Shown here in pieces: positions 1-45,353 of a DNA stretch of 45,353 nt. The DNA lies in assembly GCA_016926505.1 (NCBI GenBank), contig JAFGOM010000019.1, positions 1-45,353 of the forward strand. Direction: 5' to 3'. This DNA comes from Methanospirillaceae archaeon (GTDB taxonomy: Archaea > Halobacteriota > Methanomicrobia > Methanomicrobiales > Methanospirillaceae). Below the pieces are notes generated by a model. It worked only from the letters and a program-made list of their open reading frames with translations, was not told the origin of the DNA and searched no databases. Within the stretch, counting starts at the first letter, position 1; the number at the start of each line of letters is the position of its first letter. Both the position numbers and the translations under genes were made by a program.

Positions 1-470
1 ATTACTCTTGAGGTCACCGGTCCTGGTGGTACTGATACCGCTTCCGGTGAGGTCATGGTATCTGCTCCGGTTGTTCCACCAAAGGCTTCCTTTATTACCG
101 ATCGTTCTTTCGGAGAAGCACCTCTCATGGTAGCCTTTGCAGATATGTCTGATGGTACTATCAGGAGTTGGAACTGGTCGTTTGGTGACGGTGCGGTATC
201 CTCCCTCCAAAACCCGGTTCATATGTATCAGAATCCGGGGACCTACACCATTACTCTTGAGGTCACCGGTTCCGGCGGGAGTGATACCGTTTCCGGCGAG
301 GTCATGGTATCTGCTCCGGTTGTTCCGCTAAAGGCCTCCTTTATTACCGATCATTCTTTCGGTGAGGCACCTCTCATGGTAGCCTTTGCAGATATGTCTG
401 ATGGTACTATCAGGAGTTGGAACTGGTCGTTTGGTGACGGAGAGATCTCATCCCTCCAAAACCCGGTTCA
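1..470 (+). repeat. Near-identical tandem PKD-coding repeat, unit 249 bp
   Basis: Bases 1-249 recur from base 250 to about 470 with only scattered substitutions; for example the stretches starting at 55 and 304 encode the same residues. The unit of 249 bp equals 83 codons, one PKD domain with its linker. The array probably continues upstream of the window. The DNA-level identity points to recent duplication or gene conversion. Confidence 0.8.
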
Positions 471-1281
471 TTCCTATCAGACACCGGGAATCTTCACGGT
501 TAATCTCACGGTAGATGATGGCAGCGGGAGTGATGCCGCAACCGGTATCATTACCGTAAAGGAGGTCATGCAAAAAGAGACCTCCTCTCCCCTTCCTATT
601 CCCGGATCTCTCTCTGAAATCTCAGGGAAATCAGAAGACAGACGGGATACCGGGGATCAATCTGCCCTTGAAACAAAAACAGAACCCCCCTCACAAACCC
701 CTGTTCAGGCGTCGTTTACCGCTGACAGGAGATCTGGATATGTTCCCTTACCGGTAGTATTTACTGACACTTCGCAGGGCGATGTCAGACAATGGCACTG
801 GGATTTCGGTGACGGGGATGATGCGTACCATCAGCATCCCGGCCATACCTACAAAGACCCGGGGATATATGACGTTACTCTTGTGGTATCGGGAAATTAC
901 TCGTATTCATCACGGAAACACGAGGGATATATCGTGGTTTCACAACAACAGGGTCAGGATGAACCTGAGATGTTTCAGCCCCTCCTCGTTCAGGAACAGA
1001 ACCCTGAAACATACCCGGAAGAGGACGTACCCGGGGATATAAGAGCATCGTTTACCCAGAACCGCAGTCTGGGAAAGGTACCCTTTACGGTCATATTTAC
1101 CGATACATCCACCGGATCGGTGGAATGCCGGTACTGGTTTTTTGGTGATGACAGCAGTTCTTCTGAAAGAAACCCGATGCACACCTATCTCAAGAAAGGG
1201 ACATATTATGTCACGCTTTCTCTCTGTGATGACGGGTCTGTAACGACCAAAACCGCCAATAGTGTTGTATATGCAGTCTGA
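1..1281 (+). CDS. PKD-repeat surface protein, 5' truncated by the window edge
   Basis: The reading frame is open from base 1, so the true start and any signal peptide lie upstream. The visible part holds four PKD domains, each with the F-x-D-x-S block, the W-x-FGDG core and the closing Y-x-x-PG-x-Y/F pattern. The first two are almost identical to each other; the third and fourth are divergent and separated by low-complexity linkers rich in Ser, Pro, Glu and Gln. PKD domains are extracellular beta-sandwich modules common in Methanomicrobiales cell-surface proteins, where they probably mediate adhesion or spacing. No enzymatic domain and no C-terminal membrane anchor are visible before the stop, so the protein is either secreted or anchored through its missing N-terminal part. 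Confidence 0.85.
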   Translation: MTLEVTGPGGTDTASGEVMVSAPVVPPKASFITDRSFGEAPLMVAFADMSDGTIRSWNWSFGDGAVSSLQNPVHMYQNPGTYTITLEVTGSGGSDTVSGEVMVSAPVVPLKASFITDHSFGEAPLMVAFADMSDGTIRSWNWSFGDGEISSLQNPVHSYQTPGIFTVNLTVDDGSGSDAATGIITVKEVMQKETSSPLPIPGSLSEISGKSEDRRDTGDQSALETKTEPPSQTPVQASFTADRRSGYVPLPVVFTDTSQGDVRQWHWDFGDGDDAYHQHPGHTYKDPGIYDVTLVVSGNYSYSSRKHEGYIVVSQQQGQDEPEMFQPLLVQEQNPETYPEEDVPGDIRASFTQNRSLGKVPFTVIFTDTSTGSVECRYWFFGDDSSSSERNPMHTYLKKGTYYVTLSLCDDGSVTTKTANSVVYAV

Positions 1282-1431
1282 AACCGATGCAGGTTATCTC
1301 TGCTGATCAGGATCAGATCCCCCTTTATTGAGAATCTCCTCACGATTCTTTCCTGCTCATCTGCAACAGGAATCGGTAATTTTAAAAAAATCCGGAGTCT
1401 TCTTGTTCTTCGGAGACAAACCAGTAGTATC

Positions 1432-4032
1432 ATGAGAGCAAAGAATGCCGGTCCGGTTCTTCTCCCGGAACTCCTTGCTCCTGCAGGTTCATGGGACTGT
1501 CTGATCTCAGCAATAGCTGCTGGTGCAGATGCCGTGTATGCAGGGGGTCAGGCATTTGGGGCTCGTCAGTTTGCTCCCAATTTTGACAGGGAAACTCTGA
1601 AAAAAGCAGTTTTATTTGCTCACCTGCATGATGTCAGGATTTATATAACGGTCAATACACTTGTCAGTGAGGATGAACTGGAAAAGGTAGCAGAATATCT
1701 TTTTTTTCTGTATACGATCGGTGCAGATGCCATCTTAATCCAGGATACCGGTATTTTGGCACTGGCCAAAAGAATTATCCCTCAGATGCCGGTTCATGCC
1801 TCTACCCAGATGACCCTGCACTCGGTTGCAGGAGCACAATGGGCTGCAAAGATGGGATGTCTACGCATCGTTCTTCCCAGGGAACTGATAATGGATGAGG
1901 TCAGGCTGATACGGGAAGGAACCCTGGATTATAATCTCGGCCTTGAGGTATTTGTTCACGGGGCACTCTGCTACGGCTGGTCAGGTCAGTGCCTGTTATC
2001 TTCTGTCATCGGGGGAAGAAGTGGGAATCGTGGTATGTGTGCCCAGCCCTGTCGGAAACCCTATGAACTGGTTACCGGGATTCCTGACGAGTATGGCAGA
2101 CTTGTTTCTGCCACACCCCTAAAGACTTCTGATACCTATCTCCTCTCAACCCGGGATCTCTGTTGTTATGAGATTCTGGATCAGATCTGTTCTCTGCCGG
2201 TTGTCTCTTTAAAGATAGAGGGACGGATGCGATCACCCGGCTACGTGGCAACGGTCGTATCCTGCTACAGAAAAGCCCTTGATACAGTTGCAGAGAGTTG
2301 CTTTCTCTCTCAAAAAGAGGATATACAGGCCCTCTCTCTCTCATTTTCCCGGGGTTTTACCACAGGCTACCTTGCCATGAATGAGTCATCAGACGTCATG
2401 GGCAGGGATATGCCGGGAGATCGGGGGATTCTCGTTGGAACGGTATCAGATCGTGCCGGAACCGGGGGAGTGTATGTCAGGGGACAAGGACTGGATCACC
2501 TCTGTGCAGGTGACGGGCTGGTCTCTCTCCATGGAAGCGAGGAGCAGGGACTGGTCTTACGATCTGATTGCCCGTGCGTTAAAGGTGAGTTCCTGATCCC
2601 CTTCAAACCACCATGCGTAGCCGGAGATCCGGTATACCTGACCAGCAGAAGGGCATATACTGCCTCGGCTGAGCAGATCATAAAACAGGCCGGTTTGTAT
2701 TGCAAAAAGATCCCCCTCGATCTCTTTCTGCAGGTTAACCATGATGGCGTTATTACGGGAGAGGGAAAAATAACCTCCCGGATCGCCGGTACTGCTTTGT
2801 TTCAGTTTACCTCAACGATTATCATGGTTCCGGCTGAGAAAAAACCAGTTACCAGAGATTTTTTGATAACCCAGATTAAAAAGACCGGAAACACTCCTTT
2901 TATCATTCGTTCTTTCTCTCTTATATATGATGGGGGATTGTTTGCACCGGTACGTATGATAAACGAGATAAAAAGAGAGATTATTGCGAAAGCAGAAGAA
3001 ACACTTCATGCATCATGCACACCTGACACAACCCGGGTAACATGTGCAGAAAGCCGACTTAATCATCTCTTGCAGAGTGATTTTTTCAGAGTTCTTTCCA
3101 GTAATAATACGACTGAATCCCCCGATATTCCCCTTCCCCGTCTTATCGTTCTTACTGATAGTATTCCATCTGCCCGGGCAGCTCTCACTGCGAACGCTGA
3201 TATCATCTCATTTGAGTTTCTGCATCTCCCTGACCGGGATGAGATCAACCGGTTCTTTATGGAATGGACAACCGAAAAAGATCGTTTTGGTTCAGAACTC
3301 TATGTAAAACTCCCACGGATCCTGAGGGAGAAGGATAGTGCCAGGTTCTTTTCGTATCTCCCTTTCCTTGTCAGGACCGGTATCGGCGGAGTGATGGTTG
3401 ACAGTCACGGTCCTGCAGACCGCATTGCTCTCGCTGCACCGACACTCGACAGAATTGGCTATTACGGATTGCCGGTCTGTAATCACATGGCGGTTTCGGT
3501 ATTGGCAGAGTGTCTCAGTATGGTTACGATATCTCCTGAACTGACCCTGGACCAGATCTCATCCCTTGCACAGGCAGTACCTGATGCAGGAATTCCCTGT
3601 GCTCTTGGGATACTTGTCCAGGGTAGTATCGAGGCTCTCATCTCTTCAGACCTTCTTCTGTCCTGCATGGGTTGTGACAACTCCCCTGACCCGGTTTCAG
3701 CAGAAAGGGTGTATGGTATCCGTGATGAGAAGAATAGGATATTTTTGATACGGGAAGATCCGCTGCATCACACCCGTATCTATAATTCCGCAGAGACTAC
3801 CCTTATTGATTATCTCCCCCGGTTATACCGCTGTGGGATCTCATCCTTTATCATCGATGCCCGGGGCAGACCACCTGGTTACGTCTCTCTCATGATTGGA
3901 GTTTACCGGGCTGCAATTCAAAAACTACCTGATGAGAAACAATTTATCAGGGATTTAAAGGATGCAAAAAGAGAGATTGCAAAAGGTGTACAGGGCGGGA
4001 TGACTGCTGCTGCCATTACCCGGGGCTGGTAG
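1432..4032 (+). CDS. U32 family peptidase / RlhA-like protein with C-terminal extension
   Basis: The 866-residue product begins with the U32 hallmark LLAPAGSWD followed by AGADAVYAGG. The family signature lies near residues 168-187 (VHGALCYGWSGQC) and is followed by GMCAQPC. These four cysteines match those that hold an Fe-S cluster in UbiU/RlhA-type U32 proteins, some of which are RNA or ubiquinone hydroxylation factors rather than proteases. The length and the second half agree with the long U32-DUF3656 architecture. RlhA modifies 23S rRNA in bacteria, so an rRNA-modifying role is possible here, but that is inference. An A/T-rich stretch near 1378-1390 could be the promoter; no clear ribosome binding site precedes the ATG, suggesting a short leader. 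Confidence 0.85.
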   Translation: MRAKNAGPVLLPELLAPAGSWDCLISAIAAGADAVYAGGQAFGARQFAPNFDRETLKKAVLFAHLHDVRIYITVNTLVSEDELEKVAEYLFFLYTIGADAILIQDTGILALAKRIIPQMPVHASTQMTLHSVAGAQWAAKMGCLRIVLPRELIMDEVRLIREGTLDYNLGLEVFVHGALCYGWSGQCLLSSVIGGRSGNRGMCAQPCRKPYELVTGIPDEYGRLVSATPLKTSDTYLLSTRDLCCYEILDQICSLPVVSLKIEGRMRSPGYVATVVSCYRKALDTVAESCFLSQKEDIQALSLSFSRGFTTGYLAMNESSDVMGRDMPGDRGILVGTVSDRAGTGGVYVRGQGLDHLCAGDGLVSLHGSEEQGLVLRSDCPCVKGEFLIPFKPPCVAGDPVYLTSRRAYTASAEQIIKQAGLYCKKIPLDLFLQVNHDGVITGEGKITSRIAGTALFQFTSTIIMVPAEKKPVTRDFLITQIKKTGNTPFIIRSFSLIYDGGLFAPVRMINEIKREIIAKAEETLHASCTPDTTRVTCAESRLNHLLQSDFFRVLSSNNTTESPDIPLPRLIVLTDSIPSARAALTANADIISFEFLHLPDRDEINRFFMEWTTEKDRFGSELYVKLPRILREKDSARFFSYLPFLVRTGIGGVMVDSHGPADRIALAAPTLDRIGYYGLPVCNHMAVSVLAECLSMVTISPELTLDQISSLAQAVPDAGIPCALGILVQGSIEALISSDLLLSCMGCDNSPDPVSAERVYGIRDEKNRIFLIREDPLHHTRIYNSAETTLIDYLPRLYRCGISSFIIDARGRPPGYVSLMIGVYRAAIQKLPDEKQFIRDLKDAKREIAKGVQGGMTAAAITRGW

Positions 4033-4033
4033 T

Positions 4034-4072
4034 TCTGCCGTTTTTCGATTCTTTCTTTCCAAAACCGGCAGA
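4034..4072 (+). terminator. Imperfect hairpin just after the U32 gene
   Basis: TCTGCCG followed by TTTT pairs with AAAA and CGGCAGA, with one bulged C, directly after the stop codon. No long T-tract follows, so termination activity is uncertain. Confidence 0.4.
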
Positions 4073-4163
4073 TAACGAATAATCCGATATGAATCCAAAA
4101 CCCCGGTATTTCGTTCTGACGATACTTGGTTATGGACAGGGTGCGATAGTACTGTGAGAAGGT

Positions 4164-4832
4164 ATGAAAGCGCCAGTTATTCTTATTAACCTGAAAGCGT
4201 ACCGTGAATCAATCGGTCATGACGCACAACGCATTGCGGTAGCTGCCGAGGAGGTTGGGAAAGATGCAGGGGTTACGATGTGTATCGCTCCTATGTTTAT
4301 GGATATTCATCCGATGCGTCATCATTATGATCTTGAGGTATTTTCCCAGCACGTTGACCCTGTCGATCCCGGTGCATATACCGGGAGGATCTCTGCCCGT
4401 GCATTAAAAATAGCAGGAGCGACCGGGTCACTCGTGAATCATTCAGAATACCGGCAGACGATTGCAGATATTGAGCATTGTGTCAATGCACTGAAAACGG
4501 AAAAATTAACCTCGGTTGTCTGTTCCAATAACGTTGCGACATCAGCAGCTCTTGCGGTTCTGGGTCCTGATTATATTGCCATTGAACCCCCGGAACTGAT
4601 CGGCGGATCTGTCTCGGTCTCACAGGCAAACCCGGCTATCATCACTGATTCGGTTGAAGCGGTCAGAAAGGTTCGTGATGATGTCAGGCTTCTGACAGGA
4701 GCAGGTATCAATTCGGGTCAGTGTGTGAGGACCGCACTTGATCTTGGAACAGACGGGGTATTACTTGCTTCTAATGTGGTAAAAGCCAAAGATCCGGAAG
4801 CCGCCCTGCGCAATCTGGTCTCACTCCTGTGA
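4164..4832 (+). CDS. tpiA: Triosephosphate isomerase, archaeal type
   Basis: It interconverts dihydroxyacetone phosphate and glyceraldehyde 3-phosphate in the cytoplasm, serving gluconeogenesis in a methanogen. The 222-residue length is that of the short archaeal enzyme rather than the 250-residue bacterial and eukaryotic form. Visible catalytic landmarks are the substrate-binding lysine in LINLKAY, the electrophilic histidine in LVNHSEY, the catalytic glutamate in IEPPELIG and the phosphate-binding glycine motifs LTGAGINSG and GVLLASNVV near the C-terminus. A GAGAAGGT stretch immediately upstream supports the chosen ATG. It stands alone between the U32 gene and a convergent regulator. Confidence 0.95.
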   Translation: MKAPVILINLKAYRESIGHDAQRIAVAAEEVGKDAGVTMCIAPMFMDIHPMRHHYDLEVFSQHVDPVDPGAYTGRISARALKIAGATGSLVNHSEYRQTIADIEHCVNALKTEKLTSVVCSNNVATSAALAVLGPDYIAIEPPELIGGSVSVSQANPAIITDSVEAVRKVRDDVRLLTGAGINSGQCVRTALDLGTDGVLLASNVVKAKDPEAALRNLVSLL

Positions 4833-5014
4833 TCCGGAATCGGGTAAGGAAATTCAGAACCTGACAAAAAATTTTTAGATAGGGAAAATTCACGCTTTTT
4901 TGGTTTTCTGCACAATATGGCAATAATAAACCATATCTCTTTTATATACAGATCATCGGGAAAGATACAGAAAATTAAAGAGATAAAAGGATGAGAACCG
5001 GGTGCCGGAAATAA

Positions 5015-6733
5015 TCATTCCTGGTAATGCTCATCAAGAAAAACGAGAACCTCAGAGATCGATTCCTGTTCATTATGGATCGGAACAAACTCGTAATAAA
5101 TTTTTTTATCCGTTTGTGACGGATCAGGGATGATGGTACCTTTCTGTGAACCGACGTTTCTGATTGCATCTGCAAAGAGGGTATCAAGCCCGGTTGCAAC
5201 AGTAAACGGCAGATCCGGGAACGTGGTCAGGGGGTTATTATTATTGTCCATGATGAGGAGTTCACGGGCCCGCCGGTTCATATCGATGATAATTCCATCT
5301 GTCTGACAGACAACAAGACCGATATGGATCTTATGAAAGATGTTCTCATATCGTGAGTTCTGCTGTGTCATACGGGAAGATATTATCTGCTCTTCTGTGA
5401 TATCCCGGGCACATCCTACGGTTCCAATCATCTCACCATGTTCATTCCAAAGCGGGGTTTTAATGACATCAAGATGGATGATTTTTCCTTTTACGGTTCC
5501 TATCTCTTCAAATCTTCCGGTTTTTTGTGAATTCAGAACGATTTTGTCTGATTTTGTTCCCACATCCCCGAGAGTATGCCACGGTGCATCCTGTAATGAC
5601 TCATTTCTGCATTGAAGGGAAAAATATTCGTTTGTTTTCCCGATTGGTTCCTGTGTATCATCAACACAGAGCAGGTTCTGACAGATTGCTTTGTTTGTAA
5701 AGATATACCGGTTATCCAGGTCTTTAGCCCATATCATATCCGGGACGGTATCACACATGAGCCTGACCATAGAATAGAGATTTTTAAACTCTGCATTGCT
5801 GTGTGCAATCTGCAGATTCATCATATGCTGGGTAAGTGCTGATCCGATAATCCCGGCTCCTGCAAAGATCGCATCAACCTCGACCTCTCTCCACTCCCTC
5901 TCGGACAGGAGATCCTCAAAACCGATACAACCCCATAACTGCTGTTCCACAAAGATAGGAAACAGGCCGATGGATTTGATATCCTCTGAGATGAGCATCT
6001 CCTCGATGAATGCATTCATCTCTTTTATCGATCCGGTTACCGGTTTTCCTTCATTGAAGTGGGCACGGTAAAACTGAAGTATCATCTGGAGATAGGGCTG
6101 CCGGGTAGCGTTGCTGCTGTTTTTATCAGGGACTCCGGGACGAGACCAGCTGGGAAGGGCCTGGGAAAAGATACCTGATATGTCTTCCTTTTCATTGCAG
6201 GTATAAAGATATACCCTGTCCATCTCGGTAGCAAGGCCAAAAAGGGTCAGGATCTCGTGAATTGTTCCGGCAAAGTTCTGGCTGGTAAGAACCAGGTTCG
6301 CAGCGAGACTCACCGCTTCAAGAATGGCATCTCTGCGTTTTAGTGCCAGTTTCGTGTTATGCTGCTCGATCGCATAGGAGATCTTATGTTCAAGTTCAAC
6401 AAACTGCGATCGTGGTTCTCCACCCTTCTGCAGGTAAAAATCTGCCCCGCTGTTAAGTGCTTCAATAATAACCGACTCCCTGCCTCTCCCACTAAAGAGG
6501 ATAAAGGGAATATCCGGGTTTATTGCCCGCACGGCTTTGAGAAGTTCAAGGCCGTTCATCTCCGGCATCTCGTAATCTGATATGATACATTCATATTTCC
6601 CACATTCAAGGAGATCCAATGCCTCGAAAGCGGATTGAACGGTCTCTACGCAGTATTTGCCCGATCTCTCAAGGGATAACTTGGTGATATCAGAAAGAAC
6701 CGGCTCATCATCAACATGCAGAACAGTAATCAT
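5015..6733 (-). CDS. Response regulator with GAF-like and PAS sensor domains (no kinase domain)
   Basis: The 572-residue protein starts with a receiver domain (about residues 1-125): acidic pocket DD at 8-9, phosphoacceptor Asp53 in IISDYEMPEMNG, the Ser of LFSGRG and the Lys of LQKGG. A GAF-like region follows at about 135-310, then two PAS domains at about 325-450 and 455-570; the first contains the VPDMIWAKD and ITEEQ segments typical of PAS/PAC. There is no histidine phosphoacceptor helix, HATPase, GGDEF or DNA-binding domain. Such receiver-plus-PAS proteins are abundant in Methanomicrobiales and presumably relay phosphate and ligand signals by protein contact. No partner kinase is in the window. 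Confidence 0.85.
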   Translation of the reverse strand: MITVLHVDDEPVLSDITKLSLERSGKYCVETVQSAFEALDLLECGKYECIISDYEMPEMNGLELLKAVRAINPDIPFILFSGRGRESVIIEALNSGADFYLQKGGEPRSQFVELEHKISYAIEQHNTKLALKRRDAILEAVSLAANLVLTSQNFAGTIHEILTLFGLATEMDRVYLYTCNEKEDISGIFSQALPSWSRPGVPDKNSSNATRQPYLQMILQFYRAHFNEGKPVTGSIKEMNAFIEEMLISEDIKSIGLFPIFVEQQLWGCIGFEDLLSEREWREVEVDAIFAGAGIIGSALTQHMMNLQIAHSNAEFKNLYSMVRLMCDTVPDMIWAKDLDNRYIFTNKAICQNLLCVDDTQEPIGKTNEYFSLQCRNESLQDAPWHTLGDVGTKSDKIVLNSQKTGRFEEIGTVKGKIIHLDVIKTPLWNEHGEMIGTVGCARDITEEQIISSRMTQQNSRYENIFHKIHIGLVVCQTDGIIIDMNRRARELLIMDNNNNPLTTFPDLPFTVATGLDTLFADAIRNVGSQKGTIIPDPSQTDKKIYYEFVPIHNEQESISEVLVFLDEHYQE

Positions 6734-7340
6734 GGTTATCGATATGGTTAGTATTTAGGTAACGAGAGGATCCCGTTCAAGACACTATGAGGTACTGGTA
6801 TGACTCCTTTCCTATTAAAAAAGTAGGCAGGGTACATGAAACTGAAGGAGTGAGAAAAATGTCTCCTTTTTACCGCTGAACAATATCTGTATTTCTCGAG
6901 GAATTACGACAAATCCTCTCATTAAGGTTTTCCTGTCTTTGTTTTCAAAAAATTTTTTGAGATAATTCTCCGGGTATACATGATAAAGTTCGCACATGAT
7001 ATCGGTTTTAGATTGGAACGTATCGTGTTTCGCAGAGGAAATATTTTTCAGATCTTTTCATACCAAAAATCAGCAGAGGGTTTTTTGGTCCCGTTACCAA
7101 ACAGATGATAAAAAAATACTCTGGCAGATCTGATCCCATCAATTTATTCTGCTTTATGATGCTTCTCCTCCTCGTCGTATCGGGAGATTAAATCATATCA
7201 TCCTCTTCGTATTGAGATCGTCTTTTTGCCCCGTGACTCATGAAACCGGAAAAAGGAAATTACCAATGTATCATGAAACAGGAATTCATGAAAAATTGAA
7301 TCCTGAACAAACCCGGATGAACATTGAACTTTTATACCGA
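6734..7340. other. Long intergenic region, no convincing gene
   Basis: About 600 bp between the regulator start and tRNA-Thr. It is A/T-rich with short frames only; a 60-codon frame on the minus strand at 6815-6997 has no recognisable features. A hairpin AAGGAG-N12-CTCCTT followed by T's lies at 6845-6871. The part next to 6733 should hold the promoter of the regulator gene. I see no tRNA-like or riboswitch-like structure. Confidence 0.5.
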
Positions 7341-7412
7341 AGCCGTTGGAGGGGATTGAACCCTCGATCTGCTGATTACGAATCAGCCGCTATACCACTA
7401 AGCCACAACGGC
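7341..7412 (-). tRNA. tRNA-Thr (anticodon CGU)
   Basis: Read on the minus strand, the 72-nt gene has a perfect 7-bp acceptor stem (GCCGTTG/CAACGGC), an anticodon arm GCTGA-TTCGTAA-TCAGC with anticodon CGT, a T-arm with GGTTCAATCCC and discriminator base T(U), as expected for archaeal tRNA-Thr. CCA is not encoded and there is no intron. Confidence 0.95.
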
Positions 7413-7471
7413 AGTTTTGTCTTACTATTTCTGTAAGCGATAGGTAAAAAAGATGTGGAATGATATGATTC

Positions 7472-7768
7472 CTATGAATACCCACGCATTGATGTTACAT
7501 TCTCTATCTGTTGTTTATCCTGGGGATTTTCAATCTTCCTGAACTTTCCTTCGTATTCATCCATGGTTCGCTGCAGTACGGCAAGCAGGTTCTTTGCATG
7601 GCTTGGAGAGATGGTAACGATCGCTTTTCCACGTGCCTGGTTTGCACCCGGGATCTGATGAAGAAAGATAAAGGTAAATTCATCCTCTTTGTATGCAACC
7701 TGGATCATGTTACTATAGACCGGGTCAAGAGTAGGAGGAAGCGTCACTTGTATCTCTTTAGTACTCAT
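7472..7768 (-). CDS. DUF3467 family protein
   Basis: The 98-residue product carries the DUF3467 pattern: a DPVYSNMIQV opening, a strand ending in FIFLHQIPG, then IVTISPSHAKNLLAVLQRTMDEYEGKF. The family is small, found in bacteria and archaea, and has no assigned function. I chose the ATG at 7768 (protein starting MSTKEIQV) rather than the ATG at 7807. The upstream start would add 13 unlike residues and overlap the start of the divergent Cas4-like gene. The 3' end lies 59 bp before tRNA-Thr on the same strand. Confidence 0.8.
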   Translation of the reverse strand: MSTKEIQVTLPPTLDPVYSNMIQVAYKEDEFTFIFLHQIPGANQARGKAIVTISPSHAKNLLAVLQRTMDEYEGKFRKIENPQDKQQIENVTSMRGYS

Positions 7769-7801
7769 ACCTATACTATCGCAGCAATCACCCATAATTC
7801 C

Positions 7802-8470
7802 ATGCATCAGGAAAGATCAATCCCGGTATCGGTACTTACGAAAGTTTTGACCTGTCCACTGCTCTATTATTACGAAAAAGATACCGGAATGCAACAGTCA
7901 GGGAAGTACCTCATCTGCAAACAGATAAGCCTTCATGCCCCCGATCCGGGGACCTGCGAAGAGATATGGCAGGAGATACTCTTTATCGATCCTGGTATCG
8001 ATCGATCGCTTCTCCCCTACCTCAAAGACTGTCTTGCTGCCTGTCAGCATACTCCTTTCCCTTCCTGTACTGATCATGATCTGCCGGTATACTCAGGACA
8101 CGGGTTTCATGGTATGGTTGATAAGATACACACCGGGGAGAACCGGCTTGCCATCACCCGTTCTTCCCCGGCACCCTCCCGCGGATGTTACCGACAGGAT
8201 CGTCTTCGCATGGCAGCACTGGTTACTGCAACACAAGAGACCCTGCACATTCGGATTCGGGGAGGATATATCGAGTATATCCCTTCAGGAATCATCAGGT
8301 GGTATGAACCCGGTCCCCGTGACAGGAGGGAGGTATTAAAGGCCCTGCATATGGCACGAACGATACTGGCAGGAACTATCCCGAAGAAACCTGCCCATCC
8401 TCCCTGCCAGCGATGCCGGTATAAAAACCGGTGTGATAAAAAACCCCATAAACTCTCAGAGTTCTTCTGA
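7802..8470 (+). CDS. Cas4-like / RecB-family nuclease with degenerate active site
   Basis: The 222-residue protein has the Cas4 layout: an N-terminal cysteine (Cys18, in TCPLLYYYE) and a C-terminal cluster Cys202, Cys205, Cys211 (CQRCRYKNRC). Together these would hold the 4Fe-4S cluster of Cas4/AddB-type nucleases. The segment from GGYIEYIPSG through ARTILAGTIP matches the usual run-in to that cluster. The catalytic core is unusual: the GMVDKI aspartate is present, but the expected E/D-x-K strand reads LAITRSS, lacking both the acid and the lysine. YRQDRLRMAA resembles the Q-motif. No CRISPR array or other cas gene is nearby, so it is probably not part of an adaptation module. The frame is open further upstream, but the ATG at 7802 starts the recognisable domain. 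Its 3' end overlaps the convergent nucleotidyltransferase gene by 15 bp. Confidence 0.7.
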   Translation: MHQERSIPVSVLTKVLTCPLLYYYEKDTGMQQSGKYLICKQISLHAPDPGTCEEIWQEILFIDPGIDRSLLPYLKDCLAACQHTPFPSCTDHDLPVYSGHGFHGMVDKIHTGENRLAITRSSPAPSRGCYRQDRLRMAALVTATQETLHIRIRGGYIEYIPSGIIRWYEPGPRDRREVLKALHMARTILAGTIPKKPAHPPCQRCRYKNRCDKKPHKLSEFF

Positions 8471-9394
8471 TTCTGCAAGAAGTGAAAGTGACCTGATGTA
8501 CTCCCCCCGCGCCTCCCTCGTTGTTCCTACCACGAGGTAATACTCATCCCCATGCCGTTCAACAACCCCTTTTGCCTCTGCCATCTCACCGCATCGAACC
8601 TGCCCGGTATAGGTATGGGTAAAAGAGAGAATGCAGGAGATATCAGGATGTGCAATATCATACCTGGCAGGGCTGTCAAAACCAAACACCGCATCAGTCA
8701 CCTCTGCCGTGATTACTTCCGTTCCACATACCTCTCCTTTCTGAAATGAGCAGTCCCTGATATCAGTATAATCCCGGGTAAACAGGAGATCAAAGTACGT
8801 CCCGTCAATCTTTCCCCGGTTCCATTTGCGTTTTTCATGAAGGATAAACTCATCATAGGAGAGTTCAGGGGATCGTTTCCGGTAGATCTTTTTCCAGAGT
8901 TCATCGTCAAGGGAAGCCAGGGATCCATCTTGCACGCATGTCTGTAACTTTTTTTGAGCCTTAAGAAAGAGATCTCCGTACACAACTCCGTCAATATCAG
9001 ATTCAGGACCGGCAAGTCCGCAGAGTATCGATCCGGTTACGCCAAATCCGCCACTGGGAAGTTGTAAGAGCGAGAGAAGACGGGAAATACGCGGGTCACC
9101 GGCTGCCAGTGATCTCATCCTTTCATCAGGTTTCAGGACCTCGGTGATATCCTCCAGAGGAACCCGCTGTACGAGATCAGAGTACTCAGGTTTTTCTCTT
9201 CTGATACGATCGTATGCCTCGGAAAATTCTATTTTGCGGTATCGTTCTCCGTATGGATCGGTACGTTCTCCATTGGTATCCGGAACATACCGCAGGATAC
9301 AGCCGGCTTTTTTCTGGTTATCATAGGTACAGACGGCATACAGCCATCCGTCTGTATCTCTGATAAAATCACGGAGACGAGGGTATCTTTTCAT
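8456..9394 (-). CDS. Archaeal nucleotidyltransferase-domain protein (COG1665-like)
   Basis: The 312-residue protein contains a minimal nucleotidyltransferase core: GVTGSILCGLAGPESDID, where the Gly-Ser helix cap is followed by the paired aspartates D-I-D that bind metal in this fold. The N-terminal 100 residues look like a separate alpha/beta domain. The C-terminal 90 residues are rich in strands (VRCGEMAEAKGVVERHG). I recognise it as the archaeal COG1665 type, whose substrate is unknown. Its ATG overlaps the stop of the YrdC gene (ATGA), making it the last gene of a three-gene operon, so RNA or tRNA may be its target; that is inference. Confidence 0.7.
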   Translation of the reverse strand: MKRYPRLRDFIRDTDGWLYAVCTYDNQKKAGCILRYVPDTNGERTDPYGERYRKIEFSEAYDRIRREKPEYSDLVQRVPLEDITEVLKPDERMRSLAAGDPRISRLLSLLQLPSGGFGVTGSILCGLAGPESDIDGVVYGDLFLKAQKKLQTCVQDGSLASLDDELWKKIYRKRSPELSYDEFILHEKRKWNRGKIDGTYFDLLFTRDYTDIRDCSFQKGEVCGTEVITAEVTDAVFGFDSPARYDIAHPDISCILSFTHTYTGQVRCGEMAEAKGVVERHGDEYYLVVGTTREARGEYIRSLSLLAESEEL

Positions 9395-9966
9395 ATCTCC
9401 TCTAACCAGAAAGAGACACGCTCTGCATGTGCACCTGCCCGCAGGATCGTGTTGTCAACAAGGTCAACCACGGTAGACGGAATGCCGGGAAGAACTCCCC
9501 CGTCTATCAGGTAGTTATGAAAGACGTGGCACTCATCAGGGGAAGCGGGATCCCGTGCACCTGACCGGTTGGCACTGGTTGCCGTTATGGGTGAGTCAAA
9601 CGCCTCGATAATAGCAAGAGCAGTCTTGTGAAGCGGGTACCTGATTCCTATCCGGTCAGTCCCCCCGGTCAGCATCCTCGGGAGGATGGATCGCGCCTTA
9701 AGTACGATGGTAACCGGTCCCGGGAGGAATTCATCGATAAAATGTTCGACCTGCGGGGTAACATAAGCTATCACCCGGATCATATCAGCATCACAGACCG
9801 CTACCGATATAGGATTGCCGATATCCCGTCCCTTTACCTCGTATATTTTTTTTATCGCTTCTTCTGAGAACGCATCCGCTCCAAGCCCGTAGATGGTATC
9901 GGTTGGATAGATGATGATGCCATCATGGGACAGGACTTCGACAGCACGCTGTATGATATCGTTCAA
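9391..9966 (-). CDS. Threonylcarbamoyl-AMP synthase (Sua5/YrdC family)
   Basis: It makes threonylcarbamoyl-AMP from threonine, bicarbonate and ATP for the universal t6A37 modification of ANN-decoding tRNAs. The 191-residue protein is a YrdC domain alone, without the C-terminal Sua5 domain. Motifs seen are IIYPTDTIYGLGADAF near residue 20, the KGRDIGNPIS loop (usually KxRxxxxP), the FLPGPVTIVL segment and TATSANRSG near residue 130. It lies between DUF5612 and the nucleotidyltransferase gene with 4-bp ATGA overlaps on both sides, so all three are translationally coupled. Confidence 0.92.
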   Translation of the reverse strand: MNDIIQRAVEVLSHDGIIIYPTDTIYGLGADAFSEEAIKKIYEVKGRDIGNPISVAVCDADMIRVIAYVTPQVEHFIDEFLPGPVTIVLKARSILPRMLTGGTDRIGIRYPLHKTALAIIEAFDSPITATSANRSGARDPASPDECHVFHNYLIDGGVLPGIPSTVVDLVDNTILRAGAHAERVSFWLEEI

Positions 9967-10640
9967 AACTGTCGCCCCCTGATGCGGGTTATATCAAAAA
10001 CCGCAATAGACGAGACATGCATTACCGCAAAAACTCCTGCCTGTATCGGGTCAGTCACCACGAGATCAGCATATTCGGGGACTGTTCCTGCCATATTCAG
10101 TGCAATCACCGGGATTCCTTCTTTTTTAACGCGGACCACCGCTTCTGATACCGTTCCCCCCATCAGGGATCCGGCTAGAACGAGAATAGAAGCACGCGGA
10201 AGCCGTGAGACCGCATCAACAGCACAACGAAGAGTCTCTTCCCCGACGAGGGGAATCGTATCCACCGATATCCGTTCACCCCTGATATTATGCCGGTCTG
10301 CTTCATTGACTGCTCCCATCGCGACCTGTGCGACCTGGGCGCCTCCCCCGATGATAATGACCCGTGTCCCGAAAATATCCTTAAAAGAAGAATGGGGATG
10401 GATCTCAGATATAACCGGGGAATTATGTAATGCATCAAGTATTACCTCCTGGTTATGGGTTATCTCATACTCTATGTAGAGTGCTGCAAGCCCGGCATCA
10501 TGGGTGGTTCCCGGCTCTTCCATGTGAAGCATCGTGATGTTTGCATCATAATCAGCCATGATGCCGGTGATCTCATGAAGAACTCCTTTCCTGTTCTCTG
10601 CAATAATACAGATGGCATATGTGGTTTTGCATTCAGTCAT
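9963..10640 (-). CDS. ACT-domain protein with DUF5612
   Basis: The 225-residue protein starts with an ACT domain (residues about 7-85; AENRKGVLHEITGIMADYDANI). A C-terminal domain of about 130 residues resembles DUF5612 and contains the Gly-rich IIIGGGAQVAQVAMG segment and a VLAGSLMGGTVSEAV segment. ACT domains usually bind amino acids, and proteins of this kind are annotated as predicted regulators of amino-acid metabolism in archaea. It is the first gene of the operon with YrdC, whose substrate is threonine, so an amino-acid-sensing link is possible but untested. Confidence 0.8.
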   Translation of the reverse strand: MTECKTTYAICIIAENRKGVLHEITGIMADYDANITMLHMEEPGTTHDAGLAALYIEYEITHNQEVILDALHNSPVISEIHPHSSFKDIFGTRVIIIGGGAQVAQVAMGAVNEADRHNIRGERISVDTIPLVGEETLRCAVDAVSRLPRASILVLAGSLMGGTVSEAVVRVKKEGIPVIALNMAGTVPEYADLVVTDPIQAGVFAVMHVSSIAVFDITRIRGRQF

Positions 10641-10896
10641 AAGCAGTGTTTGCAGGAAATATCGGGATAGTCAGACGCACGAAGATGGGATAGAAACATA
10701 CGATGATGATTAATTCTGCAGATATAAAATTCCAACGCAGATACCTGGTAATTATTGCATCAAAAAAATTAAGCGTGAAGGTGTGGTGATTACATAGAGG
10801 AGTGTTTCGTAAAAAAAATCCTTTATGCTGGATTTGCACAGGGCAGGAGTTGAATTTCATTCATGATACCGATGAAAGAGGGATAAAAAGATAATA

Positions 10897-11124
10897 TCAG
10901 AAAAGGAGCGATGTTACCATATTTTGTTCCCAGTTCTCTTTCTGCACCGGGACAACGATCCACATGATGAGATATATGAGAATTCCGGCTCCCCATATCA
11001 ACAGTGCCACGATAAAAATCAGCCTGATAAGAAGAGGATCGATATCTAGGTACTCCCCGATTCCTCCACATACTCCTCCTATCCAGCGATCGGTACGGGA
11101 ACGGTATAATTTTTTTGCTGTCAT
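10897..11124 (-). CDS. PspC-domain small membrane protein
   Basis: The 75-residue product is a bare PspC domain. It has a basic N-terminus (KKLYRSRTDRWIGGVCGGIGEYLDIDP) followed by one long hydrophobic segment of about 25 residues ending in WIVVPV. PspC domains are known from phage-shock-type envelope stress responses, but stand-alone copies in archaea have no established role. It is transcribed alone on the minus strand. Confidence 0.85.
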   Translation of the reverse strand: MTAKKLYRSRTDRWIGGVCGGIGEYLDIDPLLIRLIFIVALLIWGAGILIYLIMWIVVPVQKENWEQNMVTSLLF

Positions 11125-11227
11125 TCTGAATCAGTACCTTCATTGAACGAGAAGAAGGAAAAGGATTTCTGCAGGTCTCTATCGGTTCGTTGTAATGAGA
11201 ATAATAGAGAAATAGTGCATTTTTGCC

Positions 11228-11252
11228 TGTATCCTCTTTACCCCGGGATACA
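11228..11252 (-). repeat. Inverted repeat between tRNA-Gly and the PspC gene
   Basis: TGTATCC (11228-11234) and GGATACA (11246-11252) form a perfect 7-bp inverted repeat with an 11-nt loop. It lies 41 bp past the 3' end of tRNA-Gly and about 100 bp ahead of the PspC start. It could be a transcript end or an operator; nothing decides between these. Confidence 0.4.
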
Positions 11253-11292
11253 AGAGGTCTCCTTTAATCGTCCCGAAATAGAGAACAGGATA

Positions 11293-11363
11293 TGCGATAG
11301 CCGGGGATCGAACCCGGGTTAGAGGCTTGGGAAGCCCCTGTCCTGCCGCTAGACTACTATCGC
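11293..11363 (-). tRNA. tRNA-Gly (anticodon CCC)
   Basis: Read on the minus strand, the 71-nt gene has a perfect 7-bp acceptor stem (GCGATAG/CTATCGC) and an anticodon arm GGGGC-TTCCCAA-GCCTC with anticodon CCC (one G-U pair). The T-arm is CCGGGTTCGATCCCCGG, and the discriminator is A. No encoded CCA and no intron. Confidence 0.95.
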
Positions 11364-11453
11364 GCTTTATATCGTCATCTCTAATACCAGAAAAATGTTA
11401 TCAGGCTATGTCTCTGATCGATCTGGTGTCAGAAAAAGAAGGTGAATTTCTGG

Positions 11454-12356
11454 TTACTTCTTCTGGATCTCGTTTATGACTTCCCGGTGAAACGAGACGA
11501 TCATGTCTGCCAGAACTCCGAACATAAAGATCTGGAACCCGAACATCACAAACGTTACCGCAAGAATGGTGAGCGGAAGGTGATCGATTCGTGCAAACCA
11601 TTCAATCATGACATAGATACCCATCCCGATCCCGGTAATCATCAGGATAAGGCCGACGAATCCAAAGTAAAAGAGAGGATTGTTGACCCGTGCCAGACGG
11701 TATATCGTCTTTGCGATCCGGCATCCGTCTTTTATCGGTCGTAACTTGGTCTTTGTTCCCGGACGTTTCCCGTATGAGACCGGAACCACGGTTACACAGG
11801 CCCCAATCCTGACCGCTTCAGATATCAGTTCGGTCTCGATACCAAACCCGGTCTCGGAAAGGTGCATCTTTTGAATGGATTCTTTCGTAAATGCACGGTA
11901 TCCTGAGAGAATATCATAGTAATATACCCCATGTCCCATCTTGAAGAGATTATTTAAGATATAATTGCCGGTACGGTTCAGTCGGCTGATCGCCGATACA
12001 TTGGTATGGGTCAGCCGGTTCCCGATAACCTGGTCAGAACCGGTCAGGAGGGGTTCTAACATGGGGATTGCATCGTCAGGTGAGTAGGTCCCGTCCCCGT
12101 CGACCATGAGAATATAGGGTTTCTCAATAAGAGAAAACGCCTGTATGACCGCTGTTCCTTTCCCTTTTCCCTTCTGGATTACTACACGGGCCCCGGCTTT
12201 TTCTGCCAGCTCCTGGGTCTTGTCTGTGCTGTTGCCATCGATAACAAGGATATCTGAGAACCCCATCCCTTTAAATTCAGAAATAAGCAACCCGATGGTC
12301 GGTTCCTCGTTGAGAGTGGGAATCAGAATACAGACATTATCCCTGTTTATATCCAT
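11454..12356 (-). CDS. aglJ: Family 2 glycosyltransferase, AglJ-like (polyprenyl-phosphate sugar transferase)
   Basis: The 300-residue protein starts with the GT2 nucleotide-sugar fold: CILIPTLNEEPTIG, ILVIDGNSTDKT, then the DGDGTYSPDD acidic motif near residue 90. It ends with two hydrophobic segments at about 225-250 and 258-285. This architecture matches the archaeal AglJ group, which loads the first hexose onto dolichol phosphate for N-glycosylation of S-layer or archaellum proteins. The lipid carrier could come from the cis-prenyltransferases encoded at 20.7-22.4 kb. The start is 39 bp from the divergent DUF99 gene, so both promoters are squeezed around the 10-bp palindrome TAAAGCTTTA at 12361-12370. 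The precise sugar is unknown. Confidence 0.75.
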   Translation of the reverse strand: MDINRDNVCILIPTLNEEPTIGLLISEFKGMGFSDILVIDGNSTDKTQELAEKAGARVVIQKGKGKGTAVIQAFSLIEKPYILMVDGDGTYSPDDAIPMLEPLLTGSDQVIGNRLTHTNVSAISRLNRTGNYILNNLFKMGHGVYYYDILSGYRAFTKESIQKMHLSETGFGIETELISEAVRIGACVTVVPVSYGKRPGTKTKLRPIKDGCRIAKTIYRLARVNNPLFYFGFVGLILMITGIGMGIYVMIEWFARIDHLPLTILAVTFVMFGFQIFMFGVLADMIVSFHREVINEIQKK

Positions 12357-12395
12357 TGCTTAAAGCTTTAATGGTACAAAATAATAATTCCTTGC

Positions 12396-12965
12396 ATGCA
12401 ACTGCAAAAACCAGGTATCAGGGTGATGGGAATTGCTGAGAGTTATCGTAACCCTCATCATTCACTGCTTGCAGGGGTGGTGATGAGAAGGGATCTGTTC
12501 ATTGACGGATTCGGGTTTGCAACGATTACGGTGGGTGGGGATGACGGATCTGATGCGATTATCTCGATGGTTAAGGAAAAGAACCGAGGTGATATCCCGG
12601 CTGTCATGATATCAGGAGCTGCTCTCGCCTGGTTTAATATCTTAAATCCAGAACGGATAAGCGAAGAGATTAACACTCCTGTCATCTGTGTAAGTTACGA
12701 AGAATCAGAGGGACTAATAAAACATATTGAGAGGCATTTCCCCGGGAACACAGAAAAAATCGATGCATATCGTGCATTAAAAGAGAGAATCATCGTGGAT
12801 CTTCCTACCGGGTATCAGCTCTATGCACGGGGATACGGGATATCTGACAGAGAGACCGCAAAAGTCTGCCGGATCTTCACTCATCATGGCAGGATTCCCG
12901 AGCCGGTACGGGTTGCACGGCTCTGTGCACGGGCTTTTAAGCAGAGTACTCATTCTGGGATATAA
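12396..12965 (+). CDS. DUF99 (UPF0215) family protein
   Basis: The 189-residue protein shows the archaeal DUF99 signature: an N-terminal VMGIAES, GVVMRRDLFIDGFGFATITVGGDDGSDAI, the MISGAALAWFNI strand and a C-terminal PEPVRVARLCARAF. The family is structurally related to endonuclease V but lacks proven activity. It is almost leaderless with respect to the short divergent spacer. Its 3' end overlaps the convergent pilin-like gene by 29 bp. Confidence 0.85.
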   Translation: MQLQKPGIRVMGIAESYRNPHHSLLAGVVMRRDLFIDGFGFATITVGGDDGSDAIISMVKEKNRGDIPAVMISGAALAWFNILNPERISEEINTPVICVSYEESEGLIKHIERHFPGNTEKIDAYRALKERIIVDLPTGYQLYARGYGISDRETAKVCRIFTHHGRIPEPVRVARLCARAFKQSTHSGI

Positions 12966-13545
12966 GGGCATAATCAGCGTTGATATGATAGACATTCCTC
13001 AAAACCCAGTTATCTACCTTTTTCTGATCCAGAAGGGAGAATGTAATCACTTCCTTTTTGCAGTTGCCGGTACATCGCTCGTAAATTTGTGCGGTTACCT
13101 GGTCCCCGGGTATAAATGTGTTATCAGTAAAGTCAATGACGATTATCTCATGGGGACTGAAATAGAGATCCTGGCAGCCCGGTCCTCCCATCCACTGGAC
13201 CCCGTTATGGTGGGTTGGTATGAAATGATACCCGTTTAAAGTATCAATGCAGGCATGTACCTCCTCTCCGTTTCGCAGAAACACTGCCATCAGGTCATCA
13301 TTGGTATACTCGATATCTGAATTATTAATTAAAATTACCCTGCTGTCTGATTTGGCGTTTGGATAGAGATCATGGGTGTGGTATACTCCGTAGATTGCAA
13401 TCGGTGATGGGATTGCAGGGTCGCCCTGGAAAAATGAGAGAAATCCAAGCAGAAATGCAAGAATCAGTGCAGAGACGATGATAACAATGGCAACAAGGAG
13501 TATGGAATCAGTGGTTGATGATGCATCATCCAAAGAGACTGGCAT
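12937..13545 (-). CDS. Pilin-like membrane-anchored protein
   Basis: The 202-residue product has a short polar leader with acidic and Ser/Thr residues, then one strongly hydrophobic helix (residues about 14-40, ILLVAIVIIVSALILAFLLG). An exported beta-rich domain with four or more cysteines follows. The layout matches archaeal type IV pilin N-terminal domain proteins (DUF1628-like), but the usual K/R-G prepilin cleavage site is not obvious, so a simple membrane-anchored protein is the alternative. The Cys residues in GPGCQDLYF and ERCTGNC could form disulphides. It is downstream of glnA on the same strand, with a 7-nt T-tract on the minus strand (13574-13580) in between that may end the glnA transcript. 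Confidence 0.55.
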   Translation of the reverse strand: MPVSLDDASSTTDSILLVAIVIIVSALILAFLLGFLSFFQGDPAIPSPIAIYGVYHTHDLYPNAKSDSRVILINNSDIEYTNDDLMAVFLRNGEEVHACIDTLNGYHFIPTHHNGVQWMGGPGCQDLYFSPHEIIVIDFTDNTFIPGDQVTAQIYERCTGNCKKEVITFSLLDQKKVDNWVLRNVYHINADYALISQNEYSA

Positions 13546-13590
13546 GCAGGATGAATGTTTGCATGAACCAGGTAAAAAAAGATGTGATAA

Positions 13591-14922
13591 TTAGTAATTA
13601 TGGAGGTAGCGGTCTATCTCCCACTTATGAACGGTAAGCCGGTAGTCATCGATCTCGGTTTTTGCGATAATATCGAGGTACTCTACAATATGGGATCCGA
13701 GCGCTTTGCAGATGATTGGATCTGCAAGGAGTGCATTGTTTGCTTCTTCAAGAGATCCCGGGAGCATCTCAATTTTCCGTTTTTTCATCTCCTCGTTTGT
13801 CATGTGATAGATATTTTCATCGGTCGGGGGCGGTGGTAGTATCTTATTCTGTATCCCGTCGACACCTGCCGCTATCATGGCAGCAAAGAGCAGATAGGGA
13901 TTACAGCTCGGGTCAGGTGAACGGAACTCTGCACGGGTACTGTTTCCACGCGCAGCAGGGACACGGATGAGGGCTGAACGGTTGGCTGCACTCCAGGTGA
14001 TGTAGACCGGTGCTTCATAACCGGGAACCAGGCGTTTGTACGAGTTTATCGTTGGATTTGCAATCCTGGTTATTGCCTTTGCATGTTTCATGAGCCCCCC
14101 GATATAGTAAAGTGCTGTCATAGAGAGCTGCCGCTCGCCGTTGGGGTCGTAGAATGCATTATTTCCGTCTTTTGAGAGAGATCCATGGGTATGCATTCCG
14201 GTACCGTTTATCCGTGAGATGGGCTTGGCCATGAACGTTGCATGCAGTCCCTGCATCAGGGCGAGTGTTTTTGCTGCAAATTTAAAGGTGATAACCTTGT
14301 CTGCGATGGAAAGGGCATCACCATATTTAAAGTCAATCTCATGCTGCGACTCGGCAACTTCATGATGTGATGCCTCTATCTCAAATCCCATCTCGGTGAG
14401 GGTAATGACAATCTCCCTTCGCAGATCCTCTGCAGCATCGGTCGGAGCGAGATCGAAGTACCCGCCTGAATCGACAAAATCAGTCGTCGGATTGTTATCT
14501 TTATCGCGTTTGAAGACAAAGAATTCAAGTTCCGGTCCCGTGTTGAAGGTAAATCCCATCTCCTGTGCAATCTGTAAATTTTTCTTGAGCACGTACCTTG
14601 GATCACCCTCAAAGGAGGTTCCGTTGTATGTACAGATATCACAGATAAACCGTGCTACTCTTCCCTCGGCCGGTCTCCATGGCAGGATAGTATAGGTATC
14701 GGGATCGGGTTTTAACAGCATATCAGACTCATCAATCCGTGCGAATCCCTCAATTGAGGATCCATCAAACCATATTCCTTCAGTTAACGCCTTTTCTGCC
14801 TGTTCCACCGGAATAGCTACGTTCTTCGGCAGACCGAGGATATCACAGAACTGAAGTCTGATAAACCTCACACCATCAGCCTTGATCTTTGCAAGTATTG
14901 AACTCACATCTGTCCCTGACAT
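13591..14922 (-). CDS. glnA: Glutamine synthetase, type I
   Basis: It joins ammonia to glutamate using ATP, the first step of ammonia assimilation. The 443-residue length and motifs fit GSI: DGSSIEGFARIDESDM near residue 55, the metal-ligand segment GPELEFFVF, GTGMHTHGSL and the ATP site NPTINSYKRLVPGYEAPVYI. The short form agrees with the GSI-alpha subtype, which is not adenylylated; I see no Y-adenylylation motif of the GSI-beta class. It is divergent from the glutamate synthase operon, so the 305-bp spacer probably holds coordinated nitrogen control. Confidence 0.97.
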   Translation of the reverse strand: MSGTDVSSILAKIKADGVRFIRLQFCDILGLPKNVAIPVEQAEKALTEGIWFDGSSIEGFARIDESDMLLKPDPDTYTILPWRPAEGRVARFICDICTYNGTSFEGDPRYVLKKNLQIAQEMGFTFNTGPELEFFVFKRDKDNNPTTDFVDSGGYFDLAPTDAAEDLRREIVITLTEMGFEIEASHHEVAESQHEIDFKYGDALSIADKVITFKFAAKTLALMQGLHATFMAKPISRINGTGMHTHGSLSKDGNNAFYDPNGERQLSMTALYYIGGLMKHAKAITRIANPTINSYKRLVPGYEAPVYITWSAANRSALIRVPAARGNSTRAEFRSPDPSCNPYLLFAAMIAAGVDGIQNKILPPPPTDENIYHMTNEEMKKRKIEMLPGSLEEANNALLADPIICKALGSHIVEYLDIIAKTEIDDYRLTVHKWEIDRYLHNY

Positions 14923-14944
14923 AGATACAAGCTTCTACCTTTCT

Positions 14945-14954
14945 CTATTTAAAG
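14945..14954 (-). promoter_or_regulatory. Likely TATA box of glnA
   Basis: CTTTAAATAG on the minus strand is centred about 27 bp before the glnA ATG. This predicts transcription starting at or next to the start codon, meaning a leaderless or nearly leaderless mRNA. Confidence 0.5.
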
Positions 14955-15120
14955 TTAATTATTTCATCTGAATTCCTCTCTCTTCGTGATAAGGTAGGAA
15001 TCCGGATAACGGATAATAAAAAGCGGTATTTTTTTCGTTTCCCCGGTTATCTGCTTTCATCGTAAAAAAAAGGGACAGAAAATGTTTTTTTGAGAAGGAT
15101 GGTCAGCACATTATAATAAC

Positions 15121-15202
15121 ATTCATATATTATAAATAAGAAAAAAGCTTCCACCAATGATTCAGGGAATCGTATTTGAGCTGGAAAAGAAATGCATATA
15201 TA
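15121..15202 (+). promoter_or_regulatory. Candidate TATA boxes of the glutamate synthase operon
   Basis: Two A/T-rich candidates precede the first gene: ATATATTATAAATA within 15121-15140 and CATATATAAG at 15193-15202. The first allows a leader of about 70 nt that includes GGAG at 15211-15214 and a GGTAGTGAT stretch just before the ATG. The second would give an almost leaderless message. I did not find a convincing NrpR-type operator. Confidence 0.4.
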
Positions 15203-15227
15203 AGAATAAAGGAGTGGTAGTGATATC

Positions 15228-16280
15228 ATGTGTGGAATTATCGGGGTAATTGACCGCCATCGTGAGCTGATGGATGGATCGACCATACGCAATGCTCTGG
15301 CGGTCATGGATGAACGCGGCAGTGGGGAAGGATCAGGGTATGTGGCGTATGGCATCTATCCTGATTATGCAGATCTCTTTGCATTTCATCTCTTTTATGA
15401 TACCCTCGGTCAGCCGAAGACACAGGTAGAAGAACTCCTGGAGAACTGGGGGATGATAGAACATGATGAAGAGATCCCGACCTGTGAGCAACCGGGTATG
15501 AGAAAAGTTCATATTCCGTGGCGGTATTTTTTCCGTCCTAACCGGAAACTGATGTTGCACAGCAGTACTCCGGATGATGATATCGTTACCCGGGTTGTGA
15601 TGGAGATAAATACAACTATCCCCGGTGCACTGGTATTCTCATCCGGAAAGAACCTCGGGGTGTTCAAGGCCTCGGGATGGCCCCGGGAAGTTGCAGACTT
15701 CTACCGGATACAGGATTACGAAGGGTACATCTGGCTGGCTCATAACCGGTACCCGACCAATACCTCGGGCTGGTGGGGCGGGGCACACCCTTTTAATCTT
15801 CTGAACTGGAGTGTTGTTCACAACGGGGAAATTACGTCATACGGGACAAATAAGAGATACATCGAGAGTTTTGGATACCGCTGTTCCATGTTTACTGACA
15901 CCGAGGTAGTAGCATATCTTATGGATCTGCTGGTCAGGCAGCATCATCTCCCTCTCAATCTCGCAGTCCGTGCACTTGCCCCGCCATTCTGGGATGAGAT
16001 AGACAGAATGGACGGGCATGAACAGGAATTGAACCGTGCAATCCGTCTTATCTATGGTTCGGCAATGATGAACGGACCGTTTGCCATCATCGTTGCGCTC
16101 GAGGATTCCATTGTCGGGTTCTCTGACCGGATAAAATTACGGCCGCTTGTTGCCGGGACCCACGAAGATCGGCTCTATATATCAAGTGAAGAAGCGGCAA
16201 TCAGGACGATGGAGCCCGCGATACAGGATATTTTTATGCCTGAAGCAGGGGAGCCGGTTATCGGGAGGGTTATTGCGTGA
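15228..16280 (+). CDS. Glutamate synthase, glutamine amidotransferase (class II) subunit
   Basis: The 350-residue protein is a free-standing Ntn-type amidotransferase domain. Cys2 of MCGIIGV is the expected nucleophile after removal of Met, and the HNRYPTNTSG and VHNGEITSYGTN segments match the glutamine-binding site. It would release ammonia from glutamine and pass it to the synthase subunit encoded next. Bacteria carry this as the N-terminal third of GltB; here it is a separate gene, as is common in archaea. It is first of four closely packed genes and its stop overlaps the next start. Confidence 0.9.
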   Translation: MCGIIGVIDRHRELMDGSTIRNALAVMDERGSGEGSGYVAYGIYPDYADLFAFHLFYDTLGQPKTQVEELLENWGMIEHDEEIPTCEQPGMRKVHIPWRYFFRPNRKLMLHSSTPDDDIVTRVVMEINTTIPGALVFSSGKNLGVFKASGWPREVADFYRIQDYEGYIWLAHNRYPTNTSGWWGGAHPFNLLNWSVVHNGEITSYGTNKRYIESFGYRCSMFTDTEVVAYLMDLLVRQHHLPLNLAVRALAPPFWDEIDRMDGHEQELNRAIRLIYGSAMMNGPFAIIVALEDSIVGFSDRIKLRPLVAGTHEDRLYISSEEAAIRTMEPAIQDIFMPEAGEPVIGRVIA

Positions 16281-17788
16281 GTATCGGTACACGACCCCTG
16301 CGGTTTTTGGTCGACCTCGATCATGAGCAATGCATGCTCTGTGGAAGGTGCGTGGATAACTGTTCCTATGGAGTATTCCGGATGGAAAATAACCGGATTT
16401 TAATCTCTTCCCGGAACTGTGTTGCCTGCCACCGGTGCATCTCACAATGTCCGAGAGATGCGATACGCATCGAGGAACGCCCTGTGGATTACCGGAACCA
16501 TCCGGTCTGGACGGCCAAAGCCAGGGAGGATATTTACAAACAGGCAGAGACCGGGAAGATTCTCCTCGGAGGCATGGGCAATACCCTTGATTACCCGATA
16601 ATCTTTGATCGCATCGTTCTTGATGCATGCCAGGTAACCAACCCCAGTATTGACCCCCTCCGGGAACCGATGGAGCTCCGGACCTACATCGGAAAAAAAC
16701 CAAAGAAACTGGATCTTTTCCGGGATCCGTCCGGTGACGTGCAACTAAAGACCGAGATTGTTCCAAATCTCCAGATCGAGACCCCGATTATGATCGGACA
16801 CATGAGTTACGGAGCGATCAGTCTTAATGCCCATATCAGTCTTGCACGTGCAGCAGCGGCATCAGGGACATTCATGGGGACCGGTGAAGGAGGCCTTCAT
16901 GAAGCGATATTTCCGTACCAGGATAACATGATTGTTCAGGTAGCTTCGGGACGATTTGGTGTCAATATCGATTATCTCTCAAGGGGAGCCGCCATTGAGA
17001 TAAAAATCGGCCAGGGTGCAAAACCAGGGATCGGCGGTCATCTGCCGGGAGAGAAGGTCTGTGGAGATGTGTCCTGTACCCGTATGATCCCGGAAGGGAG
17101 TGATGCGATCAGCCCGGCTCCCCACCATGATATCTATAGTATCGAAGATCTCAAGCAACTTGTCAGGAGCCTAAAAGAAGCAACCGAATGGAAAAAACCG
17201 GTATTTGTCAAGATAGCCGCTGTCCATAACGTTGCTGCAATCGCAGCCGGAATTGCACGGTCGAGTGCCGATGCGGTGGTTATCGATGGATTCCGGGGAG
17301 GGACGGGTGCCGCACCTACCGTTTTTAGGGACAACGTAGGTATACCGATTGAGACTGCTATTGCCGCAGTTGATGCCAAGCTCCGGGCCCAGGGAATCAG
17401 AAACGAGGTATCGATAATCGGGAGTGGTGGTATCAGAAATAGTGCAGATGTCACAAAACTCATTGCACTTGGTGCCGATGCGGTTTATATTGGAACTGCA
17501 GCACTCATTGCCATGGGATGCCGGGTCTGTGGTACTTGTTACCGGAACCTTTGTCCCTGGGGTATTGCCACCCAGCGGCCCGATCTGGTAGGCAGGCTTG
17601 ACCCGGATGAAGCATCGGTCCAGGTATCTAATCTTATCCATGCATGGACCCTTGAGATATCGGAACTCATGGGAGCTGCCGGTATCAACAGTATCGAGAG
17701 TCTCCGGGGAAACCGGGACCGGTTGCGTGGATACATGCTTGATGAGACGATGCTCTCGGTCCTTGATATCAAACCGGTGGGGGCTTAA
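16277..17788 (+). CDS. Glutamate synthase, FMN/Fe-S synthase subunit
   Basis: The 503-residue protein starts at a GTG that overlaps the previous stop (GTGA). Residues 15-75 hold two ferredoxin-type 4Fe-4S motifs (CMLCGRCVDNC and CVACHRCISQCP), a fusion absent from bacterial GltB. The rest is the FMN-binding barrel of glutamate synthase: GHMSYGAISLNAH, GEGGLHEAI, GQGAKPGIGGHLPGEK, the DGFRGGTGAAP loop and GSGGIRNSADV. A cysteine cluster (CRVCGTCYRNLCPWGIATQ) binds the 3Fe-4S centre. It reduces the 2-iminoglutarate formed from 2-oxoglutarate and ammonia. The added ferredoxin domain implies electrons arriving from a ferredoxin-like or F420 partner rather than from the usual GltD. Confidence 0.93.
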   Translation: MSIGTRPLRFLVDLDHEQCMLCGRCVDNCSYGVFRMENNRILISSRNCVACHRCISQCPRDAIRIEERPVDYRNHPVWTAKAREDIYKQAETGKILLGGMGNTLDYPIIFDRIVLDACQVTNPSIDPLREPMELRTYIGKKPKKLDLFRDPSGDVQLKTEIVPNLQIETPIMIGHMSYGAISLNAHISLARAAAASGTFMGTGEGGLHEAIFPYQDNMIVQVASGRFGVNIDYLSRGAAIEIKIGQGAKPGIGGHLPGEKVCGDVSCTRMIPEGSDAISPAPHHDIYSIEDLKQLVRSLKEATEWKKPVFVKIAAVHNVAAIAAGIARSSADAVVIDGFRGGTGAAPTVFRDNVGIPIETAIAAVDAKLRAQGIRNEVSIIGSGGIRNSADVTKLIALGADAVYIGTAALIAMGCRVCGTCYRNLCPWGIATQRPDLVGRLDPDEASVQVSNLIHAWTLEISELMGAAGINSIESLRGNRDRLRGYMLDETMLSVLDIKPVGA

Positions 17789-17793
17789 AAACC

Positions 17794-18534
17794 ATGGCAA
17801 TAACGAAAATCCAGGCAGAAGGGATTCATTATACCCGGTTAAACCAGATGATCCGAAAAGCAGCCGGCAGTGGTGCTGAAGAGATCATCCTCGAAGGGGT
17901 CATGGGACAGCGGTTTATTGCCGACGGGCTGACCGGATCGGTTCAGATCACGATCCACGGGGTTCCCGGCGGGGATCTGGGTATGTTCATGAGAGGGCCG
18001 ACCTGTGTCGTGTACGGGAATGCCGAACATGCTCCCGGAAATACCATGGATGACGGCAGGATCATCATCCATGGTTCTTCAGGTGATGCGACTGCCCATA
18101 GTATGCGTGGGGGAGAGATCTATGTCAGGGACGATATCGGGTACCGGGGAGGGATTCACATGAAACAATACCAGGATAAACGCCCGGTTCTCATCATTGG
18201 TCAGGAGGCACGTGCATTCCTTGGAGAGTATATGGCAGGGGGAATTATCCTTCTTCTTCGAAGGGGAAGAAACGATAGCTTTTCACAGCGGGGAATCGGG
18301 AGTGGTATTCACGGGGGGTTGATCATGATACGGGGAAGGGTGGATGAATGGTATCTTGGGGTCGGAGCGAGAAAGCATGAGGCTTCAAAAGATGACATGG
18401 ACCTCGTAATTCCGTATATACGTGAATTTTGCAACCTGTTCTCCGAGGATCCCTCCTCTTATCTCTCTTCTGTCTTTACCTGTATCAGGCCTGCGAGTGC
18501 ACGACCGTTTGTAAATAAATATACCTGGGAGTGA
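17794..18534 (+). CDS. Glutamate synthase, GXGXG-domain subunit
   Basis: The 246-residue protein corresponds to the C-terminal beta-helix domain of bacterial GltB. It shows the repeated Gly-rich turns typical of this domain (GVMGQRFIADGLTG, GGDLGMFMRGP, HSMRGGEIYVRDDIG, EYMAGGIILLL). The domain is structural and helps form the ammonia channel of the complex. It lies 5 bp after the synthase subunit and 4 bp before the FrhB-like gene. With the two previous genes it completes a full three-part glutamate synthase large subunit. Confidence 0.9.
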   Translation: MAITKIQAEGIHYTRLNQMIRKAAGSGAEEIILEGVMGQRFIADGLTGSVQITIHGVPGGDLGMFMRGPTCVVYGNAEHAPGNTMDDGRIIIHGSSGDATAHSMRGGEIYVRDDIGYRGGIHMKQYQDKRPVLIIGQEARAFLGEYMAGGIILLLRRGRNDSFSQRGIGSGIHGGLIMIRGRVDEWYLGVGARKHEASKDDMDLVIPYIREFCNLFSEDPSSYLSSVFTCIRPASARPFVNKYTWE

Positions 18535-18538
18535 GAGA

Positions 18539-19576
18539 ATGGAGAAGAAAAGTTACAAAAACCTGGAAGAACGGGTATGGAATACTGATGCCTGCTCTGG
18601 ATGTGGAGCATGTATCGCGGTATGTCCGGCAGATGCACTCTATTACCGGGAAGGAGATAGTCATCCGGTATCTTTTGGGTATTGCAAACAGGAGACCGAT
18701 AATGTTCCCTGTGGCGCCTGCTATGAGGTCTGCCCGCGTGTACCGGAAAAAAGCGTGACTGTTGATGCTATCGGTGACTATCTCTCTCTTTTTGGGGCAA
18801 AATCCACGAAAGACTCCCCACTGTATCAGAGCGGGGGTGCAGTCACTGCCATTCTGGCCCATGGGCTGGAAAACAATCTTATTGATGCGGTAGTTACCGT
18901 TACCGAGGATCGATGGTTAAAAAAACCAGAGTCTACTCTTATCACCAGTACAGGTGAGATCCTTTCCTATGCCGGGAGCCGGTACAGCTGGTATACCCCG
19001 GTCCTTTCCGCATTAAAAACGGCAGTTCTTGAGAGAAAATATCGTGCGGTTGCAGTTGTCGGTGTTCCTTGTGCAGTCTCTGCTCTCCGCCTGATGAAGG
19101 AATCTGACAACGACCTGATACAGCCGTATGCTCGTGCTATCCGTCTTATTATAGGGCTTTTCTGTACTGAAATATTTGATTACCATCTCTTCATAGAAGG
19201 GATGAAGGAGAAGATGCAGGCAGAACCCTGGGATATCACCCGGATGGATATCAAAGGGGGTTTAATTATCGAGAGAGAGGGTTTTATACCGGAAAAGATT
19301 GATCTCTCTTCTCTTTCGTTCTGTGTCAGGAAAGGATGTCATATCTGTCGTGATTTCACCGCCATTGATGCTGATATATCAGCAGGGTCGATGGGAACTC
19401 CCGACGGATACACGACACTTATTGTGCGGACACCTGTTGGTAAGGGATTTCTTGATTCAGCGGTCAGGGCAGGCTCTGTAATACTCGCTGATAATGTCTC
19501 CCCTGATCCCATCATCTCCCATGCGAAGAAGAAATCAGAGATGAATCGCTTGCCGCAGGATACTACCCGGGCCTGA
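18539..19576 (+). CDS. F420H2 oxidoreductase subunit, FrhB/FpoF family, probably for glutamate synthase
   Basis: The 345-residue protein starts with a ferredoxin-like region (CSGCGACIAVCP near residue 20, then CGACYEVCP). It continues with the FrhB core, including SGGAVTAILAHGL, VVGVPCAVSALRLM and the cysteine group CVRKGCHICRDF. FrhB-type subunits carry FAD and exchange electrons with coenzyme F420 in hydrogenase, dehydrogenase and sulfite reductase complexes. Placement 4 bp after the glutamate synthase genes suggests that it feeds electrons from F420H2 to the synthase, replacing the NADPH-dependent GltD; no gltD is present. A GGGAGTGAGAG stretch precedes the ATG. T-tracts at 19624-19642 could end the operon transcript. 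Confidence 0.88.
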   Translation: MEKKSYKNLEERVWNTDACSGCGACIAVCPADALYYREGDSHPVSFGYCKQETDNVPCGACYEVCPRVPEKSVTVDAIGDYLSLFGAKSTKDSPLYQSGGAVTAILAHGLENNLIDAVVTVTEDRWLKKPESTLITSTGEILSYAGSRYSWYTPVLSALKTAVLERKYRAVAVVGVPCAVSALRLMKESDNDLIQPYARAIRLIIGLFCTEIFDYHLFIEGMKEKMQAEPWDITRMDIKGGLIIEREGFIPEKIDLSSLSFCVRKGCHICRDFTAIDADISAGSMGTPDGYTTLIVRTPVGKGFLDSAVRAGSVILADNVSPDPIISHAKKKSEMNRLPQDTTRA

Positions 19577-19616
19577 TGTCTGTTAAGGAGAATGGTATTC
19601 GCACCCGCTATCCTGA

Positions 19617-19642
19617 TATCTGACTTTTTTTGGTAATTTTTC
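19617..19642 (+). terminator. T-tract terminator after the glutamate synthase operon
   Basis: Two T-runs (seven and five T's) about 50 bp after the last stop codon match the simple oligo-T terminators of archaea; no stable hairpin precedes them. Confidence 0.4.
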
Positions 19643-19694
19643 CGATAAGGTTTTATTATTTCCGGGAAAATTGTTTACAGCAATCTGGATTTCT

Positions 19695-20708
19695 ATGGAA
19701 GAGAGCACTTCAGAAGATAAACCCCCCCATCAAAGATTAATAAAAGGCTGTATCCTCTGTCACCAGGGTGCAAAACTGGTTCTTTTTATCACCGGGTTAT
19801 GTAAACGGGATTGCTGGTACTGTCCTCTCTCGTCTGATCGCAAGAACAGGGATCGGATCTTTGCCAATGAACACGAGATCACCACTCCATCTGACTGTAT
19901 TGCGGTAGCAGAGCGGATGTCAGCGCTCGGAACCGGCATAACCGGCGGTGAACCGTTTCTTGTGCCAGAACGCCTTGTTTTGTATGCAACCCGTCTGAAA
20001 GAGAGATTTGGGAAAGAACATCATATCCATCTCTACTCCGGGATAGCACCTGACCAGGAACAGTTGCAGATAATAAAAGGGATTGTGGATGAGATTCGGT
20101 TGCATCCTCCGCAGGAGCACTGGGAACATATCAGGGAGAGTCCGTATTATCATTCGGTCCTTGCGGCGAGGGATATGGGATTTACAGCCGGGTTTGAGGT
20201 ACCGTCACTCCCGGGCCTGGATCACCTGGCCATCGTATGTGATGATCTCGATCTCTGTAACATCAATGAACTTGAATGGGGAGAGAGTAATGCAGATCAT
20301 ATGCGACGGAAGGGATATGAGCCGGCAGACAGTTGTCACAATGCGGTAAAAGGAGCGTATCTGCATGCAGAGACGATAAAGGATCTGCCGAATGTTCACT
20401 TCTGTTCATCGGAATTCAAAGACAGCGTGCAGCTTCGAAATCGTCTCCTTCGCATTGCTCATAATACCGCACGTCCTTTTGACGAGATAACCGGGGATGG
20501 AACGGTGATCTATGGCGTTCTTGAAACAAACTCTTCTCAACCACAACTAAACGATGTAATTGATCCGGAATTGTATATGATCTTTGATGACCGGGTAGAG
20601 ATGGCCTGGTGGATCCTTGAAGAGAATGCATCCACACTGCCCGGAAAAAAATATATCATCGAGCGTTATCCTGACGAAGGAACCGTGATGGAGGTGACAC
20701 CCCTATGA
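19695..20708 (+). CDS. Radical SAM protein (COG2108-like)
   Basis: The 337-residue enzyme carries the radical SAM motif in the form CKRDCWYC (CxxxCxxC), preceded by a CILC pair near the N-terminus. The Gly-rich TGGEPFL SAM-binding segment follows. It resembles the archaeal COG2108 group, related to activating enzymes of pyruvate formate-lyase but with no assigned substrate. The frame continues upstream to a TTG, but the ATG at 19695 starts the conserved sequence and is preferred. Its last four bases overlap the uppS start (ATGA), so the two are co-translated. A role in modifying isoprenoid or a lipid-linked intermediate would fit that coupling but is speculative. Confidence 0.8.
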   Translation: MEESTSEDKPPHQRLIKGCILCHQGAKLVLFITGLCKRDCWYCPLSSDRKNRDRIFANEHEITTPSDCIAVAERMSALGTGITGGEPFLVPERLVLYATRLKERFGKEHHIHLYSGIAPDQEQLQIIKGIVDEIRLHPPQEHWEHIRESPYYHSVLAARDMGFTAGFEVPSLPGLDHLAIVCDDLDLCNINELEWGESNADHMRRKGYEPADSCHNAVKGAYLHAETIKDLPNVHFCSSEFKDSVQLRNRLLRIAHNTARPFDEITGDGTVIYGVLETNSSQPQLNDVIDPELYMIFDDRVEMAWWILEENASTLPGKKYIIERYPDEGTVMEVTPL

Positions 20709-21472
20709 GTTTCAGGTCTCTCCTAGAACCGTTATATGAACAGCGGGTGATTCATCAGTGTAAATATATCCCGAAACACGTGGCGCTTATCCTTGATGGA
20801 AACCGGCGGTTTGCACGAATGATGGGTTTTGCAACCACCCTTGGTCACCGGGCAGGAGCTGATCGGATAGAGGAGATGCTTGAGTGGGCCCATGACCTGG
20901 GTATCAGGTACCTGACGCTCTATACCTTCTCAACAGAAAATTTTAAGCGGAGTGAGGAGGAGGTGCGGGATCTCTTTGATCTCTTCAAAGAACGACTGAA
21001 CCGGATCAGGGAAGACGATCGGGTCTTTCGGTTCGGGATACGAATCCAGATAATCGGGGATCGCGAACTCCTTCCTTGTGATCTCATCGATCTCATTAAC
21101 GAGGTCGAGACCGCTACCGCGCATCATGATAACTTCTTCCTGAATGTTGCCCTTGCATACGGGGGACGCAATGAGATACTTCAGGCAAGCAGAAAGATAT
21201 TGCGTGACGTCCGGGAAAAACGAATCACAAAGGATGATATTACTCCGCAGCTCCTTGAAGAGAACCTGTACGGGAAGGCCTCAATTCCCCCGGTTGATCT
21301 CATCATCCGTACCGGTGATGAATGCAGAACATCAAATTTCCTTCCATGGCTCGCAAACGGTCACGAATCTGCGGTATATTTCTGCGCTCCGTTCTGGCCG
21401 ATGTTTCGGAAACTGGATCTCTTACGGGCAACACGGTTGTATTCCCGGCGGATAGAACTCTCCCGGGGATAG
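20705..21472 (+). CDS. uppS: cis-Prenyltransferase (polyprenyl diphosphate synthase), catalytic type
   Basis: It elongates a prenyl diphosphate with isopentenyl diphosphate in cis, giving the long polyprenol (dolichol-type) carrier for glycan assembly at the membrane. All catalytic blocks are visible in the 255-residue protein. HVALILDGNRR contains the metal-binding Asp31. TLYTFSTENFKR, LAYGGRNEI and IIRTGDECRTSNFLPW (both pyrophosphate-binding arginines and the serine) follow, then the YFCAPFWP region. The C-terminal RxG tripeptide that contacts IPP in single-subunit enzymes is not at its expected place, where the tail reads ELSRG. It is translationally coupled to the radical SAM gene and convergent with a second homologue at 21605-22387. 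Confidence 0.93.
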   Translation: MSFRSLLEPLYEQRVIHQCKYIPKHVALILDGNRRFARMMGFATTLGHRAGADRIEEMLEWAHDLGIRYLTLYTFSTENFKRSEEEVRDLFDLFKERLNRIREDDRVFRFGIRIQIIGDRELLPCDLIDLINEVETATAHHDNFFLNVALAYGGRNEILQASRKILRDVREKRITKDDITPQLLEENLYGKASIPPVDLIIRTGDECRTSNFLPWLANGHESAVYFCAPFWPMFRKLDLLRATRLYSRRIELSRG

Positions 21473-21485
21473 AGAGATAATGGCT

Positions 21486-21503
21486 GATGGCAGTCATGCC
21501 ATC
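21486..21503. terminator. Hairpin between the two convergent cis-prenyltransferase genes
   Basis: GATGGCA-GTCA-TGCCATC is a perfect 7-bp stem with a 4-nt loop, 14 bp after the uppS stop and about 100 bp after the end of the opposite gene. It may act as a terminator for uppS, although no T-run follows. Confidence 0.4.
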
Positions 21504-21604
21504 CATCCACTCACATTTGTTACGACTCGTGCGTTACCGCTTATAAGAGATGAAGGCTAATTCTATCAGAATCGGAAAAATGATGCATTTCACTCCCCTG
21601 CACG

Positions 21605-22387
21605 TTAGGTGCCATATCTCCGTATCCTGTCCTGATAATCCCGCAGTGCCCGTAAGATGTCAATCCTTCTCATTGAATCCCAGTCCATGTCAGTGAAATA
21701 TAACTCTGAATAGACCGATTGCCAGATGAGGAAATCGGTCAGATGGCTTGCACCTGTCTTTATCACAAAATCCGGAGTATACTGAAAGGTCAGGTACGAC
21801 TCAAGCAGGTGATCATCAAGTTCGTCAGGAGAGATCTCATCGTCAGCCATCTTTTTAATCGCATCAATAATCTCTCCGCGACCGCTCTTGCCGATGGCAA
21901 TCGTCACCGGCATACCGGAACCGGACTCCTGTATCTGATCTTTGTAATGAAGGTACAGGTGGGCGAATGAGGAGATACGGGACAGGGCAGGTAACCAGAT
22001 CTCAAATCCGCCCTGGTCATTGGTATCGATATGGAAGGTGATACCTGATATCGGGTTACAACCGGGATTATGGCTGCAGACATATTTTGAGATGGCAATC
22101 AACCATTCCGTCACAAGAGCAGGCTTATTCGGGTTATGAGATAAATCATCCCTGGTAATCATAAAACAAAGGTTTCCCGGCAGTTTTTTTAACCCTGAAA
22201 GAAGGTGCCACTCATACAGACAATAGATCAAATGATGCTCCCCCACCCGTTCTGTACCGAGAATTCTCTTTAGATTCGTGCAATCCTGTGCAATCTCTAT
22301 CAATCGTTCTGGTATAAACCTTCTTTTATATCTCTTTTTTCTGGCAGATATATATGCAGGATACACAGATTCCCATACGGGTGACAC
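21605..22387 (-). CDS. cis-Prenyltransferase homologue lacking catalytic residues (NgBR-like subunit)
   Basis: The 260-residue protein starts at GTG. Its second half aligns with UppS: IGKSGRGEIIDA for the YGGRNEI block, DFVIKTGASHLTDFLIWQ for the IIRTGDECRTSNFLPW block and SELYFTDMDWD for the YF...W block. The catalytic aspartate block is replaced (PGNLCFMITRDD), and the two pyrophosphate-binding arginines are Lys or absent. It therefore should not be active alone. Its last residues, R257-Y-G259, restore the C-terminal RxG motif that the neighbouring catalytic enzyme lacks. This is the same division as in eukaryotic DHDDS/NgBR, and a heteromeric cis-prenyltransferase has been reported in Methanosarcina mazei. 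An N-terminal extension of about 75 residues precedes the homologous part. Confidence 0.75.
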   Translation of the reverse strand: MSPVWESVYPAYISARKKRYKRRFIPERLIEIAQDCTNLKRILGTERVGEHHLIYCLYEWHLLSGLKKLPGNLCFMITRDDLSHNPNKPALVTEWLIAISKYVCSHNPGCNPISGITFHIDTNDQGGFEIWLPALSRISSFAHLYLHYKDQIQESGSGMPVTIAIGKSGRGEIIDAIKKMADDEISPDELDDHLLESYLTFQYTPDFVIKTGASHLTDFLIWQSVYSELYFTDMDWDSMRRIDILRALRDYQDRIRRYGT

Positions 22388-22474
22388 AACCGTGATATTT
22401 GCAAAAATTCGGGATACAGGGTGGAAGCATATCGTAGCAATTATAAGTTTACCCGTTTTAACAATTCATAGCAG

Positions 22475-23179
22475 ATGTATAAATATCCGTTCGGAATCGA
22501 TGAACTTGATACCAAAACCGGTGGTATTAATCCGGGAACAAATATCCTTATTCTGGCACCGGCATTCTCTGCTGGCGATCTGCTGGCATCATACCTGGCT
22601 CATCCCCGGGATGGCGAGTACATGCTTGTCTTGAGTACCGAGTCCCAGGCAGATGAACTGGAAGGTTCGTTTAAGGCTGGAAAATATAATCTCGACCATA
22701 TCGGAATTATTGATGCAGTCTCAAAGAGTTCATCAGGTTCAATTGCAGATGAGAAACAGAGGAAATATGTCGGAAGTCCCAATGATCTCACGGGAATGGA
22801 TATCAAGTTCTCCCAGCTCACCGAAGAGATCATGAAAGGGGAGTTTACCGATGACCCGGACCAGCTCTTTCCCACACCGATCCGGTACTGTATCCTCTCC
22901 TTAACAACGCTTCTCATGTTCCGGAAAGTTGATGTTATCTACCAGTTTCTTCATGTTATCTCTTCGAAATTAAAAAAAATGGGTTCTGTCGGGATCTATC
23001 TCCTCAATGGAGAGTCTTTTGATGAAAAGACCGTTGCTGTCATTAAACAGCTGATGAATATCGTTTTTGAGGTCAGGAACGATGATGACGGGAATTCATT
23101 CCGGGTACGGGGCACGATGGGATTATCCTTAAACTGGCGCCAGTTTACGATAGAAGAAGGTGTCCTTACCCTGAAGTAG
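22475..23179 (+). CDS. RecA/KaiC-superfamily ATPase-like protein with degenerate P-loop
   Basis: The 234-residue protein follows the archaeal RAD55/KaiC-like pattern: FGIDELDTKTGGINPGTNILIL, where the Walker A motif should come next. Instead of GxxxxGKT/S the sequence reads APAFSAGDLL, so the nucleotide-binding lysine is missing. Later blocks keep the fold: YMLVLSTESQADEL, a VDVIYQFLHVISSKLKK helix in the Walker B neighbourhood and the C-terminal RVRGTMGLSLNWRQF strand pair. Such proteins are thought to be signalling or regulatory ATPase relatives in Euryarchaeota. It is divergent from the NgBR-like gene, with an 87-bp shared promoter region. Function unknown. Confidence 0.65.
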   Translation: MYKYPFGIDELDTKTGGINPGTNILILAPAFSAGDLLASYLAHPRDGEYMLVLSTESQADELEGSFKAGKYNLDHIGIIDAVSKSSSGSIADEKQRKYVGSPNDLTGMDIKFSQLTEEIMKGEFTDDPDQLFPTPIRYCILSLTTLLMFRKVDVIYQFLHVISSKLKKMGSVGIYLLNGESFDEKTVAVIKQLMNIVFEVRNDDDGNSFRVRGTMGLSLNWRQFTIEEGVLTLK

Positions 23180-23221
23180 CTCAACCATTGGTATCATTCC
23201 TGGTCTTTTCCATAATTATCT

Positions 23222-23980
23222 ATGCTTACTTTTATCGGACTCGGGCTGTATGATCTCCGTGATATCTCTGTAAAAGGAATGGAGGCAGTACAATCAGCTG
23301 ATCTGGTGTATTTAGAGTATTATACCTCCCGCCTCATGGGAACGTCAGTGCATGAGATACAGGAATGGTATCAAAAACCAATACAGATACTACTGAGAGA
23401 AGATGTTGAGGTACATCCCGGTGATATCATTGCTGCTGCAAAAATACAGGATGTTGTCTTTCTTACCGGTGGAGACCCGATGGTCTCAACCACTCATATG
23501 GATCTCAGGATCCGGGCAATGCAGGCCGGTGTGGATACGAGGATAATACACGGGGCATCTATTGCCAGTGCAGTATGCGGTATTTCCGGTCTTCAGAATT
23601 ACCGGTTCGGAAAGTCATGCTCGCTTCCCTTTCCCGCAAAAAACTGGTTTCCAACAACTCCTCTCGAGGTCATCACAAGCAACCGGGAGCGGGATCTTCA
23701 CACACTTGTGTACCTTGATATCCAGGATGACCGGTTTATGACGGTTAAGGAGGGACTGGCGATCCTACGTACCCTTGCAGAGAGGGAACATTACCAGATA
23801 CCGCTGGTCATCGGGATAGCACGGGCGGGATCACGAGAATCAATAGTGCGGGCCGGAACAATACCAGAAGTGAGCAATCATTTTTTTGGAGATCCGCTTC
23901 ATATTCTCGTGGTTCCGGCATCGCTTCATCCGGTAGAAGAAGAGTATCTTGTCTGTTTTGCCGGTTATGATCCCGACTGA
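23222..23980 (+). CDS. dph5: Diphthine synthase
   Basis: This SAM-dependent methyltransferase modifies the histidine of elongation factor 2 on the way to diphthamide. The 252-residue length is standard. Motifs seen are [16 protein letters not shown] at the N-terminus, [16 protein letters not shown] (SAM site), [21 protein letters not shown] and [13 protein letters not shown] near the C-terminus, all typical of the tetrapyrrole-methylase fold of Dph5. The downstream DUF357 gene overlaps its end by 14 bp. Confidence 0.95.
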
Positions 23981-24572
23981 TATTCCTCTCTCCGGAATCG
24001 TTGATTCTTACTACGAGGAACTTCTCTCCTCGGCCGGAGGAATCGAGTTCACCCCTCCCCGTGACACCCTCCTTTATTCCTGCAGTGAAGAGATACTGGA
24101 GATGGCAACTTCCTATCTTTCAGATGCACGGGATAATAAAAAGAGAGGAAATACTGTTGATGAGCTTGCCTGTTTATGGTATGCACATGGCTGGATTGCC
24201 GGGGGTTGCTGCATCGGCCTTATTCATACTCGTATAAGACCAGATCTTCTGTATATTCCTGATTTTTGTATGGGAAAAGAGCATTCCGACTATCTTATCA
24301 CAAAGACAGAAAAATACCAAAAGATGCTAAAAAGTGCTCTGTCTGCTGTAAAGCGAGCTCCTCCCGGAGGCAGTCCTCTGGCTCAGGGAGCAGATTGTAT
24401 CATTTTGACGGTACAGTCATGGCTAGAGAGAGGAATAACATACCAGAAGAATACTATCCATGCCTCTGCACTGGCATGCTTCTGTTACGGGTATGGCATA
24501 CTCGATGCCGCGGTCAGGTCCGGACTTTTGTGTATTCTGCACTCTCCCCATCTCTTTACCACAGAACCTTAA
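23967..24572 (+). CDS. DUF357-type protein with an internal duplication
   Basis: The 201-residue product contains two copies of an alpha-helical motif in which a charged helix precedes (L/A)-x-C-x-(W/C)-Y-x-(H/Y)-G-(W/I)-(I/L). These are [27 protein letters not shown] at about residue 50 and [26 protein letters not shown] at about residue 165. The pattern matches archaeal DUF357, normally a single 80-residue unit. The upstream TTG at 23949 is possible, but the ATG at 23967 is preferred. It overlaps dph5, so both are translated from one message. Function unknown. Confidence 0.65.
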
Positions 24573-24645
24573 GGGATGCGATAGGTGGGTTGTTCTGTTG
24601 CAGTGCTGCATAACGCAGGCTGTAGCTCTCCTCCGGCTCGTTTTT

Positions 24646-24939
24646 TTATTTTCTTCTTTTTATCAGTTCATCAAGTACATCATCAAATGATACCCCGGCT
24701 GCCTTTAATGCAAGCATCAGGTGGAACTGCAGATCCGCTGCTTCAAGGATGATCTCTTCTTTTTTCCTGTTCTTAACCGCGATGACGAACTCGACTGCCT
24801 CCTCTCCTACCTTCTCTAAGATTTTGTCAATTCCTTTTTTGTGGTTTATAATCCGACAGGTGTAACTCTCTTCTGTCGGGTTGGACAGACGGGCTTCGAT
24901 GGTGTCCCATATCTCAGAAAGAACCGTCTCGTTGCTCAT
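24646..24939 (-). CDS. hisE: Phosphoribosyl-ATP pyrophosphatase
   Basis: It hydrolyses phosphoribosyl-ATP to phosphoribosyl-AMP, the second step of histidine synthesis. The 97-residue protein is the usual length for the stand-alone all-alpha NTP pyrophosphohydrolase: KILEKVGEEAVEFVIAVKN and EAADLQFHLMLALKAAGV carry the Mg-binding E-x-x-E and E-x-x-D pairs. It starts one base into the end of the nusA gene, indicating co-transcription although the two functions are unrelated. No other his gene is nearby. Confidence 0.95.
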   Translation of the reverse strand: MSNETVLSEIWDTIEARLSNPTEESYTCRIINHKKGIDKILEKVGEEAVEFVIAVKNRKKEEIILEAADLQFHLMLALKAAGVSFDDVLDELIKRRK

Positions 24940-25382
24940 CAGGAAGACTCCCCGCGTGTTATTACTTCACCGACTTCAAACTGGTGAAACCTTCTCACAA
25001 GCATCCGTGCCTTCTCGATAGTACATCCCCCCTTCCCGATAGCAATACCGACATCACTTCTCGTCTCAACGATGGTATTGATGCACTTTGTCTCCTGGTC
25101 ACATTCAACAGAGATAATCTTTGCAGGTTTGAAGATGTTCTCAAGAAATGGTTCAATCTCCTCAGCGAACTCGACCATCTCTACTTTCCGGCCGAGTACT
25201 TTCTCAAGTCTCCTGATATTTTCTCCTTTCTTTCCGATAGCATACCCCATATCACCGGACCTGATAACATAAATGATCCGGTCAAATTTTTCATCGATGA
25301 TACAGTCCAATGCCGTTGATTTTGTCAATATCCGAAGTTCTTCAATATATCTACGTTCTTTAAATCCGATTGTTCTTTCCAT
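24939..25382 (-). CDS. nusA: NusA-like transcription factor (archaeal, two KH domains)
   Basis: The 147-residue protein is the short archaeal NusA, consisting of two KH RNA-binding domains without the bacterial S1 and N-terminal parts. The signature loops are VIRSGDMGYAIGKKGENIRRLEKVLG in KH1 and VGIAIGKGGCTIEKARMLVRR in KH2. In other archaea it lies near the RNA polymerase and ribosomal protein genes, while here the neighbour is hisE. It is likely to act in transcription elongation or termination; the exact archaeal role is unsettled. Confidence 0.92.
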   Translation of the reverse strand: MERTIGFKERRYIEELRILTKSTALDCIIDEKFDRIIYVIRSGDMGYAIGKKGENIRRLEKVLGRKVEMVEFAEEIEPFLENIFKPAKIISVECDQETKCINTIVETRSDVGIAIGKGGCTIEKARMLVRRFHQFEVGEVITRGESS

Positions 25383-25606
25383 GGCATATCCGATCTCCTT
25401 TGTATTCGATTATGATTATACGGATGATTCAACACCGGGACGAAATTATCGTCTGATACAAAAAATACAGGTATGATGGGTATTGTATCAGGTAATCAAT
25501 AATGGCATCCAGTATAACAGTTGCCGTATACTTTTTTATTTCTTTGGGATTATCGTAGATTTTCTTCTATCCCTGATAGCATATTCCGTTAAAAAAAGGA
25601 AGAGAG
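25383..25606. other. Intergenic region upstream of nusA
   Basis: About 225 bp without a convincing gene; it should contain the nusA promoter on the minus strand. No conserved RNA recognised. Confidence 0.4.
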
Positions 25607-25640
25607 AAAAAGGCTGCGGGAAGAAGAGAAAAGCCTTTTT
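25607..25640 (-). terminator. Intrinsic-type terminator overlapping a stop codon
   Basis: A perfect 9-bp stem, AAAAAGGCT and AGCCTTTTT, with a 16-nt loop. On the minus strand it starts within the stop codon of the secreted protein gene and ends in a five-T run, so it is well placed to end that transcript. The symmetry means it could also work in the other direction. Confidence 0.65.
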
Positions 25641-26313
25641 AATTATAAAATCCCGGTCTCATCCCGCCCGAATACCTGAACAAATCTTTTAAATCAGTTA
25701 CCGGTGGATAAATAAAATTGGAATAGAGATTTTCGAGCGGTAATTTCAGTCCTTCTTTTATCTTTTCATCAGGATTAACATCAGGTCCGAAGTACTCATT
25801 GTCCTCTAAATCTTCATACTCAGAGGTTTCTGTATTGGAGGTTTTTGTGGTCTTGTCCTGTACATACGTAGGCACGGGTTTTGGGGCAGTATATGTTTTA
25901 TCTGCCATGCCGAGGGCAGCCATGATATCATACAGTGATTTCCGGGAATATGACCGGTCATCATCAGATCCGATAATATCAATAAACGTTAGAAAGAGCA
26001 AGAGATAATCTGTTTTTTTGTCGGCACCGATGCAGGTATAGGTATCAGGATGTAATGCGGTCTCTATCAGGCTGTCGTTTTTCGTTACAAAAGCCTCTTT
26101 TACATCTGCCTGCATGAGAAAGAGGATGCCGATGGTCCTTAAGTCTTCAGGGGATACCTGTGATTCGTCACTACCTGCATAAAACTGTGCTATTCTGTCA
26201 GCGGCCTGTTGCGCTGACATATCTGCACTACCGGCAGGGATGAGAGAAATTACGGTAAGGAACAGTACGAATACAGTACAATACCATCCGGATAGATATT
26301 TTTCGTTTCTCAT
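25639..26313 (-). CDS. Secreted protein of unknown family, paralogue A
   Basis: The 224-residue product has an N-terminal signal peptide (about residues 10-31, ending near AGSA). A helical domain follows, containing QQAADRIAQFYAG, DLRTIGILFLMQADVKEAF, a TYTCIGAD segment with a cysteine and KSLYDIMAALGMAD. The C-terminal third is polar, Thr/Glu/Asp-rich, ending with PPVTDLKDLF. It is clearly related to the product of the next gene upstream (26562-27155), with the same domain order and the shared DLRTIGILFLM core. I do not recognise the family; secretion and a surface or periplasmic role are inferred from the signal peptide. Confidence 0.7.
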   Translation of the reverse strand: MRNEKYLSGWYCTVFVLFLTVISLIPAGSADMSAQQAADRIAQFYAGSDESQVSPEDLRTIGILFLMQADVKEAFVTKNDSLIETALHPDTYTCIGADKKTDYLLLFLTFIDIIGSDDDRSYSRKSLYDIMAALGMADKTYTAPKPVPTYVQDKTTKTSNTETSEYEDLEDNEYFGPDVNPDEKIKEGLKLPLENLYSNFIYPPVTDLKDLFRYSGGMRPGFYN

Positions 26314-26429
26314 GATTGGTATATTGGTTTTTTACTATAACAGAATGATCATCTCCGGGTATGGAAAAAATGCAGGTGAAAAAGGATGAGACAGAAATGC
26401 TCAACTCTTCTCTATCGGCAACAGGCGGG

Positions 26430-26477
26430 ACCACCTGCCCTGTTTACTTTTCTGCAGGTGGTTACACTCCGGGAGTG
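26430..26477. repeat. Two adjacent inverted repeats between the paralogous secreted-protein genes
   Basis: ACCACCTGC (26430-26438) and GCAGGTGGT (26454-26462) form a perfect 9-bp stem with a 15-nt loop. Three bases later CACTCC-G-GGAGTG (26465-26477) is a 13-bp palindrome. They lie in a 248-bp spacer, 85-130 bp after one gene and about 120 bp before the next. They could be a processed structured RNA, an attenuator or protein binding sites. Confidence 0.5.
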
Positions 26478-26561
26478 AAGGAAGATGGTTTTTCGAAGAG
26501 AAATATCAGAAGTATAAAAAAAGAGTGAAGAGGTGGATTATGTATCAATTCTCTCGTATCA

Positions 26562-27155
26562 CTATGGGTTGAAATAATGTGCCATGGGTGAAGAGAGGTA
26601 TTGTGAGTACATCTCAGGGTTGTCATACTTCGGAAGTCCGGCCTTAATCATGGCATCAGGGTCGATATCGGATTTATAGGGATCGGTGGCAGGAACGTCA
26701 GGTACTTTTGCCATTGTCTGTGTTGATGTCTGTGTTTTTCCTTCAGCCATGCCGAGTGCAACCATGACATCATAGAGGGATATGCCGGCATAGGACTGGT
26801 CAGCATCAGATTCGAGCAGACCAAGAAGGACAAAGAACATGGAGAGATAGTCGGTATCTGCATCTGCCCCGACACATGCATAGTTTTCAGGATTCAGGGC
26901 AGCAGATATCTGGTTATAGTTGCCACCGGCTACTGCTTCTTTGAGATCAGCAAGCATAAGAAAGAGAATACCGATGGTCCTTAAGTCATCAGGAGAGAGG
27001 GTTGAGGAATCAGGTTCTGCAAAGAAGTCTGCTAATTCCTTTGCTATTTCTTCTGCTGACGCTTCTGCTGCACTTACCGGGGCAAAAAGGAGCCCTGCAA
27101 TGATAAGAAGACAGATACCGGCATACCCGTAACGGGTGATTTTTCGCTGGTTCAT
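26562..27155 (-). CDS. Secreted protein of unknown family, paralogue B
   Basis: The 197-residue protein has a classical signal peptide (basic MNQRKITR, then a hydrophobic run to FAPVSAAEA) and a mature helical region. This region repeats the features of its neighbour: EEIAKELADFFAE, DLRTIGILFLMLADLKEAV, YACVGADADTDYL, ISLYDVMVALGMAEG. The C-terminal part is shorter and Asp/Pro-rich (DPYKSDIDPDAMIKAGLP). The shared order and the preserved cysteine in the (T/A)CxGAD segment argue for tandem duplication followed by divergence. No lipobox and no anchor are visible. Unknown function. Confidence 0.7.
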   Translation of the reverse strand: MNQRKITRYGYAGICLLIIAGLLFAPVSAAEASAEEIAKELADFFAEPDSSTLSPDDLRTIGILFLMLADLKEAVAGGNYNQISAALNPENYACVGADADTDYLSMFFVLLGLLESDADQSYAGISLYDVMVALGMAEGKTQTSTQTMAKVPDVPATDPYKSDIDPDAMIKAGLPKYDNPEMYSQYLSSPMAHYFNP

Positions 27156-27213
27156 GTATCTTTTTTGGATCTCTAACTATAACAGAGTAGTGGTATCAGA
27201 GATCCCTGAAAAA

Positions 27214-27627
27214 TCAGGCAGTTGCCAGACGCTGCTGGCCTCCCTGAACCGGGTGGTTCTGCATCCTGATGGAGCTTGCGGTTGGAAGTCTTGCGACCGG
27301 TGCAAAGGATGATTCGGATCGCATGACTGCTTTTAATGAATAAATCGAGACGGTAAACCGTGCCCCGTCATGGAATTCGAAATTCAGAGCCCTGCCTGAT
27401 GAAGATATCTGGGAGATACCTGTCATACCGGTCAGATACTGCTGGTAGTTCTGCCTCATATTCTCGATCCGTGCAGAGATTCTTCCAAAAACTGCATTTT
27501 TCAGTTCTGAGGTTCTGATGAGATAGTATCTCCCTTCGACCATGACTTCGTAGACCTCAGCCATGGTTCCATCGGAATCAACCGCCTTTACCCGTGATCT
27601 TTTGATATATCCTGCTTTTTCTAACAT
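27214..27627 (-). CDS. Small unknown protein
   Basis: The 137-residue protein starts at the ATG preceded by AAAGGTGAG, a good ribosome binding site; a longer frame upstream lacks one and would add an odd hydrophobic leader. It is beta-rich (EVYEVMVEGRYYLIR, ALNFEFHDGARFTVSIYSL) with a basic helix between (GRISARIENMRQNYQQYL) and a disordered Gln-rich tail. There is no signal peptide. I do not recognise the family. It is 59 bp downstream of nothing on its strand except spacer, and 3' to it begins the secreted pair on the same strand, so co-transcription is possible. Confidence 0.6.
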   Translation of the reverse strand: MLEKAGYIKRSRVKAVDSDGTMAEVYEVMVEGRYYLIRTSELKNAVFGRISARIENMRQNYQQYLTGMTGISQISSSGRALNFEFHDGARFTVSIYSLKAVMRSESSFAPVARLPTASSIRMQNHPVQGGQQRLATA

Positions 27628-27900
27628 TGAACTCACCTTTCTTGTTATACAAAGATGCGAGGGATCGTTATTTAAAGGCTTAATTAGCAGGGTGAAAGTA
27701 AAAAATCGATATACAAAGGATACAATCAAAAGACGCCGACGTCATATTTTTAGAAAATATCGCTAAATGACAGGAATGATTACTTTCGGATATTGTTCGT
27801 TTCAGGTTCTTTGGTCTCGACGAATCTGTCCTTTCACGTTCCGGCTGAGAGGAAATATCTCCCTGATATCGGGAAGAATGTTTTAAAAAACGTATCTTTA

Positions 27901-28719
27901 TCAGGAACGGTACGAGATGCCAAGATCTTCGAGTTCCTGCATCGATAGCGGTGTAGGGATGCAGAAATCTCCTGTATTTAAGATCTGTTCTGATAAGAAC
28001 CGGTACCGTCCGGCCTGGTCACTTGCGGGAGCATATTCGATAACTGTTTTTCTGTTCAGTTCAGCCTCCTGCACGATATCAGATCTGGGAATAAAGGCAA
28101 CGAGCCTGCTTCCTACTTTTTCTGCAAATTCCCCCACAAGTTCTTCTTCCCGTAAAAGACCTCTCGCATTACAGATTATTCCCCCTAAATGACATCGCGG
28201 TGTGGTATTGCAGGCGAGACGCTCAATAGCCTTGCAGATATTATTTGCTGCATAAAGGGACATGAGTTCGCCTGATGTTACTAAATAGATCTCTTCTGCA
28301 TATCCTTTCCTCATGGGCATGGCAAACCCGCCGCAGACAACATCCCCAAGGACATCATAGACGATGATATCAGCAGCTAGAACGTTTAACCGTTCAAGGA
28401 GGGAAAAGGTGGCGATGATACCACGTCCTGCACAGCCGATGCCCGGCTCAGGTCCCCCTGCCTCTACACAGGAAATCCCCCTGTACCCGGTAAAAACTAC
28501 TTCATCTGCAGTAATCTCACGGTCCCCGTGTTCCCTGACCTCATCCATGACAGTAGGGATCATCTCTCCCTGCATCAGCATCCGTGTACTGTCACGCTTC
28601 GGATCACACCCGATCTGCATGACGGTATATCCCTTCTCAGCAAAGGCAGCTGATAGATTTGCAGAGGTTGTGGACTTCCCGATTCCGCCTTTCCCGTACA
28701 GAGCGATCTGCCTCATCAT
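27901..28719 (-). CDS. cfbC: NifH-like ATPase, probably CfbC of F430 biosynthesis
   Basis: The 272-residue protein has the NifH layout: P-loop GKGGIGKST at residues 9-17, [14 protein letters not shown], the Fe-S ligand cysteines in GIGCAGRG (about 97) and [12 protein letters not shown] (about 131), and switch residues between. Details such as [22 protein letters not shown] are closer to the methanogen NifH homologue CfbC than to nitrogenase NifH. CfbC delivers electrons, with ATP hydrolysis, to CfbD for Ni-sirohydrochlorin a,c-diamide reductive cyclisation in making the methyl-CoM reductase cofactor F430. No cfbD or nifDK is next to it, so the assignment rests on sequence only. Confidence 0.75.
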
Positions 28720-28802
28720 CTCATATATGGTGCCTGCTCTCTTGTTAGGTATTTCTCATCACAGGTCCGGTTTTTTGTTTGAGATGATGAATTGTCCGGG
28801 AG

Positions 28803-30260
28803 TTAATCAGGATCGTGAAAGAAACTGTACAGGAGAATAACAACCGGGAGAACTTCAATCCGTCCTATCCACATCACAAAGCAGAAGATGAGTTTACTGG
28901 CATCAGGGATTGCAGGGGTGATATATCCCCCGGTAATGCCACACGTGGCAAAGGCAGATATGATATCGAATAATAACGGGGTGACTGATATCATGTCAGG
29001 GTGAATATGGAGCAGGATGATATATGCAAGTAAAACGGCAAGTATCGAGAAGATAACAACAAGAATATTCTTTGAGACTTCTGAATCCGCATACCCGGGA
29101 TGGACCCGCTCTCCATCTATCTTGATGGTAAGCAGGGTATGGGGTGTTGCAAAGGTTTTTTGAAACCACCATCCAAAACCCCGGTACATCAGTGCCAGGC
29201 GTCGCAGGGTTATTCCACCCGAAGTACTTACCGCTCCACCCCCGATAAAGATGAAAAGAAGCAGTAAAAGGATGCTGCTCTGTTCCCATCCGGTTATTGT
29301 GCAGTTGGAGAATCCTGATGAGGTCAGGGCAGATACTACCATAAATCCGCTCTCCCTGAATGCTGTTATGATATTTTCCCCGGTACCGATAACCAGGTTT
29401 AACAAAAGGATTATGATGCCGACCGGAAGCAGAATTCCCATCACCCGAATCTGGTCATTTTTGAAAAAAAGTTTCAGATGGTGCAGTTTTAAGATAAAGA
29501 AGAGAGGAAATGGCAGGGCAGCAGCAAGGGTGATACCGGTAAGGAAGAGTTCCAGCATCGGGTTGTGATAATACGCGACATTTTCTGCATGGGGTATATA
29601 TCCACCGGTGCTGACTGCTGAGAATGCAAGATTGATGCTTTCCTGTACCGGTACTCCTGTCGAGAGAACCAGCAGGAATGCAGAGATGGTAATTCCACCA
29701 TAAACAAGGAGGACTTTATCTGAGTTCACAATAATCTCTTTGATGAGGTTCTCTTTTCTGAACTCATTCCTTCCCCTGACTGTCATATGAGGGTTGCTGC
29801 CCTGCACGAGACAGAGCATCATGGTTACAATGCCGATACCGCCTATCCACTGGAGGTAGGACCGCCAGAAGATAAGAGTTTCTGGCAGAGATTCCGGATC
29901 CGGAATGATGCTGAAACTGGATCCGGTCCATCCTGCCATGCTCTCAAAGAAACCGTTGACAATTCCCATATCGGTGGAGAGAATAAAGGGTATCATCGAT
30001 ATTATCGGCATTATGAGCCAGAAAAGAGCAATGGTGCTCAGGGCAGCGCTATGGCGTGAGTAGTGGTGGTTTCGTTTGATAAGTTTCAGCAGGTATCCTA
30101 TCGTAAAAAACAGGATCGGAACAAGGCCCATGGGGAGGAACAGATCCCATTCATGATAAAGTAAAACCGGGATCAGGGGAAGAGCAGTAAAGGGGGTGAT
30201 AAACCTGAATAATGCTCCAACGTCGAATAAAACAGTAGTAAAAAATCGTCTCCGGTACAT
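28803..30260 (-). CDS. trkH: Trk/Ktr potassium transporter membrane subunit
   Basis: The 485-residue protein has about ten hydrophobic segments and repeated MPM-type selectivity-filter segments containing Gly. Examples are MAGWTGSSFSIIPDPESLP, AVSTGGYIPHAE, ALTSSGFSNCTITG and ISAFATCGITGGYITPA, the four P-loops of TrkH/KtrB. It would move K+ (with H+ or Na+) through the cytoplasmic membrane; the regulatory TrkA/KtrA subunit is not encoded here. It is upstream of cfbC on the same strand, with 83 bp in between. Confidence 0.92.
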   Translation of the reverse strand: MYRRRFFTTVLFDVGALFRFITPFTALPLIPVLLYHEWDLFLPMGLVPILFFTIGYLLKLIKRNHHYSRHSAALSTIALFWLIMPIISMIPFILSTDMGIVNGFFESMAGWTGSSFSIIPDPESLPETLIFWRSYLQWIGGIGIVTMMLCLVQGSNPHMTVRGRNEFRKENLIKEIIVNSDKVLLVYGGITISAFLLVLSTGVPVQESINLAFSAVSTGGYIPHAENVAYYHNPMLELFLTGITLAAALPFPLFFILKLHHLKLFFKNDQIRVMGILLPVGIIILLLNLVIGTGENIITAFRESGFMVVSALTSSGFSNCTITGWEQSSILLLLLFIFIGGGAVSTSGGITLRRLALMYRGFGWWFQKTFATPHTLLTIKIDGERVHPGYADSEVSKNILVVIFSILAVLLAYIILLHIHPDMISVTPLLFDIISAFATCGITGGYITPAIPDASKLIFCFVMWIGRIEVLPVVILLYSFFHDPD

Positions 30261-30523
30261 GTTCTGTTTTTTTATTCCCGTTGTACTGTGTATCCCCCGG
30301 GGTTTATATCAATGTGTATCGTGGATACCGGGATTATCAGGGAAAACCAGGAGTTTGTATCTGGATCCCCTCTTAATGGAGCAAATCTCTGATATTGCAA
30401 TACAATCCCGGGTTTTGGATGATGGCAGAGCATACTGGAATGGTTCCGAGGGTTAATGGTATGCCGCTCTGCTCATTGATCCCGGTAATGACGAAATCGT
30501 ACGTTATTACAAAAAAGAACGAT

Positions 30524-30907
30524 TCATGGTGTTCTGTCAGACCAGAGACCATGGACGTTGCAGTAAGCCCGTGCGATGATATCATCAGAATCAGTGCAGA
30601 AAGAGGCCTCAGGCTTTTCACCCGGATGTAACCGCTGCATCATAACCCCTTCTTTTGTCTGGATACTGATTGCCATGATATAGTGATTCGTCTCCATCGG
30701 ATGGGGAATGTCACCACAGGTCACGAGCACTCTTCCTGACTGTTTTGTAATGACGGGAAGATGTTTCTCCTTTCCCTCTTCTGCAGTCTTTTCCTGCAGG
30801 AGAATCATGGGAGCACCGCAGCAGACCAGCTGTCCCTCGCCGCCATGAAACACCGTGATTACCTGGCCACAGCGTTCACATTTATACATCATATCATCCT
30901 TTGCCAT
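30524..30907 (-). CDS. dfx: Desulfoferrodoxin / superoxide reductase (2Fe type)
   Basis: The 127-residue protein has the N-terminal desulforedoxin centre Cys10-x-x-Cys13 and Cys29-Cys30, followed by the neelaredoxin domain. There the catalytic iron ligands are His49, His69, His75, Cys116 and His119, and Glu47-Lys48 sit at the substrate channel. It reduces superoxide to hydrogen peroxide without making oxygen. The ATG at 30892 has a better ribosome binding site (AAAGGATGAT) than that at 30907, so the true N-terminus could be five residues shorter. It follows fprA on the same strand, forming an oxygen-defence pair. Confidence 0.95.
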   Translation of the reverse strand: MAKDDMMYKCERCGQVITVFHGGEGQLVCCGAPMILLQEKTAEEGKEKHLPVITKQSGRVLVTCGDIPHPMETNHYIMAISIQTKEGVMMQRLHPGEKPEASFCTDSDDIIARAYCNVHGLWSDRTP

Positions 30908-31034
30908 GTTTCGTCATGGTAGGTATAGTCTCTGCATGCATAAAGGTTTATCAGCAAAAAGCTGCCGGAAAAGAGAGTCACGGTTGTATCTGCCATTAAA
31001 AAGGATCCGAAAGAGAGAGAAAAGTCTTTTCCGG

Positions 31035-32225
31035 TCAGGTACTGATATCCGGATCTGTCCTGTGTTTCTCTGCAATTGTTGTTGCAAGTGCCAGGAGAGC
31101 CTGCCGTGTCTTTTCATCTGGTGCACCTTCTTTCATGACCGGATCGAGTATCTCGGCCTTTATATGGGTGAGCATCCCTTTTATGGTCTCGACAGTCTTG
31201 CCCCCCCACCCATAGGATCCGATAATTGCAGCATATCGTATTTTCGGTCTGATTGCGTTTGCCAGGTATACCGCAGAGACCATGGCAGGATGAGGGCCGA
31301 AGAGGACCGTTGGTGTTGCGATAATAACTGTTGAGGCATCAACGAGGCTTGCAGCCATCATGCCTGAATCAGCGGTTGCAACGTTGTAGACCGTAACTCC
31401 GACTCCGTTATCGATAAGTGCCTCCTCGAGGAACCGGGCCATCTCCTTTGTACTTCCATGCATTGAGACATAAAGAAGAACAGCACTGTTTTTTGTCTCT
31501 TCTGCCGTCCACTTCCGGTAGAGGTCAAGGATCCATGTTGCCGGCCTGATGAGGGGACCATGGCTGGGTGCGATAGTCTCAATCTTTATCGTACCGAGCC
31601 GGGCAAGGTACGTAGTGATACTTGACCGAAACGGCATCATGATCTCGGCATAGTACCGTTTAGCCAGGATCCCGGTTGTTGCCGTATCAGATAAGAAGAG
31701 GTCACTGGTTGCGTAATGGGAACCAAAGAGATCACAGGAGAAAAGGATCTCATCTTCCATGCAGTAGGTAAGCATCGTTTCAGGCCAGTGAACCCAGGGG
31801 GTCATCATGAACCGGAGTGTTTTATCTCCGAGTGAGACGGTTTCATCATCGGCAACGATCCTTACTCTGTCAGGAGAAACTCCCAGGAGTGATATAAGAA
31901 GACCCTTGCACTTCTCACTGCAGAGTACCGGTGTTTTTGGAAAGAGTTCAAGCAACAGGGGCAGGGTACCTGCATGATCCTGTTCGGCATGCTGGATGAT
32001 GATATAATCGACATTTTCAAGGCCCATCTGGACCAGGTTTGTCACGTAACACTCATCTTTCGTGGGATCAACCGTGTCGATAAGGGCAGTCTTCTCACTT
32101 CCCCTGATAACATATGCATTATAACTTGTTCCCTGTGGCAGAGTGATGAGTTCATCAAACATCTGTCGATCCCAGTCGATTGCCCCGATGGCATAAATTC
32201 CTTCTGTAATAGTCCGGATTGTCAT
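31035..32225 (-). CDS. fprA: F420H2 oxidase (flavodiiron protein)
   Basis: The 396-residue protein has an N-terminal metallo-beta-lactamase-like diiron domain with His79-x-Glu81-x-Asp83-His84. The C-terminal flavodoxin domain (about 250-396) has FMN-binding segment LLYVSMHGSTKEMA. In methanogens this family reduces oxygen to water with F420H2 as electron donor, in the cytoplasm. Its N-terminal FDELITLPQGTSYNAYVI is characteristic. It is likely to be expressed as a unit with dfx, which is 127 bp downstream; a separate promoter is not excluded. Confidence 0.93.
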   Translation of the reverse strand: MTIRTITEGIYAIGAIDWDRQMFDELITLPQGTSYNAYVIRGSEKTALIDTVDPTKDECYVTNLVQMGLENVDYIIIQHAEQDHAGTLPLLLELFPKTPVLCSEKCKGLLISLLGVSPDRVRIVADDETVSLGDKTLRFMMTPWVHWPETMLTYCMEDEILFSCDLFGSHYATSDLFLSDTATTGILAKRYYAEIMMPFRSSITTYLARLGTIKIETIAPSHGPLIRPATWILDLYRKWTAEETKNSAVLLYVSMHGSTKEMARFLEEALIDNGVGVTVYNVATADSGMMAASLVDASTVIIATPTVLFGPHPAMVSAVYLANAIRPKIRYAAIIGSYGWGGKTVETIKGMLTHIKAEILDPVMKEGAPDEKTRQALLALATTIAEKHRTDPDIST

Positions 32226-32316
32226 GTCTTCTCCCTGTATCTCTTTGTGTGCGCTGGTGATGAATGCAATGTAATTAGTGATTGGATTATATGTGTCTTT
32301 ATTGGTGCGTTTCGTT

Positions 32317-33396
32317 TCACCTGATATTATTCCAGGTAGAAGAGAGGATTTTTTTTAAGTCATGTGTCATTCCCCTGACATGATCAAATGAACGGGGATT
32401 GTATCGGTCGGGGAATGCACTCATATATGCTTGAGGATCGGTACAGTGTGATGTATCCAGTCCTGCCATACAAGCAAGGATCGCAAGGTTGGTGTACGGC
32501 AGTCCCCCGCAGACACTATACCCTCCCTCGAGTATTGCAATGAGCCTTCCTTTGCAGAGTTCATCTGCAAGGGCACAGGCTTTGTGCATTAAGGTAGCAT
32601 ATCCTTTTGTCGTGAGAGCAAGTGATATGAGCGGATCGGTGAAGTGGGCATCCTGTCCGGCTGATATAGTAACACAGTCAGGAGAAAATTCCCGTATAAC
32701 CGGGGCGATTATCTCAGTGAAGAGGTATTCGTAACTTTCATCCGAGGTCCCTGCAGGGACAGGCATATTGATGGTATACCCTCTCCCTGCTCCTGTTCCT
32801 GACTCATTTATCCCCCCGGTTCCCGGGTAAAACGGGTACTGGTGAACCGAGAAGAAGAGTACCGTGCTATCAGGATAGAATATCTCCTGTGTCCCGTTTC
32901 CATGGTGAGCGTCCCAGTCAATTATTGCAACCCGTTTCAAACCCCGTTTTTTTACGTGCTGTACAAGGACTGCCATGTTGTTGAGGTAGCAGAATCCGGC
33001 ACCGTTCCTTTTTCCGGCATGGTGTCCGGGAGGACGGCAGAACGCAAAGGCATTTCTGACCTTTTTATCGAGTACTGCATCCCCTGCTGCAACGGCTCCT
33101 CCGGCAGAAAGAAGGGCGTTTTGGTACAGGCCGGGAGGAATGTTGGTATCAGCATCGATATATCCCCCGACTACACTGCTTCTCTCTAAAAAAGTGAGAT
33201 AATCCTCTTCATGAACGGCAAGAATATCTGATATCGATGCGGGTTTTGGCGTGATCAGGAGGAACTCTTCTTTCTCAAAGATCCCTTCTTCCTCGAGCTG
33301 ATCCATGGTATAACTCAGTCGTTCACGCCGCTCGGGGTGTGAAGGATACTGTTCATGGGCCAGGTACCTGTCATGGTACACGATTCCGGTTCTCAT
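32317..33396 (-). CDS. Histone deacetylase family protein (acetylpolyamine amidohydrolase-like)
   Basis: The 359-residue protein has the arginase/deacetylase fold of class II HDACs: PPGHHAGK, IIDWDAHHGNGTQEIF (Zn ligands Asp and His), SAGQDAH and the EGGYS segment near the C-terminus. Substrates of prokaryotic members include acetylpolyamines and acetylated proteins such as Alba or acetyl-CoA synthetase. Its start overlaps the stop of the upstream hydantoinase-like gene (ATGA), so the two are coupled. That neighbour suggests a small-molecule amide or ring substrate rather than histones. Confidence 0.9.
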   Translation of the reverse strand: MRTGIVYHDRYLAHEQYPSHPERRERLSYTMDQLEEEGIFEKEEFLLITPKPASISDILAVHEEDYLTFLERSSVVGGYIDADTNIPPGLYQNALLSAGGAVAAGDAVLDKKVRNAFAFCRPPGHHAGKRNGAGFCYLNNMAVLVQHVKKRGLKRVAIIDWDAHHGNGTQEIFYPDSTVLFFSVHQYPFYPGTGGINESGTGAGRGYTINMPVPAGTSDESYEYLFTEIIAPVIREFSPDCVTISAGQDAHFTDPLISLALTTKGYATLMHKACALADELCKGRLIAILEGGYSVCGGLPYTNLAILACMAGLDTSHCTDPQAYMSAFPDRYNPRSFDHVRGMTHDLKKILSSTWNNIR

Positions 33397-34847
33397 GGCG
33401 CCTCCGAAGAGATGCCGGGAGGTATCTGTAACACGCAGTCAAGAATTCGTGCATCTGCAGAATAATAGGTGATGACATCGAATGCAGAGAATTGTTCTGT
33501 GATAACCTGCCGGCAATCCTCCTGTGATGCTCCTTCCCTGGCAGCCCTTCTCTGTAACTCCTCTTTCGCAATCGAGATGATGGATTCATCATCAGTGTCA
33601 TGAGGAAAGGGTTGGGGTATTCCGTTATAGAGGAGGATCTCTTTACCGGTGTCAAGATGGACGTGCAGGCTCAGGCTAATCCTCGATACCGCAGCTCCGA
33701 TGGCATTGGAGGAGGATGCATGCTCAGGGATATAATACCTGCGACGGGACTCTTTTGCAATAAGCGGAACGAGATACGGGGCAAGGTATCCTGCACCGAT
33801 AAGCGGACCCTGAATCGAGTTTTTTAATCGGGAACATACGCATTCCAGGTACGTTTGTAGTGCTGTCTCTGCCGCTTCCCGGGAAAGACCGGGAAAATCC
33901 GTATTCCCGATGGCGGCTATCCCTGTCACATTAAGTGCATCGGTCAGGGCAGGGTTCTTTCCGCCAAAAGCCCGTGCGTTCCCTTCTCTCTCTGGCATAA
34001 GGACAGGGCTGACCCGCGAATCCCCGCCATAGGGGATGGACTCACAGACGACTGCATCCATCCCGGTCTTTTTACCTGATAAAAGCAGGGGACCGTTTAC
34101 CGGCAGACCATCTGCAATGGGTACAAGATCGGTGGTAGAGCCTCCGATATCAATGACAAGACCGTTTCTTCGGATCTGGTAGTAAGAACCAAGAGCTGCA
34201 GTGGCCGGGCTTGAATGGAACAGGGAAAGTGGATTTTCACAGGCACGGGTTTTTGAGACAAGGCCGGCATTCCCTGATACGAAATAGAAATGGCTGTGAT
34301 ATTTCTCAACCTGCCTGATGAGAACGGCAACCTCTTCTTTTAAAGCAGCATTGGCTTTTGTTGTCCTTATTCTCTCAGGCATGTTCAGGTATCCCAGGGT
34401 ATGACTCGGGGCGATACAACTATCTGTGTAGTATTTACGTGCAATGGCAACAACCTTCTCTTCAAGACAGGGATTTCTGACAGAAAATTTTCCGGTGACC
34501 GCAAGGGAATCTGCCGGATGTGTTCTGATATAATCCTCAACTTCTGTCGGATTAATATCCTTTAGGATATCGCCCCGGTGCCCGATAGCACCACAAACGG
34601 CATGATCTGCAGTAAGGCCCGGACCCGGAATGGTGATACATGCGACGGTTTTTCTTTTGCCAATCAGGAACTGGTTTAAAAGACAGGAAGTACTGACTGC
34701 AAGCCTTCCGGTTTTTTTCATCCCGGAAAGAATTGGATCTAAAGATGGAACGGTCGGTAATTTTTGAGTATGAATATCATCATTGATGATGACAATGTCG
34801 GTATTTGTTCCTCCGATATCTACCCCGATGAGACAGTTTCCTGTCAT
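33393..34847 (-). CDS. Hydantoinase/oxoprolinase family protein
   Basis: The 484-residue protein starts with GVDIGGTNTDIVII, the ATP-binding phosphate loop of the hydantoinase A / 5-oxoprolinase family, and has the second ASKHA-type block GLVIDIGGSTTDLVPIADG near residue 225. Its shorter length compared with bacterial HyuA (about 680 residues) is normal for archaeal members. It would use ATP to open a cyclic amide, but the substrate cannot be inferred. No HyuB partner is next to it; instead it is coupled to the deacetylase family gene. Confidence 0.82.
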   Translation of the reverse strand: MTGNCLIGVDIGGTNTDIVIINDDIHTQKLPTVPSLDPILSGMKKTGRLAVSTSCLLNQFLIGKRKTVACITIPGPGLTADHAVCGAIGHRGDILKDINPTEVEDYIRTHPADSLAVTGKFSVRNPCLEEKVVAIARKYYTDSCIAPSHTLGYLNMPERIRTTKANAALKEEVAVLIRQVEKYHSHFYFVSGNAGLVSKTRACENPLSLFHSSPATAALGSYYQIRRNGLVIDIGGSTTDLVPIADGLPVNGPLLLSGKKTGMDAVVCESIPYGGDSRVSPVLMPEREGNARAFGGKNPALTDALNVTGIAAIGNTDFPGLSREAAETALQTYLECVCSRLKNSIQGPLIGAGYLAPYLVPLIAKESRRRYYIPEHASSSNAIGAAVSRISLSLHVHLDTGKEILLYNGIPQPFPHDTDDESIISIAKEELQRRAAREGASQEDCRQVITEQFSAFDVITYYSADARILDCVLQIPPGISSEAP

Positions 34848-35118
34848 AAATCTTCTCTTTTTACTCCCTGTTGTTCGTTGGTTGTATGTTCTCTCGATTT
34901 TATCGTGGTGAGTGTATCGTCTCCGGGGTATTATTATTATGCACGCAGATCATAATCTCAATTACTGATATAATCATTACGTATCCGGTACCGGGTTTGA
35001 TACCGGCAATCCTTATCTGAAAAATATCGTATCCGGTCCTTATTGAATTCAACGGAAACATTTTGTTTCTGATTTCTTCGTTGATCGTTTCATTGATTGT
35101 AAATATCTGATATGCACA
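34848..35118. other. Intergenic region between divergent genes
   Basis: About 270 bp. It contains a direct repeat CGTATCCGGT at 34980-34989 and 35028-35037, and within the first copy the inverted repeat CCGGTA-N10-TACCGG. A possible TATA box, GTAAATATC, lies about 20 bp before the 35119 start. No gene is seen. Confidence 0.4.
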
Positions 35119-36225
35119 ATGAGAGCAGAAAAAACCGATATCTCCAAAGAAATTCTGGTCAGTCTGACTACCGGGCCAAAGAAGCTTAATATCTGCAGAC
35201 TGCGTCTTTGTGATGATTTCCTGTGTTTACGTCCGGAAGAGAGGGGGGATATTCTGATTGGTTATGATGCAATCCGGCATGTTGCATGTCAGCAAAACAA
35301 CTCTCTTGATCTGGTCTTTTACGCCCCGATTGCGATCGGAAAGAATGAGATTGATTCCATCAGGATTACTCTGTGGGGTATTGAGCAGGATCGGAATGGG
35401 ACTATTGTCTTCTCAACCGATCCGGGCTGGGCCAGAAAATGGGAAAAAGTGATCTCGCGAGCATGTTTTTCCTGGGAAAAAAAGCAGGTCAGGCCTGTTG
35501 TCAGGACCGATACCCTGCCTTTTATTGATCATGTTACCTGCAGCAATACCGGTCTTTTCGAGACAGAGGTTGTTCATTACAGTCAGGATGTACTCTTCTC
35601 TGCAGGAAGAAAGAAACGATTGCAGGCAGTTATCTACTCGACCGATAACCGGCTTCTGATAAAGATAAAATCAGATCAAGCGGAGTATATCAGTATCCCG
35701 TATTCGGTTATCATGGATATCTCAACCCTTATTGCAGAGACTGTGTATCTCCTCTTTTCATATCCCCAGTATATCTCCTGGTTTTTACAAACCGTAAATG
35801 TTCTATCATTTTCACGGATTCCTGATTCATTTGAAGAATATAATGAGATCCGGTCCGGTCTGTGGCAGGATACATGGAGATCCCGGATTACTGAACTCTC
35901 TGTGCCGGTTCATTCAGAAAGAGGGATCATCGGAATCAGCGATATCCAGATTATCATTGATGAGGTTTATCACAGCCCTGCCAAATACGAACTGTCAGTA
36001 TTTGCGAGGAAAGGATGGGATATGGCATGTTATGCATCACAGCGAAGGCTGGAGTCATGGGATACGGATCTGTATCTGTTTGGAGCCTATCTGTCCCGTG
36101 AGTACGAGTCATTTCAGACGATGGAGGAGTTTGAGACAGAACCGAAGAAACAGGAGGCATACATGGGCTCCCGGATGGCATATGCAGCGATCCTCACGTA
36201 CATAGCCCGGAAATCTAAGATATAA
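35119..36225 (+). CDS. Unknown 368-residue protein, possibly with tandem PH-like domains
   Basis: I do not recognise this protein. It has no signal peptide or clear membrane helix. Two stretches look like beta-sandwich PH-like repeats, each ending in a hydrophobic L/I-x-Y-D/S-x-I-x-x-I/V: around residues 24-52 (LRLCDDFLCLRPEER...IGYDAIRHV) and 165-205 (QAVIYSTDNRLLIKIK...IPYSVIMDIS). The C-terminal 90 residues, starting at GISDIQIIIDEVYHSP, are predicted helical and include WDMACYASQRRLESWDTDLYLFGAYLS. PH-like repeats occur in archaeal CheF, but I cannot show homology. The gene stands alone between hydantoinase and mptG. Confidence 0.55.
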   Translation: MRAEKTDISKEILVSLTTGPKKLNICRLRLCDDFLCLRPEERGDILIGYDAIRHVACQQNNSLDLVFYAPIAIGKNEIDSIRITLWGIEQDRNGTIVFSTDPGWARKWEKVISRACFSWEKKQVRPVVRTDTLPFIDHVTCSNTGLFETEVVHYSQDVLFSAGRKKRLQAVIYSTDNRLLIKIKSDQAEYISIPYSVIMDISTLIAETVYLLFSYPQYISWFLQTVNVLSFSRIPDSFEEYNEIRSGLWQDTWRSRITELSVPVHSERGIIGISDIQIIIDEVYHSPAKYELSVFARKGWDMACYASQRRLESWDTDLYLFGAYLSREYESFQTMEEFETEPKKQEAYMGSRMAYAAILTYIARKSKI

Positions 36226-36383
36226 CACCGGTAGCCCTACCTCCCTCCTTTGCATCCCGGATTATCTCTTTTGATAGCGGATTTTTGGATTAGATGAGAA
36301 TTCTTTTCTATCACCCCTGTTATCCCGGCACTGTTGTAGTATTATCTGTTATCTGGTGAACGGTTTTTTTCGGATGTCCAAAA

Positions 36384-36400
36384 ATCAGATTTTATCTGAT
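36384..36400. promoter_or_regulatory. Palindrome upstream of mptG
   Basis: ATCAGA-TTTTA-TCTGAT is a perfect 6-bp inverted repeat with a 5-nt spacer, ending 68 bp before the mptG start. It has the size of an operator, but it could also be chance in A/T-rich DNA. Confidence 0.35.
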
Positions 36401-36468
36401 ACGACAGAGAACCAATAAGCATATCTTCTCAGACCATCCAACCAGAGGTACCGGAGGGAGTTTTTTAA

Positions 36469-37542
36469 ATGGCTATTATGAAGATCAGGGGAGGAGACCT
36501 TGACCTTGTGGAGTATGAGTTTAACTCGTTTAACCCGGGAGAGGATCTCAGATTTGTCGGACTGCAGAAACCGTATCAGTTAACGATAACAAACAGAACG
36601 GTCCGGGTTTTAGCTCCTGCACGGATTCACCTGACGGTTCTTGATATGAACCGGTTTGCGCCGGATCACCCGGGTGGTGGCGGGATGGGGTTTGCGATCT
36701 CGCTATACTGCACGGTTGAGGTAACCCCGACAGCCGGGGAAACGACCATTGACTACAATCGTCCTGCCATTATTAAGCATTTTTGTGCAGTCTTTTCAAA
36801 AACAGTAGGATATACCGGTGGATTTATGGTTACGGCACGGGATCACGAGCACCAGCATGTGGGGCTCGGCTCTACCAGTTGTATCCTCATCTCGCTTGCA
36901 AAGGCCATTAACCATGCGGTTGGTGATCCCTTAACCGATGATGACCTGAGACAGCTTATCGGTCACAATTACGTGGAAGAGACCGGGGACGGTAAGATAG
37001 CGTTCGGGTTTGAGACCGGGGTCGGACCTGCCGCCTCCCTGTATGGTGGCATGGCGGTTATGGGTGATATGTTAACGATTGTCCATCATCATCCATTTGG
37101 GGAGGGAAAGAACGTGTTTATTGTCATCCCTTCTTCATCCATCTCTTCTGCCGGACAACAGGAGTTTGAGCTTTTGATGAACCGGGCACGAACCCTTGAT
37201 TACCGTGACCGTGAACAGAAGGCCTACTGTATTCTTATGGATTTCATCCCGGCTCTCGGGAGAGATGATCTGGTGAGAATGGGAAATATCATGTGGGAGA
37301 TCGAGTTTCGGGGTTCAAAACGAGCAGAGGTTGAGCACCACTCATTTGAGTTGTACCATTACATGCATCTGCTGAGAAAAGAAGGGCTGGAGTTCGTAGG
37401 AATGAGTTCTGTCGGCCCTTCCATTGCCATAATAACCGGGAAGTCAGAAGATGAGGTCAGGGATATCGTAAACAGACTCGGGCTTTCTGTTGCCATTACG
37501 ACTACGGTAGAGAACACGGGTCTTGTAATGGAATCGGTATAA
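36469..37542 (+). CDS. mptG: Beta-ribofuranosylaminobenzene 5'-phosphate synthase
   Basis: It condenses p-hydroxybenzoate or p-aminobenzoate with PRPP, releasing CO2 and pyrophosphate, an early committed step of methanopterin synthesis. The 357-residue protein has the GHMP-kinase-like fold with VLAPARIHLTVLDMNRFAPDHPGGGGMGFAI, QHVGLGSTSCIL, FGFETGVGPAASLYGGMAV and EFVGMSSVGPSIAII. GGAGGG seven to ten bases upstream fixes the ATG at 36469. It is probably monocistronic; the palindrome at 36384-36400 may regulate it. Confidence 0.92.
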   Translation: MAIMKIRGGDLDLVEYEFNSFNPGEDLRFVGLQKPYQLTITNRTVRVLAPARIHLTVLDMNRFAPDHPGGGGMGFAISLYCTVEVTPTAGETTIDYNRPAIIKHFCAVFSKTVGYTGGFMVTARDHEHQHVGLGSTSCILISLAKAINHAVGDPLTDDDLRQLIGHNYVEETGDGKIAFGFETGVGPAASLYGGMAVMGDMLTIVHHHPFGEGKNVFIVIPSSSISSAGQQEFELLMNRARTLDYRDREQKAYCILMDFIPALGRDDLVRMGNIMWEIEFRGSKRAEVEHHSFELYHYMHLLRKEGLEFVGMSSVGPSIAIITGKSEDEVRDIVNRLGLSVAITTTVENTGLVMESV

Positions 37543-37601
37543 TTTCTTCCCTTTTTCGATTCTGTTGTGATTTCATACATTACCCTTTAATTGTCACTCC
37601 C

Positions 37602-38294
37602 ATGAAGCAAGAAGAATATTGTGTTATCCATCCGGTCCGGATTTATTTCTCTCCCCGTATTGACCGGTGCATCAAGATCGGATTGCCAATTTTACTCATA
37701 ACACTGTATATGCTGTACTGGTTTTTGGTTCTGCCCTACGAATTGTTCCTGGTACAGGGAGGGCTTTTACTTGCATATTTCATCCCCCCGGCAGGAAAGG
37801 AGACAATAATTCCGATTGGCATTGAGCTGGGGATTCCCTGGTGGACGATTGCAACATCAGTGGCATTTATTGATGCGATTACAGCACTTTTTGTCGTCTG
37901 GAATTTTGATCTCATCCAGAAAGTTCCGGGGATCGGAACAATTATCAAAAAGATTGTGTCACAAGGATATGATTATCTGCAGAAACACCGGTGGGTTGAT
38001 CGGTTATACGTAATAGGACTTGTTCTCTTTGTCATGATCCCGCTGCAGGGGACCGGTGGTATCGGGGGAGCCATTATTGGCAATATTCTTGGGATGAAGA
38101 AAGGAGAGATAGTCGGATCAGTGACATGTGGTGCATTTCTTGGGAGTTTCCTTATCGGGATCAGTATGAACTCCCTGCATGATCAGGCAGGTGAGATGTT
38201 CTGGCTTGTAATTCTTTTTCTTGCGATCATTATCCTTGTAACGATTGTTTTTTCACTGGTATATCGTATTATCTGCAATCGCAGGGAATCATAA
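37602..38294 (+). CDS. Small multidrug export-type membrane protein (Sm_multidrug_ex)
   Basis: The 230-residue protein has about five hydrophobic segments, and the PPAGKETIIPIGIELGIPWWTIA and IPLQGTGGIGGAIIGNILGMKKGE stretches are the conserved parts of this uncharacterised exporter family in archaea. A 35-residue cytoplasmic N-terminus precedes the first helix. The link to drug export is by family name only. It is followed by a hairpin with a T-run that overlaps its stop codon. Confidence 0.8.
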   Translation: MKQEEYCVIHPVRIYFSPRIDRCIKIGLPILLITLYMLYWFLVLPYELFLVQGGLLLAYFIPPAGKETIIPIGIELGIPWWTIATSVAFIDAITALFVVWNFDLIQKVPGIGTIIKKIVSQGYDYLQKHRWVDRLYVIGLVLFVMIPLQGTGGIGGAIIGNILGMKKGEIVGSVTCGAFLGSFLIGISMNSLHDQAGEMFWLVILFLAIIILVTIVFSLVYRIICNRRES

Positions 38295-38330
38295 ATTATC
38301 ACCTGCGATAAATCCTGAATCTTTTTTTTT
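38278..38330 (+). terminator. Intrinsic-type terminator spanning the stop codon
   Basis: A perfect 8-bp stem, ATCGCAGG (38278-38285) and CCTGCGAT (38302-38309), encloses the stop codon of the membrane protein gene in its loop. A run of nine T's at 38322-38330 follows. Stem plus oligo-T makes a good terminator call. Confidence 0.65.
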
Positions 38331-38450
38331 CTCATGGTTGTTTGGGAAGATCTCTTACTGAGTGTAACCCACACTGAACCCGAAGCATTAACTTGACAGC
38401 ATGAAAACGTATAGGAATACTCATGAGAACAGGAGGAGGATTTCAGTTCC

Positions 38451-38801
38451 ATGCATGAATACGGTATTGCCCATGATATCTATGCGACAGCAAGAAGGGC
38501 TGCTATTGAACATAACGCAGCGGCTATCCAGACAATTCATGTAGAGATCGGTGAACTTTCGATGATAAACCCGGAACAGGTTTCATTTCTGTTCTCAGTA
38601 ATTATTGAGGATGATCCCCTGTTTCAGGACACGGTCTTACAGACGGTGGTGGTCCCACCTAAGACCACCTGTTCCTGTGGCTATACCGGCAGTGAGATCT
38701 ATGTCTGCCCCTCCTGTGGAGCATTGCCTGAAGTGATAAAGGGGCGGGAGATCCTTGTCTCTCATATCGAGATAGATACCAAAGACGGAGAAGAAGCATG
38801 A
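38451..38801 (+). CDS. hypA: Hydrogenase nickel incorporation protein HypA
   Basis: It hands nickel to [NiFe] hydrogenase precursors. The 116-residue protein starts with the obligatory MHEYGIA (His2 binds Ni), so the ATG is certain; GGAGGAGG lies just upstream. The zinc site has Cys74, Cys76, Cys86 and Cys89. The first pair is CxC rather than the common CxxC. Its end overlaps hypE (ATGA). HypB, C, D and F are not in the window. Confidence 0.93.
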   Translation: MHEYGIAHDIYATARRAAIEHNAAAIQTIHVEIGELSMINPEQVSFLFSVIIEDDPLFQDTVLQTVVVPPKTTCSCGYTGSEIYVCPSCGALPEVIKGREILVSHIEIDTKDGEEA

Positions 38802-39793
38802 AGATTACGCTGATGCATGGAGCCGGTGGAGAGGTCGCAGGAGAATTTCTTGACCTCGTGAGCAAAATAACCCATAAAAATGCCGGAGGTATCGGTCTTG
38901 AAGCCCTTGATGACGGGGCAGTTATTCCGATAGGCGGCAAGAATATCGTATTTACTACTGATTCCCATATTGTTCGGCCTATCTTTTTTCCGGGTGGGGA
39001 TATCGGACGGATCGCCGTCTCGGGAACCGTGAATGATATTGCCATGATGGGTGGCAGACCAATTGCCCTCTCCTGTGGTATGGTTATCGAGGAAGGGTTC
39101 TTGTTTGATGATCTCTCCCGGATCCTCTCCTCGATGGATGATACACTTGGAGAGGTAGGAGCAGCTCTTGTTACCGGTGACACCAAGGTCATGGAGAAGG
39201 GGTCACTTGACGGGATCATGATAAATACGGCAGGGATTGGCATTGCCGAACAGGTGGTCTCTGATGCCGGGATGAAAGAAGGTGACGCCGTTATCGTATC
39301 AGGAACCATCGGGGATCACGGGCTCTGTATCCTTGCGAGCAGGGAAGGATTCTCGCTTGAAGGACAACTGGTCTCTGATGTTGCTCCCTTATCAGGTATG
39401 GTTGAGAAAGCCATGGCTGCAGGTACAATTCATGCCATGAAGGATCCGACCCGGGGCGGGTTTGCGAGTGCCATAAATGAGATGGCGGGAAAAGCAAAGG
39501 TCCAGGTTCTCATATCTGAAGAGAATCTGCCAATTAAGACGAATGTGCGAAAAGCAGCAGAGCTCCTTGGTATCGATCCGCTTGAGGTTGCAAACGAGGG
39601 GAAGGTAGTGATGGCAGTCCCACAGAAAGATGCAGAGGCAGTCCTCTCTGCACTTCGGAGTCATCCCTATGGTGCTAACGCTGCAATCATCGGTGAGATA
39701 ACGAGCGGGTCCGGTGTCATCATGAACACGACTGCCGGCGGGGAGCGGTTCATCGAGACACCGCTTGGGGATCCGGTACCGAGAGTCTGTTAG
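38798..39793 (+). CDS. hypE: Hydrogenase expression/formation protein HypE
   Basis: It dehydrates carbamoylated Cys to make the cyanide ligand of the [NiFe] site. The 331-residue protein has the PurM-like ATP-binding fold: MHGAGGE at the N-terminus, TTDSHIVRPIFFPGGDIG, VTGDTKVMEKG and KDPTRGGFASAINEMA. It ends in VPRVC, so the terminal acceptor cysteine is intact. It is coupled to hypA. F420-reducing and other hydrogenases of the organism would be its clients. Confidence 0.96.
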   Translation: MKITLMHGAGGEVAGEFLDLVSKITHKNAGGIGLEALDDGAVIPIGGKNIVFTTDSHIVRPIFFPGGDIGRIAVSGTVNDIAMMGGRPIALSCGMVIEEGFLFDDLSRILSSMDDTLGEVGAALVTGDTKVMEKGSLDGIMINTAGIGIAEQVVSDAGMKEGDAVIVSGTIGDHGLCILASREGFSLEGQLVSDVAPLSGMVEKAMAAGTIHAMKDPTRGGFASAINEMAGKAKVQVLISEENLPIKTNVRKAAELLGIDPLEVANEGKVVMAVPQKDAEAVLSALRSHPYGANAAIIGEITSGSGVIMNTTAGGERFIETPLGDPVPRVC

Positions 39794-39860
39794 TACCGCT
39801 CTTCTCCTTTTTCTAAAACAGATTGTTTTTAAGTGATAGAATTAAAAATTTATTTACTTA

Positions 39861-42179
39861 ATGCAAAAAAACTGGAAGATTGACATGAGACATTTATCAA
39901 ACCTTATCATTTTTGTAATTATTTCTCTCTGTTTTATCGTCTCTGCTGGTGCTAATGAAATGATAACAGGTTCCTTAGATCCTGCTGTTAATAGTGAAGA
40001 TCTGCCCTTTCCTCATGTATCGGTTCATGCTGACGGGATGCGTGTGGGCATCACCGGTTCCGGATCAGACGATTCCAATGGTTTTGTGGATATATTGAGT
40101 GCAACCCAGGGATACCCGGTTCTATCAGATATTGACCCCGATATTATCTGGCAGAGATGTCTTGGAGGAAGTGGTGGAGATTGTGCAACAAGTATGAAAA
40201 AAATCAGTAATGGGGGGTATATCCTTGCTGGCAGTTCAGATTCTGATGATGGTGATGTCACCGGGCTTCACAGCAGTGAAAGTAATGGTAGTGATTATTG
40301 GGTTGTACAATTATCAGGTACCGGTGAACTCATCTGGGAGAAATGTCTCGGTGGAAGTAATGATGATCAGGCAACAAGCGTAATAGAAACGAGTGATGGG
40401 GGGTATGTTGTTGCAGGTTTTACAACTTCAGATGATGGAGAGGTCACTGGTTTTCACCATGGTGATGAAAGTTATTATGCAGATTACTGGGTAGTACAAT
40501 TATCAGGTACCGGTGAACTCATCTGGGAGAAATGCCTCGGCGGAAGTGGTGATGATCATGCAACAAGCGTAATAGAAACGAGTGATGGTGGGTATATTGT
40601 TGCAGGTTTTACAACTTCAGATGATGGAGATGTCAGTGGATTTCACAAAGGTGAATATCCTACGGATGGTGATTACTGGGTTGTAAAATTATCAGGTAAT
40701 GGAGAACTCATCTGGGAGAAGTGTCTTGGTGGAAGTGGTAATGACTATGCAGAAAGTATAATTACAACTGACGATGGGGGATATATTCTTGCCGGCGGGA
40801 CGCAATCAGACGATGATGACGTTACGGGCAATCATGGTATTACCGATTACTGGGTTGTAAAAATATCAGGTACCGGTGAACTCATCTGGGAGAAGTGTTT
40901 TGGAGGTTCAGACGCTGATGTGCCTTATGATATTATTCAGACAGGTGATGGCGGGTTTATTGTTGCTGGTACAACAATATCACGTGATGGTGATATTACC
41001 TCCCCCCATGGGAATTTTGATTACTGGGTTGTGAAACTCTCAGGTGCCGGTGACATTATCTGGGAAAAATGTCTTGGAGGAAGTGCCGCTGAAGAGGCGT
41101 ACAGCATTTCAGGTACTAATGATGGTTATATTATTGCCGGCTATTCAGATTCTATCGATGGCGATGTCTCCGAACACGATTATGGGGGATGTTACTGGAT
41201 TGTAAAACTGTCAGGTGCCGGTGAGCTGATATGGGAGAAATGCCTGGGTGGAAAAAGCACTGTAACTGGTTATGCTATCACTCGTGCATATGGCGTTTAC
41301 GGTCTCTATGGTGACAGGTACATAGTTGGTGGCTTTACCCGTGCAGATGCGGGGGATGTTATTGGGAACCATGGTAGTGCAGATTACTGGGTGGTGGAGT
41401 TTACCATGGTGCCTGTGCCAATCGCTTCATTTATCACCGATCCTGTCTCCGGACCTGCGCCCCTCACCGTTTTATTCACCGACACCTCAACCGGCTCCCC
41501 GACTTCGTGGGACTGGGCATTTGGTGACGGTAGTACCAGTACGATTCAAAATCCAAGCTATGAGTTCGCCGATCCAGGCAGCTATGATGTCTCGCTTACG
41601 GTCTCCCATGCACAAGGATCAGATACATCTCATGCAACGGTCACGGTAGAGGATCCCGGCTCATCAATCAACCTTACCTTACAGTCAGGCTGGAACCTGG
41701 TCTCTGTTCCCCAGTACCCCATCAGGGATCAGGATACCCTTGAGAAACTTTTTGGATCCGTTTCCAGTGCCGGTCACAGTATTTCTATGTACAATGCATC
41801 CGCCCAGGCCTGGGAAGTCCCCCTGCCTGCCCATCAGGTCACACCTCTTGAAGCATATTTTGTCTATTCAATCGAAAAAGCCTGTATTCTGGTCAGTTAT
41901 GCATCTGATCAACCGGAACCAGAGACAATGTTGTATCCCACATGGAACCAGATAGGCTATTGTGGTATTACAGCAGAGGAGACTCAGTCGTATCTTTCTT
42001 CTCTGGGCGATGCATGGACCTTTGTTAGTGGATATAATGCATCAGATCAGGAGTACGAGGAGACGATCATCAGAGGAGGAACCGGGCCGTACAGTGACTG
42101 CCGGCCCTTAGAGCCTGGGAGAGGGTACTGGCTGTATTGTGAAGAAGAGATGGTATTTCACCCTTTTTTTGATCAGTAA
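39861..42179 (+). CDS. Secreted seven-repeat propeller protein with a PKD domain
   Basis: The 772-residue protein has a signal peptide (about residues 10-31) and a region of seven repeats, each beginning (E/D)-(L/I)-I-W-(E/Q)-(K/R)-C-(L/F)-G-G and ending D-Y-W-(V/I)-V-x-(L/I/F). Seven such blades would form a closed beta-propeller. The invariant Cys in each blade is unusual. A PKD domain follows (residues about 515-600; TSWDWAFGDGS). The C-terminal 170 residues start QSGWNLVSVPQYP, a module often found at the ends of archaeal surface proteins. A TATA-like AATTAAAAATTTAT precedes it. Alternative start Met9 is possible. Surface attachment is inferred. Confidence 0.85.
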   Translation: MQKNWKIDMRHLSNLIIFVIISLCFIVSAGANEMITGSLDPAVNSEDLPFPHVSVHADGMRVGITGSGSDDSNGFVDILSATQGYPVLSDIDPDIIWQRCLGGSGGDCATSMKKISNGGYILAGSSDSDDGDVTGLHSSESNGSDYWVVQLSGTGELIWEKCLGGSNDDQATSVIETSDGGYVVAGFTTSDDGEVTGFHHGDESYYADYWVVQLSGTGELIWEKCLGGSGDDHATSVIETSDGGYIVAGFTTSDDGDVSGFHKGEYPTDGDYWVVKLSGNGELIWEKCLGGSGNDYAESIITTDDGGYILAGGTQSDDDDVTGNHGITDYWVVKISGTGELIWEKCFGGSDADVPYDIIQTGDGGFIVAGTTISRDGDITSPHGNFDYWVVKLSGAGDIIWEKCLGGSAAEEAYSISGTNDGYIIAGYSDSIDGDVSEHDYGGCYWIVKLSGAGELIWEKCLGGKSTVTGYAITRAYGVYGLYGDRYIVGGFTRADAGDVIGNHGSADYWVVEFTMVPVPIASFITDPVSGPAPLTVLFTDTSTGSPTSWDWAFGDGSTSTIQNPSYEFADPGSYDVSLTVSHAQGSDTSHATVTVEDPGSSINLTLQSGWNLVSVPQYPIRDQDTLEKLFGSVSSAGHSISMYNASAQAWEVPLPAHQVTPLEAYFVYSIEKACILVSYASDQPEPETMLYPTWNQIGYCGITAEETQSYLSSLGDAWTFVSGYNASDQEYEETIIRGGTGPYSDCRPLEPGRGYWLYCEEEMVFHPFFDQ
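40140..41405 (+). repeat. Seven tandem repeats of about 165-190 bp (propeller blades)
   Basis: The region encodes seven blades starting I-I/L-I-W-E-K-C-L-G-G. Blades 2 and 3 are nearly identical over long stretches of DNA (for example the bases after GGTGAACTCATCTGGGAGAA), while blades 5-7 have diverged. Unit lengths vary through insertions in the loop before DYW. Confidence 0.8.
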
Positions 42180-42207
42180 TTATTTCTTCTGACTGTATGG
42201 AGGATAT

Positions 42208-42238
42208 ACCTGTCACTTCTGTTGCAGGTTATTTTTTT
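42208..42238 (+). terminator. Hairpin and T-run after the propeller/PKD gene
   Basis: ACCTG and CAGGT pair across a 12-nt loop, followed by TATTTTTTT. Weak stem but correctly placed 29 bp after the stop. Confidence 0.45.
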
Positions 42239-42255
42239 ACAGGAATCATTCCTGT
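42239..42255. promoter_or_regulatory. 17-bp palindrome
   Basis: ACAGGAAT-C-ATTCCTGT is a perfect palindrome with one central base, 168 bp before the next gene. Its tight centre favours a protein-binding site over a hairpin. Confidence 0.35.
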
Positions 42256-42383
42256 GTTTTATTCAGAATCTATTTTTTCAGGTAACCGATAATCTAAATT
42301 CTTCTCTCTCCTCTCTATTTTATTGGTCTCCTGTAATTCTTTGATGAATCCTTTCCTGATAACTATCAAAATTTCCGCAATTA

Positions 42384-42408
42384 CAGGCAGGTTCTTATTT
42401 CCTGCCTG
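42384..42408 (+). promoter_or_regulatory. Strong inverted repeat directly upstream of the beta-propeller gene
   Basis: CAGGCAGG-N9-CCTGCCTG has perfect 8-bp arms and ends 14 bp before the ATG at 42423, where a ribosome binding site would normally be; none is seen. It may be an operator or a translational control hairpin. Confidence 0.5.
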
Positions 42409-42422
42409 ATATAGCATTGATC

Positions 42423-44495
42423 ATGACACCGCGATTGTACGGTTTACCGAGAGATAACCAATCAGCAGGCAGAACGGTACCGATTTGGGTACCGGGCTTC
42501 CTGATTTTTGTTCTGGTTCTCTGTGTCAGCGTAGGCACGAGTGCGACTCCTGACAAGGAGGATCTCGTGAGGATTACTAATCAGGATGAACTTGTTGATT
42601 TTCTGAATACCTACCTGGAGACTTACGATTATGAATATGATGATTATTATTCATGGGGATTTCCTGAACTCTATGATGCAGCTGAGATGATGCTTATTGG
42701 AAGACCTGCATCAGAGGAAGCAGGAGTGTCATATTCCAAGGAGTCGGCACCCCGGCCGACCACGACGATGCAGAGTGTAACCGGTGCAGACAAGGGTGCC
42801 GGTGAGTACTCGACGACAAACATCCAGGTTGCCGGTGTGGATGAGGCTGATTTTGTCAAGAACGACGGGAAGTATATCTATATCGCTGATGACGGGATTG
42901 TATCAATCATTGATGCATACCCTGCAGAGACCGCCAGGGTTGTAGCTACTATCACAACAGGCAGGACCATAAAGGAGGTATTTGTCTTGGGTGATGTTCT
43001 TGTTCTCTTTTCCGAGGGATATGGTGAAGAATGGGTAACCCCGCAGGGGTCTGCTGCACCAGTACTTTCGGATGAGGAAAAGACCTATGCAGAACTGTAC
43101 CAGATTGCTGACCGCACCACTCCTGATAAACTGACCGAGATTCAGATGCCCGGTTCTTATGAACAGGCCAGGATGGTCGGGGATGTGGTATATGCCTATA
43201 CCGGGGAGTCGGTTTATGATCCGTATGATGCGGTTATGCCGGTAGTGCGGATGGATGATGTCATTGCAGTCTCTCCCGGTATCTGGGCACCTCCGGTTCC
43301 GAAGAGCTCGTACGTGATGCACACGCTGACTGCGTTTGCGGCCCGCCCGGATCCCCATCCCGATGCAGAGTCTTTTCTTATCGGGTATGACAGCACCCTG
43401 TATGCGTCACCCGGCTCTATCTACATCGCCTATGATCACTATGACCCTGCCGTGGTTCCGTACTATGATGAGATGACATCCAAATCTGAACCGGTCAGTG
43501 CAACAAAGACGGTAGTTCACCGGTTTGCCATAAATGGGGAAAACGTTGATTATAAAGCCAGCGGAACCGTTCCGGGAACCCTGCTCAACCAGTTCTCCAT
43601 GGATGAGTTTGCCTCCAATCTCAGGGTTGCAACCACAGAGGATACCTATACCGGAGATTATTACCAGTCAAACAGTGTCTTTGTGCTGACCCCTGACTTG
43701 AGAATCATTGGCAGATTGCAGGGTCTCGCCCCTGATGAGAAGATTTATTCTGCACGCTTTATGGGCGATCTCCTCTACCTTGTCACGTTCAAGGAGATGG
43801 ACCCGCTCTTTGTGATTGATCTCTCGGATCCAAAAATGCCAAAAGTTCTGGGGAAATTAAAGATCCCGGGATATTCTGATTATCTCCATCCCTATGGTGA
43901 TCATTATCTCATCGGGATCGGGAAGGATACAAAGACGAGTAAGTGGGGCGGTGTCGTCTCTGCAGGGCTTAAGTTTGCTCTCTTTGATGTTTCAGATGTT
44001 ACCAACCCGGTTGAGATTGACAATATCATCATCGGAGAGTCAAGGTCCGGTTCACCGGTTTTGACCGATCACCGTGCATTCCTGCTTGATATCGGCAAGG
44101 ATATCATGGTCCTTCCGGTCTGTATCATCAGGGATGTGTATAGAACTAAGATGACTGCTGCAGAGATCGCTTCTGATGATGACCGGGAAGATGCATTTAT
44201 CAGGGATGAAGAGATCTCTGATGTATATAAGAGAGATGATGAGTCCTGGTCCGGCGTTCTCCTCTATGGTATAAATCCTGAGATCGGATTCATCGAGAAG
44301 GCACGGATACCGCAGGGGAACTGTGGATCGTACTGCTATGACTCATGTGGTGTTTTACGGTCACTGTACATGAATGATGTCTTGTACACGATATCAGAAG
44401 ACTCTGTATTAATGACCGATCTTGCGAATCCGGGAGCGAAAATAAACGAGGTAATGCTTTTTAATGGAAAGTATTCCCGTATGTTAGAAGAATAA
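42423..44495 (+). CDS. Secreted beta-propeller domain protein (Beta_propel family)
   Basis: The 690-residue protein has a hydrophobic segment near residues 20-42 that is a signal peptide or anchor. The family hallmark NIQVAGVDEADFVKNDGKYIYI at about 135 opens a long beta-propeller region. Repeated units resemble D-x-x-L-Y-L-V/I-x-F (SARFMGDLLYLVTFKEMD, DHYLIGIGKD) and D-V-S-D-x-x-x-P blades. It is an uncharacterised archaeal and bacterial extracellular family. An upstream TTG at 42417 is in frame but unlikely. Its leader contains the strong inverted repeat at 42384-42408. Confidence 0.85.
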   Translation: MTPRLYGLPRDNQSAGRTVPIWVPGFLIFVLVLCVSVGTSATPDKEDLVRITNQDELVDFLNTYLETYDYEYDDYYSWGFPELYDAAEMMLIGRPASEEAGVSYSKESAPRPTTTMQSVTGADKGAGEYSTTNIQVAGVDEADFVKNDGKYIYIADDGIVSIIDAYPAETARVVATITTGRTIKEVFVLGDVLVLFSEGYGEEWVTPQGSAAPVLSDEEKTYAELYQIADRTTPDKLTEIQMPGSYEQARMVGDVVYAYTGESVYDPYDAVMPVVRMDDVIAVSPGIWAPPVPKSSYVMHTLTAFAARPDPHPDAESFLIGYDSTLYASPGSIYIAYDHYDPAVVPYYDEMTSKSEPVSATKTVVHRFAINGENVDYKASGTVPGTLLNQFSMDEFASNLRVATTEDTYTGDYYQSNSVFVLTPDLRIIGRLQGLAPDEKIYSARFMGDLLYLVTFKEMDPLFVIDLSDPKMPKVLGKLKIPGYSDYLHPYGDHYLIGIGKDTKTSKWGGVVSAGLKFALFDVSDVTNPVEIDNIIIGESRSGSPVLTDHRAFLLDIGKDIMVLPVCIIRDVYRTKMTAAEIASDDDREDAFIRDEEISDVYKRDDESWSGVLLYGINPEIGFIEKARIPQGNCGSYCYDSCGVLRSLYMNDVLYTISEDSVLMTDLANPGAKINEVMLFNGKYSRMLEE

Positions 44496-44512
44496 TCGGA
44501 GTGATCTGTTCC

Positions 44513-45088
44513 CTAATCCCTTTTATTTTTCTGAATTATCTCACATAACAAGGCAAACGCTTCTTTTTCTCTCTCTGATCCACATTTTTTCACGATGATT
44601 CCGTGATGTCTGATCTGTGATGCGAGCCCGGGATCCCGCGTGATGATGTAGCGGGTCGCATGAACTGTTGCTTCGATAACGCTGTAAAATCCGCGGTTTA
44701 TCGCCCGGGGGAGGGAGGGAGTGAGATGTGAATGAAGCGGTCGGAGGGTTACCAGTATCTTCTCTTCAGTCCGGTTTACCACGTCTGTGGCAAATGCAAT
44801 CCAGCAGTCAGCAGCGATAAGATGCTGCATCATTATCCCTTCGATCTCGATCTCATGGAGCATATCCGGGGAAATATCAGAAAAGGCAGTCTGTACAAAA
44901 AGAAGGGGATCAAAAACAATATTTGCAACGACCCAGGAATACTTCTCGATATTTGCTGCTGTTGCACTGGTCCGGTATATCACCATGGAGTAATGGTCGT
45001 TTTTTCTGATGATACCCATAGGAGCTGCATTATTCCGGGTGGTGGCAATGACCTCGTTTATTCCCTCAGTCAGACATCCCATGTCCAT
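44513..45088 (-). CDS. DUF447 family protein
   Basis: The 191-residue protein matches archaeal DUF447, a predicted flavin-binding split-barrel family: EVIATTRNNAAPMGII, MVIYRTSATAANI, VVANIVFDPLLFVQTAF and DCWIAFATDV. Its start (ATG at 45088, or at 45082 with better spacing to GGAG) overlaps the end of the CitG-like gene by up to 19 bp, so both are co-translated. In methanogens these two often sit together; the shared pathway is not known to me. Confidence 0.82.
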   Translation of the reverse strand: MDMGCLTEGINEVIATTRNNAAPMGIIRKNDHYSMVIYRTSATAANIEKYSWVVANIVFDPLLFVQTAFSDISPDMLHEIEIEGIMMQHLIAADCWIAFATDVVNRTEEKILVTLRPLHSHLTPSLPRAINRGFYSVIEATVHATRYIITRDPGLASQIRHHGIIVKKCGSEREKEAFALLCEIIQKNKRD

Positions 45089-45353
45089 CCTTCTCCTATT
45101 GCACAGTAAATCCCTGCTATCATGATATCCGCCAGAGAGCCGGGGTTAAACTGGTTCTGTATACAGAAGGTATCCAGATCGGTAAGATTCATGGTACCGG
45201 CAAGGACCTCTTCTGCCATCCTTTGAACTTGTATTGCTGCATCATTCCCGTGTTTCTTCGCGATAAAGGTATCCGGGATCGTGGCCAGAAGATGGATAAA
45301 CGCCTGTGATACTGCATCGCGTTTGTTCTCAAACCGGAAAAGCAGGTCTGCAG
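45070..45353 (-). CDS. CitG/MdcB-like triphosphoribosyl-dephospho-CoA synthase family protein, partial
   Basis: Only the C-terminal 94 codons are in the window; the gene continues beyond the right edge. The translation shows KRDAVSQAFIHLLATIPDTF, an AKKHGNDAA segment and QNQFNPGSLADIMIAGIY near the end. The last block is the conserved N-x-G-(T/S)-x-A-D motif of the CitG family. In bacteria CitG makes the prosthetic group of citrate lyase. Methanogens lack that enzyme, so the archaeal homologue must act on another nucleotide or cofactor precursor. It precedes DUF447 in the same operon. Confidence 0.75.
   Translation of the reverse strand, partial: ADLLFRFENKRDAVSQAFIHLLATIPDTFIAKKHGNDAAIQVQRMAEEVLAGTMNLTDLDTFCIQNQFNPGSLADIMIAGIYCAIGEGWTWDV

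Follow-up and report, generated by a model that had tools for sequence, protein, structure and literature searches.

Two convergent genes of a Methanospirillaceae archaeon as predicted subunits of one DHDDS/NgBR-type cis-prenyltransferase

Introduction

Two genes for cis-prenyltransferases, facing one another in the genome of a Methanospirillaceae archaeon, raise the question of whether they encode two separate enzymes or the two halves of a single one. They lie in a stretch of 45,353 nucleotides (contig JAFGOM010000019.1 of assembly GCA_016926505.1), which as a whole is here called the window. To our knowledge, two-subunit cis-prenyltransferases are usually called eukaryotic, with one archaeal report; in humans, mutations of the two subunits, DHDDS and NgBR, cause glycosylation disorders and retinitis pigmentosa. 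The reading that we develop below, and hold to be very likely on the sequence evidence, is that the two genes encode the subunits of one heteromeric DHDDS/NgBR-type cis-prenyltransferase, which would make the lipid carrier for N-glycosylation. It rests on homology, motif complementarity, co-occurrence, orthology with a pair of genes in Methanosarcina mazei and a conserved facing arrangement, and it is from these that we infer the physical complex, its activity, its chain length and its pathway.

Two homologous genes sharing one set of motifs

The initial annotation had described two facing cis-prenyltransferase genes, and both open reading frames are indeed found convergent, one at 20705-21472 on the plus strand and the other ending at 21605 on the minus strand, with an intergenic region of 132 bp (21473-21604) between them. 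Both products match the cis-prenyltransferase profile PF01255 above its curated cut-off of 27 bits (226 bits for the plus-strand and 76.3 bits for the minus-strand protein), and the two are homologous to one another (BLASTP E = 1e-10, 32% identity over 105 aa). The genome to which the window belongs (2.94 Mb, 99.97% complete) has no PF01255 gene besides these two.

The plus-strand gene encodes a DHDDS-like protein of 255 aa, the putative catalytic subunit, the best PDB sequence match of which is DHDDS. Its cis-prenyltransferase domain is complete apart from the C-terminal RxG motif: the match covers positions 1-214 of the 219 in the profile, leaving the C-terminal end unmatched, and the last residues of the protein, SRRIELSRG, offer no RxG where one would align. 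The DGNRR motif with the catalytic Asp31 (20795-20809, plus strand) and the RTGDECRTSNF block with Arg202 and Arg208 (21308-21340, plus strand) were both reported at the outset, together with the missing RxG, and the sequence and an alignment of 72 homologues bear this out, since all five residues of DGNRR and both arginines of the block are present in 72/72. In the numbering of E. coli UppS, the sequence of which was confirmed at 100% against the PDB, residues D26, N28, R30, N74, R77, R194 and R200 are invariant among the 72 catalytic homologues, while R242 and G244 occur together in none of them. Likewise, the catalytic matches in the 135 genomes of the order Methanomicrobiales all stop at profile position 214-218, never at 219.

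Two peculiarities of catalytic genes elsewhere in the order and phylum deserve mention on their own account. The catalytic proteins of Methanoculleus (loci L063, L089, L101, L108, L111 and L112) carry R-R-G, R-Q-G or R-W-G at their ends, in tails placed about 7 residues past the canonical position, and the normal partner is still there; among the catalytic homologues, tails of this non-canonical kind occur in this genus alone. In one family (f5; loci L009, L010, L019, L021, L025 and L030) no ATG, GTG or TTG is present around the place where the catalytic gene should begin, and the frame is nevertheless conserved, so that a rare start codon is possible.

The minus-strand gene (21605-22231), assigned from PF01255 and the alignment of homologues, encodes the putative non-catalytic, NgBR/NUS1-like partner. 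Its match to PF01255 spans profile positions 109-219, that is, the C-terminal half only, and its profile matches NUS1 chains across positions 12-208 (E ~2e-5). Here the sequence CFMITRD replaces DGN and KTGASHL replaces RTGxxxR, the first five residues of the former (CFMIT, 22154-22168, minus strand) occupying the place of the DGN loop in degenerate form. DGN itself is absent from 70/70 partner homologues; in seven partners an isolated Asp stands at position 26, but the rest of the motif is missing. The protein ends in RRYGT, which contains the R-Y-G version of the RxG motif (21611-21619, minus strand), and in the homologues G244 is found in 70/70, with R242 in 69 and K in the remaining one. 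This C-terminus and FLIWQSVYSELYF (21695-21733, minus strand), which in the alignment falls on the subunit-contact region as described for the human complex in PMC7573591, are the most conserved parts of the partner family, and conservation follows exactly the C-terminal half that corresponds to that of human NgBR, the N-terminal half being degenerate. The complementary loss proposed for the pair, by analogy with DHDDS and NgBR, holds strictly in all 72 catalytic proteins and all 70 partners. With DGN in 0/70, the idea that the partner is another active enzyme was rejected, and annotating it as one more 'undecaprenyl diphosphate synthase' should be avoided. A retained Glu213 was also considered as part of the split, but both subunits prove to have Glu when the alignment admits a two-residue insertion behind it, and the idea was given up.

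The loss of the catalytic residues from the minus-strand homologue and the RYG at its aligned end thus hold as originally described, but the numbering R257-Y-G259 does not, since it assumes a protein of 260 aa from GTG 22387. The alignment suggests that translation probably starts at TTG 22231, giving 208 aa. All of the 27 partner homologues in the first alignment begin at the position of TTG 22231, and their N-termini (M-I/L/F-x-x-L/F/I-Y-E/A) align with LIYCLYE of the window protein read from this codon, 6 nt upstream of which is the Shine-Dalgarno-like GGGGGAG (22238-22244, minus strand). The GTG start is less likely, as its extra 52 residues have no counterpart in the homologues. With the start moved to TTG 22231, the RxG becomes R205-Y-G207 of 208 aa. 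A still shorter form is seen in one family (f15; loci L213 and L214 in genomes G151 and G143), in which the partner has 164-168 aa with little of the N-terminal half and ends in ERRFGR or DRRFGA; judged by its sequence, this could represent a minimal NgBR-like subunit.

Co-occurrence in the order and the phylum

Whether the pairing is obligate can be approached by asking how often one gene occurs without the other. Within the order, at least two PF01255 matches are present in 133/135 genomes; one of the two exceptions (90% complete) has a single partner-like match and the other has none, so that a catalytic gene alone was seen in none of the 135. In a wider draw of 296 genomes from the phylum, 294 have matches to the partner profile, including every one of the 75 that belong to the order (E < 1e-67). 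Among 44 genomes chosen across the families of the phylum, 42 carry a single gene of each kind, catalytic and partner, and the pair is present in every sampled family except one (f12), in the two genomes of which (G140 and G148, ~91% complete) no PF01255 gene was found. The survey thus agrees with the obligate pairing originally proposed: no catalytic gene stands without its partner in the order, and all 42 of the phylum genomes studied in detail that have the enzyme have both; nor did any relative surveyed combine a catalytic protein bearing its own RxG with the absence of the second gene. From these sequence matches, the heteromer appears to be the rule in the whole phylum.

A search of the literature found no paper describing phylum-wide pairing, and a phylogeny of 2016 noted 'distant paralogues' among the euryarchaeal sequences, left without interpretation. 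The phylum-wide pairing, the conserved convergent order and the radical SAM neighbour described below are new, whereas the heteromer in M. mazei was already known.

Gene order and the radical SAM neighbour

In the window the two genes are, as first noted, neighbours, convergent and 132 bp apart, and this arrangement is general in the order. Both genes are present in 73 of the 80 named Methanomicrobiales loci, invariably (73/73) tail to tail; the distance between them spans -14 to 3917 bp and is often 7-30 bp or a 14-bp overlap. Of the other seven, five have a contig end at most 1.7 kb from the partner and two have no catalytic gene within 6 kb. Other families contribute 13 more genomes in which the genes converge, at distances of as much as about 8 kb (coordinates compared by eye); the arrangement is thus probably old, and the tail-to-tail order probably ancestral. 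Adjacency is not required, since the genes are far apart in several lineages, including Methanosarcina; in Archaeoglobaceae-like genomes the catalytic and partner genes are on different contigs.

The catalytic gene has a constant neighbour of its own, a gene for a radical SAM protein (19671-20708, plus strand), the 3' end of which overlaps it by 4 bp. Its product belongs to no assigned family, and its PF04055 score, 29.2 bits, is just below the profile cut-off. In 69/69 named Methanomicrobiales loci holding both, the radical SAM gene immediately precedes the catalytic gene on the same strand, and in several other methanogen-type families one is found a few hundred bases upstream of the catalytic gene; none was found beside the catalytic gene in haloarchaea-like or Archaeoglobaceae-like loci. 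That the radical SAM protein modifies the polyprenyl chain is a guess.

The orthologous pair of Methanosarcina mazei

According to the summary given in PMC8131916, MM_0618 and MM_1083 of M. mazei form a heteromeric cis-prenyltransferase with C45-50 products (Emi et al. 2019, pmid 31594637) and are the likely source of the glycosyl carrier lipid, while a third protein, MM_0014, which ends in TLGG, is an active homodimer without RxG. Genome G392 was recognised as that of M. mazei by a gene matching MM_0014 at 100% identity; besides this gene it has exactly two with PF01255. One of these encodes a protein with DGN and no RxG, 50% identical to the window catalytic protein over 232 aa; the other encodes a protein ending in RRYGK, 48% identical to the window partner over 109 aa of the C-terminal half. 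The two are 0.55 Mb apart and lie 0.77 and 1.32 Mb from the MM_0014 gene. Since this genome bears MM_0014 and only two further PF01255 genes, the orthologues are by elimination MM_0618 and MM_1083, and elimination together with gene distance suggests that MM_0618 is the catalytic subunit and MM_1083 the partner. The comparison with the M. mazei heteromer, as that enzyme is summarised in PMC8131916, had been drawn from the start and is strengthened here, the window genes being orthologous to its pair and falling in the same clades. A third paralogue ending in TLGG, a relative of MM_0014 outside the Methanosarcina family, was observed in genome G135 (locus L222, 569-1267, minus strand).

Link to N-glycosylation and proposed mechanism

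The proposed function had been connected with an AglJ-like gene at 11.5 kb. The identity of that gene as AglJ is confirmed (11454-12356; TIGR04182, 441 bits), but it is 9 kb away and unlinked to the pair; the same genome has two STT3/AglB genes. In the family that lacks the pair (the two f12 genomes, ~91% complete) neither STT3 nor cis-prenyltransferase genes were found, which probably reflects loss of N-glycosylation. Five genomes of a single genus (f21 g55, probably Archaeoglobus) have the partner gene about 0.3-0.5 kb upstream of an STT3/AglB gene on the same strand; in locus L235, for example, the partner is at 3686-4366 and AglB/STT3 at 676-3345, both on the minus strand. Taken from gene content and position, these data support a link of the pair to N-glycosylation and are consistent with it, short of proof.

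The enzyme that we envisage would then work as follows. The plus-strand product would use Asp31 to bind Mg and the allylic diphosphate, and would carry out cis condensations with IPP; it lacks the RxG tail that homodimeric enzymes use for closing the site. The minus-strand product, predicted to be catalytically dead while keeping the dimer-contact region, would by homology with NgBR reach across the dimer, such that its C-terminal R-x-G completes the IPP site of the plus-strand subunit. A product of probably about C45-50, the length reported for M. mazei, would then be turned into a dolichol-type phosphate carrier for AglJ and AglB.

Alternative readings

The features described above could be read differently, and it is convenient to weigh the alternatives together. 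The plus-strand gene might encode a self-sufficient homodimer without RxG, the minus-strand gene being a separate regulator or a decaying pseudo-enzyme. MM_0014, active as a homodimer without RxG, shows that the motif is not indispensable in every member, and yeast Nus1 likewise lacks a canonical RxG. Yet MM_0014 has its own TLGG tail instead, for which the window catalytic protein has no equivalent, the partner, which accompanies the catalytic gene, is strongly constrained in every family precisely at its contact region and RxG, and the summary in PMC8131916 describes the M. mazei pair as one heteromeric enzyme. We regard this reading as very improbable.

Somewhat less remote, though still unlikely, are two proposals that leave the heteromer itself in place. 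The lipid could serve another use, such as S-layer anchoring or exopolysaccharide, rather than act as the N-glycan carrier, and in the window the pair is indeed outside any operon with N-glycosylation genes, AglJ being 9 kb off. Against this, the pair is the only source of cis-prenyltransferase in a genome that has AglJ and two AglB genes, it is absent jointly with STT3 in one family, and the partner lies upstream of AglB in Archaeoglobaceae-like genomes; moreover, a polyprenyl carrier may serve several pathways, which makes the other use an addition rather than an alternative. Similarly, the facing arrangement might be functional in itself, antisense transcripts or overlapping 3' UTRs balancing the subunits, and not a relic of an ancestral tail-to-tail tandem. 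Its constancy in the named loci, the frequent short gaps or overlap and its recurrence in other families would suit such a role, but gaps reach 3.9 kb, the pair is unlinked in Methanosarcinaceae and Archaeoglobaceae-like genomes, and no terminator-like stem was found between the two genes in the window. The reading as two subunits of one enzyme for the N-glycosylation lipid carrier is therefore the one that we retain.

Ancestry of the heteromer

Two trees, with 62 and 67 proteins, each separate a catalytic clade (support 94/94 and 93/85, respectively) from a partner clade (96/88 and 100/99), and each clade of the larger tree includes its M. mazei sequence. As catalytic and partner proteins form separate clades, the duplication predates the radiation of the phylum. 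The place of NgBR is less firm: in the 62-protein tree it stands beside the partners at 90/85, but its branch is long, 4.4 changes per column, and the AU test rejects neither its grouping with DHDDS (p = 0.22) nor its placement with the catalytic clade (p = 0.32). Descent of NgBR from an archaeal partner is a live possibility. A stronger version, in which eukaryotes inherited the heteromer ready-made from archaea, through a single split before the ancestor of the phylum and in the eukaryote line, with NgBR as the direct descendant of the partner, is in our view doubtful. The origin of the eukaryotic complex in any case becomes testable by asking whether Asgard archaea have the same pair. On the present evidence the split is general in an archaeal phylum and predates it.

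Comparison with known systems

The human complex shows the same split, a catalytic subunit without RxG being joined to a dead subunit with a C-terminal RxG. There the C-terminus of NgBR crosses the interface, its L291 and G292 binding the S2 phosphate and R290 being placed between the two substrate sites, and the site region of NgBR itself has no cavity (PMC7573591). Single-chain structure models of the window proteins (pLDDT 85.5 for the catalytic and 83.8 for the partner protein) point in the same direction. The first fold matches of the catalytic model are DHDDS chains, represented by chain A of the human complex (query TM 0.82, rmsd 2.9), and the first match of the partner model is the NgBR chain 7pb1_B, a loose fit (TM 0.54, rmsd 5.7) in which NgBR and UppS are about equally close (TM 0.5-0.6, rmsd 5-7 A). 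The likeness to DHDDS and NgBR initially suggested is thus favoured chain by chain in the models. The degenerate loop of NgBR, GLVITE, has ITE where the archaeal partners have IT/IS-x-D/E. On the other hand, the archaeal partner lacks the N-terminal membrane segment of NgBR, and the window catalytic protein lacks the C-terminal helix-turn-helix extension of DHDDS; archaeal pairs could serve as small models of the DHDDS/NgBR complex without a membrane anchor.

The bacterial homodimeric UppS has the fold and catalytic residues of the plus-strand protein, but unites in one chain the Asp26 and RxG that the window pair divides between two. MM_0014 and MA1831 are, like the window catalytic protein, archaeal cis-prenyltransferases without RxG; they differ in forming a homodimer, in their TLGG tail and promiscuous acceptor use, and in falling outside both clades of the window pair. 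The closest counterpart is MM_0618 with MM_1083 of M. mazei, which has the same motif split and belongs to the same clades, whereas its genes are 0.55 Mb apart rather than adjacent and tail to tail, and its genome includes the third paralogue, MM_0014, that the window genome lacks.
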